A stretch of DNA of 48,497 bases from Thermodesulfobacteriota bacterium. GTDB taxonomy: Bacteria > Desulfobacterota > Thermodesulfobacteria > Thermodesulfobacteriales > Thermodesulfobacteriaceae. The notes under the pieces are model-generated. The model worked only from the letters and a program-made list of their open reading frames with translations. It did no database searches and was not told the origin of the DNA. Each line of letters begins with the position of its first letter. Positions within the stretch are counted from its first letter, which is position 1. The position numbers were made by a program, and so were the translations under genes. The stretch spans positions 1 through 48,497 of the forward strand of contig JAUQQL010000008.1 of assembly GCA_030578315.1 (NCBI GenBank), read 5' to 3'. This document shows, piece by piece, positions 1-48,497 of this stretch.

Positions 1-1959
1 TTTTTACCCAAAGAATTCGCCTTGATAAAAAGAAGGGGGGTTAACTTAAAAAATTTTTTAAAAAAAAATACTGCTTTGAACTTAAAAAAAATAAAAGAGT
101 ATGAAAGTAGAAGATGGATTTTGTTAAAAACTGAATATCCTAAATTAAAACTCCCTACGGAAAAATTTTTGATTCTTAAATCTAAAAATTTTGACGATTT
201 TCCTTTAAAGAACTACTTTAAGGTTAATTCTCAGATTCCTGAAAAACTTTTACTAAAAGAGGTTTCTAAAAAAGAAATAGAAAAATGGATTGAGAAGGGA
301 ATTTTAGAAAGAGTAGAAATTCCTAAATTTAGAAAGGTTGCGATTTCTTACTTAAGCGAATTTGATTATGTGTTAACTAATAAGCAAAGAGAAGTTTTTA
401 ACGGGATTAAAAGTTTAGTGGAAAAAAAAGAATTTAATCCTATTTTACTTTTTGGAGTTACAGGAAGCGGGAAGTCTTTGATTTATCTGGAACTTATTAA
501 AGAAATTCTTAAACAGAAAAAAAAAGTTTTAATTCTTGTTCCTGAAATTGCACTTACGACTTATATGGAAATGTTTATTTTACAGTATTTTAAAGAAAAT
601 CTGGCCCTACTTCACAGTGGTTTGTCTCCTGGAGAAAGACTAAGTGAATGGATGAGAATTTTAAAGGGTGAGGTTAAAATTGTTTTAGGTACTCGTTCAG
701 CTGTATTTGCACCTATAGAAAATTTAGGACTTATTATTGTAGATGAAGAACATGATCCCTCTTATAAAGAAACGTATTTAGCTTGCAAGTATCACGCTAG
801 AGATGTTGCACTTTTAAGGGCTAAGTTAGAAAAAATCCCCATAATTTTAGGTTCTGCAACACCTAGCATAAGAAGTTTTTATTTAGCTACTAAGGGAAGG
901 TATCATCTTTTTACGCTTAAAGAAAGGCCTTTTACAAGTTTACCTAAGGTAAAATTAATAGATAATAAAGTTTTTAAAATAATTTCTCCTGAACTGAAAA
1001 AAGAAATAGAGGAAACTTTAAAGAAAGGCAAGTCAGTTTTTCTTTATTTAAATCGTAGAGGATATGCTCCTTTAGTATTGTGTGAAGAATGTTATTATGT
1101 GTGGAGCTGTCCTAATTGTGGTATTCCTCTTACTTATCATAAGGACGAAGACGCTTTACTTTGTCACTACTGTGGGTTTAATCTTAAATTCTTAAGAACT
1201 TGTCCTAACTGTGGAGGAATAGAGGTAAAGTTTAAAAGAATCGGCACTGAAAAAGTTGAGGAGGAAATAAAAAAAATTTTTAAAGAAGTAGAAACTATTC
1301 GGATAGACCGAGATACTATAAATTCAGAAAAAAGACTTTCTGAAGTTTTAAAAAAAATTTATAACCAAAAGCCTAAAATAATTATAGGAACTCAGGCTGG
1401 AATTCATGGACATAACTTTCCTCAGGTTAATTTGGTGGGAATTTTAAGAGCCGAGGAGGGATTGTTTTTACCTCACTATAAAGCTGCAGAAAGAACCTTT
1501 CAGCTTTTGGTTCAAGCTTGTGGAAGAGCAGGAAGGTTTGAAGAAGAAGGAAAGGTTATTTTCCAAACTTTTTTAAAAAATCATTATGTTTTAAGGTATG
1601 CTTTATCTCATGATTACGAAAGTTTTTTTAAAGAGGAACTTCAATTGAGAATGAAATTTAAATTTCCTCCCTTAGTCAGAATGGCTTTGATAAGGTTAGA
1701 AGGTTTAAAAGAAGAAACTTTGATAAAAAAAATAAATGAAATAAAGAGTTTTTTAGAAAGATTTGAAAATTTAGAAATTTTAGGTCCTTCTCCAGCACCT
1801 TTTAGAAGACTAAGAGGTTTTTACCGTTGGCACTTGATCTTGAAATCTAAAAGTTATACTTTTATTCGAAAGGCAATTAAAGAGTTAATTCAAAGATTTA
1901 AAATTTCAACTTCTGGATTTAAGTTAGTAATAGATGTAGAGCCAGAAGAAATTTTATAA
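1..1959 (+). CDS. priA: Primosomal protein N' (PriA helicase), 5'-truncated by window edge
   Basis: Superfamily-2 DNA helicase that reloads the replisome at stalled forks. The frame is open to base 1 (seven codons before the first possible TTG start at 22) and family members are around 730 residues, so the gene begins upstream; about 650 residues are visible. Counting from the TTG at 22: Walker A GVTGSGKS at 145-152, Walker B DEEHD at 241-245, and eight zinc-binding cysteines at 354, 357, 363, 366, 381, 384, 394 and 397, the typical PriA double zinc module inside the helicase C-terminal half. A HGHNFPQV segment and the QACGRAGR motif VI follow. It ends 72 bases before the ClpX-like gene. Identification is firm; only the 5' end is unknown. 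Confidence 0.96.
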   Translation, partial: FLPKEFALIKRRGVNLKNFLKKNTALNLKKIKEYESRRWILLKTEYPKLKLPTEKFLILKSKNFDDFPLKNYFKVNSQIPEKLLLKEVSKKEIEKWIEKGILERVEIPKFRKVAISYLSEFDYVLTNKQREVFNGIKSLVEKKEFNPILLFGVTGSGKSLIYLELIKEILKQKKKVLILVPEIALTTYMEMFILQYFKENLALLHSGLSPGERLSEWMRILKGEVKIVLGTRSAVFAPIENLGLIIVDEEHDPSYKETYLACKYHARDVALLRAKLEKIPIILGSATPSIRSFYLATKGRYHLFTLKERPFTSLPKVKLIDNKVFKIISPELKKEIEETLKKGKSVFLYLNRRGYAPLVLCEECYYVWSCPNCGIPLTYHKDEDALLCHYCGFNLKFLRTCPNCGGIEVKFKRIGTEKVEEEIKKIFKEVETIRIDRDTINSEKRLSEVLKKIYNQKPKIIIGTQAGIHGHNFPQVNLVGILRAEEGLFLPHYKAAERTFQLLVQACGRAGRFEEEGKVIFQTFLKNHYVLRYALSHDYESFFKEELQLRMKFKFPPLVRMALIRLEGLKEETLIKKINEIKSFLERFENLEILGPSPAPFRRLRGFYRWHLILKSKSYTFIRKAIKELIQRFKISTSGFKLVIDVEPEEIL

Positions 1960-1964
1960 GCTTA

Positions 1965-2006
1965 TTTACTTTTTATAAAAAAAGTCTATATTAAATTTAA
2001 TATAGA
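1965..2006 (+). promoter_or_regulatory. Possible promoter with perfect 22-base palindrome (operator candidate)
   Basis: In the 72-base gap after priA, bases 1985-2006 form a perfect inverted repeat with no spacer (half-site TCTATATTAAA followed by its exact complement). A weak -35-like TTTACT (1965-1970) lies 16 bases before TATATT (1987-1992), which sits inside the palindrome, so a bound dimer would cover the -10. A Shine-Dalgarno AAAGGGAG follows at about 2019-2026, before the ATG at 2032. The palindrome is seen directly; the promoter and operator roles are inference. In such A/T-rich DNA part of the symmetry may be chance. Confidence 0.4.
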
Positions 2007-2031
2007 TAACATACTTTAAAAGGGAGAACTT

Positions 2032-3657
2032 ATGTTTAAAAATCCTAAACTCAAAATAGATAGAATTTCTTATCAAAAGTCTTATAAACCTTTTTATGAG
2101 TTTGATTTAACTCCTGAACAATTAGAAAATTATTTAGACGAATATATCGTAGGACAGAAAGAAGCTAAGGCTATAATAGCTACCAAAATTTGTACCCATT
2201 TTCATAAAGTAAAAAATTTTCTTTTAAAAGATGGAAGAGATGATACTGTAGGGTTTATAAAAAATAACATTTTTATTATTGGTCCTACTGGAGTTGGGAA
2301 GACTTATATGATAAAGCTTATTGCTAAAAAAATAGGGATTCCTTTTGTAAAGGGAGATGCTACGAAATTTAGTGAGACAGGGTATGTGGGGGGAGATGTG
2401 GAAGATTTGATTAGAGACCTTTATTGGGAGGCTGATGGAGATTTAGAAAAAGCTCGTTTTGGTATTGTTTATCTAGATGAAATAGATAAAATTGCTTCTT
2501 CAGGAGATATAATAGGACCTGATGTTTCAAGAACAGGAGTTCAAAGAGCTCTTTTAAAACCTTTGGAAGAAACTGATGTAGAAATTAAAGTTCCTCCAGA
2601 TGCTTTAAATTTCTTAGAACTTCAAGATCCTCAAGGAAGAAGTAGAAGAAGAAAAATTGTTCTTAATACTAAGTACATAATTTTTGTAGTAAGTGGAGCT
2701 TTTCATGGTTTAGAAGAGATTATTAAAAAAAGATTAAATAAACAGAAATTAGGATTCTTATCAGAAATTGAGGGAAGAAAGGATGTTAAATTTAATTATA
2801 TGAAGTTAGTCACTCCTGAAGACTTAGTAACTTATGGATTTGAAAGAGAGTTTGTAGGAAGATTCCCGGTAATAGCGGTTTTTGAAACTTTAACTGAGGA
2901 AGAGCTTTTTAAAATTTTGGCCAATCCTAACAGTTCCATTATGATAAATAAAAAAAGAGACTTTAAAGTTTACAATATAGATATAGCTTTTACTAACGAG
3001 GCTTTAAAAGAAATTGCTAAAATGGCTTGGGAAGAAGGAACTGGCGCTAGAGCTTTAGCAAGAATTCTGGAAAAAGTTCTTATACCTTTTGAGAGAACTT
3101 TACCTTCTATTTCTATTAACTACTTGGGGGTTACTTCTGAGTTAGTAAAAGATCCTTATCAAGTTTTAAGTTCTATGATTAACAATCCAGAAAATCCAAA
3201 ATGGAAAGAGTTTTACTATAAAGCTTTAAAAGAAGAAGAGGAAAGGGTTAAAGAGTATATTTTTAATCGTCAGAGTATTTTTTTTAGGGATACATCTTTT
3301 GAAATTACTCCTCATAGATTGAAGTTAATTTTTGACGTTTATAAAAAAGAAGACATAGAGCTTTCTCAAGCTATTGAGGAGGTAGTGTCTCTGTGGAAAC
3401 AAATAAAAACTTACGAACAAAGTTTTGAAAGACGCAATCAAATTAAAATTCTTTTTACTGAAGATGCTATAGATAGTATTTTAGAGGAGGTTATAAGAAC
3501 AGATTTTGGAGTTTTTGCTTACTGTGAAAAGATTATGTCTAGGTTGGAATATACCTTAAACATTATTAAAGAATCTACAGGAAAAAATTTATTCTTTATT
3601 CCAGCTTGGGCTTTAAAAGAACCTGAAAAGTTTTTAAATCAAGTTTTAGCTGTTTAA
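2032..3657 (+). CDS. ClpX-like AAA+ unfoldase lacking the zinc-binding N-domain, with C-terminal extension
   Basis: AAA+ ATPase of the ClpX/HslU clade. Visible motifs: Walker A GPTGVGKT at 84-91, ClpX-type pore loop GYVG at 117-120, Walker B IVYLDEID at 145-152, an arginine-finger region EFVGRFPV near 273-280, and sensor II GTGARAL near 337-343. The tripeptide LGF at 240-242 falls where ClpX carries its IGF loop that docks ClpP, so it may pair with a ClpP-type peptidase (inference). Unlike ClpX there is no N-terminal Cys4 zinc domain, and after sensor II there are about 190 extra residues (protein 541 aa against about 420), rich in charged helices and not recognised. It is the first gene of the long operon, 18 bases before the receiver gene. 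It is probably a ClpX paralogue rather than the housekeeping ClpX. Confidence 0.8.
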   Translation: MFKNPKLKIDRISYQKSYKPFYEFDLTPEQLENYLDEYIVGQKEAKAIIATKICTHFHKVKNFLLKDGRDDTVGFIKNNIFIIGPTGVGKTYMIKLIAKKIGIPFVKGDATKFSETGYVGGDVEDLIRDLYWEADGDLEKARFGIVYLDEIDKIASSGDIIGPDVSRTGVQRALLKPLEETDVEIKVPPDALNFLELQDPQGRSRRRKIVLNTKYIIFVVSGAFHGLEEIIKKRLNKQKLGFLSEIEGRKDVKFNYMKLVTPEDLVTYGFEREFVGRFPVIAVFETLTEEELFKILANPNSSIMINKKRDFKVYNIDIAFTNEALKEIAKMAWEEGTGARALARILEKVLIPFERTLPSISINYLGVTSELVKDPYQVLSSMINNPENPKWKEFYYKALKEEEERVKEYIFNRQSIFFRDTSFEITPHRLKLIFDVYKKEDIELSQAIEEVVSLWKQIKTYEQSFERRNQIKILFTEDAIDSILEEVIRTDFGVFAYCEKIMSRLEYTLNIIKESTGKNLFFIPAWALKEPEKFLNQVLAV

Positions 3658-3675
3658 AAAGAGGATAGGAAGTTA

Positions 3676-4038
3676 ATGATATTTTTAGCTCTTTCAGAAG
3701 ATATTTTTTTTAAATTGAAAGAACTTTTAGAAAAAAATAAATTAAAGTTTCAAAAGATTGATACAGGAGACAAACTTTTAACTTTAGCTAAAAAAGAAAG
3801 ACCAGAGCTTATTATTTTAGAAAAAGACTTGCCTCTTTTGGATGGTTTTGCAGTAACTCTACTTTTAAAGTCTGACATAAAAACTCAAGATATTCCGATT
3901 ATAGCTATTTGTAAGTGTAATTATAAAGAAGAAGAAATAAAGGCTAAGGAATGTGGTTCGGATGAAATATTACGATATCCTTTTAAAGACCAGGAAATTT
4001 TAGAAAAAATTTGGAAATATGTGAAAAAGAAAAAATGA
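3676..4038 (+). CDS. Stand-alone response-regulator receiver domain, degenerate (Asp to Glu)
   Basis: A 120-residue single receiver (CheY-like) fold without output domain. Alignment to the usual D-x-x-L-P-x-x-D-G pattern is clear at E49-K-D-L-P-L-L-D-G, but the phospho-acceptor Asp is Glu49. The conserved Lys of the K-P-F motif is Tyr101 (YPF), and the acidic pair near the N-terminus is only partly kept (SED at 7-9). Glu at the acceptor often mimics phosphorylation, so the protein may be permanently active or a phosphorylation-independent adaptor (inference). D51 could conceivably substitute. Its stop codon overlaps the ahbC start as ATGA, implying translational coupling. No histidine kinase is nearby. 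Confidence 0.82.
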   Translation: MIFLALSEDIFFKLKELLEKNKLKFQKIDTGDKLLTLAKKERPELIILEKDLPLLDGFAVTLLLKSDIKTQDIPIIAICKCNYKEEEIKAKECGSDEILRYPFKDQEILEKIWKYVKKKK

Positions 4039-5183
4039 TAAGTATTTCGAGGCTTTACTGTGGAGCTGTAGAATTTGCAGAACATTTAAGGTATAGTAAA
4101 AGTGCTCATCAAAGACCTGTGGTTGTGTGGAATGTAACTAAAGCGTGTAATTTAAAATGTATTCACTGCTACGCTTCAGCAGATCAAAGTCCTTCTTCTT
4201 ACGAATTAACTACAGAAGAAGGTTTTACTTTATTAGAGGATTTGGCTAAGTTTGGAGTGCCTGTAATACTTTTTTCAGGAGGAGAACCTTTAGTAAGACC
4301 AGATATTATAAATTTGATTAAGAAAGCTGTTGAACTAAATTTAAGAGTTGTAGTTTCCACTAATGGGACCTTAATAGATAAAAATATGGCTAAAGAGTTT
4401 AAAAAGCTTGGAGTGAGTTATGTAGGTATTAGCTTAGATGGAGTAGGTGAGATACACGACAAGTTTAGAGGAGTAAAAGGAGCTTTTGAGAAGGTTGTGG
4501 ATGCTGTTGAGAATTGCTTAAAAGAAAATTTGAAAGTAGGATTAAGGTTTACTATTAATAAGTTTAATGTAAAGGAAATTCCTAAGATTTTTAAGTTAGT
4601 AAGGGAAATGAAAATTCCCAGACTTTGTTTTTATCATCTTGTTTATACTGGAAGAGGAGCTAATTTAGTAAAACAGGATTTAACTCTCGAAGAGAAAAGA
4701 AGTTGGATAGATTTTATTATAGAAAATACTAAAAAACTTCACGAAGAGGGTATTAAAACTGAAGTTTTAACAGTAGATAATCATGCAGATGGTCCTTATC
4801 TTTATCTGAAAATGGAAAGAGAAAATAATCCAAGGGCTAAGGAAGTTTATGAACTTTTGAAGCTTAATGGAGGAAATAAATCTGGAGTAGGAATTGGATG
4901 TATATCGTGGGATGGAGAAGTTTTTGCAGACCAATTTTGGAGACATTATTCTTTTGGAAATATTAGAAAAAGGCCTTTTAGTGAGATATGGATGGATGTA
5001 ACTGATCCTCTTATGTTTAAGTTAAAAGACAAAAAAAAGTATGTAAAAGGAAGATGTAGTAAGTGTAAGTTTTTAGAACTTTGTGGAGGTAATCTTAGAG
5101 TGAGAGCTGAAGCTGTTTTTGGTGACCCGTGGGCTTCTGATCCTGCTTGTTACTTAACTGACGAAGAAATAGGTTTAGTTTAA
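4035..5183 (+). CDS. ahbC: Radical SAM/SPASM protein, 12,18-didecarboxysiroheme deacetylase (AhbC-type)
   Basis: Radical SAM enzyme of the siroheme-dependent heme pathway; AhbC removes the acetate side chains of 12,18-didecarboxysiroheme to give Fe-coproporphyrin III. The start is set at the ATG overlapping the receiver stop (ATGA), because family members begin with M-I-x-I-S-x-L-Y-C-G; an earlier start 24 bases upstream is possible. In the 382-residue product the 4Fe-4S motif CNLKCIHC has Cys38, Cys42 and Cys45, followed by the SAM-binding FSGGEP. A C-terminal SPASM cysteine set (GIGCISWDG, a CSKCKFLELCGG cluster and a late DPACY) is present. NirJ of heme d1 synthesis is similar, but the conserved N-terminus and the ahbAB fusion elsewhere in the window favour AhbC. 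Confidence 0.88.
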   Translation: MISISRLYCGAVEFAEHLRYSKSAHQRPVVVWNVTKACNLKCIHCYASADQSPSSYELTTEEGFTLLEDLAKFGVPVILFSGGEPLVRPDIINLIKKAVELNLRVVVSTNGTLIDKNMAKEFKKLGVSYVGISLDGVGEIHDKFRGVKGAFEKVVDAVENCLKENLKVGLRFTINKFNVKEIPKIFKLVREMKIPRLCFYHLVYTGRGANLVKQDLTLEEKRSWIDFIIENTKKLHEEGIKTEVLTVDNHADGPYLYLKMERENNPRAKEVYELLKLNGGNKSGVGIGCISWDGEVFADQFWRHYSFGNIRKRPFSEIWMDVTDPLMFKLKDKKKYVKGRCSKCKFLELCGGNLRVRAEAVFGDPWASDPACYLTDEEIGLV

Positions 5184-5209
5184 AAAAATTAAAAAGTGAG
5201 GTGAGGAAA

Positions 5210-6124
5210 ATGAAAATTATTTTAGTAGGACAGGGGCCATTTGGAGAAAAAGTTTGTGAAAGACTTATAAATAAAGGAAAAAAAATAGTAGGAATTTTTA
5301 CTCCTCCTGGTGGAAGAGGAGATCCTTTAGAGAAGGTAGCAATTCAATATAATATTCGGTGTTACAGAGTTCCTAACATGAAAGAAGCCTGGATAGAAGA
5401 GGAATTTAAAAAGTTGGCCCCTGATCTTGTAATTTTAGCCTTTGTTACAGACATTATCCCAGAAAGACTTCTTTCTATTCCTACTATAGGAACTATATGT
5501 TATCACCCCTCTATTCTTCCCAAACACAGAGGAGCTAGTGCTATAAATTGGGCTTTAATTATGGGAGAAGAAAAAACGGGGCTTACTATCTTTTGGGTAG
5601 AAAAGGGCATAGATACTGGTCCTATTCTTCTTCAAAAAGAGGTAGAAATTTTACCTACAGATACTGCGGGAAGTCTTTATTTTAATAAGTTATTTCCTAT
5701 GGGAATTGATGCTATAGAAGAAGCAGTAGAACTTATAAAGTCTGGTAAAGCCCCTCGTATTCCTCAAGATAATTCTTTAGCAACTTATGAACCTCCCTGC
5801 GATGATAAAGTAGCAGGTATAAAATTTGATAAATCCATAGATGAAATTTATAACTTGATTAGAGGGTGTGACCCTCAACCAGGAGCTTATGCTTTGTATA
5901 AAGGAAATAAAATAAGATTCTACGGAGCTCAAAAAATTACTTTATCTCATTCCGAACCCCCAGGCAAAATTACTGCAATAGATGAAAGTGGATTAACTAT
6001 AGCGGTAAAGGGAGGTTTTATTAAGGCTTCTAAATTTAGAATAGACAAAGGAGAAAAAATAGGAGCTTTACAACTGAAAGAAACTTTAGGATTGAAAGAA
6101 GGAGATCAATTGGAGGGATGTTAG
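5210..6124 (+). CDS. Formyltransferase-fold protein, 10-formyl-THF hydrolase/Fmt-like
   Basis: Two-domain protein of the methionyl-tRNA formyltransferase family: N-terminal formyl-THF-binding Rossmann-like domain and a C-terminal OB-like domain. The ATG at 5210 is preferred over GTG 5201 because the GAGGTGAGG ribosome site lies just before it. The catalytic segment C97-Y-H99-P-S-x-L-P-K-H-R-G-A-S and D135 (GIDTG) match the family. The position that is Asn in true Fmt (N-x-H) is Cys97, and the HRGASAINW context resembles the hydrolase domain of formyl-THF dehydrogenase (ALDH1L1), which has Ile there. It may therefore handle 10-formyl-THF with a substrate other than Met-tRNA. It sits 9 bases before a stand-alone IMP cyclohydrolase, suggesting a purine/one-carbon role. 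The substrate is not provable here. Confidence 0.75.
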   Translation: MKIILVGQGPFGEKVCERLINKGKKIVGIFTPPGGRGDPLEKVAIQYNIRCYRVPNMKEAWIEEEFKKLAPDLVILAFVTDIIPERLLSIPTIGTICYHPSILPKHRGASAINWALIMGEEKTGLTIFWVEKGIDTGPILLQKEVEILPTDTAGSLYFNKLFPMGIDAIEEAVELIKSGKAPRIPQDNSLATYEPPCDDKVAGIKFDKSIDEIYNLIRGCDPQPGAYALYKGNKIRFYGAQKITLSHSEPPGKITAIDESGLTIAVKGGFIKASKFRIDKGEKIGALQLKETLGLKEGDQLEGC

Positions 6125-6133
6125 GAGGAAACA

Positions 6134-6724
6134 ATGTTAAAAATAGAAAGAGCTTTAATTAGTGTGACTAACAAAACCGGTATAGTTGAATTGGCAAAAG
6201 AGCTTCAAGAGTTAAATATTGAGATTATATCTACTGGAGGAACTGCCAAAATTTTAAAAGAAGGAGGAGTTAAAGTAATTGATATTTCTGAAGTTACTGG
6301 ATTTCCTGAAATACTCGGAGGTAGAGTTAAAACTCTTCATCCTTTGGTTCACGGAGGAATTCTTTTTAAAAGGGACGATAAAGAACACTTGGAAACTATT
6401 AAAAGTTATCGTATAAAACCTATAGACTTGGTAGTGGTTAATCTTTATGCCTTTGATAAAGCAGTTTCTTTAGGAGCTAACCTTGAAACGGCTATTGAAA
6501 ATATTGATATAGGAGGTCCTACTCTTCTTAGAGCTGCAGCTAAAAACTTTAAGTATGTAACTGTAGTAACTGACCCTAGAGATTATCCTCTTATTTTGGA
6601 GGAAATTAGAAAAAACGGAAATACTTCTTTAAAAACTCGTTTTGAGCTTGCTAAAAAAGTTTTTAAACTTACGAGTGAATACGATAAAATGATTTTTGAA
6701 TACTTTTCAACTTTATCTTTATAA
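6134..6724 (+). CDS. purH: IMP cyclohydrolase (PurH N-terminal domain only)
   Basis: Closes the ring of FAICAR to give IMP, the last step of de novo purine synthesis. Only the MGS-like cyclohydrolase domain is present: 196 residues instead of about 510-520 for bifunctional PurH. Motifs [18 protein letters not shown] and [12 protein letters not shown] are intact, and the protein ends naturally after the domain (YDKMIFEYF), so this is a genuine split form, not a truncation. The AICAR transformylase must be encoded elsewhere or replaced. The upstream neighbour is a formyl-THF-using protein. A strong AGGAGG site lies at 6123-6128. Stand-alone IMP cyclohydrolases are known in some sulfate-reducing bacteria. 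Confidence 0.9.
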
Positions 6725-6739
6725 GTTTTACGATTTAAA

Positions 6740-7435
6740 ATGTTTTGTCTAAGTTTAGCTGAAAAAGATGTTATAAGTTTAAAAGAAAAAATTAAAATAG
6801 CTTCTAAAGAAGTTTCTCTTATAGAAATAAGGGCCGATTATTTAGAAAATCTGGAAAAGGATAAACTTGAAGACATTTTTGAAGAAAAAGTAGCACTTTT
6901 GTGGACCTTTAGAAGTCCAAAAGAAGGAGGGGTTAAAAAGATTTCGGAAAAGGAAAGACTTAAGTGGATAAAGTGGGCTTTAGATAAAGAATTTAAACTA
7001 GTTGATGTGGAGTGGTATTTTTTTAAAAAATTTAAGAACGAATTTCAAGAAAATTCTTACTTTCCTAATAAGTTTTTAATTTCTTATCACAATTTTGAAA
7101 AAACTCCATCTTTCAAATTTTTAAAAGGGCTTTTAAAAAATTTTTATCAAGAAGGTATAAAACAGGCAAAAATAGTTACCATGGTCAAAAGTTTTTATGA
7201 AGCTTTAAAACTTTTAGAACTTATTTATGAAGCTAAAGAAAAGAATTTATCTTTAATTGCTTTTGGAATGGGAGAAAGGGGAATTTTAAGTAGAATTCTT
7301 TGTCTTTTTTGTGGGAGTCCGTTTACTTATGTAGTTTTAGAAAAAGAAAAAGCTTTAGTTCCTGGTCAATTAGACCTTGTTTCAGCTAAAAAACTTTATG
7401 AGGAAATTAAGTTATGTATGAGGTTTACGGAATAA
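6740..7435 (+). CDS. aroD: 3-dehydroquinate dehydratase, type I
   Basis: Dehydrates 3-dehydroquinate to 3-dehydroshikimate, third step of the shikimate pathway, through a Schiff-base lysine. At 231 residues it has the usual class-I length. The catalytic His117 (SYHNFEKTP) and Schiff-base Lys144 (KIVTMVKS) are visible, and the substrate-binding Glu/Arg pair EIRADYL is at 29-35. It lies 15 bases after the IMP cyclohydrolase and overlaps aroE by 22 bases, so it is cotranscribed with aroE-aroA-aroK. No clear Shine-Dalgarno precedes the ATG. Confidence 0.92.
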   Translation: MFCLSLAEKDVISLKEKIKIASKEVSLIEIRADYLENLEKDKLEDIFEEKVALLWTFRSPKEGGVKKISEKERLKWIKWALDKEFKLVDVEWYFFKKFKNEFQENSYFPNKFLISYHNFEKTPSFKFLKGLLKNFYQEGIKQAKIVTMVKSFYEALKLLELIYEAKEKNLSLIAFGMGERGILSRILCLFCGSPFTYVVLEKEKALVPGQLDLVSAKKLYEEIKLCMRFTE

Positions 7436-8226
7436 TAGGTTATCCAGTAGGGCATTCTCTTTCACCTGTGATGCATAATCTAGCTTTTAAAACTTTAAAT
7501 ATTAAAGCGGTTTATGGAGCTTTTGAAGTTAAGCCTTCAGATTTAGAAAAGGCAATCAAGGGGATAAAAGCTTTGGGTATAAAAGGGGTTTCGGTTACCA
7601 TTCCTCATAAAGAAGAAGTAATAAAATTTTTAGATGAGATTGAAGAAAAGGCTTTAGAAATTGGAGCTGTAAATACTATTTTAAACGAAAATGGAAAACT
7701 TAAAGGCTTTAATACAGACTGGATAGGTTTTTTGAAAGCTTTAGAGGAGGAAAAAGTGGAACTAAGAAATAAAAAAGTAGTCATTGTGGGTGCAGGTGGT
7801 TCTTCTAAAGCCATTTTATATGCAGTAAAAAAAGGGGGAGCAAAAGAAGTAGAAATTTATAATAGAACTTACAACAAAGCTTTAAATTTGGCCAGAAAGT
7901 TTAGTGTCAAGGCTAAACCCTGGGAAGAGTTGAAAGATGCTTATGGAGACCTTATTATTCAAACTACCAGTGTAGGTCTTAATTCTTGGGAAAGTCCTGT
8001 AGATGAAAAAGTTTTGTCACGATTTAAAGTAGCTTTTGACTTGGTATACTTTCCACTGAAGACTAGATTTTTAAGTTTGGCTGAAAATTCGGGGTGTAAA
8101 ATAATAGATGGTCTTAAGATGCTTCTTTATCAAGGAGTGGAACAGTTTCAGATCTGGACTAAAAGAGAGCCTCCTATAAACTTGATGAGAGAAGTGCTTT
8201 ATAAAGAAGTACTTAGAGTTGAATGA
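7414..8226 (+). CDS. aroE: Shikimate dehydrogenase (NADP+)
   Basis: Reduces 3-dehydroshikimate to shikimate. The N-terminal substrate domain carries GYPVGHSLSPVMHN (residues 9-22) and VSVTIPHKE, whose Lys is the catalytic residue. The Rossmann domain carries GAGGSSKAIL and NRTYNKA, an Arg-containing NADP-type loop. The C-terminal QGVEQFQIWT is also conserved. It overlaps aroD by 22 bases, and its TGA overlaps the aroA ATG (ATGA), a sign of coupled translation. Confidence 0.95.
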   Translation: MYEVYGIIGYPVGHSLSPVMHNLAFKTLNIKAVYGAFEVKPSDLEKAIKGIKALGIKGVSVTIPHKEEVIKFLDEIEEKALEIGAVNTILNENGKLKGFNTDWIGFLKALEEEKVELRNKKVVIVGAGGSSKAILYAVKKGGAKEVEIYNRTYNKALNLARKFSVKAKPWEELKDAYGDLIIQTTSVGLNSWESPVDEKVLSRFKVAFDLVYFPLKTRFLSLAENSGCKIIDGLKMLLYQGVEQFQIWTKREPPINLMREVLYKEVLRVE

Positions 8227-9539
8227 AGAGTTTGCAAATGAAGTTTTATGAAGTTAAAAAACTTGAAAACTTTAAAAACCTTGTTTTAACTTTACCAGCT
8301 TCTAAAAGTTTGACTCAAAGAGCTTTAATTTGTAGTTCTTTGGCGGATGGGATTTCAAAGATTAAAAATCCTCTTTTAAGTGAAGATACGCTATTGTTGA
8401 AAGAAGCTTTAGAAAAAGTTGGGGTAAAGATTGAAACAGAAGAAGAGGGTATTTGGAAGGTAAACGGGATCAGAGGTAAACCTTATTTGTCTAAAGAAAA
8501 AATCTATTTAGGAAATAATGGAACAGGAGCGAGATTTTTTTTGGCTTTAAGTGCTTTGGGAAAGGGAGAGTATATAGAAATTTATGGAAAGCAGCGTTTG
8601 CATGAAAGGCCTATGGGTTATTTGATTGAAGCTTTAAGAAGTCTTTCAGCAAATATTGAATGTTTAATAAAAGAAGGCTATCTTCCGGTTAGAGTTAAAG
8701 AGGGAAGACTTTCTTCAAAAAAAATTTCGCTTCCTGGAAATGTAAGTAGTCAGTTTTTTTCGGCACTTCTTCAAATAGGACCCTATCTGCCTCAAGGTTT
8801 GGAAATAGAAGTTAAAGGCGAATTGCTTTCTAAAAGTTATATAGATTTAACTTTGCAAGTAATGAAAAGTTTTGGGGTTGAGGTAAAAAAAGAAGAGAAT
8901 AGATATTTAGTTAACCCTTCAATTTTTAAAGCTACTTTTTATGAAGTTGAAGCTGATGCTTCTAGTGCATCTTATTTTTTAGCTATTCCTTTAGTTTTGG
9001 GAAAGGGTAGGGTAGTAGTTAAAAATTACAATGCTTTTTCTTTTCAGGGAGATACTAAGTTTTTAAATTTTATTAAGGAAATGGGAGCCGAAATAAAGGT
9101 AGAAAATCCTTTGGGGATTGAAGTAAAATTTGAGGGAAGACCAAAAAGTGGTGTATTTGAATTAGGAGATACTCCTGATCTGTTTCCTACTATGTGTGTT
9201 TTGGGAGCTGTAGCAGAGGGAAAAACCATTTTAAGAGGTGCTCCCCATCTTCGTTATAAAGAAACTGACAGAATAAGGGCTATGGCAGAAGGACTTACAA
9301 ATTTGGGAGTAGAAGTTGAAGAACTGGAAGACGGTTTAATTATTAAAGGTCAGAAAGTGTTCAAACCTACCACCATTTTAACCTACGATGATCATCGCGT
9401 GGCTATGGCTTTTGCTATACTAGCTTTGAAAATAGGACAAATTAGAATTGAAAATCCCTCCTGTGTTAAAAAGTCATTTCCAGAATTTTGGGAATATTTA
9501 GAAAAGGTTTATGAACAAAATAGTTTTGATAGGCTTTAG
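8223..9539 (+). CDS. aroA: 5-enolpyruvylshikimate-3-phosphate synthase
   Basis: Transfers enolpyruvate from PEP to shikimate-3-phosphate. The 438-residue product has the expected two-domain beta-prism fold motifs: LPASKSLTQRALI (Lys-Ser pair binding the substrate), LGNNGTGARF for PEP binding (class II has N-A-G-T-A-x-R, so this N-G-T-G-A-R is a variant), GNVSSQFFSALL, LRYKETDRI, and DDHRVAMA near the C-terminus. A second in-frame ATG at 8238 is possible. It overlaps aroE by 4 and aroK by 29 bases. Confidence 0.94.
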   Translation: MKSLQMKFYEVKKLENFKNLVLTLPASKSLTQRALICSSLADGISKIKNPLLSEDTLLLKEALEKVGVKIETEEEGIWKVNGIRGKPYLSKEKIYLGNNGTGARFFLALSALGKGEYIEIYGKQRLHERPMGYLIEALRSLSANIECLIKEGYLPVRVKEGRLSSKKISLPGNVSSQFFSALLQIGPYLPQGLEIEVKGELLSKSYIDLTLQVMKSFGVEVKKEENRYLVNPSIFKATFYEVEADASSASYFLAIPLVLGKGRVVVKNYNAFSFQGDTKFLNFIKEMGAEIKVENPLGIEVKFEGRPKSGVFELGDTPDLFPTMCVLGAVAEGKTILRGAPHLRYKETDRIRAMAEGLTNLGVEVEELEDGLIIKGQKVFKPTTILTYDDHRVAMAFAILALKIGQIRIENPSCVKKSFPEFWEYLEKVYEQNSFDRL

Positions 9540-10047
9540 AGCTACAGGAAAAACAAGTATAGGAAAAGCTTTAGCAGAAAAGTTAAAATGGAAGTTTTTA
9601 GACTTAGACGAAGAGATTCAAAAAAAAACCAAAAAAAGTATAAAAGAAATAGTAGAAAAAGAAGGATGGGAAAGATTTAGAAATCTTGAAAAGGAGTTTT
9701 TAAGAGAAATTCTTTACTTGGAAAATGTAGTGTTAGCTTTGGGAGGAGGTAGTATTTTACATCAAAAAGAAATGTCAGAGTTAAAAGAAAAAAGTTTGGT
9801 TATTTGGCTTTTTGCCTCTAAAGAAATAATTTTGGAAAGAATGAAAAAAGATTTTAAAACACTTTCTCAAAGACCTGCTTTAACTAATTTTTCTAACTTA
9901 GAAGAAGAAGTTGAAAAACTTTTAAAAGAAAGAGAAAAACTTTATAATAATTTTTCTCATATAAAAATAGATACTTCTAAAAAAAATATTGCAGAAATAG
10001 TTGAAGAAATTTTAAAAAAATTTAGTCAGGAGGAAGTAGATGAGTAA
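9511..10047 (+). CDS. aroK: Shikimate kinase
   Basis: P-loop kinase that phosphorylates shikimate at the 3-OH. The 178-residue product has Walker A GFRATGKTSIGKAL at 8-21, the shikimate-binding DLDEEI, FRNLEKEFL, the GGG loop in LALGGGSIL, and an RPALT lid region. It overlaps the end of aroA by 29 bases and the downstream cheX by 8. With aroD, aroE and aroA it covers four consecutive-type shikimate steps; aroB, aroC and the DAHP synthase are not in the window. Confidence 0.94.
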   Translation: MNKIVLIGFRATGKTSIGKALAEKLKWKFLDLDEEIQKKTKKSIKEIVEKEGWERFRNLEKEFLREILYLENVVLALGGGSILHQKEMSELKEKSLVIWLFASKEIILERMKKDFKTLSQRPALTNFSNLEEEVEKLLKEREKLYNNFSHIKIDTSKKNIAEIVEEILKKFSQEEVDE

Positions 10048-10516
10048 TCCTATAGCTGAAGCTATAAGAGAAGCTTTAGAAGAGGTAGTAAAAACTTATA
10101 CAGGGGTTATTCCTGATTTACAGGAAGCTATAGTAAGAAAAAACGAAGATTCCACAGCTTTAGGAGATATTTCTGCAATTATTGGTTTAACAGGTGAGAA
10201 AGTTAGTGGAGTTTTTGTAGTATCTTTTAAAAAAGATTTAATTTTTAATTTCATTAAGTCTCTTTTTGGAGAAGAACCTAATGAGATTAATCAGGAAGTA
10301 CTTGATGCAGCTGGAGAAATAGCTAACATGATTTGTGGAGGTTTTAGGAGAAGGCTTGAAAAATTTGGGCCATCTTTAAAAGCTTCAGTTCCAAGTATGG
10401 TAACTGGAGAAAATCATCGTATTCACTCTCTTTGTAAGAGCCCAAGACTTAGTTTTATATATAGGGTAGACACAAGTTTTTTAATTGTAGAATTTTGCCT
10501 AGATAAAATGAGTTAA
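10040..10516 (+). CDS. cheX: CheX-family chemotaxis phosphatase-like protein
   Basis: A 158-residue protein of the CheC/CheX/FliY fold, which dephosphorylates CheY~P. The active-site signature E-x-x-N is kept as E93-I-A-N96 within DAAGEIANMICGG, and the N-terminal segment (EALEEVVKTYTGV) is typical of CheX. It overlaps aroK by 8 bases and is the last gene of the operon, with no chemotaxis or flagellar genes nearby. Its partner may be a non-chemotaxis response regulator. The AGGAGG at 10028-10033 sits ahead of the ATG. Confidence 0.8.
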   Translation: MSNPIAEAIREALEEVVKTYTGVIPDLQEAIVRKNEDSTALGDISAIIGLTGEKVSGVFVVSFKKDLIFNFIKSLFGEEPNEINQEVLDAAGEIANMICGGFRRRLEKFGPSLKASVPSMVTGENHRIHSLCKSPRLSFIYRVDTSFLIVEFCLDKMS

Positions 10517-10537
10517 ACTATATTTTTACTTAATAAA

Positions 10538-11842
10538 TTAATCCTGATAAGGCTTTACCTTTAAAGTAAAGCCTTTTTTTTCAACTATTTTAACTCTTTG
10601 TCCTTTAGGGATGATTTCATCTGAGGTAGCTTCCCATATTTCTCCCTCTACAAAAATTTTTCCTTTTATAGGAGATATATCTTCTATAGCTTTTCCTACT
10701 TTCCCTATAAGGGCTTCTCCTCCTGAAATAGGTTTTTTTCTTAAGGTTTTAATTGCTAAATAAGTAATTCCAGCAAAAATTATAGAAAAAGTAATAAATA
10801 CCGTGTAAAGAAAAGGCTGATAAAGTTTTAAGGGAGGGGGGTTTTTGCCAAAAAGAATAAGAGATCCTAAAAGAAGAGATATAATTCCCGCCAGTGTTAA
10901 AAGTCCGTGAGAAGTAATTTGAGTTTCTAAGAAAAACAGAAGACCAGCTAAAAGAATCAAAGCTAATCCTGCATAATTTAAAGGTAAAATGCTTAACCCT
11001 AAAAAGGCAAGAATTAAGCAAATTGCTCCAATTACTCCTGGAAATATACTTCCTGGATGAGACAGTTCAAAGTAAATGCCAGCAAGTCCAAGCATTAAGA
11101 GAAAATAAATTAAATTAGGATTAGTTAACACCTTTAAAAATTTAGTTTTAAAATCCTCTTCAATAAGTTCGATCTTGGTATTTTTAGTAAAAAGGTATAA
11201 TTTTTGATTATTTATTATTACTACTTTTCCATCTAGTTTTTTTAAAAGCTCGTTTAGGTCTTTAGCTATAATTTCAATAACTTTTAATTCTAAAGCCTCT
11301 TTTTCAGTTATGCTTTTACTTTTTAGGACCGCTTCTTCTATAAACTTGGAATTTCTATTTCTCATTTGAGCTAAATTTTTTCCCCAAGCCACTAAATCTT
11401 GAGCTATTTTTTCTATTACTTTTTCGTCTGTTTTACCGATAAGTTCTATAGGATGAGCTGCACCCACATGAGTTCCTGGAGCCATAGCTGCTATGTGAGA
11501 AGCCAATAAAATAAAAGTGCCTGCGGAAGCAGCTCTCGCTCCAGAAGGACTTACATAAACTACTACAGGAACTTTACTTTTTAAAATGTCTTTTACAATT
11601 TCTCTAGTAGATTCAACTAAACCTCCAGGAGTATCAAGTTCAATAATTAAAGCTTGAGCTTGTTTTTCTTCCGAAATACCTATAGAGTAAGATAAAAAAT
11701 TAGCTATAACTGGAGTAATTGGACCTTCTATTCTGACTTTCATAATTGGAGTTTCTTGAGGAAAGCTGTAAGTGTTAAAATAAAACATTAAAAGAAAAAA
11801 AAATATTAAAATAATACTAAAAAGTTTTGAAAATTTCTTCAT
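10538..11842 (-). CDS. nfeD: NfeD-type membrane serine protease (ClpP-class, 1510-N-like)
   Basis: Membrane protein with an N-terminal signal/anchor (residues about 8-24), an extracytoplasmic ClpP-class protease domain, four or five transmembrane helices (about 245-365) and a C-terminal OB-fold NfeD domain. By comparison with PH1510 the Ser-Lys dyad is Ser106 (AASAG) and Lys174 (EEAVLK); ELDTPGG at 69-75 is the oxyanion-side motif. The archaeal relative cleaves the hydrophobic tail of stomatin, but no stomatin gene lies beside it here. It overlaps the upstream uracil-DNA glycosylase gene by 26 bases. Its 3' end contains the terminator of the opposing operon, encoding the GFTLKVKP region. Confidence 0.88.
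   Translation of the reverse strand: MKKFSKLFSIILIFFFLLMFYFNTYSFPQETPIMKVRIEGPITPVIANFLSYSIGISEEKQAQALIIELDTPGGLVESTREIVKDILKSKVPVVVYVSPSGARAASAGTFILLASHIAAMAPGTHVGAAHPIELIGKTDEKVIEKIAQDLVAWGKNLAQMRNRNSKFIEEAVLKSKSITEKEALELKVIEIIAKDLNELLKKLDGKVVIINNQKLYLFTKNTKIELIEEDFKTKFLKVLTNPNLIYFLLMLGLAGIYFELSHPGSIFPGVIGAICLILAFLGLSILPLNYAGLALILLAGLLFFLETQITSHGLLTLAGIISLLLGSLILFGKNPPPLKLYQPFLYTVFITFSIIFAGITYLAIKTLRKKPISGGEALIGKVGKAIEDISPIKGKIFVEGEIWEATSDEIIPKGQRVKIVEKKGFTLKVKPYQD
10549..10581 (+). terminator. Intrinsic terminator of the cheX-ending operon, inside nfeD coding sequence
   Basis: A perfect 10-bp stem AAGGCTTTAC / GTAAAGCCTT with a 7-base loop is followed by a run of T on the plus strand (10576-10581). 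It lies about 32 bases past the cheX stop. Because nfeD is read from the other strand, the same bases encode residues near its C-terminus, so the hairpin must be compatible with that protein sequence. On the minus strand the stem is not followed by a T run. Confidence 0.85.
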
Positions 11843-12503
11843 AAATTTTTTTAAATTTTTGAAAGTCTTCCCAAATCAATCTTCTAGCTGTATGGTTTTT
11901 AAATACATAGTTAGGATGATAAGTAAAAAATATTTTACTGTCTTTAAATTCAAATACTTGTCCTCTTATAGTGGAAAAGATGACTTTTTCTTCTAAAAAA
12001 ATTTTAGCAGGAGTAAATCCTAAAGCTAAAATAAGTTTAGGTTTAAGTAGCTTAATTTGTTTTAAAAGATGCTTTTTGCAAGCTTGAATTTCTTCTGGTT
12101 CTGGAGGTCTTCCTCCAGGAGTTTTACATTTTACAGCATGAGTAATAAAAAAGTTTTCTCGGGTAAGTCTTATACTTAAAAGGAGTTTTTTTAAAAACTC
12201 TTCCATCATCCCTACTAAAGGTTTTTCATAAAAATCTTCGTCTTTATCCGGATATTCGGTAATTAACATAAGAGAAGAATTTAAACTTCCATCTCCCCAG
12301 ATAGGTCTTTTACAAATTCTATGTAGAGAACAATCCTTACAGTTAGAAATTTTTTCTTTTAAATTTTCTAAAGTTTCCTGATGAGAAAGATTTTCAAGTT
12401 TAAAAAAGCTTTTAAATTCTTGAGTATAAGGTATTTCGGAAATGCCTAATTCTTTTAAATACCAAAAGTAATTTTTAATTTCTTTAATTAAGTTGTAAGA
12501 CAT
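11817..12503 (-). CDS. Uracil-DNA glycosylase superfamily protein, family-4-like (Fe-S)
   Basis: A 228-residue protein of the UDG superfamily that would excise uracil from DNA, important at high temperature where cytosine deaminates fast. Four iron-sulfur cysteines are present: Cys55, Cys58 (NCKDC), Cys126 (KCKTPGG) and Cys142 (QACKKH). The active-site motif normally GEAPG is diverged to TEYPD but keeps Glu83, followed by KPLVG for RPFVG. The C-terminal H-P-S motif is HPN (TYHPNYV). The N-terminal 45 residues are an extra helical segment seen in many family-4 proteins. Because motif A is altered, substrate range may differ. Confidence 0.83.
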   Translation of the reverse strand: MSYNLIKEIKNYFWYLKELGISEIPYTQEFKSFFKLENLSHQETLENLKEKISNCKDCSLHRICKRPIWGDGSLNSSLMLITEYPDKDEDFYEKPLVGMMEEFLKKLLLSIRLTRENFFITHAVKCKTPGGRPPEPEEIQACKKHLLKQIKLLKPKLILALGFTPAKIFLEEKVIFSTIRGQVFEFKDSKIFFTYHPNYVFKNHTARRLIWEDFQKFKKIYEEIFKTF

Positions 12504-12619
12504 GATAGTTTTTTTAAAAAATTATAAAAGAAATTTCAATCTTGTCAAAAAGACGAAATATATTAGACTTATAACGAATTTTTAAAAATTAAAAGTTTTT
12601 ATTATAAGAGGGGTTTTAG

Positions 12620-13855
12620 ATGGGTAGAATTAAATTAAAAGAAGATTTTTCCTTAGAAGTTCCTGATGAAGTAGAAATTCCTTATATAGAGGGAGATGGG
12701 ATAGGTCCTGATATAATGAAAGCAGTGATTAAAATTATAGACGCTTCGTTAGATAAAGTTTATCAAGGAAAAAGAAAAATTATTTGGAAGGAAGTTTTAG
12801 CTGGAGAAAAAGCTTATCGAGAAACGGGAAATTACCTACCTCAGGAAACTTTACAAACTATAAAGGAATGTGTAGTGGCAATAAAGGGACCTCTTACTAC
12901 TCCTGTAGGTGGTGGATTTAGAAGTATTAATGTAACTTTAAGACAAGTTTTAGACCTTTATGCTTGTATAAGACCAGTAAAATGGATTCCGGGAACTCCT
13001 TCTCCTGTAAAACATCCTGAAAAGGTAAATATGGTAGTTTTTAGAGAAAATACCGAAGATGTTTATGCAGGAATTGAATATCCTGCAGGTTCACTCGAGG
13101 CTAAAAAGCTTATAGAGTTTATAAGAGAAAATTTTAAAAAAGAAATAAGAGAAGATTCAGGGATTGGAATAAAACCTATTAGCGAATTTGGGAGCAAAAG
13201 ACTTGTGAGAAAGGCTATAAAGTATGCCTTAGAAAATAGATGTCCTAGTGTTACTTTGGTTCACAAGGGAAACATTATGAAGTTTACTGAGGGAGCTTTT
13301 AGAAAGTGGGGTTACGAGGTAGCTAAGGAAGAATTTGGTAATCAAATTGTTTTGGAAGAAGATATATTACTTAAATATCCTAATGGAGTTCCTGAGGGTA
13401 TAGTGGTTATAAAGGACAGGATTGCAGATGCTATGTTTCAATGGGCACTTTTGAGGCCGGAAGAATTTAGTGTTCTTGCTACCCCTAATTTAAACGGTGA
13501 TTATCTTTCTGATGCTTTAGCTGCTCAAGTTGGAGGCTTAGGAATGGCACCTGGTGCAAATATAGGAGACGGATACGCTGTTTTTGAAGCTACTCATGGG
13601 TCAGCTCCTAAATATGCAGGTCTTGATAAAGCTAATCCTTCCTCCTTACTTCTTTCTGGAAAAATGATGCTAGAATATTTGGGATGGAAAGAAGCAGCAG
13701 AAGCAATTTGGAAAGCTTTGGTTAAAACCATTCAACAAAAAATAGTCACTTATGACCTTGCCCGTCAGTTAGAAGGTGCTAAAGAGGTTAAATGTTCTGA
13801 ATTTGCAGATACTATTATAAAAAACCTCTATGAAGAAGAGGAAAAGGTTTTATGA
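12620..13855 (+). CDS. icd: Isocitrate dehydrogenase (NADP-type)
   Basis: Oxidatively decarboxylates isocitrate to 2-oxoglutarate. At 411 residues it matches the bacterial homodimeric form. The substrate-phosphate loop RSINVTLRQ (Ser and Arg residues), the [11 protein letters not shown] segment, [10 protein letters not shown] with the catalytic Lys and nearby Tyr, NLNGDYLSD, and the cofactor loop [11 protein letters not shown] are visible. The Lys-Tyr in APKYAG fits NADP preference. It is the first gene of icd-leuS-lptE; leuS starts within its stop codon (ATGA). The divergent 116-base gap to the glycosylase gene must hold promoters for both sides, but no clear consensus pair is seen there. 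Confidence 0.95.
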
Positions 13856-16440
13856 AAAAATATGAACCCTCTTTAATAGAACCTAAATGGCAAAAACTTT
13901 GGGAAGAAAAAAAAATTTTTGAAGTAAAAACTGACCTAACTTTACCTAAGTACTATGTTTTAGTTATGTTTCCTTATCCTTCGGGAAAAATTCATATGGG
14001 GCATGTAAGAAATTACACTTTAGGTGATATTTTGGCTCGTTTAAAAAGAATGAAAGGTTATAATGTGCTTCATCCAATGGGTTGGGATGCCTTTGGACTT
14101 CCTGCAGAAAATGCAGCTTTAAAACATGGAATTCATCCTGCTAAATGGACCTATTATAATATAGAGTATATGAAAAACCAACTTAAAAAACTTGGGTTTA
14201 GTTATGATTGGAGCAGAGAATTTGCTACCTGCGATCCCGAATATTATAAACATGAACAAAGATTTTTTATAGAAATGTATGAAAAAGGATTAGCTTATAG
14301 AAAAAAAACTTTGGTTAATTGGTGTCCTTTTTGTTCTACAGTTCTTGCCAATGAACAGGTAGAAGATGGAGCTTGCTGGAGATGTGGAAACGAGGTTACT
14401 TTTAGAGAAATGGAAGGTTGGTTTTTAAAAATTACTGCCTATGCTGAAGAACTTTTAGAAGATCTTAACAAACTTTCAGGTCATTGGCCTGAAAAAGTAA
14501 TTATTATGCAAAAAAACTGGATTGGAAAAAGTGAAGGAGCAGAAATAAAATTTTATCTTCCTGAGATTAAAGAAAATCTTATAGTTTATACCACTCGTCC
14601 AGATACTCTTTATGGAGCTACTTTTTTGTGTGTCTCTCCAGAACATCCAATAGCTAAAAGGTTAGCTATAAAAAAGGGTTTAATTAATAAACTAGAAAGT
14701 TTTATAGAACAGGTAAGAAAAAGAAGAAGAGAAATAGAAGCTGGAGTTGCTGAAAAAGAAGGTTTATTTTTGGAGACCTTTGCAGTTCATCCATTAACAG
14801 GAGAAAAACTTCCTCTTTTTGCTGCTAACTTTGTTCTTATGGAATATGGTACCGGAGCTATAATGTGTGTTCCTGCTCACGACCAGAGAGATTTTGAATT
14901 TGCTAAAAAGTATAGACTTCCTATTAAAATTGTTATTAAACCTAAAGATAGAGAATTAAGAGTTGAAGAAATGACTGAAGCTTATGAAGAGCCGGGAATC
15001 ATGATAAATTCCGGAAATTTTAGCGGATTAGAAAGTTCAGAAGGAAAAATAAAAATTACTCAATTCTTAGAAGAAAAAGGATTAGGGAATAAGAAAATTA
15101 CCTATAAATTGAGGGACTGGGGAATTTCTCGTCAAAGATATTGGGGATGTCCGATTCCTATAATTTACTGCGACAAATGTGGAATAGTTCCTGAAAAATT
15201 AGAAAATCTTCCGGTAGTACTTCCTCTTTCAGCCCAGATAGACTTTTCAGGAAAGTCTCCACTTCCTAATTTACCTGAATTTGTAAATACCGTATGTCCT
15301 AAATGTAATTTACCTGCCCAAAGAGAGACGGATACTTTTGATACCTTTTTTGAATCTTCTTGGTATTTTGCTCGTTTTGCTTGCCCCAATTATTCGGAGC
15401 CTTTTAATCCGGAAGATGTTAAGTACTGGCTTCCTGTAGATCAGTATATTGGAGGTATTGAACATGCTATTTTACATCTCCTTTATGCAAGATTTTTTAC
15501 CAAAGTATTGAGAGATTTAGGTTATCTAGATCTAGACGAACCTTTTAGTAATTTGTTGACCCAAGGAATGGTTATAAAAGAAACTTATAGGTGTCCTATC
15601 CACGGGTGGATATACCCTGAGGAAGTTTCAGAGGAAGGGACTTGCTTAAAAAACAACTGTGGAGAAAAAGTTATTATAGGCAAACCTGAAAAAATGTCTA
15701 AAAGCAAGTGCAATATTGTAGATCCCGATAAAATGATTGAAAAATACGGAGCAGATACAGTAAGGCTTTTTATTGCTTTTGCAGCACCTCCAGAAAAAGA
15801 TTTAGAATGGAGTGACCATGGAATAGAAGGGGCTTTTCGATTCTTAAGAAGAGTTTATCTATTAGTGAGTGAATACGCCGAAAACTTAAGAGAAATAAGT
15901 TACTCTGCTGAAGACTTTAAAAACCTCCCCTTACCCCTTTTGAAAATTAGAAAAAAACTTCATCAAACTATTAAAAAAGTTTCTCAAGATTTGGAAGAAA
16001 GACTTCATTTTAATACTGCTATTGCCCGGATTATGGAATTTTTGAATTATTTGCAAGATGCTTTAAAAGAAATTTCGTTAGAAGATTTATTTTCTAAAAA
16101 AGTCTTAAAAGAAGCTTTAGAGAAAACACTTTTACTTCTTTCTCCTATTTGTCCCCATGTGACTGAAGAGCTTTGGGAAAGTTTGGGTAAGACAAAATTT
16201 ATTTCCTTAGAAAGTTTTCCTTCTTGGGACGAAAGTTTGATAGAAGAAGATGTCTTTGTTTTAGTTGTTCAGGTAAATGGAAAGGTAAGAGATCAGGTAG
16301 AGGTGTCTGTAGAACTTTCTAAAGAAGAAATTATTAACTTAGCTCTGGAGCTTCCAAAAATAAAAAAGTACTTAGAAGGGAAAAAAATTAAAAATGTGGT
16401 TTTTGTTCCTAAAAAACTGGTTAATTTTGTGGTGGCTTAG
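13852..16440 (+). CDS. leuS: Leucyl-tRNA synthetase
   Basis: Class I aminoacyl-tRNA synthetase, 862 residues. The HIGH motif is HMGH at 48-51 and KMSKS is at 614-618. The editing (CP1) domain contains [10 protein letters not shown] and [15 protein letters not shown], both needed for hydrolysis of mischarged tRNA. A zinc-like cluster (WCPFC...CWRCG) lies near 157-178 and a second (CDKCG...CPKC) near 440-485. The C-terminal anticodon-binding domain and VNGKVRDQ tail are present. It overlaps icd by 4 and lptE by 47 bases. Confidence 0.97.
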
Positions 16441-16921
16441 TACTTTTTTAATTTCTTGTGGCTACCATTTTCATGGTAGACCTTCTTATTTTAAACCAGA
16501 ATGGAAAACTATTTATATTTCTCCTTGGAAAAATTTTACTACGGAGACTTTTTTGGGGGAACTTTTAGCTTACGAACTTCGTCATAAGTTTGCTCAAGGC
16601 AGGTTTTTAATTCCAGTTTTTGAAGAAGCTCAAGCAGATCTTGTTCTTAAAGGAGAGGTAATAAGGGTTTATCTAGAACCTGTAGCTTACGAAACTTTTA
16701 TTCAGACCAGGGAAAGGAAGATCAGTTTTAAAGGTAGATATCAACTTATAGAAAGAAAGGAAAACAAAGTTATTGCTGAAAACTTAGACCTAAATCGGTA
16801 TGAAATTTATCGTGTCCCTCTAAAAGGAGCAACTGTTATTGACCCAGGAAGAGAAGAGGCTTTAAGACTTTTAGTTAAGGACCTGGCGGAGGTTGTTTTT
16901 CACGAAATAATTTTTAGATAA
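16394..16921 (+). CDS. lptE: LptE-like LPS-assembly lipoprotein
   Basis: A short hydrophobic signal with lipobox LISC followed by GYHF, the classic LptE beginning; mature lipid-modified Cys is at about residue 23. LptE plugs the LptD outer-membrane channel for lipopolysaccharide. The 175-residue body has the expected alternating strands and a [16 protein letters not shown] strand pair. The gene begins inside the end of leuS (47-base overlap); the leuS-lptE order is common in bacteria. It supports a diderm cell envelope. Convergent with the PIN gene, 4 bases away. Confidence 0.85.
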
Positions 16922-16925
16922 TGAA

Positions 16926-17507
16926 TTACCAATTTTTAAATCCTTCTAAGGTTTCTTTTATTTCTTTGGGTTCTAAAAATCTAAGACCTAATTTGTCAGC
17001 CATATTAAGAACACCTCGGTCTGCAGAAAGTACAATAGCATCTAATTCTAAGGAAAGTAATATAATCTCTAAGTCTTCTTTACTATCTACTACCCCTTCT
17101 CTTAACACTTCTCTATAGCGTCTTCTTAAAAATTTTAAAACTTCTTCTGGTTTTTTGTAAGTAGAGGCTTTAACAGCTTCTTCAGCCACTCTTAATCCTT
17201 TATTTATTCTGTTTCTTATATCTTCAATAAACTCATACATTAAAAAAGCTGGAATATATAATTCGTACTTTTTTGGAGACCTAACCTTAAGAACAGACCT
17301 AGCTTTAGGTGGAAGTTTGATTTCTTTTAACATTCTTTTTAACTCTTCAAATACCGAGGTAGGAATATATACTGCTATTTCGCCTTCAAGTTCTGATACC
17401 ATAAGAAGAAAGTTTTTAAAAGCTTCTGCAGGTTCTTCTCCAAACTGAATATATACATCCGGATTAGTGAAAATACTAGTATCTGGAACAAGTCTTTCTT
17501 TTTCCAT
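16926..17507 (-). CDS. PIN-domain protein of the RNA-ligase-partner (UPF0278) family
   Basis: A 193-residue PIN-fold protein. The N-terminal V-P-D-T-S-I-F with Asp9, the internal Glu in SVFEEL, and the C-terminal D-S-K-E-D-L-E-I and L-S-A-D-R-G are the acidic cluster that binds Mg2+ in PIN nucleases. The whole-protein match is to the archaeal/thermophile family usually found beside an RNA ligase, but no ligase is adjacent here (convergent to lptE, divergent from stt3). Its RNA target is unknown. No antitoxin gene flanks it, so a toxin role is not supported. Confidence 0.82.
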   Translation of the reverse strand: MEKERLVPDTSIFTNPDVYIQFGEEPAEAFKNFLLMVSELEGEIAVYIPTSVFEELKRMLKEIKLPPKARSVLKVRSPKKYELYIPAFLMYEFIEDIRNRINKGLRVAEEAVKASTYKKPEEVLKFLRRRYREVLREGVVDSKEDLEIILLSLELDAIVLSADRGVLNMADKLGLRFLEPKEIKETLEGFKNW

Positions 17508-17515
17508 TTAGTCTC

Positions 17516-17544
17516 TTGGCAAAAAGTTTTATTTTCATTATAAT
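17516..17544 (+). promoter_or_regulatory. Sigma-70-type promoter for stt3
   Basis: TTGGCA (17516-17521) and a perfect TATAAT (17539-17544) are separated by 17 bases, the ideal spacing. Transcription would begin near 17551, about 30 bases before the ATG at 17582. It lies just outside the divergent PIN gene start (17507), so it could also affect that gene. No strong Shine-Dalgarno precedes stt3. Confidence 0.75.
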
Positions 17545-17581
17545 ATAAATTTTAAAATTTTAAAAAATTAGATAAATTTTT

Positions 17582-19660
17582 ATGAAAAAAGAAAAATTTT
17601 TTTATTTTTTTCTTTTTTTAATAGTTCTTTTTTGGGGACTATATATTCGATTTGACGATGTTAAAGTTTGGGACCAGAACAAATCTTTTTACTTTTACCA
17701 AGAACTTCCTCTTTATAGTGAATATGACTCTTTTTTCTTTGCTCGTTTAGCTTTGGACATAAAAGAAGGTCTCTACAGAAATGGTTCGGCAGACAGTTTT
17801 AGATTTTTTCCTGATAACACTTTATTTGTTAAAAAAGACATAGAAGAAGATTTCACTCCTAAATATCAAGTTTCAGGTCACTTTATAAGCTTTATTTGGG
17901 CATATCTTTCTAAACTTACTGGACTTGAATTGGCTAAACTTACTTGGTGGCTTGTTCCTTTTGTAGCTGTTTCGGTAGTTTTTCCACTTTATTTTTATTT
18001 TTGTCAACTAAAAATTCCTTGGGCTGGAATTTTTGGAGGTTTGGTAGTTGTTACTTCTCCTATGTATTGGGGAAGAACAAATCTTATGAGACTTGACCAT
18101 GATATATTAAACTTAACTTTGCCTTTCCTTATAGCTTACTTTTTTTTAAAATTTTTTGAAGAAACTGTGGAAAAAAAGAAGTTTTTGTGGATCATTTTAG
18201 CTTCTTTCAGTTTAATTTTTTATCAATTGTGGTACGGACATCCTAACTTGAATTTCGTTTTAGTAGTTATGTTTTTGATAAGATACCTCTTGGAAAAGAA
18301 AATAATTTGGAATAAAAAGGATTTGATTTTTACAGCTATTTTAATTTTACCTCAAGTTTGGTATCTTTATATAGGACCTTTTCATTTATATTCTCAGGTC
18401 AAAACTTTAGTGTTTAATATCCAAAGCCCCACTTCAGCAGAAATTTTGTTTAAAGACTTTCCTAATATTTATATGTCTATTTCGGAGTTACAAAAATTGA
18501 GTTTTAAAGAGGTTTTTGATTTTATAGTTTTAAATCCTGTATTTGGAGTAGTAGGACTTATAGGTTCTTTTTTTGTTTTTCTTTTTTATTTTAAAAAACT
18601 TATTTTTCTTTTTCCTTTTTTTATAATTGGTCTTTTAAGTTTTTTTTCAGGAGTTAGGTTTACTATGTATTTAGCACCTTTTATTGGTATAGGATTGGGT
18701 TTTACAATTCATCTTATATTTGAAAAACTTTTTATTTACGCTAAGGTATTTCAAGAAGCTTACAAACAACAGATTACTAAACTGGTAGTGGGGACTTTTC
18801 TTTTTTTAAGTATTTTTCTAGTTCAGAAGCCAGTTTTAGATTACTTCAGTACTCCCAAAATTTTTGCACCTTTGGTAAGGAATATGGAATTTTTAAAAGA
18901 GGCAATTCCTTCCAATGCAGTAATTTGGAGTTGGTGGGATTATGGATACGCTTTTCAACTTTATGCTAGAAGAGCGGTTTTTCACGATGGAGGTTCTCAG
19001 GGGACTCCTAAAACTTACTTTGTAGCCAGAAGTTTTACTACTTCATCTCCTGAAGAAGCTTGGAATATTACTTCTTTTATAAGTAATTACGGTTTATATG
19101 GTATAGCGGAAATTTTAAAAAAAGGCGTTTCTGCTAAAGAATTGGTAGAAAAAATTAAAGAAGGAAAGTATGTAAAAAAATTAGAAACTCCAGTATACTG
19201 GGTTTTTACAGGAGACCTTATTCCTAAATTTGCTTGGATTCACTACTTCGGAAGTTACGATTTCGGAAAAAAAGAAGGGGTCTTTGGAAGCTATATAACT
19301 CCAAGTAATTGTCAAGTAATTAATAAAAATATTTTTTCTTGTCAAGACTTGAATATTCAGCTTGACCTTGCTAATGGTTATATTTTTACTCCCAGAGGTA
19401 CGAGTTTTATTAAAGTGCTTTATATAAAAGAAAAAGACAGACTTGTGGAAAAAAAATTTAAGGAAAATGGAGACTATGTAGTTGAATTAATAAAAACTCC
19501 TACTACATGGTCTATTTTTCTTATAGAACCTTTTTTAGAAAAAACTCTTTTTAATCAAATGTTTTTATTAAGAAAATACGACTCTAAATACTTTGAGCTT
19601 GTGTTAGACGATTTTCCACATATGGTAGTATTTAAGGTAAAATCACAGCCAGGAGGTTAA
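17582..19660 (+). CDS. STT3/PglB/AglB-type oligosaccharyltransferase
   Basis: Membrane GT-C enzyme that would transfer a lipid-linked oligosaccharide to Asn of N-x-S/T sequons in exported proteins. The 692-residue length is close to bacterial PglB (about 713). About a dozen hydrophobic segments fill residues 1-415, then a soluble periplasmic domain. The metal-binding acidic residues are Asp49 (SEYDS) after the first membrane segment and D172-H-D174 in the second external loop. The sequon-binding WWDYG is at 451-455. Cup-shaped flippase and glycan genes are not in the window. It is followed 5 bases later by the cupin gene. The family is certain; activity in this organism is inference. Confidence 0.9.
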   Translation: MKKEKFFYFFLFLIVLFWGLYIRFDDVKVWDQNKSFYFYQELPLYSEYDSFFFARLALDIKEGLYRNGSADSFRFFPDNTLFVKKDIEEDFTPKYQVSGHFISFIWAYLSKLTGLELAKLTWWLVPFVAVSVVFPLYFYFCQLKIPWAGIFGGLVVVTSPMYWGRTNLMRLDHDILNLTLPFLIAYFFLKFFEETVEKKKFLWIILASFSLIFYQLWYGHPNLNFVLVVMFLIRYLLEKKIIWNKKDLIFTAILILPQVWYLYIGPFHLYSQVKTLVFNIQSPTSAEILFKDFPNIYMSISELQKLSFKEVFDFIVLNPVFGVVGLIGSFFVFLFYFKKLIFLFPFFIIGLLSFFSGVRFTMYLAPFIGIGLGFTIHLIFEKLFIYAKVFQEAYKQQITKLVVGTFLFLSIFLVQKPVLDYFSTPKIFAPLVRNMEFLKEAIPSNAVIWSWWDYGYAFQLYARRAVFHDGGSQGTPKTYFVARSFTTSSPEEAWNITSFISNYGLYGIAEILKKGVSAKELVEKIKEGKYVKKLETPVYWVFTGDLIPKFAWIHYFGSYDFGKKEGVFGSYITPSNCQVINKNIFSCQDLNIQLDLANGYIFTPRGTSFIKVLYIKEKDRLVEKKFKENGDYVVELIKTPTTWSIFLIEPFLEKTLFNQMFLLRKYDSKYFELVLDDFPHMVVFKVKSQPGG

Positions 19661-19665
19661 GTTTA

Positions 19666-20007
19666 ATGGCTTTTAGGGTAAATATTGAAGAAATTGAAAT
19701 GAAGCCTCATCCTAAGTTTAAAGGGGTAAAAATTGGATTTGTAGTAACTAAAACAAAACATCCCGAATTAAGCATTACAGTGTTAGAGATCTTACCAGGA
19801 GTTGAAATACCTATTCATGTTCACGAAAAAGAGGTAGATACAATTTTTATCTTGAAGGGCGAGGCTGAAGTTTTTATAAATGATACTTGGCAGAGAGTAA
19901 AAAAGGGAGATATAATTGTAATTCCTTATGGAGAAAAACATGGAGTTAAGGCTTTAGGAGAGAAGACACTTATATGTTACATAGTTCATGCTCCTGCTCT
20001 TTGGTAA
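19666..20007 (+). CDS. Small single-domain cupin protein
   Basis: A 113-residue beta-barrel cupin. Metal-ligand pattern H51-V-H53-x3-E57 and H92 (GEKHG) is complete, with the second cupin motif GDIIVIPYGEKH. Small cupins bind a divalent metal and may act as dioxygenases, isomerases or sensors, so no substrate can be assigned. It lies between stt3 (5-base gap) and argB (27 bases) and is probably cotranscribed. Confidence 0.8.
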   Translation: MAFRVNIEEIEMKPHPKFKGVKIGFVVTKTKHPELSITVLEILPGVEIPIHVHEKEVDTIFILKGEAEVFINDTWQRVKKGDIIVIPYGEKHGVKALGEKTLICYIVHAPALW

Positions 20008-20034
20008 AATTTTTTAAAAAGGAGTAATTTAAAT

Positions 20035-20946
20035 ATGGAAGTTAGACAAAAAGCTCAGATTTTAATTTCAGCTCTTCCTTATTTTAGAGATTTTTACGGT
20101 AAAATTATGGTAATAAAATATGGCGGGCACGCTATGATTGATGAAAATTTAAAAAAAGCTTTTGCTGAAGATATTGTTTTGATGAAATATGTAGGGATAA
20201 AACCTGTTATTGTTCATGGTGGAGGTCCTCAAATAAATAAAGTCATGGAAAGAATGGGACTTAAACCTCTTTTTGTTGAGGGCCAGAGGGTAACAGATGA
20301 GGAAACTATGAATGTAGTTGAAATGGTACTGGTTGGAACAGTTAATAAAGAAATTGTAAGTCTTATTAATCGTGCAGGAGGGAAAGCTGTAGGACTTTCT
20401 GGAAGAGATGGGAACATGATTATAGCTGAAAAGATGACAGTTTATAAATATAAAGGCGAAGACCATCCACTAGAAATAATTGATATAGGAAGAGTAGGTA
20501 AAGTTCAAAAAGTGAATCCTGAAGTTTTGATTACTCTTTTAGAAAAAAGCTTTATTCCTGTAGTTGCTCCTGTAGGTGTGGGACCGGAAGGATTAGCTTA
20601 CAACATTAATGCAGATTTGGTTGCAGGAGCTTTGGCTTCGGCGCTTTCTGCTGAAAAACTTATTTATCTTTCAGATGTAGAAGGAGTAAAAGATAAGCAT
20701 AATAAATTAATTTCTACTCTTTATGTAGATGAAATAGAGGACCTTATAAAGGAAGAAATAGTTAAAGGTGGAATGGTTCCGAAACTTAAGAGTGCTTTTA
20801 AGGCTTTAGTTTCTGGAGTTAAAAAAGTTCATATAATAGATGGAAGAATAGCTCATAGTTTAATTATAGAACTTTTCACTGATGAAGGATTGGGAACACA
20901 AATTTTAAAAAAGAAGGCTCAGGAAGGGGGGGATATTTTTGAGTGA
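20035..20946 (+). CDS. argB: Acetylglutamate kinase
   Basis: Second step of arginine synthesis, phosphorylating N-acetylglutamate. The 303-residue amino-acid kinase has VIKYGGHAM (phosphate-binding Lys and Gly pair), VHGGGPQIN, the SGRDG loop, YNINADLVAG, YLSDVEGV and GGMVPKLKSA motifs. The N-terminal helix (MEVRQKAQILISALPYF) is the type seen in arginine-inhibited hexameric enzymes, so feedback inhibition is likely (inference). A good AAGGAG site precedes the ATG. It overlaps valS by 8 bases. Confidence 0.95.
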   Translation: MEVRQKAQILISALPYFRDFYGKIMVIKYGGHAMIDENLKKAFAEDIVLMKYVGIKPVIVHGGGPQINKVMERMGLKPLFVEGQRVTDEETMNVVEMVLVGTVNKEIVSLINRAGGKAVGLSGRDGNMIIAEKMTVYKYKGEDHPLEIIDIGRVGKVQKVNPEVLITLLEKSFIPVVAPVGVGPEGLAYNINADLVAGALASALSAEKLIYLSDVEGVKDKHNKLISTLYVDEIEDLIKEEIVKGGMVPKLKSAFKALVSGVKKVHIIDGRIAHSLIIELFTDEGLGTQILKKKAQEGGDIFE

Positions 20947-23590
20947 AGAGGTTTTAGAAAAAAGTTATGATCCAAAAAAAATTGAGGAAAAGTGGTACAA
21001 AGTTTGGGAAGAAAAGGGTTTTTTTAATCCTACTTTTGATGAAAGCAAGCCTAAGTTTTCTATGGTAATTCCTCCCCCTAATGTGACGGGCTCTTTACAC
21101 ATAGGACATGCTTTGAATAATACTCTTCAAGATGTTCTTGCTCGTTATAAAAGGATGGATGGCTATGATGTATTGTGGGTTCCTGGCACTGACCACGCAG
21201 GTATAGCTACGCAAAATGTAGTAGAAAGAGAACTGGCTAAAGAAGGATTGTCTAGGTACGATCTAGGAAGAGAAAAATTTTTAGAAAGGGTCTGGAAATG
21301 GAAAGAAGAGTATGGAAACAAGATTATTTTACAACTCAAAAAACTTGGAGCTAGCTGTAGCTGGGATTATTTAAGATTTACTATGGATGAAGGCCTATCT
21401 CAAGCAGTAAAAGAGGTCTTTGTAAGACTTTGGGAAGAAGGTTTAATTTATAAAGGAGACTATATTATTAATTGGTGCCCTAGATGTAAAACTGCTCTTG
21501 CTGATTTAGAAGTTGAATTTGAACCTACTTTAGGAAAACTCTGGTATATTAGATACCCTTTAAAGGAAGAAGATAATTACATTTTAGTTGCTACTACGAG
21601 ACCTGAAACTATGTTAGGAGATACTGCAGTAGCTGTTAATCCTCAAGATAAAAGATATGAAAAATTTATAGGTAAAAAAGTTGTTTTGCCTATTTTGGGA
21701 AGATTAATTCCTATAATTCCTGATAAGGTTGTAGACCCTGAGTTTGGAACTGGTGCAGTTAAAGTAACTCCTGCTCACGATTTTGTAGATTTTGAAATAG
21801 CTAGAAGGCATTCTTTGCCTTTTGTAAAAGTAATAGACGAAGATGGAAAAATGACTGAAGAAGCAGGTCCATATAAAGGGCTTGATAGATTTATATGCAG
21901 AGAAAAATTAGTTGAAGATTTGAGGAAAAAGGGTTTTTTAGAAAAGGAAGAAAAGTACGAAGTGATTTTAGGTTACTGTTACAGATGTGGAACTGTAATA
22001 GAACCTTTGCTTTCCAAACAGTGGTTTATAGCTACCAAACCTCTTGCTCAACCAGCTATTTCTGCTGTGGAATATGGATTTATTCAGTTTATTCCTGAAA
22101 ATTGGACCAATCTTTATTTTGATTGGATGAGAAACATAAGAGACTGGTGTATTTCTAGACAGATTTGGTGGGGACATAGAATTCCGGTTTGGTACTGTAA
22201 TAGCTGTAAAAAAATGATGGTAAGCAGAGAAAAGGTAAGTAAGTGTGAAGAATGTGGTTCAGAAAACTTAAAAAGAGACGAAGATGTTTTAGATACTTGG
22301 TTTTCTTCAGCACTTTGGCCTTTTTCTACTATGGGTTGGCCTGAAAAAACCAAAACCTTGAAAACTTTTTATCCTACATCTGTTTTGGTTACCAGTTTTG
22401 ATATAATCTTTTTCTGGGTAGCCCGTATGATTATGATGGGACTTCACTTTATGGGAGAAATTCCCTTTAAAAAAGTATACATTCACGCTCTAGTGAGAGA
22501 TGAAAAGGGTCAAAAAATGAGCAAAAGTAAAGGAAATGTAATAGATCCTTTAGAAATGATAGAAAAATATGGAACAGATGCTCTAAGATTTACTTTAGTT
22601 GCTTTGGCAGCACAAGGAAGAGACATAAAACTTTCTGAATCAAGGATAGAGGGTTTTAAACATTTTATAAATAAAATCTGGAATGCAGGAAGATTTATCC
22701 TGATGAACATTAAAGATTATTTAGTTAATGATGAAAAAATTGAGTTTGAAAAACTTCCAATTTTTTCTAAATGGATCTTTTCAAGACTTCAACAAACTGT
22801 TAAAAAAGTAAGAGAGAAACTTGAAGAATTTGAATTTGACCAAGCAGCTATGAGTGTGTATCACTTTTTTTGGGATGAATTCTGCGACTGGTATTTAGAG
22901 GTTTCTAAAGTTTATCTAACTAAGCCTGAGTTAAGAAAATTTACTCAGGATGTTCTTTTAGAGGTGTTTAAAACTTCTTTAAAACTTCTTCATCCTTTTA
23001 TTCCTTTTATAACTGAAGAACTATGGCAAAGACTTCCTAAAAAAGAAACAGAATATATTATAACTGCTTCGTTTCCTGAGGTTAAAGAAGAATTTTTAAA
23101 TAAAGAAGTGGAGGAAAAAGTTAAGTTAATTCAAGAAATAGTTGTAGCTATAAGAAATATTAAAGCAGAATACAATTTAGTATCTAAAACAGACCTTAAA
23201 GTAACTTATAAAAATTTTGATAAAAATTGGTTAAAGTTATTAGAAGAACAAATAGAAATTGTGAAAAGTTTAAGTAAAGTGGAGAAAGTTTTTTTAGTAG
23301 AAGAATACTTTAAACAACCGGGTGATATTTCTATAGTTTTGTCTCGTGGAGAACTTTTTATTAGTCTTAAAAATCTAATTGATTTTAAGAAAGAAATTGA
23401 GAGATTGAGAAAAGAAAAAGAAAAATTAGAAAAAAAACTGACATACATTGAAACTAAGCTAAAAGATGTTAATTTTTTAGAAAAAGCCCCTAAAGAGGTT
23501 ATAGAAAAAGAAAAAGCAATGTTTACAGAACTTTATAGTAGGTTGGAAAAGGTTAAAAATTACCTAGAGGAACTAAAAACCTTTGTTTGA
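20939..23590 (+). CDS. valS: Valyl-tRNA synthetase
   Basis: Class I synthetase of 883 residues. HIGH is at 54-57 in PPPNVTGSLHIGHALNN, and KMSKS is at 526-530. The editing domain carries TTRPETMLGDTAV and GTGAVKVTPAHD. The C-terminal coiled coil (about 805-883) contacts tRNA. The start is TTG at 20939, supported by AGGAAGGGGG immediately upstream and overlap with the argB stop. Bacterial type by length and motif order. The following pilZ gene begins inside its stop. Confidence 0.97.
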   Translation: MSEEVLEKSYDPKKIEEKWYKVWEEKGFFNPTFDESKPKFSMVIPPPNVTGSLHIGHALNNTLQDVLARYKRMDGYDVLWVPGTDHAGIATQNVVERELAKEGLSRYDLGREKFLERVWKWKEEYGNKIILQLKKLGASCSWDYLRFTMDEGLSQAVKEVFVRLWEEGLIYKGDYIINWCPRCKTALADLEVEFEPTLGKLWYIRYPLKEEDNYILVATTRPETMLGDTAVAVNPQDKRYEKFIGKKVVLPILGRLIPIIPDKVVDPEFGTGAVKVTPAHDFVDFEIARRHSLPFVKVIDEDGKMTEEAGPYKGLDRFICREKLVEDLRKKGFLEKEEKYEVILGYCYRCGTVIEPLLSKQWFIATKPLAQPAISAVEYGFIQFIPENWTNLYFDWMRNIRDWCISRQIWWGHRIPVWYCNSCKKMMVSREKVSKCEECGSENLKRDEDVLDTWFSSALWPFSTMGWPEKTKTLKTFYPTSVLVTSFDIIFFWVARMIMMGLHFMGEIPFKKVYIHALVRDEKGQKMSKSKGNVIDPLEMIEKYGTDALRFTLVALAAQGRDIKLSESRIEGFKHFINKIWNAGRFILMNIKDYLVNDEKIEFEKLPIFSKWIFSRLQQTVKKVREKLEEFEFDQAAMSVYHFFWDEFCDWYLEVSKVYLTKPELRKFTQDVLLEVFKTSLKLLHPFIPFITEELWQRLPKKETEYIITASFPEVKEEFLNKEVEEKVKLIQEIVVAIRNIKAEYNLVSKTDLKVTYKNFDKNWLKLLEEQIEIVKSLSKVEKVFLVEEYFKQPGDISIVLSRGELFISLKNLIDFKKEIERLRKEKEKLEKKLTYIETKLKDVNFLEKAPKEVIEKEKAMFTELYSRLEKVKNYLEELKTFV

Positions 23591-23933
23591 AGATAAAAGA
23601 GTTTACAGTAGATACGAAGTTAAGTTAGAAACTAAGGGTGCACTTCCTTCAGGAATTAATTTTGATTTAGAAGTTTTAGACCTAAGTGTAGAAGGAGCAA
23701 AACTTAGAGCAAATCAAGATCTACCTTTAAAAAAGGGAGATCAAATTTTTTTGTTAATTAAAGCTCAAAAAAATCTTAAATTAAAAGGTGAGGTTAGATG
23801 GATTAAAAAAGAAGAAAGAGGGTTAGAATTTGGGGTTAAGTTTATAGATATGGATTTTATAAGTAGAGAAGTTTTGTCTTCTATAATTTCTCAATATGCT
23901 CTAGCATCTTTAACAGATGAATATCTTAGGTAG
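23583..23933 (+). CDS. PilZ-domain protein (first of tandem pair)
   Basis: A 116-residue stand-alone PilZ domain, the common receptor for cyclic di-GMP. Both binding motifs are intact: R-V-Y-S-R (RxxxR) near the N-terminus and D-L-S-V-E-G (DxSxxG) in the barrel. The TTG start overlaps the valS stop; this start keeps the usual M-x-D-K-R beginning. Residues 75-116 (W-I-K-K...F-G-V-K-F-I-D-M) are closely matched in the next gene, so the two arose by tandem duplication. Likely controls motility, pili or surface polysaccharide, but no target is adjacent. Confidence 0.88.
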   Translation: MFEDKRVYSRYEVKLETKGALPSGINFDLEVLDLSVEGAKLRANQDLPLKKGDQIFLLIKAQKNLKLKGEVRWIKKEERGLEFGVKFIDMDFISREVLSSIISQYALASLTDEYLR

Positions 23934-23958
23934 TTTTTAGGTGTCTTACTAATTTGAA

Positions 23959-24303
23959 ATGCAAGACAAAAGATATTATACTCGTTATAAAGTAAAATTT
24001 GATGCTATAGGAGCTAATGAATTAGGAATTAAGTTTCATTTAGAAGTTTTAGATATAAGCGCAGAAGGAGCAAGATTTAAAGCTTATCAGTCTTTAAATT
24101 TACACAAAGGAGAGAGACTACAGTTTGTGATTAAAGGGAAGGTAAAGTTAAAGGTAAAAGGAGAAATTAGATGGATAAAAGAAAATGCATATGAAACTGA
24201 ATTTGGAGTGCAGTTTGTAGATATGGATATGGCAACTAGGGAAGCTATTTCATCCTTAATTTCAGATTACGCTTTATCAACTTTGTTAGATAGTTATTTA
24301 TGA
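23959..24303 (+). CDS. PilZ-domain protein (second of tandem pair)
   Basis: A 114-residue paralogue of the preceding protein. It has R-Y-Y-T-R and D-I-S-A-E-G, so c-di-GMP binding is expected. Shared landmarks are EVLDxSxEGA, GExRWIK, FGVxFxDMD and the C-terminal SxISxYALxxLxDxYL. The two have diverged over most exposed positions, so the duplication is not recent. The first gene ends 25 bases upstream; the next gene starts 11 bases downstream. Confidence 0.87.
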   Translation: MQDKRYYTRYKVKFDAIGANELGIKFHLEVLDISAEGARFKAYQSLNLHKGERLQFVIKGKVKLKVKGEIRWIKENAYETEFGVQFVDMDMATREAISSLISDYALSTLLDSYL

Positions 24304-24314
24304 TTTAGTGCAGA

Positions 24315-25583
24315 ATGAAAAAACAGTTACCTGCAGCAATTTTTTGGAACGAATCTTATCTTTGGGGAATTTGGTTGTACAAGGCTTTAGAAAGTATTAA
24401 TCTTAAAGTTGATATATTGTCAGTTGAAGAACTTGAAAAACTTAATATAGAAAATTACTCAGTATTTTTTGTTCCAGGAGGTTGGTCTTCAAATAAATTG
24501 AAAGTTCTTAACGAAAGTACAAAAGAAATAATTAGAAAATTTGTAGAAGAAGGAGGAATTTATTTTGGAATTTGTGGAGGAGCTGGACTTGCTACTGAAG
24601 AAGGTTTAGGTTTGGTTAAAGTAAAAAAAAATAAAAATAGAGTTCCAAGTTTTAGTGGAAGTTTTATAGCCACTATTAAAAAAGAACATCCACTTTTTAA
24701 AAATATTAAGCAGTATTCTAAGTTTTATCTTTTTTATCCACCAGACTTTGAAATAAAAGATACTAATTCTGTTAAAACTTTAGCTTGGTTTTTAAAACCT
24801 GGAGAAGATGCCTTTAGTTCAGACTTACCAGTGGTTGATTTTAAAAATCTTTGGGAGGAAGTTGAAACTTTCTATGAAATTCCACTTAATCCTAAGCGAA
24901 TGATAGATAAACCTGTTTTAATGGAAAGCAGTTTAGGAAAAGGTATAGTTTATCTTTCTCTTATTCATGTAGATACCCCTGGAGATAAAAATGGACTTAA
25001 AATTTTAAAAAATCTTTCTTTTTTACATAAAATTTCGATGAATAAAAATACCCAAAATAAAAAATTTATAAAAGAAAAAGACCTGGAAAGTCAACAAAAA
25101 ATTTTTTTATCAACTATTCAAGATTTTACCTTTTTGGTAAATGAGTTAATTATTTTAGCTGAGAGAAATTTTCTTCTTTATAGAAGATATCCTTTTTTAT
25201 ATCAGTGGAGGCGAGGAATTAGAGGTTTAGAATATTTAAATTTGTGGATAATATTTAAAGAACTTTTAAAGCTTTTGAAGAAAGTAAAATTAAAAAGAAA
25301 ATTAGTAGAAAATTTATTAAAAAAATTTGGGGAAATTATAGATGATTTAAATTACTTTATAGAAGTAAGTTCAATTTTACTTATAAAAGAAAGAGTTAAT
25401 TTAAGTAAAGGAAAGTTAACTTATATAGAAACTCAGGATGAAGAAGTAAAAAAAATAAGAGAAAATCTTTTTGGAAAAAGTAAAAGCTATGGAGGTCTTT
25501 ATAAGAAAATTTTAGATACTTTGGATTATATATTTTTAAAGGTTTTGAAAGAATATAACAATTCTAAAGAAAAATTAAGTTAA
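24315..25583 (+). CDS. BPL_N/class I glutamine-amidotransferase-like protein with helical C-terminal extension
   Basis: Residues 1-245 resemble the biotin-protein-ligase N-terminal-like (BPL_N) class I amidotransferase fold: FFVPGGWSSN at 51-60, then the nucleophile elbow GICGGAGLA with Cys87, and a late LSLIHVDTPG with a candidate His. Residues 255-422 are a charged, helical region not recognised. True biotin ligase and biotin-binding domains are absent. The family is poorly characterised and often sits in lone contexts. It is between the pilZ pair and ftsK (7-base gap), which suggests an envelope or division link but does not show one. Confidence 0.65.
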   Translation: MKKQLPAAIFWNESYLWGIWLYKALESINLKVDILSVEELEKLNIENYSVFFVPGGWSSNKLKVLNESTKEIIRKFVEEGGIYFGICGGAGLATEEGLGLVKVKKNKNRVPSFSGSFIATIKKEHPLFKNIKQYSKFYLFYPPDFEIKDTNSVKTLAWFLKPGEDAFSSDLPVVDFKNLWEEVETFYEIPLNPKRMIDKPVLMESSLGKGIVYLSLIHVDTPGDKNGLKILKNLSFLHKISMNKNTQNKKFIKEKDLESQQKIFLSTIQDFTFLVNELIILAERNFLLYRRYPFLYQWRRGIRGLEYLNLWIIFKELLKLLKKVKLKRKLVENLLKKFGEIIDDLNYFIEVSSILLIKERVNLSKGKLTYIETQDEEVKKIRENLFGKSKSYGGLYKKILDTLDYIFLKVLKEYNNSKEKLS

Positions 25584-25589
25584 TAACTT

Positions 25590-27719
25590 ATGTTATTGAG
25601 TGAGATCTTCACTAAAAAAAATTTAGTTTTGTTTTTTCTTTTTTTATTTTTAATTTTCTTAATTATTTCTTTTTATTCTTATTTTCCTTACGACCCCGGT
25701 ATAAACATAAAAGGAGCTACAGAAGTTAAAAATTGGGGAGGACTAGTAGGAGCCTTTTTAGCCTCAGTATTTTACTTTCTTTTTGGTTTTACTACCCTAT
25801 TTATACCTTTATTCTTGATAATGGCTTTAATTTTGTTTTTAATAGGTTTATCTATTAAAAGAATTGTTTTTATATTTACTATTTTAACCTTTATTTTCTC
25901 TGCTACTTTTTCTTATCTTTTTAACTTTTTAGAGGTTGAGGTTTTTTATTTATTTGATAGATACCCTTTAAATGGAGGACTTTTAGGAGAACTTTCTTTA
26001 TTTTTAATTCCTTTAATAGGAACTTTAGGCTTTTTCTTTTTAATTTTGGGACTATTTTTAGCTGTTTTATTTGTAGCTTTAGGAAGTTTTCAGCTTATAA
26101 ATATATTTCAGATTAAGTTTGGGAGAAGAAAAGAAGAAAATATTGATAAAGAGTTTAAAGAACTTAAAGAGGAAAAAAAAGTTTCGGATTCTTTAACGTC
26201 TATTAAAATTGAATCTTTACAAAATGGTAAAATATTTGAGGTAGAAGAAGAATTTAGGGGTGAGGAAGAGAAAAAGAAATTTAATGAAGATTCTAAGGAT
26301 ACCTTAAGTAAAAAATTTCAACCTCCTCCTATAGAACTTTTAGATGATCCTTTCCCGTCTTCTTATAAATTAAGACCTGAGGAATTAAAAGAAAGAGCTT
26401 TGGTTTTACTTTCTAAGTTAAGGGAGTTTGGGATAGAAGGCGAGGTAGTAAGTATTTACCCTGGTCCTGTGATAACAGTTTTTGAATTTAAACCTGCTCC
26501 GGGGATAAAAATTAGTAAAATCTTAAGTTTGGTGGATGACCTAGCATTAGGACTTTCGGCTAAAAGTGTAAGAATAGTAGCTCCGATTCCAGGGAAAAAT
26601 GTTATAGGAATTGAAATTTCTAATCCTCAAAGGGAGTGGGTATATTTAAAGGAAATTTTAGAAAGTCCTGTATTTAAGAAAGCTGAGTCGCCTTTAACTA
26701 TAGCTTTAGGGAAGGACATCTTTGGCAATCCTGTGGTTACCGATTTAATAAAAATGCCCCATCTTTTAATAGCTGGAAGTACAGGTTCTGGTAAAAGTAT
26801 TTTTTTACACAGTGTTATCCTGAGTTTAATTTACAAAAGCACTCCTGAGCAAGTAAGATTTTTAATGATTGACCCTAAAAGAATTGAACTTTCAGTTTAT
26901 GAGGGTATACCTTATCTTCTTAATCCTGTTGTGCTTGAACCTAAAACTGCAACTAAAGCTTTACACTGGGCAGTATCAGAAATGGAACGAAGATATTCAC
27001 TTTTTGAAGAAGTTTCTGCCAGAAATTTAGAATCGTATAATGAACAATTTGAAGAAAAACTTCCTTATATAGTTATTATAATTGATGAATTAGCAGACCT
27101 TATGGTGGTGTCATCAAAAGAGGTAGAAACTTTACTTACCAGGCTGGCTCAGATGGCAAGAGCTGCGGGAATACACCTTTTAATAGCTACTCAAAGACCT
27201 TCTGTAGATGTAATTACAGGACTTATAAAAGCGAATTTCCCTTCTCGTATTTCTTTTCAAGTAACTTCTAAGGTAGATTCTAGAACCATTTTGGACACAC
27301 AAGGTGCAGAAAGACTTTTAGGAGCAGGAGATATGCTGTTTTTACCTCCTGGAAGTTCTTCTTTAAAGAGAATTCATGCTCCTTATGTTTCAGAAAAAGA
27401 AGTTAAAAGAGTTGTGGAATATCTTAAAAGTTTGGGAGAACCTCAATATTTAACCGATTTAAGTGCCTATTCTGAAGATTTAGAAAAAGAAAGTGAAAGT
27501 TTGGGAGACGAGGATGATGAGCTTTATGAGAAAGCTTTAAAAATTGCCTATCAGTATGGAAAAATTTCAGTTTCTATGCTTCAAAGAAAGCTGAGAATAG
27601 GTTATAATAGAGCTGCAAGACTAGTAGAAAGAATGGAAAAGGAGGGAATTGTTGGCCAAAGTGATGGTGTTCGTCCTCGTCCTGTTTTGGGTGTTTCTAA
27701 GCGGTTTTTCGAAGCTTAA
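25590..27719 (+). CDS. ftsK: DNA translocase FtsK/SpoIIIE
   Basis: Septum-anchored dsDNA pump that clears chromosome termini during division. Four or five N-terminal transmembrane helices (about 10-170) are followed by a short acidic/Lys-rich linker (180-240), then the motor. Walker A GSTGSGKS is at 396-403, and IIIDELADLM is Walker B. The C-terminal winged-helix gamma domain (YEKALKIAYQYGK...YNRAARLVERMEKEGIV) would read KOPS-type sites. At 709 residues it is a short-linker FtsK. Its 3' end is overlapped by lolA for about 68 bases. Confidence 0.94.
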   Translation: MLLSEIFTKKNLVLFFLFLFLIFLIISFYSYFPYDPGINIKGATEVKNWGGLVGAFLASVFYFLFGFTTLFIPLFLIMALILFLIGLSIKRIVFIFTILTFIFSATFSYLFNFLEVEVFYLFDRYPLNGGLLGELSLFLIPLIGTLGFFFLILGLFLAVLFVALGSFQLINIFQIKFGRRKEENIDKEFKELKEEKKVSDSLTSIKIESLQNGKIFEVEEEFRGEEEKKKFNEDSKDTLSKKFQPPPIELLDDPFPSSYKLRPEELKERALVLLSKLREFGIEGEVVSIYPGPVITVFEFKPAPGIKISKILSLVDDLALGLSAKSVRIVAPIPGKNVIGIEISNPQREWVYLKEILESPVFKKAESPLTIALGKDIFGNPVVTDLIKMPHLLIAGSTGSGKSIFLHSVILSLIYKSTPEQVRFLMIDPKRIELSVYEGIPYLLNPVVLEPKTATKALHWAVSEMERRYSLFEEVSARNLESYNEQFEEKLPYIVIIIDELADLMVVSSKEVETLLTRLAQMARAAGIHLLIATQRPSVDVITGLIKANFPSRISFQVTSKVDSRTILDTQGAERLLGAGDMLFLPPGSSSLKRIHAPYVSEKEVKRVVEYLKSLGEPQYLTDLSAYSEDLEKESESLGDEDDELYEKALKIAYQYGKISVSMLQRKLRIGYNRAARLVERMEKEGIVGQSDGVRPRPVLGVSKRFFEA

Positions 27720-28266
27720 AGCTACAACCATAAACGAAGTTTTAGACCAAATTCAATTATTTTATGACCAGATCAGAACTATAAAAGCTGAATTTGTTCA
27801 AGAAACCTGGTTTCCTTCTGGGAAAGTAGAAACCCGAACTGGAAAAATGTGGATGAAAAAACCTGGTAAGTTGCGCTGGGAGTATTTACATCCTGAAAGA
27901 TTTGTTATAATTTCTGACGGAAAACATTTTTACTTTCATTATCCCGAAGAAAAACAAACTTTTCTCTATCCTAATCAAGAATTTTTTTCTTCTCAATTAA
28001 TCTTGGGTTTTATGAATGGAGTAGGGAATATTAAAAAAGATTTGAAATTAGAAAGTTTTAGAGTTTTAGAAAAAGGTTTCTGGGAAATAAGTTTTAGTCT
28101 CTTAACTAAAAATCATCTAAATTTGGATAAAATTACTTTAACAGTTAAACCTTCTACAGGAGAAGTTAAACAAATTCAACTACTTTATACCACAGGAGAG
28201 AGAGTAAAAATAAATTTGAAAAAAATAAATTATAACCTAGAATTAAAAGACTCAATTTTTAAGTAA
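27652..28266 (+). CDS. lolA: Outer-membrane lipoprotein carrier protein LolA
   Basis: Periplasmic chaperone that carries lipoproteins from LolCDE to LolB. A hydrophobic signal (MAKVMVFVLVLFWVFLSGF) precedes TTINEVLDQIQ. The RTGKMWMKKPGKLRWEY segment and later strands are typical of the LolA half-barrel. About 204 residues. The TTG at 27652 is chosen because GGAGGG ends five bases upstream (27641-27646); TTG 27649 or ATG 27664 are alternatives. The start lies well inside ftsK, in another frame, and ftsK-lolA order is common in bacteria. Fits the diderm envelope shown by lptE. Confidence 0.85.
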   Translation: MAKVMVFVLVLFWVFLSGFSKLKATTINEVLDQIQLFYDQIRTIKAEFVQETWFPSGKVETRTGKMWMKKPGKLRWEYLHPERFVIISDGKHFYFHYPEEKQTFLYPNQEFFSSQLILGFMNGVGNIKKDLKLESFRVLEKGFWEISFSLLTKNHLNLDKITLTVKPSTGEVKQIQLLYTTGERVKINLKKINYNLELKDSIFK

Positions 28267-28443
28267 GGTTTTACTTTTTTAATATTTCCGTTTTAAAAGC
28301 AGATTGATTTTAAAATGTTATTTTTAATCTTTTTTAATTTTTTTGTGAAAAAAATTACAAAATATTTACTTAATAACACTTTTTTAATAATATTAATATT
28401 AAAAGATAAATTTTCTACCTCGTAGCCCTCTCCTCTACCCCCT

Positions 28444-28467
28444 TGGGAGGAGTTCCCCCTCCTCCCA
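28444..28467 (+). terminator. GC-rich hairpin after lolA, likely terminator
   Basis: A 9-bp perfect stem TGGGAGGAG / CTCCTCCCA with a 6-base loop, followed by ATTTTACTTTT, sits in the 267-base gap between lolA and cutA. It is a striking G/C-rich island in A/T-rich DNA. The T stretch is interrupted, so termination is probable, not certain. It is about 180 bases past the lolA stop. An upstream CTCCTC (28430-28435) could compete for the same GAGGAG strand. The rest of the gap is A/T-rich with no credible reading frame. Confidence 0.5.
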
Positions 28468-28475
28468 TTTTACTT

Positions 28476-28504
28476 TTGAAAAATTTTTAAAAGTGTTTTA
28501 AAAT
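28476..28504 (+). promoter_or_regulatory. Sigma-70-type promoter for cutA-sirtuin
   Basis: TTGAAA (28476-28481), a 17-base spacer and TAAAAT (28499-28504). Transcription would start around 28511, 35 bases before the cutA ATG, with the GGAGG ribosome site between. It lies just past the GC-rich hairpin, which fits a terminator-promoter boundary. Confidence 0.55.
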
Positions 28505-28545
28505 AAAAAAATCGTAATAAGTTAGTAAAAAAGATGGAGGATTTT

Positions 28546-28872
28546 ATGAATGAAGGGGTTGTATTTCTTTATGTAACTTTTTCTTCAGAAGAGGAAGCTA
28601 AAAAGATTAGTAAAATTCTTTTAGAAGAAAGGCTTTGTGCTTGTGTAAACATATATCCTCAGGTTAAATCGCTTTATTGGTGGGAAGGAAAAATAGAAGA
28701 AGCTACTGAGAGTATCACGATTATAAAGACTAGACCTTCTCTAGCTAAGAAAGTGGAAGAAATTGTTTTAAAGCATCATTCTTATACTACTCCATGTATA
28801 ATCACTTTTTCTTCGGGAAGCGGTTTCAAGGCTTTTATAGAATGGATTTATAAAGAAACTAAGGAGTTATAA
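28546..28872 (+). CDS. cutA: CutA1 family divalent-cation tolerance protein
   Basis: Small trimeric PII-like protein linked to copper/divalent-cation tolerance; its biochemical role is unsettled. The start is ATG 28546, because GGAGG at 28536-28540 lies just before it and would be inside the coding region of an earlier in-frame ATG at 28534. Motifs: LLEERLCACVNIYPQV, SLYWWEGKIEE, ESITIIKTRPS and HHSYTTPCIITF. About 108 residues, the usual length. The sirtuin gene follows after 3 bases. Confidence 0.9.
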   Translation: MNEGVVFLYVTFSSEEEAKKISKILLEERLCACVNIYPQVKSLYWWEGKIEEATESITIIKTRPSLAKKVEEIVLKHHSYTTPCIITFSSGSGFKAFIEWIYKETKEL

Positions 28873-28875
28873 ATT

Positions 28876-32059
<3,184 letters not shown>

Positions 32060-32288
32060 AAGGGTGCCTCCTTTTTTCTTTCTAAATAGTGGACAATTTA
32101 ATATAAATTTTAAAAATTTCAAATTAGTAGAAATTTAGCTATTTTTGTAGTGATGAAAAATTTGTACAAACAACTATGTGATTTTTACAAGAAGATCTTG
32201 GGAATAAAAAGTTGCGATTTGATAAGTAGTTATAAGTGGAACTATTTTTTATTTCTCAAGATGAATTAGCTCTTATAGATTGTAAATT

Positions 32289-33014
32289 TTATGAATTTTG
32301 TCTAAGAAAATTCATAAATTTTTTGAGTTCTTCACTATAGTTATTTTTAGGTTCCTGATAGATATAAAGAGGGGGATAAATTCTTATTCCTTCTCCTCCA
32401 TTTTTGACTGCTCTTATAAGTACTAATTTAGCTTCTTTTCCTGGATAGGAATGAACTAGTCTTAGAATTTTGGGTTCTAGTTTATACTTTTTTAGAAAAT
32501 AAATTAATTCAGCTAAACGGAAGGCTGTAAAGATTAAAAAAAGACTTCCTCTGTTTTTTAAAATTTGATAAGTTTTTTTTATAAAGATTTCTAAATTGAA
32601 GGTTTTTTCGTGACAAGCAAGATTTCTATTTTCGTAAGGACTTTCTCTACCCGTATCAATTTTGAAATAAGGGGGATTGCTAAAGACTACATCAAAGGTT
32701 TCTAGTTTGAAAGGAGGTTCTAGAAGGTCTCCTGCTACAATAAAAATTTGATTTTCAAAATTATTAATAAAAATATTTCTTTTTAAGCATTCTAGGAAAA
32801 TATTTTCTTTTTCTAGAGCCCAAATTTTACAACCAGAAAAACGGGTTAAGGCTATAAAACTTACGATACCTGATCCGGCTCCAATTTCTAAAATTTTTTG
32901 AGAAGGTTTTAAATTTAAAAAATAAGCTAAAAGCACTGAATCTATACCAAAACGAAAGCCTTTTTTCGGCTGAAAAATTTTTAATTTTCCAAAAGGAGTC
33001 ATTTCTATATCCAT
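32289..33014 (-). CDS. TrmN6-like SAM-dependent N6-adenine tRNA methyltransferase
   Basis: A 241-residue Rossmann methyltransferase with the start F-x-x-L-K-I-F-Q-P-K-x-G-F-R-F-G-I-D-S of the tRNA1(Val) A37 methyltransferase family. SAM motif I is ILEIGAGSGIVSF; motif IV is NPPYF, typical of amino-group adenine methylation. It starts 12 bases after the SAM hydrolase gene (in transcription order), so it is part of the same run. RNA substrate is inferred from family similarity. Between its end and the metK leader is a stretch of about 230 bases with no clear gene. Confidence 0.8.
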   Translation of the reverse strand: MDIEMTPFGKLKIFQPKKGFRFGIDSVLLAYFLNLKPSQKILEIGAGSGIVSFIALTRFSGCKIWALEKENIFLECLKRNIFINNFENQIFIVAGDLLEPPFKLETFDVVFSNPPYFKIDTGRESPYENRNLACHEKTFNLEIFIKKTYQILKNRGSLFLIFTAFRLAELIYFLKKYKLEPKILRLVHSYPGKEAKLVLIRAVKNGGEGIRIYPPLYIYQEPKNNYSEELKKFMNFLRQNS

Positions 33015-33026
33015 AGGTTTTTAACT

Positions 33027-33812
33027 TCAAAGCCAGACAATCTTTATTTCAGGAATGTTTAGAATTTCGTAAGCTGAACCTTGATTTACTGCAATTTCTA
33101 AAAGACCTTCACTTCCAAAAAGAGCTACAACTTCTCCTTTCTTTGCATATCCATAACTTTTAACCAAAGAGATTTCTTTTTCGTTAACTATTACTTTGAA
33201 AGGTTTTTTAGCCAATTTTTGGGAGAAATTGGTAATTAAATTTCCAAAACGATCTACATACCAAACAGAAAGTATATATCCGTAAGAAGTTTTTTGTGGG
33301 CAAGGGAAATTTATCTTAATTAAGGATTTTTTTAATATGGGTCTAGCAAAAGTCAACAAGTTTTTTTCTAAAAGCAAAAAAGCAATTGCTGGAGCAAAAA
33401 GATCTCTTCCGTGAAAAGTTGTACTGAACGGGGGTTGGAAAGTTTTTTCAGGTAGAATTTCAAAAGCTTTAAAATTAGAAAATTCTTCGTATATTAAAGA
33501 AAAAACCCCATTATCTGGTCCTACAAAAGTATAATTTGAAGTTTTAATTATTATAGCTTTTCTTTCAGTTCCTACACCAGGGTCAACAATACATAAGAAT
33601 ATAGTTCCATGAGGAAAATATTTATAGGAAAAGTAAAGTAACAAAGCAGCTTGTTTAACATCGTGAGGAGAAACATCATGAGTTATGTCAATAAAATTTA
33701 CAAAAAGACCTTCATTTAGTTCTTTTAAAATTCTTCCCTTTACTACTCCTATGTAGTGGTCTTTAGTACCAAAATCTGTAAGTAAAGCTACGGTTTTAAA
33801 CCCTGATTTCAT
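33027..33812 (-). CDS. SAM hydroxide adenosyltransferase (DUF62 / SAM hydrolase)
   Basis: A 261-residue member of the fluorinase-related family that, in bacteria and archaea, hydrolyses SAM to adenosine and methionine. Signatures: TDFGTKDHYIGVVKG (residues 11-25), DITHDVSPHDV, VDPGVGTERKAI and GPDNGVFS. The C-terminal beta domain closes the trimer interface. The halide-specific loop of true fluorinases/chlorinases is not seen. Its ATG overlaps the stop of the preceding PP-loop gene by 4 bases. Its neighbours make and use SAM. Confidence 0.9.
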   Translation of the reverse strand: MKSGFKTVALLTDFGTKDHYIGVVKGRILKELNEGLFVNFIDITHDVSPHDVKQAALLLYFSYKYFPHGTIFLCIVDPGVGTERKAIIIKTSNYTFVGPDNGVFSLIYEEFSNFKAFEILPEKTFQPPFSTTFHGRDLFAPAIAFLLLEKNLLTFARPILKKSLIKINFPCPQKTSYGYILSVWYVDRFGNLITNFSQKLAKKPFKVIVNEKEISLVKSYGYAKKGEVVALFGSEGLLEIAVNQGSAYEILNIPEIKIVWL

Positions 33813-34729
33813 AAAGGATTTAACTCTACTTTCTCAGTTTGAAATTGAGCTTTTTTAGTATATTTAATTAAAATTGACTTTAATTCTTCAGGAAAGATAG
33901 TTCCCTCAATTAAAACTGCAACTGGTGAGGGTATATTTAAAGTAAATAGAGGATAATTTCCATAAGCTATTTTTTTAATTTTTTCGTTTTCTTTTTCATT
34001 TCTTCCAAGAATTAGCCAGTAATCTTTTTCTATTAAGTGTCTTCCGAAGGTTAAAAGTTGTGCAATTTCATAATTAAGCATTCTTTTTTCCTTTAAAACT
34101 TTTAAAACTCTACGTCCTATTTGAGGATCGCAAAGAAGACAGCCACCTGCAGGAGTAGGAATTTGTTTTAAACCAAATGTTTTGGCTAATTCAAATTGTT
34201 TTTGTCTTTTTCTTCCAGAAAGGTCTAAGAGTTCTTCTCTTTTTATTAATCCCTTTTTTTCTACTTCAGAAGGAGCTAGAAGTTTAGCTGAAAGAGGTCT
34301 TACCAAAAATTCTTCAGTTTCCGATTCCTTTTTAATTATCTCTAAAGCCCATTTATTTTGACTCATGGGTCTTTGTCTTATTACTTCTCCAGTTGCTAAG
34401 AAGTCTGCTTGGAAATCATTTAAAAGATTTTTAGTTTTTTTTAACATTAAAATTTTGCAGTCAATACAAGGATTAGCATACGAACCAAAACCGTACTTGG
34501 GGTTTTTAAGAATTTCTAAAAATTCTTCGGTTATGTTGAGTAAAATCCCTTTCTCAAAACCTAGTTCTTCAACTTTTTTATAAAAGCTTTGAGGCTCTTC
34601 CCAATCTTTAAAGCCAAAAAAAGGAGTTATAAATTTTAAAGCTATAATCTTTACTCCTTGTTTTTTTAAAACTAAACCAGCTAGTATACTGTCTAATCCA
34701 CCAGAGAAAAGAAGAAGAGCTGTAGGCAT
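33809..34729 (-). CDS. PP-loop ATPase, ThiI/MnmA-like tRNA thiolation family
   Basis: A 306-residue protein with an N-terminal PP-loop FSGGLDS at 8-14, the ATP pyrophosphatase signature of tRNA sulfur-insertion and lysidine enzymes. The CIDCK pair and CLLCDP pair are candidate sulfur or metal ligands, and ATGEVIRQRPMSQN matches proteins annotated as ThiI/MnmA-like in sulfate reducers. THUMP and rhodanese domains of classical ThiI are absent. Which uridine it would modify cannot be decided. First gene of the minus-strand run that leads to metK. Confidence 0.72.
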   Translation of the reverse strand: MPTALLLFSGGLDSILAGLVLKKQGVKIIALKFITPFFGFKDWEEPQSFYKKVEELGFEKGILLNITEEFLEILKNPKYGFGSYANPCIDCKILMLKKTKNLLNDFQADFLATGEVIRQRPMSQNKWALEIIKKESETEEFLVRPLSAKLLAPSEVEKKGLIKREELLDLSGRKRQKQFELAKTFGLKQIPTPAGGCLLCDPQIGRRVLKVLKEKRMLNYEIAQLLTFGRHLIEKDYWLILGRNEKENEKIKKIAYGNYPLFTLNIPSPVAVLIEGTIFPEELKSILIKYTKKAQFQTEKVELNPL

Positions 34730-34846
34730 ATTCCTTGTAAAAAAAGAAGTTTTTGTAAAAAATTATATAAAAATATTTAAACATAAACAAGACTTTTTTA
34801 ATGGGTAAGATTTTTTAAACTCTTGAATTTTTTAAGTCTTATGGTA

Positions 34847-34876
34847 AAAAGGAGTGAGAACAAAGTTCACCCTTTT
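34847..34876 (+). other. Hairpin in the dnaG leader
   Basis: AAAAGG-A-GTGA pairs with TCAC-CCTTTT (one bulged A, 9-base loop) in the 246-base gap between the divergent PP-loop gene and dnaG. It is followed by GGAGGT, not by T residues, so it is not a terminator. It could be a leader structure or a weak transcription-factor site. Nothing else is recognisable in the gap: a second GGAGGT at about 34937 is too far from the dnaG ATG to serve it. Confidence 0.3.
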
Positions 34877-34975
34877 GGAGGTAATTTCTATATTATTATG
34901 CTTTTTCGAATCATTTCATTTTAATAAGTTTTTATCGGAGGTACTTAAAGTAGATAAGTTGGTTAAAATTATAAA

Positions 34976-36703
34976 ATGTCTTTAGAAACATTGTTGGATC
35001 AAGTAAGAGAAGTTTATGATATTGTAGAAGTGGTATCTAATTATGTAACTCTTAAAAAAGTAGGTAGAAATTATTTAGGATTTTGTCCTTTTCATTCAGA
35101 AAAAAGACCTTCATTTACTGTTAGTCCTGAAAAACAAATTTTTAAATGCTTTGGATGTAATGCAGGTGGAGATGTAGTTACCTTTTACATGAAAATTAAG
35201 GGGATTACCTTTAGAGAGGCACTCTTAGAACTTGCTGAAAAAGCTGGATTATCTATAGAAAAACAGAGTATTGGAGAAAGGAAAGAGAAAAACGAACTAG
35301 TGGAATTTAATTATAAAATAGCAAAATTTTATCATCAACTTCTTTTTATTCATTCATCTTCTGAAATAGCTCGTTATTACTTGAAAGAAAGGGGGGTAAG
35401 TGAAGAAACTATTAGAAATTTTTTAATAGGTTTTGCACCTTTTGAAGGTAGAATTTTAGCAAGTTATTTGAGAAGCTCAGAGGCAGATTTTAAAAAAGCA
35501 GAAGAAGTAGGTTTAGTGAAAAAAATTGAAGATGGTTCTTATTTAGACCTTTTTAGAGGAAGAATTGTGTTTCCTATTTTTAATGTTAAAGGTGAGTGTG
35601 TAGGTTTTGGAGGAAGAACCCTTGAAAAAGAAGTAGAACCTAAATACTTAAATACTCCTGAGTCTAAAGTTTATAGAAAAAGTGAAATTCTTTATGGGCT
35701 TTATCAAGCTAAAGAATTTCTTAAAAAAGAAAATGAAGGTTTTGTTGTAGAAGGTTATTTTGATTTTTTATCTTTATGGGAAAAGGGAATTCGGAATGTG
35801 GTAGCAAGTTGTGGTACAGCTTTAACAGAAAAACATATTAAAATTTTAAAATCTTTAACTAATAACTGGAATATTTTTTACGATGGAGATGTAGCAGGAA
35901 GAAAAGCTGCTTTAAGAACTATTTCTCTATTTTTAAAAGAGTCTATCTTACCTAAGGTGGTGACTCTTCCAGAAGGAGAAGATCCAGATTCTTGGGTTAG
36001 AAATCAAAACCTAGATGTTTATTCTTTAAAAGAAAGAATTAATTCTCTCACTTTAGAGGCTACATTTTTTGTATTTGAATTTTTTAAAAAAGATTTCCTT
36101 AAAAATCCATCTCAAGTATTTAAGGAATTTATTGAGATTTTTAAACCAGTAACTCATCCTATAATAAAAAATAAAATAATTAAAGATTTGAGTTTTTATC
36201 TAGAAATTCCCGAAAACGAAATTAGAAAACTATTTTCAACTCAAGAAAATTGGCTTTCAAAAGCTGAAACTTTTACTTTGAGTGAAGAAAGAGGTGAAAA
36301 TGTTTTAAAAATTATATCTCAATTTTTGGTGAATTTTCCTGAATATTTTTCAGAACTCATTTCAAGTGGGCTTTTGACTTTTTTAGAAGACTTTTTAGAT
36401 TCAATTTATGCTCAATTTTTGATCCAATTTTATGAAGAATACAAGTCTAAAAAAAGAAATTTAGAACTCTGGGAAAACATTCAATTTCAAGAAGTTATAA
36501 GTGAACTTTTATTAGCTCCGCCTTTTGAAAAACCAGAAGAAGTTCTTTCTCAGATTAAAGAATATCTTATTAAACAAACTAAAAAGAAAGAAATTAAAAA
36601 AATAGCCGAAAATTTGAGACTTTTAGAAATAAAAGGAAAAAAAGAAGAAATAGAGAAATATCTTTGGTTTGTAAAAAGTTCTCTAAATTATAATAATTGT
36701 TAA
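34976..36703 (+). CDS. dnaG: DNA primase
   Basis: Synthesises RNA primers at the replication fork. The 575-residue protein has the zinc ribbon Cys37, His40, Cys58 and Cys61, the RNA-polymerase core with the TOPRIM acidic motifs EGYFD and DGDVAGRKA, and a C-terminal helicase-interaction region. The ATG is chosen because the frame is closed by TAA four codons earlier. No Shine-Dalgarno sits at normal distance. It is 56 bases before rpoD, the conserved macromolecular-synthesis order; rpsU is not upstream. Confidence 0.95.
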   Translation: MSLETLLDQVREVYDIVEVVSNYVTLKKVGRNYLGFCPFHSEKRPSFTVSPEKQIFKCFGCNAGGDVVTFYMKIKGITFREALLELAEKAGLSIEKQSIGERKEKNELVEFNYKIAKFYHQLLFIHSSSEIARYYLKERGVSEETIRNFLIGFAPFEGRILASYLRSSEADFKKAEEVGLVKKIEDGSYLDLFRGRIVFPIFNVKGECVGFGGRTLEKEVEPKYLNTPESKVYRKSEILYGLYQAKEFLKKENEGFVVEGYFDFLSLWEKGIRNVVASCGTALTEKHIKILKSLTNNWNIFYDGDVAGRKAALRTISLFLKESILPKVVTLPEGEDPDSWVRNQNLDVYSLKERINSLTLEATFFVFEFFKKDFLKNPSQVFKEFIEIFKPVTHPIIKNKIIKDLSFYLEIPENEIRKLFSTQENWLSKAETFTLSEERGENVLKIISQFLVNFPEYFSELISSGLLTFLEDFLDSIYAQFLIQFYEEYKSKKRNLELWENIQFQEVISELLLAPPFEKPEEVLSQIKEYLIKQTKKKEIKKIAENLRLLEIKGKKEEIEKYLWFVKSSLNYNNC

Positions 36704-36759
36704 AAAATTTTAAAAAATTAGAGAAAATTTTAAAAAATAGTTTTAAAGGGAGGTAATCT

Positions 36760-38292
36760 ATGGACCTCCATAATAAAAAAAAGTTATGTTTGTTTGATGA
36801 AGATGAATTTTTTTTAGAAGAAATTCAAGATGATTTTTGGGAAGACAAAAAAGAAAGTGTAAAGGTTAAAGACCCTGTTACCCTTTATTTTAAGGAGGTA
36901 TTTTCTAATAAACTTCTTTCTAAAGAGGATGAAGTTAGAATAGGCAAAACTATAGAAGAAAATGAAAAAAAAATTTTATTTGAGTGTTTTTCTTATTATC
37001 CCCAATTAAGTAAATTTTACTGTCTTATAAAACAAGTTGAAAAAGAAAAGAACTTTATAGTTTATTTTAAGGATTATGAAGAATTAGAAAAAAATTGGCA
37101 AAAAGCTCAAAAATGGTTTTCAAATATTAAAGATTTAATTAATGAACTATTAGAAACTTATGATAATAAATCTGAAAAAGAGAAGCAAAAGTGTTTTGAA
37201 AAAATAATAGATTTAATTTATGAACTTAGACCTACCAAAAATTTATTAGAGTTAATTTCATGTGAAATTTTAGAAACTTATTATGCTTTGAAAAACTTTA
37301 AAAATTTTGAAAAGTATATTTTTAATAACTTTCAAATAAAATGGCAAGAAATTGAAAATATTTTTAGAGATGAAGATTTAAAAAATATTAATGATATATT
37401 AAAAAATAAAATTTCTATCGTAGATGAAGATAAACAAATTATAAAAGAAATTTTTAATTTTATTAAAAAAATTAAAAAAAGTGAAGAATATTTTGGTAAA
37501 ACAATAAATCAAATTTTGAAAAGTGGGGAGTTAATAGATAAAGCATTTAAAGAGATTAAAAAATCTAAAGAAGAGTTAATAAAAGCTAATTTGAGATTAA
37601 TTATTTCTATAGCGAGAAAGTATTCTCCTAAAGGTATATTTTTAAGTGATTTGATTCAGGAAGGAAATATAGGACTTATTAAAGCTGTAGAAAAGTTTGA
37701 TTATCGTAAAGGATTTAAATTCAGTACTTATGCTACTTGGTGGATTAGACAATCTATTACTAGATATTTAGCTGAAAATACTCGTACTATAAGAGTTCCT
37801 ATTCATATTATTGAGACTATCTATAAAATAAGTAAAATAATTTCTACTAAATTTTATCAAGAATATGGAAGAGAACCTACTTTAGACGAACTTGCTAAAG
37901 AAACAAATCTTTCTATAGATAGACTAAATTATATTTTTAAAGTAATGAAACAACCTATTTCCTTAGAAACCACTGTGGGAGAAGATGAAGAAAGTTCTTT
38001 AAAAGATTTTATTGAAGACCAAAGTTCTGTTAAACCTGAAGAAAAGACTTTTAATCTAGCTCTTTCTGAAAAAGTTAGAGAATTGTTAAAAATTTTATCT
38101 CCGAGAGAAGAAAAAATTATAAGACTTAGATTTGGTATAGGAGAAAGAGAACCTTGTACTTTAGAGGAGGTAGGAAATAAATTTGGAGTTACAAAAGAAC
38201 GTATTAGACAAATTGAAACTATGGCTTTAAGAAAACTTAAACATCCTAACCGTATAAAACTTTTAAAAAACTTCTTAATTCATGGTTCTTAA
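36760..38292 (+). CDS. rpoD: RNA polymerase primary sigma factor (sigma-70)
   Basis: Housekeeping sigma factor, 510 residues. Region 1.2 ([13 protein letters not shown]), a moderately long Lys/Glu-rich non-conserved region (about residues 75-265), region 2 ([32 protein letters not shown]), region 3 and region 4.2 ([20 protein letters not shown]) are all present. The -10 recognition helix and the helix-turn-helix for -35 fit the TTGACA/TATAAT-type promoters seen in this window. Strong GGGAGGT at 36749-36755. It overlaps the ahbAB gene by 11 bases. Confidence 0.96.
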
Positions 38293-39271
38293 CTTAGAAC
38301 AGTCTTTTATAAAAGAACTTTTAAAAATTATTCAGAAGGACTTTCCTTTTCATTCCAGACCGTTTTTAGAAATTGCTAAAAGATTACGAATTACTGAAGA
38401 AGAAGTTTTAAATTTTTTACTTGAATTGAAAAGAAAAAAATATCTTAGACAAATTTCAGCTATATTTAATCCTTCAGTCTTTAAGCATTCTTCGGCTCTT
38501 TTTGCTTTTAAAGTTTCAAAAAAGAATCTTGCCCAAGCTATAAAAGTTGTAAATTCACACCCAGGGGTTACTCATAACTACTTAAGAAATCATCAATATA
38601 ACTTATGGTTTACTTTGGTAGTTCTGCCTGGAGAAGATATATTAAAGGTTGCTTCTGAACTTTTTTATTTAAGTAGAGCCGAAGACTTTTTATATTTACC
38701 AGTTGTTAAAACTTTTAAAATTTCAACTATTTTAGAAGTAGAAAATAGTGATGAGCTAGAAGTAGATAAAAATTCAAACGAAATTTTTATTGACTTAGAT
38801 TTTACAGAAAAGGATATAAAATTAGTTAAACATTTACAAGAACCTCTTCCTTTAGTTTCAACTCCTTTTGCTATTGTTTCCAAAGCTTGTGGAGTGGACG
38901 AAGAGACTATTTTTTCTTGGTTAAAAAAAATGTCTCGTTTAAAAGCTTTAAGAAGATTTGGGGCTTTATTAGATCGTAAGCATTTTGGATATGCTAAAAA
39001 TATCATGGTTTTGTGGGAAGTTCCTGAAGAAGAAACAAGTGAAATAGGAAAGGTACTAAGTAAAAAAGACTTTATAACTCACTGCTACGAAAGAAAAACA
39101 TATTCTTATTGGAGATATAACCTCTATACTATGTGCCATTTTAAAACTGAAGAAGAAAAAAAGATAATTCCTTTGCTGGCTGAAAGACTTAAAATAAAAA
39201 ACTATCTAATGTTAGAAACTTTGAAAGAATTGAAAAAAGAAAGATTAAAACTTTTTTATAAAGTTACTTAA
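38282..39271 (+). CDS. ahbAB: Fused siroheme decarboxylase (AhbA-AhbB type)
   Basis: Converts siroheme to 12,18-didecarboxysiroheme in the alternative heme pathway, the step before AhbC. AhbA and AhbB are normally separate Lrp/AsnC-like proteins of about 160 residues; here two such halves are joined in 329 residues. Each half has a winged-helix and an AsnC-like sheet. Catalytic-type signatures are G-V-T-H98-N-Y100-L-R102-N-H104-x-Y-N in the first and T-H267-C-Y-E-R271 plus W-R-Y-N in the second. The NirD-NirL pair of heme d1 synthesis is related and fused forms are known, so d1 synthesis is an alternative. It overlaps rpoD by 11 bases. Confidence 0.82.
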
Positions 39272-39275
39272 GTTT

Positions 39276-40142
39276 TTAAGAAAAAATATATCTTAAAGAG
39301 ATAAAGAAAATTAAAATAACAAGAATAAACTTTATCAATTTTTGAGGCATAAACTTTTGAATTCTTGCTCCTAAATAAAGTCCTGCTGCTCCTCCCAACC
39401 CAAAGAGAAATCCTAAAAACCAGTCAGGATTGTGCCCTCCAAAGGTAAAAATAATTACTCCAAGAACTGAAGTTAAACAAGTTCCAAAAAGAGTAGCTCC
39501 TGCAAATACATAGGGAGGTAAGTGAAAAAAAGCAAGTAAAATCGGAGCCATAAGAGCTCCTCCTCCTATTCCGTAAATACCTCCTATTATCCCGATTACA
39601 AAGGCGATTAGTGAAATTAAAAAAGTACTTACTTTAAAAGTTTGCTTGCTGTAAACAAATTCTAAAGTTTTCCAGTTAAAGGTTAAAACAGTAGGAGACT
39701 CAGAAGAAAAGGTAGTTTCTTTTTTTGGAAAAAGAAGATCTTGAATAAGTCTTAATCCTATGACTAAAAGTACTAAACCTACTAATAATTTAAATTTAGC
39801 AAGTTCTTTAAAGAAACTAACTCTTAAAAAGTAACCCAAAATTACTCCCGGAAAAGTACCAAGAGTTATAATTAAAGTTAAAGGATAAAAAAATCTTTTT
39901 TCCTTCCAGTATCTATAAACTCCAAAAGGAATAGCAAAAACATTGTAAAGATGATTTGTTGCACTAACTGCAGGAGTAGTGAATTTAAGGATACTTACTT
40001 GAAAAGGTAAAAGTAAAAAAGCTCCACTTACTCCACCCGAAGCACAAAAAAAGGAAATAAAAAAAGCTACTACAGGAGGAACTAATACTGAAGTAGTAAC
40101 TCCTGAAGTCTTAAAAGTTATAGTTAAAGGTAAGTTAATCAT
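39276..40142 (-). CDS. TauE/SafE family anion (sulfite-type) exporter
   Basis: A 288-residue membrane protein with two repeats of about four transmembrane helices and a central hydrophilic linker (about 135-165). Repeat signatures are FFCASGGVSGAFLLLP near the start and GIIGGIYGIGGGALMAPILL in the second half, plus GATLFGTCLTSVLG. Family members export sulfite, sulfoacetate or other small organic or sulfur anions. Substrate not determinable, though sulfite export would suit a sulfur metaboliser. Transcribed after the M48 lipoprotein gene (16-base gap) and convergent with ahbAB. Confidence 0.83.
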   Translation of the reverse strand: MINLPLTITFKTSGVTTSVLVPPVVAFFISFFCASGGVSGAFLLLPFQVSILKFTTPAVSATNHLYNVFAIPFGVYRYWKEKRFFYPLTLIITLGTFPGVILGYFLRVSFFKELAKFKLLVGLVLLVIGLRLIQDLLFPKKETTFSSESPTVLTFNWKTLEFVYSKQTFKVSTFLISLIAFVIGIIGGIYGIGGGALMAPILLAFFHLPPYVFAGATLFGTCLTSVLGVIIFTFGGHNPDWFLGFLFGLGGAAGLYLGARIQKFMPQKLIKFILVILIFFISLRYIFS

Positions 40143-40158
40143 CTCAAATTATCCTTTT

Positions 40159-41427
40159 TTAATAGCCTATTTTTTTGTATCTAAAATAGCAATCCTTATA
40201 CCAAGAAGCATTTTTAGGTCCAATTTCTAAGGCTTTTTTATAGTTTTTAGCAGCCTCACTTAACTTATTTTCTTCTTCATAAACTCTTCCCTTATAGTAA
40301 TAAGAAATGCCGTTAAAAGGTATAAGTTTTTGAGCTTCGTTAAGATAAAAAAGAGCTTTTTCGTAATCTTTCAATTTAAAATAAGTAATTCCTGCCAGAA
40401 GCTGAGCTCTAAAAAAGTGAGGGTCAAGTTTTATTGCTCGAGAAATATAATCTAAAGCTTCAAGAAAAAGCTTTTTTTCTAGATTTATAGAAGCTATATA
40501 GGTCATAGCTAATGTATTTTCAGGGTAAAGTTCTAAAGCTTTTTTAAGATAATTTTCCGCTTGAGTTAAATTGTTTTTACTGTAAGCCTTCTTTCCCATT
40601 TCTACCCAATCGTAGGATTCCTTAGTTAAAAGAAGATGATTTTTTATTCTTTGAAATGTTTGTGTATTCAAGATTAAATCTCCTTTAGGTTTAAAAGTTT
40701 TTATATATTCTTTAGCCTCTTTTATTCTGGTTTCAGGAAGTGGATGAGTAGATAACCATTCAGGAGGTCTTTCCTTTTCTAAGGCTTTAAATTTTTCAAA
40801 TACTTCTATCATTCCCTGAGGAGAATATCCAGCTTTAAAAGTAAATAAGAATCCATATCTATCAGCCTCTCTTTCTTGGTCTCGGCTAAATTTAAGAGAA
40901 AGAAGCCCAGCTGAAATTTCACCTAATTTGAGAAGAATTTCTCCTGTGAGATTTTGAGGTAAAAAAAGAGAGCCCACTTGGAGAATAAGATTTAAGGCTA
41001 AAGTTTTTTCCAAAAATTTTACGTGGTGTCGGGCGTTAATATGCCCAATTTCGTGGGCTAGAACTCCGGCTAACTGACTTTCTTTATCCAGTTGAAGCAG
41101 AAGTCCACGAGTGATAATTACTGGACCTCCGGGTAAAGCAAAAGCATTTACTATACCAGAATTGACCACCCAAAACTTGTAGGGAACTTTTCTTTCTGCC
41201 TCTTGGGCTAATTTATTTCCTATGGAATTTATATAATTTTGAACTTCCTTCTCAGGATACAAACCTTCAAACTCATCAATAGAAAAGGGTGTATAAAGTT
41301 TTCCTAATTCAACTTCTTTTTCTACTGAAATAAGAGAAAAGGAAAAGTTTTTTTCAGCCCCACAGCTTAGAAGAAAAAAACAAATTAAAAAGATAAAAGT
41401 TAAATAAAAAAAGAAAATCCTTTTCAT
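40159..41427 (-). CDS. M48 metallopeptidase lipoprotein with TPR repeats (BepA/YfgC-like)
   Basis: Periplasmic quality-control protease for outer-membrane protein assembly. Signal peptide ends in the lipobox LLSC with Cys22. The M48 zinc motif HEIGH is at 125-129, with third-ligand Glu in READRYGF near 188, and PGGPVIITRGLL lies before it. From about 280 to 415 there are four TPR units (such as AENYLKKALELYPEN and ALFYLNEAQKLIPFN). The architecture matches BepA, which cooperates with BamA; Thr/Ala-rich transmembrane segments of other M48 proteins are absent. 422 residues. Confidence 0.88.
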   Translation of the reverse strand: MKRIFFFYLTFIFLICFFLLSCGAEKNFSFSLISVEKEVELGKLYTPFSIDEFEGLYPEKEVQNYINSIGNKLAQEAERKVPYKFWVVNSGIVNAFALPGGPVIITRGLLLQLDKESQLAGVLAHEIGHINARHHVKFLEKTLALNLILQVGSLFLPQNLTGEILLKLGEISAGLLSLKFSRDQEREADRYGFLFTFKAGYSPQGMIEVFEKFKALEKERPPEWLSTHPLPETRIKEAKEYIKTFKPKGDLILNTQTFQRIKNHLLLTKESYDWVEMGKKAYSKNNLTQAENYLKKALELYPENTLAMTYIASINLEKKLFLEALDYISRAIKLDPHFFRAQLLAGITYFKLKDYEKALFYLNEAQKLIPFNGISYYYKGRVYEEENKLSEAAKNYKKALEIGPKNASWYKDCYFRYKKIGY

Positions 41428-41483
41428 AAAAAAAGAAAATTTTTAAACTTTTTTTGACAAAATTATACATAAAAATTTAGCTC

Positions 41484-41511
41484 TTGACAAGTTTTGGTTT
41501 TAAAATATATT
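41484..41511 (+). promoter_or_regulatory. Strong promoter for tRNA-Gly
   Basis: A perfect -35 TTGACA (41484-41489) and TATATT (41506-41511) with a 16-base spacer. The predicted start near 41519 gives a leader of only about 8 bases before the tRNA. It is the best consensus promoter in the window, as expected for a stable RNA. Confidence 0.75.
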
Positions 41512-41526
41512 TTTTAAGAAGAAAAA

Positions 41527-41600
41527 GCGGGTGTAGCTCAGCCTGGTAGAGCGACAGCTTGCCATGCTGTAGGTCGCGGGTTCGAATCCCGTCGCCCGCT
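41527..41600 (+). tRNA. tRNA-Gly (anticodon GCC)
   Basis: A full cloverleaf is visible: acceptor GCGGGTG / CGCCCGC (one G-T pair), D-arm with GTAGCTCAGCCTGGTAGAGC, anticodon arm ACAGC-TTGCCAT-GCTGT with anticodon GCC, and T-arm GCGGG-TTCGAAT-CCCGT. The discriminator is T, typical of bacterial tRNA-Gly. CCA is not encoded. It reads glycine codons GGC and GGT. The following gene begins 44 bases later and could share its transcript. Confidence 0.96.
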
Positions 41601-41644
41601 CTATTTAAAGTTAAAAGTTTTTTGTTTATTAAAACATCTGTTTT

Positions 41645-42331
41645 ATGCAAATAACTTATTACGGACATTCTTGTTTTAAGATAGTCTCCTTAGAAGGAAA
41701 GAAAATTCTTATAGACCCTTGGGTAAGTAATCCTTTAGCTCCTACCCAAGTGGATTTAGGTCCTTATGATTTTATTCTAATTACTCATGCTCATGGAGAC
41801 CATCTTGGGGAAGTATTAAAATTAGCCAGAACTTCCGTTACAGAAGTTATTGCCATACACGAGATTCAACAGTACTTATTAAAAGCCGGTGTTCCTAAAG
41901 CAACAGGGATGAATATAGGAGGAAGCTATAAAGTTAATCATCTTACTTTTACTATGGTTCCTGCTTGGCATAGTTCATCTTTTTCTGATGGAAGTTATGG
42001 AGGAGAAGCCTGTGGATTTGTAATTACCTTAGAAGATGAAACAACCCTTTATCATGCTGGAGACACGGGTCTTTTTTACGATATGAAACTTATTGGAGAA
42101 CTTTATAAGCCTAAAGTTGCCTTTCTTCCTATTGGAAGTCACTATGTAATGGGACCTAAAGAAGCAGCTAAGGCTTGTGACCTTATCCGTCCTGAAATAG
42201 TTATTCCTATGCATTATAAAACTTTTCCTATTTTAACAGGAACAGTTGAAGATTTTAAAAAAGAATTGAACAAATATTCTTTTGTTCCTCAAGTAGTAGT
42301 ATTAAAACCTGGAGAAACTTTTAGTATTTAA
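41645..42331 (+). CDS. Metallo-beta-lactamase-fold hydrolase, UPF0173 family
   Basis: A 228-residue L-ascorbate-6-phosphate-lactonase-like metallo-hydrolase. Zinc ligands are in THAHGDHLG (HxHxDH), in VPAWHSS, and in HAGDTGLF, with a late PMHYKTF. The opening Y-Y-G-H-S-C-F and IDPWVSNP segments are the UPF0173 signature. Substrate is unknown for this family. It begins 44 bases after tRNA-Gly with no strong Shine-Dalgarno, and mobB starts 2 bases after its stop. Confidence 0.88.
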   Translation: MQITYYGHSCFKIVSLEGKKILIDPWVSNPLAPTQVDLGPYDFILITHAHGDHLGEVLKLARTSVTEVIAIHEIQQYLLKAGVPKATGMNIGGSYKVNHLTFTMVPAWHSSSFSDGSYGGEACGFVITLEDETTLYHAGDTGLFYDMKLIGELYKPKVAFLPIGSHYVMGPKEAAKACDLIRPEIVIPMHYKTFPILTGTVEDFKKELNKYSFVPQVVVLKPGETFSI

Positions 42332-42333
42332 AA

Positions 42334-43014
42334 TTGCCATTCTTCTTAGCTATTTGCGGGCATAAAAATTCTGGAAAAACCCTTTTAGGAAGCTTTATAG
42401 TAGAAAATCTTACTAAAAAAGGACTTAAGGTAGGGGTAATTAAGTCCTTTCATCACGAAGAAATTGTTACAGACTTTCCCTCTAAGGATACCTGGCTTTA
42501 CCGAGAAAAGGGAGCTTTTTTAACTTCACTCTTTCAAACCTCTCTTTTTACTTGTTATTTCGGAAAATCTTTCTTTTCTTCTTATCAAGAAAGAGATTTA
42601 TTTACTTTCTGGGAAAGTATTTTCTGGGATTGTGACTTGGTTCTACTTGAAGGCTTTAAGAATTTAGACTCAGTTTTAAAACTATGGTGTTTAAAGGAAG
42701 GAGAAAGTCCTGAAGAAATCAAGAAAAATTTGAAAAACTTATTAGGTTTTGTGGTAATAAGTAATTCTGAACATTGGAAAAAACTTTTTCCTCAAGAAAA
42801 TATTTTAAGTCTGGAGAGGGGTAAAGAAATTCTAAATCTTGTAGAAAAATTTCTTTCCAAAGAACCAGAAGTTTTGCTTAAAGTAAATGAATATAAAATC
42901 CCTCTAAATCCTTTTGTTCAAAGCGTTCTTAAGTCTACATTGGAGGGTTTTTTAAAAGCTCTAAAAAAAGTTCCTGAAAAGATAGAAAAATTGGAAATTA
43001 AAATTAAGTTTTGA
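42334..43014 (+). CDS. mobB: MobB-like molybdopterin-guanine-dinucleotide adaptor GTPase
   Basis: A P-loop protein assisting MobA in making the Mo/W bis-MGD cofactor used by formate dehydrogenases and other oxidoreductases. Walker A GHKNSGKT is at 9-16, followed by GLKVGVIKSFHHE and a DLVLLEGFK segment, all typical. At 226 residues it is longer than the usual 160-175; the extra 60 C-terminal residues are unassigned and may be lineage-specific. The start codon is TTG at 42334. mobA is not in the window. Confidence 0.82.
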   Translation: MPFFLAICGHKNSGKTLLGSFIVENLTKKGLKVGVIKSFHHEEIVTDFPSKDTWLYREKGAFLTSLFQTSLFTCYFGKSFFSSYQERDLFTFWESIFWDCDLVLLEGFKNLDSVLKLWCLKEGESPEEIKKNLKNLLGFVVISNSEHWKKLFPQENILSLERGKEILNLVEKFLSKEPEVLLKVNEYKIPLNPFVQSVLKSTLEGFLKALKKVPEKIEKLEIKIKF

Positions 43015-43015
43015 G

Positions 43016-43456
43016 ATGAAAATGTTAACAAAAAAGAAAAAAATAGCTTTTATTTGCATAGGAAATTCTGCCAGAAGTCAAATTGCAGAGGGATATGCCA
43101 AGTATTTTGCTCTCTTAAAAAATAGAAAAGATTTAGAATTTTATTCGGCAGGTTCTCATCCTACCGGATATATTCATCCTTTAGTAGTAAAAGTTATGCT
43201 TGAAGACGGAATTGATATTTCAGACCAATACTCTAAAGGTTTAGAAGCAATTCCCTATCATGAATTAGACTTTGTTATTACTCTTTGTGGAGATGCAGCA
43301 GAAAATTGTCCTTATGTTCCAGGAGCAAAAATTGAACATTGGAATGTGCCAGACCCTGTAAGTTCAAGGGGTTCGGAAGAGGAAAGACTTAAAATTTTTA
43401 GAAAAATAAGAGATGAAATTAAAAAAAGAGTAGAAACGCTATTAGAAAATCTCTAA
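43016..43456 (+). CDS. arsC: Arsenate reductase, thioredoxin-coupled low-MW phosphatase fold
   Basis: Reduces arsenate to arsenite. The P-loop is Cys14-I-G-N-S-A-R20 (CX5R), and the second and third redox cysteines are Cys91 and Cys98 in TLCGDAAENC, giving the three-cysteine relay of Staphylococcus-type ArsC. HWNVPDP near 108-114 holds the catalytic Asp. Protein length 146. A second in-frame ATG is two codons in. Arsenite pump or ArsR are not adjacent; the next gene is flavodoxin-like. Confidence 0.9.
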   Translation: MKMLTKKKKIAFICIGNSARSQIAEGYAKYFALLKNRKDLEFYSAGSHPTGYIHPLVVKVMLEDGIDISDQYSKGLEAIPYHELDFVITLCGDAAENCPYVPGAKIEHWNVPDPVSSRGSEEERLKIFRKIRDEIKKRVETLLENL

Positions 43457-43457
43457 A

Positions 43458-43937
43458 TTGGAAATTTACTATTACTCTTTTACTGGAATTTCTAAAAAGT
43501 TAGCTGAAAGTCTTTCTAAATTTCTTAATGTTAAACCAAAGGAAATAAAAACTTCTTCTAAGCCTTATTTTTTTTGGCTTTTGCTTTCCTTTATACCTTA
43601 CTTGCCTTTTAAAGCTTATTTTGAGAAACCCTCTTCTTCTACTTTGGTTTTGTGTTTTCCAAAATGGACTTTTAACTGCCCGCCTGTTACCTACTTTTTG
43701 AAGGAAATAACTTGTGAAAATCTTTTTATGATTATAACCTATGGAGGCTGGGGAGAAAAAAGATACGCTGATTTTTATCGAAAATTGGCTTTAAAGAAAA
43801 TTAAAAAAGTTGAAGTCTTTTTAGTAAAGAAAAGAAAAGTTTTAGAAAATATAACAGAGGTAATAGAGGAAATTATAAACTGGTTAAATCCCTGCATAAG
43901 TTCCTTCGGACCTCAGAAAATAAAAAAGTTACGGTAA
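43458..43937 (+). CDS. Flavodoxin-like protein
   Basis: A 159-residue protein with an N-terminal flavodoxin-type FMN loop (Y-S-F-T-G-I-S-K-K-L) and alternating strand/helix pattern. After the first unit comes a hydrophobic stretch (about 36-52) similar to flavodoxin/EFR1-like proteins, then CFPKWTFNCPP and TYGGWGEKRYAD. No iron-sulfur motif follows. TTG start one base after the arsC stop. It may supply electrons to a partner reductase, but this is only a guess. Last gene before the compositional break. Confidence 0.65.
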   Translation: MEIYYYSFTGISKKLAESLSKFLNVKPKEIKTSSKPYFFWLLLSFIPYLPFKAYFEKPSSSTLVLCFPKWTFNCPPVTYFLKEITCENLFMIITYGGWGEKRYADFYRKLALKKIKKVEVFLVKKRKVLENITEVIEEIINWLNPCISSFGPQKIKKLR

Positions 43938-43971
43938 AATATACATCTTATCACTGGAAAAAGATTTAATC

Positions 43972-44183
43972 TTATGTTCCAAAATCAAGGTTCCAAAATC
44001 AAGGGCACCTAAGAGGAAAAGAGACAGTGGCATCCTGAGAGAGTGAGGTTTATACTGGAGAAGAGAAGGGAACATCCTCGCCTGGAGAAGGAGAAGCTTA
44101 AGCCTTTGGTGGACAAGTTTTGTTTGGAGAGGGATATAAGGCCTGTGAGCGACCGCTTGGATATTTTTGCGAAAAATTTTTAA
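43972..44183 (+). pseudogene. Transposase/integrase remnant (IS481/IS3-like)
   Basis: Frame 44013-44181 encodes WHPERVRFILEKRREHPRL followed by KEKLKPLVDKFCLERDIRPVS, which I recognise as the helix-turn-helix part of DDE transposases in thermophiles. It opens directly after an in-frame TAA, and the natural upstream part (PKSRAPKRKR) lies in another frame, consistent with a two-base insertion near 44020-44026. After about 44140 the resemblance is lost and TAA at 44181 ends it; the DDE catalytic core is missing. No terminal inverted repeats were found. Recognition is by memory of motifs, so moderate certainty. The following 78 bases hold only a promoter-like site. Confidence 0.55.
43977..44004 (+). 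repeat. 14-bp tandem duplication
   Basis: TTCCAAAATCAAGG is present twice head to tail. Fourteen bases is not a multiple of three, so a reading frame through it would shift. It lies at the upstream edge of the transposase remnant and may mark decay by slippage or by a mobile-element event. Confidence 0.9.
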
Positions 44184-44226
44184 AAAATAACACCCAGTCC
44201 GAAATCATATGGACGCATACAAGCTC

Positions 44227-44257
44227 TTGATAGAAACAAAGGTTGTTATATTATAAT
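44227..44257 (+). promoter_or_regulatory. Promoter-like site ahead of the DUF2905 gene
   Basis: TTGATA (44227-44232) and a perfect TATAAT (44252-44257) with a 19-base spacer, longer than ideal. The expected start falls at about 44264, on the DUF2905 start codon (44262), so the message would be nearly leaderless or serve mainly the USP and ATPase genes downstream. Confidence 0.4.
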
Positions 44258-44261
44258 AGGC

Positions 44262-44454
44262 ATGAACGAATGGTCAGGCCTGGGAAAATCTTTTATCTTC
44301 TTGGGGCTTTTTTTAAATTCTCGTAGGCCTAATCATAAGTTTCCTTCCCAAAGTGCCCCTTTTAGGAAAACTACCAGGAGATATAGTGGCTAAAAGAGAG
44401 AATTTTACCTTTTATTTCTCCTTGGGAACTTTTATTCTTTTAGGTATCTTATAA
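44262..44454 (+). pseudogene. DUF2905 small membrane protein, frameshifted
   Basis: Frame one from the ATG gives MNEWSGLGKSFIFLGLFL. If one A of the AAA at 44315-44317 is skipped, the next frame gives ILVGLIISFLPKVPLLGKL and then PGDIVAKRENFTFYF. Together they make a full-length DUF2905 protein of about 64 residues with two membrane helices around a conserved P-L-L-G-K-L-P-G-D-I-V loop. Read as it stands, translation would leave the frame after the first helix. It is either a real one-base insertion or an assembly/sequencing error. The function of the family is unknown. The USP gene starts 8 bases later. Confidence 0.8.
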
Positions 44455-44462
44455 TTTAGGGT

Positions 44463-45203
44463 ATGCGGGCTATATACAAAAAAATCCTTGTTCAAATTAA
44501 TGATGATTTCATTTCTGAGAGGGCAGCCTATTTTGCCCTAAAAGTAGCCCGAGAGCTTAAGTCTCACCTTATTCTCTGTTTTATTCACGAAAGGGGTCAA
44601 GAATTTGAAAAAGGCGAAAGGCTTTTAAAAAAATATTTTCTTGAGGCTGAAAGAGAGGGCCTTAAAGTTGAAGCCTTGATAAAGGAAGGAAGGTCCTTAG
44701 AAATTTTAGAAGACCTTATCAAAAAGGAGGCTATAGATTTACTTTTTGTTCCTGGGGAGGGTTCTAAAAAATTAGATCAGCTACTCTGTTCTATTGCTAT
44801 AGTAAAAATAGTAAACTTAGGTAAACTTCATCCCAAACGAATTCTTTTTCTTTTAAAAGGTAATCTCCCCTCATGGAAAGAAAATGCTTATTTAATAGAA
44901 ACCTTTTACCATGCCTTTAAAACCAAAGTTTTTTTAGTTTGCTGTGGAAAAAGTAAAAATTTTAGTAAACTTCTTTTTCATTTAGAGAAAGCTGGAGTAA
45001 AAATGGATATGGAATTCTATCCTTCCTTTTCTTATAACATAATTATTTTTCAAATTCTTTCGAAGAGAGCTGACCTTTTAATCCTTGAAAAGACAGACCG
45101 AAGAATTTTAGGTTTTTTAGGAAGAAGCGAGTCACAAAAGCTAATCAGAGAAACTCCATGTAATTTAATTATTTTCCGTCCTTTCTCAAGGCATGAGAAT
45201 TAA
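44463..45203 (+). CDS. Tandem-domain universal stress protein
   Basis: A 246-residue protein with two UspA-type alpha/beta domains (about 1-125 and 126-246). The first opens with YKKILVQINDD and has a VEALIKEGRSLEILEDLI segment. The second starts at PKRILFLLKGN and ends with ETPCNLIIFRPFS. ATP-binding G-x2-G-x9-G is only partly kept (VPGEGSKKLD). It overlaps the P-type ATPase start by 11 bases, and such pairing hints that the stress protein regulates the pump (inference). The only intact gene in this terminal segment. Codon use is richer in G/C than in the left part of the window. Confidence 0.8.
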   Translation: MRAIYKKILVQINDDFISERAAYFALKVARELKSHLILCFIHERGQEFEKGERLLKKYFLEAEREGLKVEALIKEGRSLEILEDLIKKEAIDLLFVPGEGSKKLDQLLCSIAIVKIVNLGKLHPKRILFLLKGNLPSWKENAYLIETFYHAFKTKVFLVCCGKSKNFSKLLFHLEKAGVKMDMEFYPSFSYNIIIFQILSKRADLLILEKTDRRILGFLGRSESQKLIRETPCNLIIFRPFSRHEN

Positions 45204-47298
45204 TGACGTACCTCTTGAAGAGGTTTTTAGGCTTTTAAAGACCTCTGAAAAAGGTCTTTCTCTAAGTGAGGCTTTGAAGCGGCTTTCTTATTTTGGTTAT
45301 AATGAGATTCGGGAGATTCGCAAGAGATCTTTTCTTCTTATGTTTCTCTCCCAATTTACCCATTTTCTTGCCCTAATTCTTTGGCTGGCTGCTTTATTAG
45401 CCTTTTTTTCTGATTTTCTTCATCCAGGTGAGGGGATGAGACATCTTGGTTGGGCTATAGTAACGGTAATTATTATTAATGCGCTCTTTGCCTTTGTTCA
45501 GGAATATAAAGCAGAAAGGGCTATTGAGAAACTTAAACTTCTTTTACCTTCTAAAGTCAGAGCAATTAGGGAAGGAAGGGAAATGGAACTACATGTTCGA
45601 GAGCTTGTTCCGGGAGATTTAATTTTCCTTGAAGAAGGAGCTAAGGTTCCGGCTGATGTAAGAGTAATAGAGGCCTATGGATTGGTGGTCAATAATGCTC
45701 CTTTGACTGGTGAATCATTACCTGTTAGTTTGACTCCTGAGCTACAGAAAGGAGAGCTTTTTAACAGTAAAAACATTGCCTTTGCAGGAGCCACTGTCCT
45801 CTCTGGGCATGGAAAAGGTGTAGTCTTTGCTACGGGTATGCATACCGAGTTTGGGCGGATTGCTCGGCTTACTGAGGCAGTTCAATTGGAGCCCACACCC
45901 CTCCAAAGAGAAATTAGCTATACTTCAAAAAGTATTGCCTTGATAGCTATTCTAATTGGTCTTTTCTTTTTTATAATTGGAAATTTACTAAAAAGGACCT
46001 TTTGGGAAAACTTTACCTTTGCTATTGGAGTAATTGTAGCCCTTGTGCCAGAGGGTATGCTCCCTACAGTAACCCTTTCTCTGGCCCTTGGCAGTCAGCG
46101 CTTGGCGCAGAGAAAAGCTTTAGTCAAGAAACTTAGCGCTGTTGAGGCCTTAGGTTCTGTAACGGTCATCTGCACAGATAAAACTGGTACCCTCACCCAG
46201 AATAAAATGGAAGTAAAAAGGGTGTGGCTACCTGAATCTTCAGAGGAAACCTTTAAAATGCTTGTAAAGATTGCCTGTCTCTGTAATAATGCTCTCTTTG
46301 TAAATGACCAATACAAGGGAGATCCTACCGAGGTTGCTCTTTTAAAATTTGCGAGGCAAAAGGTTAGCAAAATAGAGGCTCAGAGATTGTCCGAGATTCC
46401 CTTTGATGCTGAGAGAAAGAGAATGACTGTCCTCTGCGAAATAGAAGGTAAAAGACTTGCCCTCACTAAAGGAGCAGTTGAAACGGTTTTGCCCTTATGT
46501 ACTCATGTTTTATACGGAAAAGAAAAACTTCCTTTTACTGAAGCAATGAGAAAAGATCTTATGGAAACCTATTATGCCATGATGGATGCGGGTTTGAGAG
46601 TGCTTTTATTTGCCTATTCAGAGGAAACTCCCGAAGAAAATATGATTTTAGTGGGTTTGGTTGGCTTGGAGGACCCTCCACGTCCTGAGGTAAAGGAAGC
46701 TATCTTAAAATGTAAAAGTGCTAACATAAAGATAATTTTAATTACTGGAGATGCCAGCAGGACAGCACTTTCTATTGCCCGAGAGGTGTCCTTAGTTAAA
46801 GGAGATCCCTTAATTATTGAGGGAGAGGAATTCCACAGGATGAAGGATGCAGAATTGAAAGAAAAACTCAAAGAAAAAGAAATCCTTTTTACCAGGATGA
46901 CCCCTAAGGATAAGCTCCGCATAGTAATCCTCCTTCAGGAATTGGGGGAACGGGTGGCGGTCACAGGAGATGGAGTTAATGATGCCCCAGCCCTTAAAAA
47001 GGCAGACATTGGTATTGCTATGGGCAGTGGCACAGAGGTAGCTAAGGAGGCCGCTGAAATTATACTCCTTGACGATAACTTCGCTACTATTGTTACGGCT
47101 ATAGAGGAGGGAAGGGCTATCTATGAAAATATCAGAAAATTTATTTCATACTTTTTAACCTCTAATGTAGCAGAGTTACTCCCCTTTATAGCCTATGCCC
47201 TTTTAAAGATTCCTTTGCCCTTAACTATTATGCAGATATTAGCCATTGACCTTGGCACCGATCTTCTTCCTGGTTTAGCTTTTCTTCATATACTTTGA
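45193..47298 (+). CDS. P-type cation-transporting ATPase (P2 type), N-terminal 701 residues of a split gene
   Basis: P2-type ATPase, Ca2+/Na+-K+-like group, with an N-terminal cation-ATPase domain (LSEALKRLSYFGYNE), TGES at 172-175, the ion-site PEGM in TM4, phosphorylation motif DKTGT at 329-333, KGAVE for nucleotide binding, and hinge TGDGVND at 591-597. Transport through TM5-6 is present, but after the IDLGTDLLPGLA motif the frame is broken by a 71-base insertion and stops at TGA 47298. The family usually has about 870-890 residues, so the last four or so helices are in the next reading frame. Ion specificity is not decidable. Probably inactive unless both halves associate. Confidence 0.88.
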   Translation: MRINDVPLEEVFRLLKTSEKGLSLSEALKRLSYFGYNEIREIRKRSFLLMFLSQFTHFLALILWLAALLAFFSDFLHPGEGMRHLGWAIVTVIIINALFAFVQEYKAERAIEKLKLLLPSKVRAIREGREMELHVRELVPGDLIFLEEGAKVPADVRVIEAYGLVVNNAPLTGESLPVSLTPELQKGELFNSKNIAFAGATVLSGHGKGVVFATGMHTEFGRIARLTEAVQLEPTPLQREISYTSKSIALIAILIGLFFFIIGNLLKRTFWENFTFAIGVIVALVPEGMLPTVTLSLALGSQRLAQRKALVKKLSAVEALGSVTVICTDKTGTLTQNKMEVKRVWLPESSEETFKMLVKIACLCNNALFVNDQYKGDPTEVALLKFARQKVSKIEAQRLSEIPFDAERKRMTVLCEIEGKRLALTKGAVETVLPLCTHVLYGKEKLPFTEAMRKDLMETYYAMMDAGLRVLLFAYSEETPEENMILVGLVGLEDPPRPEVKEAILKCKSANIKIILITGDASRTALSIAREVSLVKGDPLIIEGEEFHRMKDAELKEKLKEKEILFTRMTPKDKLRIVILLQELGERVAVTGDGVNDAPALKKADIGIAMGSGTEVAKEAAEIILLDDNFATIVTAIEEGRAIYENIRKFISYFLTSNVAELLPFIAYALLKIPLPLTIMQILAIDLGTDLLPGLAFLHIL

Positions 47299-47351
47299 CA
47301 ATATCTACTTCATTTATTGACCTTGGCACCGATCTTCTTCCTGGTTTAGCT
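47245..47351 (+). repeat. 36-bp direct repeat flanking a 35-bp spacer, interrupting the ATPase gene
   Basis: The same 36 bases (beginning ATTGACCTTGGCACC, ending GGTTTAGCT) occur at 47245-47280 and 47316-47351, with an unrelated 35-base spacer (47281-47315). The offset is 71 bases, which is 2 modulo 3. Removing 71 bases (one copy plus spacer) rejoins GGT-TTA-GCT to CTT-GGG-GCT and restores the conserved DLGTDLLPGLALGAE. A local duplication with added spacer is the simplest explanation. A misassembly could look alike. Confidence 0.92.
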
Positions 47352-47873
47352 CTTGGGGCTGAGGCCCCTACTAAGGGGCTTATGCAAAGACCTCCCAGAA
47401 AACCTAATGAGAGACTTTTGGACAGGAAATTATTTTTAAAGGCCTTTTTGTGGCTTGGACCTATAGAGGCCCTCTCAGGCTTTTTTGGTTATTTTTATGT
47501 CTTAAAAAATGGTGGTTGGCATTGGGGCGATAGTCTTTTGCCCTATGATATCCTCTATAGACAAGCTACTACAGCCTGTTTGACAGGAATTGTGTTATCT
47601 CAGATAACTGCCAATAGCTTAGTCTCCCGTTCCTTTGAAGAATCAATCTTCAAACTCGGGTTTTTTACCAATAGGCTCTTACTGGGAGGTATACTTTTTG
47701 GCTTAGCCCTTCAACTTTTTATTGTCTATCACCCCTTGGGGAATAAAATATTTTCTACTTATCCCCTAGAGGCAAAAGTGTGGCTCTTTTTATTTCCCTT
47801 TGCTTTGCTGCTTTTAGTGTCAGAGGAGACAAGAAAGTATCTTTTTAAATTCTCTTCTCAAAGAAGAGTTTAG
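47295..47873 (+). CDS. P-type ATPase C-terminal transmembrane fragment (split gene, second half)
   Basis: A 192-residue frame carrying the repeated IDLGTDLLPGLALGAE, then PPRKPNERLLDRKLF and four hydrophobic helices typical of the cation-ATPase C-terminus (Pfam Cation_ATPase_C). The TTG at 47295 overlaps the TGA of the first half as TTGA, so termination-reinitiation is formally possible. No Shine-Dalgarno is near. It ends at 47873, overlapping the opposing glycosyltransferase stop by four bases. More likely a pseudogene part than a designed subunit, but not excluded. Confidence 0.7.
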   Translation: MTISTSFIDLGTDLLPGLALGAEAPTKGLMQRPPRKPNERLLDRKLFLKAFLWLGPIEALSGFFGYFYVLKNGGWHWGDSLLPYDILYRQATTACLTGIVLSQITANSLVSRSFEESIFKLGFFTNRLLLGGILFGLALQLFIVYHPLGNKIFSTYPLEAKVWLFLFPFALLLLVSEETRKYLFKFSSQRRV

Positions 47874-48497
47874 TTCATACTATAGAGAAACAAATATCTT
47901 CCCTTTTTATAGGAATCAGGAAGGATTTTTTTAGGAGCTAGCTGAGAAAATTCTCTTGGTGATATAACTGAGATACCCTCTTTAAGGGCTAAATAAACCT
48001 CCTCTTACTCTTTAAGAACAGGTATAGGCCTTTTCAGAAGAAAAAGAAGGAAGGGATGGCTCTCTAAATAAAAGGCATATTTCTCCTTGGGGTTAATACT
48101 ATTAGCCACTGCTTGACTTTTAAATTTAAGATCTTCTAATTGAATTAGCTGAAGCCCCGTAACTAATCCAAAGTTTATGAAGACTAAGACAAGTCCAAGG
48201 CGTAAAAGCCATCTATAATTATAGAGGGTCAAAAGGGTCTGGGAGATAAATACGGAGAAGACTGGGTAGAGAAAGAGAAGGTATTTGTCAAATTTTTCTC
48301 CCGTAAAACTCAGCATAACTAAAGGGATCAAAAAGAGAGATAAATACAAATCCTGAGGAAACTGAAGATAATCTTTAATTCTTGCCATGAGTTCTTTTGA
48401 TTTTAGTAAAAGAAGTAACACATAGGGAAAAAAATTTAGTAAAAAGGCCCTAAAATAATAGTAAAAGGGATCCTTTCTTGCAGTAAGTCTTTCACCT
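47870..48497 (-). pseudogene. ArnT/GT39-like membrane glycosyltransferase, C-terminal part with in-frame stop
   Basis: The frame runs off the window end with ERLTARKDPFYYYFRAFLLN, then three hydrophobic helices including FTGEKFDKYLLFLYP, the kind of segment found in lipid-linked-sugar transferases of the ArnT/PMT family. At 48005-48007 a TAA interrupts the frame, but reading on in the same frame gives EEVYLALKEGISVISPREFS and a credible 44-residue end to TAA at 47870. So the gene has a premature stop (for example Lys AAA to TAA) and would lose its last 44 residues, which may or may not matter. N-terminal two-thirds are outside the window. Confidence 0.72.

Follow-up and report, generated by a model that had tools for sequence, protein, structure and literature searches.

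A ClpX-like unfoldase with a predicted second small domain, encoded beside tetrapyrrole synthesis genes in Thermodesulfobacteriota

Mitochondrial ClpX activates ALA synthase, and does so by a limited unfolding that gates cofactor binding (PMC7077987). Among bacteria, the nearest ClpX paralogue found in the literature, among the matches listed, is ClpX3 of Myxococcus xanthus (MXAN_2743), an extra paralogue that has neither the N-terminal domain nor the RKH motif and whose mutant grows poorly at 36 C (PMC11423568). In plants, GluTR is a topic of the Clp-protease literature. ClpX together with ahbC or ahbD was not found in the literature searched for those names.

Here we describe a ClpX-like gene from a Thermodesulfobacteriota genome (assembly GCA_030578315.1), encoded in the first 48,497 nucleotides of contig JAUQQL010000008.1; this whole stretch is called the window. 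The features to which we refer are as follows.

22..1959, + strand: priA, the upstream gene
2032..3657, + strand: ClpX-like AAA+ unfoldase of 541 aa, recognised from the open reading frame, the ClpX model match, the AF2 model and structural alignment
2110..2895, + strand: AAA+ large domain, residues 27-288, with Walker A/B, GYVG pore loop and Arg finger
2749..2757, + strand: LGF, a tripeptide of docking type (residues 240-242) that aligns with the docking loop of ClpX
2896..3162, + strand: first copy of the AAA+ small domain, residues 289-377, with the sensor-2 GAR at 338-340
3163..3360, + strand: predicted helical linker, about residues 378-443, least conserved and mostly absent in the 12 more distant members of alignment A3
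3361..3654, + strand: predicted second, degenerate small domain, about residues 444-541, GAR absent
3676..4038, + strand: pseudo-receiver of 120 aa with the Response_reg fold and no phospho-acceptor Asp, a candidate adaptor
4011..5183, + strand: ahbC, 12,18-didecarboxysiroheme deacetylase (best model TIGR04546, 608 bits against a cut-off of 650; model match from 4038)

The ClpX-like gene begins with ATG, preceded at a short distance by AAGGGAG; promoter and terminator scans gave results near shuffled means. A first-pass annotation, made from the letters alone, had recognised an unfoldase with pore loop and Walker motifs, and alignment to ClpX bears this out, all motifs being intact: Walker A GPTGVGKT, Walker B YLDEID, GYVG, VGRFP in the Arg-finger region and the sensor-2 GAR. 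The ClpX model matches at E 2.7e-93 and the top NCBIfam models are ClpX. The scores miss the curated ClpX equivalog cut-offs (313.1 of 359 bits for NF003745, 292 of 370.75 bits for TIGR00382), and the protein is ClpX-type in a wider sense, its AAA+ core being that of ClpX and carrying Walker A/B, GYVG, Arg finger and sensor 2. The AF2 model (27 rows, mean pLDDT 84) matches ClpX in structure at Z 31.3 over 303 residues and 1.9 A, and the alignment with 4i4l_B spans residues 23-393 of the model and 63-412 of ClpX.

Like ClpX, the motor combines AAA+ large and small domains, Walker motifs, GYVG, the sensor-2 GAR and an IGF-type loop. Unlike ClpX, it falls below both curated cut-offs and into a separate clade, has neither zinc domain nor GGRKH, carries a longer segment in the place of GGRKH, reads SRTGVQR for SGEGVQQ and adds a predicted second small domain. 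As first annotated, the zinc domain is absent: PF06689 did not match the protein, its one match in the genome lying inside the canonical clpX. The broader claim that the substrate- and adaptor-binding N-domain is gone holds for this zinc domain; a majority of the members outside the window's order have another conserved N-terminal motif, of the type P-x-QKELEKE-LSEYLSKKYG. With HslU the motor shares the lack of a zinc domain and an SRxGVQR-type motif, and HslU chains align at Z 24-26; in contrast to HslU, it has no I-domain and does have the LGF loop. HslU identity was rejected at 173.6 bits against a cut-off of 362.45, the protein showing no I-domain-sized insert like that of the genome's own HslU, which is encoded on contig C47. 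The motor also resembles M. xanthus ClpX3, as described, in being an additional ClpX paralogue with neither the N-terminal domain nor the RKH motif (PMC11423568). A Cys54-x-His56 lies at 2191-2199; Cys54 is invariant across the subfamily (53/53 members), the canonical ClpX of this genome having Tyr at that position. As to GGRKH, one near relative (L080) has the letters R-K-H by themselves in its loop, not the whole motif.

The C-terminal extension had been put at about 190 residues and taken for a new region. ClpX structures align up to model residue 393, which shortens it to about 150-165, and its end is not new: by profile comparison, AF2 topology and structural alignment it is a degenerate second copy of the protein's own AAA+ small domain. 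In both alignments, profile 452-537 matches profile 300-378 with a probability of 97-98% and local scores of 54.6 and 70.9, against a maximum of 18.8 in 100 column permutations per alignment; sections of the large domain scored 8.5-16.3 until they overlapped the small domain. The structure prediction proposed for this region was run as AF2, and in it the order of strands and helices is identical in the two copies (E317-320, H322-335, H339-359, E364-367, H369-373, H375-384 in the first; E472-475, H477-490, H494-516, E520-523, H525-529, H531-540 in the second). Folded alone, the extension reaches pLDDT 93.6, and its best structural alignments are with the small domains of HslU and ClpX (Z 8.9, 80 residues, 2.3 A); the 50 structural matches listed are ClpX, HslU or Skd3. 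Foldseek returned no match at E <= 0.001 for the extension model (best 0.072), though those listed were all ClpX or HslU; the small-domain reading therefore rests on the profiles, the topology and the structural alignment. GAR occurs in the second copy in no row of the subfamily alignment, and thus this copy should not sense ATP. Conservation is lowest in the linker that joins the copies (mean pairwise identity 0.23 in alignment A1), which contains a candidate partial third copy (hhalign 79-88%, above permuted controls). For the C-terminal region alone, GatB_Yqey was the sole weak Pfam match (18.4 bits against a cut-off of 27) and was taken as chance.

Receiver proteins such as CpdR and RssB are ClpXP adaptors, and a receiver-fold gene directly follows the motor here. 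Its product matches Response_reg at 45.4 bits and resembles CpdR and RssB in standing beside a ClpX-type motor. It differs from them in that the phospho-acceptor Asp is missing in 29/29 aligned members (26 have Glu there, 2 Arg and 1 Ser), and it does not qualify as a phosphorylatable response regulator. By analogy, the pseudo-receiver may be an adaptor of the motor. Outside the order, too, the gene after the motor is a receiver-fold gene in three lineages (L054, L056, L070), with hemB next or close. Several pseudo-receivers contain a C-K-C motif.

Contrary to the first annotation, the ClpX-like gene may not head its operon, since priA, on the same strand, stops at 1959 and leaves a gap of 72 bp. 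Downstream of ahbC, the window also holds purH, aroD, aroE and aroA, and the genome has an ahbD scoring 506 bits, over its cut-off. At 5201-6724, a formyltransferase-like gene of 307 aa, whose best model is methionyl-tRNA formyltransferase at a score under the cut-off, adjoins a PurH of 196 aa. This PurH covers only positions 1-195 of the 510 in its model, and its gene lacks the transformylase part.

Subfamily matches at E <= 1e-90 are present in 96 of 198 sampled genomes of the window's phylum. We counted ahbC at 607 bits or more (98 genomes), adding two genomes in which it is cut by contig ends (G168, G145) and excluding weaker radical SAM matches. Motor and ahbC occur together in 68 genomes, the motor only in 28, ahbC only in 32 and neither in 70 (Fisher p = 2.6e-8, with relatedness ignored). 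Where both are present, ahbC lies directly downstream on the same strand in 47 genomes, at a distance of 30-857 bp, far off on the same contig in 2 and on other contigs in 19. In at least 34 genomes hemB follows the motor within 7 kb, and ahbC or hemB is found downstream in at least 57/96 genomes and in 29/41 families having the gene. With 28/96 motor genomes having no strong ahbC and 32/100 ahbC genomes having no motor, neither gene needs the other.

For gene order we examined 29 loci of the window's order, from 33 order genomes with a full-length match, and 42 loci from outside it, hand-picked for diversity out of 89 genomes; these counts leave out L002 (the window copy), L024 and the canonical ClpX and HslU loci. 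All 29 order loci read motor, pseudo-receiver, ahb radical SAM gene (ahbC in the window). At the other 42, what comes next on the motor's strand is an ahb radical SAM gene (23 loci), DnaJ (5), hemB (4), the receiver-fold gene (3), a PpiD-like gene (2), FKBP (1) or another gene (3); one locus has none. A heme gene is among the next four same-strand genes in 30/42 loci, or 31 when G160 is included, with hemB 422 bp downstream. Longer runs continue from motor to ahbC, hemB, another radical SAM gene of ahb type, taken to be ahbD, and ahbA/B. DnaJ-type genes come next at L046, L048, L050, L053 and L061 and PpiD/SurA-like genes at L047 and L059; at L044 an FKBP-type gene follows the motor and an ahb gene is next but one. 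Of the heme, purine and shikimate context first described, then, the heme genes recur widely, but the purine and shikimate neighbours were found only in loci of the window's order.

Of 20 genomes taken from the 32 with ahbC and no motor, 11 have, counted by eye, a same-strand gene of 493-590 aa directly before ahbC. Four of these genes were tested and all encode methylase-HemD fusions; the two tested genes that precede such a fusion encode porphobilinogen deaminases. The ahbC run is thus otherwise devoted to tetrapyrrole synthesis. AhbC tails were considered as client tags and rejected: no extra tail was seen in motor-bearing genomes when 53 with the motor were compared with 20 without.

This conserved context suggests that the motor assists or polices the production of heme in its hosts, and we give an about even chance to the reading that it is a specialised ClpX-type unfoldase serving mainly tetrapyrrole (heme) synthesis enzymes. 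Linkage to tetrapyrrole genes is no proof of function, and several observations speak against a role in heme synthesis only, among them the 19/68 genomes with ahbC on another contig, the 2 with ahbC far away, the chaperone-type gene next to the motor in 8/42 loci and the lack of an added tail on AhbC. The same DnaJ, PpiD-like and FKBP neighbours would suit a general quality-control paralogue of ClpX with broad clients, for which the heme genes would be an old operon neighbourhood of no direct functional meaning. Such a paralogue would also fit the motors lacking a strong ahbC, the presence of priA and of purine and shikimate genes in the window's run, and the more distant relatives: among 19 Verrucomicrobiota/Poribacteria-type loci (L087-L105), none of the 18 readable ones shows a heme-gene tag near the motor in that reference set, and the heme link is therefore probably not ancestral to the whole subfamily. 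It accounts less well for the recurrence of ahbC or hemB near the motor in 29/41 families, in runs that are otherwise tetrapyrrole runs, and we hold it to be possible but rather unlikely. The dedicated client that had been proposed is plausible by the heme context, the purine and shikimate genes having been seen as neighbours in one order only.

On the reading preferred here, the motor can probably use ClpP. The LGF sits where the docking loop of ClpX aligns, as first annotated, docking itself being a prediction. Two doubts had been attached to it: that the tripeptide might be buried, and that close relatives might lack it. The second is answered by the alignment, in which 52/53 distinct members retain [ILMV]GF. 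On the first, residues 242-245 and 247-252 are modelled at pLDDT <50 and thus look flexible. One could also imagine a remodelling chaperone independent of ClpP, in which the doubled small domain alters the ring or covers the peptidase face. In its favour are the place of the added domain after the small domain, the absent canonical zinc domain and GGRKH loop, and the limited unfolding by which mitochondrial ClpX works on ALA synthase (PMC7077987). Retention of the tripeptide in 52/53 members would be hard to explain if no peptidase were bound, and we consider this explanation improbable.

The genome has its canonical counterparts elsewhere, the search for which had been recommended at the outset. 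On contig C46 lies a clpX whose 420-aa product has the zinc domain, GGRKH and IGF, adjoining the only strong clpP match; three further clpP matches are all weak. The ClpX-like motor is 44% identical to this ClpX over residues 23-373. Full-length orthologues of the motor (E < 1e-140) occur in 35/41 genomes of the relatives set, and distant relatives with a similar C-terminus, among the matches listed, in Verrucomicrobiota and allies, Poribacteria and Desantisbacteria contigs, a lower bound on the spread over phyla. All 53 distinct aligned members have GYVG, GAR and C54, and none has GGRKH. When 60 AAA+ cores were placed in a maximum-likelihood tree, the 38 rows of the subfamily fell into a single clade (98/90), separate from the 20 rows of canonical ClpX (100/100); within the subfamily clade, 24 rows of the window's phylum group with the Desantisbacteria row (100/99) and the 13 other rows together (99/87), while HslU and L024 are on long branches and of unsure placement. 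Selection on the gene is purifying: compared with a 90%-identical orthologue, the whole gene gives dN/dS 0.069, its large domain 0.04 and its C-terminal copy 0.082, values that together with the ClpX match argue that the gene is not a chance reading frame. ClpX may be its top-scoring family, but the separate canonical clpX beside clpP, the orthologues, the clade and the dN/dS refute an ordinary, mis-assembled or decaying clpX, which we regard as extremely improbable. By sequence comparison, the motor is a deep paralogue of ClpX and a distinct conserved subfamily, for which the NCBIfam matches listed include no dedicated model. L024 (4162-5838) is a more distant ClpX-like paralogue of 558 aa, 38% identical over 26-385, with a similar-looking C-terminus, in a genome that also has the main one. 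Anti-phage defence was rejected, PADLOC giving no match for motor or pseudo-receiver at 1e-5.

Acting on heme synthesis enzymes, the motor would form a hexamer and choose its clients by an altered pore-entrance loop, the second small domain and, in most relatives, the N-terminal motif; within the window's order, the pseudo-receiver would help in the choice as an adaptor. ATP-driven threading would pass the client to ClpP, or the client might be only partly unfolded for a cofactor to enter, as with mitochondrial ClpX on ALA synthase. The likeness to that system is of a ClpX-type motor tied to heme synthesis, and the abstract describing it mentions no second small domain (PMC7077987). If the parallel holds, the clients here must be others, the pathway running via ahbC and siroheme.

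Going further, and with considerable doubt, we can envisage a tetrapyrrole-dedicated bacterial unfoldase independent in origin of the mitochondrial link between ClpX and ALA synthase, with a doubled small domain and steered by a pseudo-receiver in some lineages, which remodels or degrades enzymes of the pathway and so sets how much heme is made. If this is true, bacteria, like mitochondria, would have a ClpX-type motor linked to heme synthesis. A large phylum would be concerned whose members are on the siroheme-dependent route, and post-translational control of that route would become testable. The motor itself would represent a new unfoldase design, with a second small domain that has no sensor 2.
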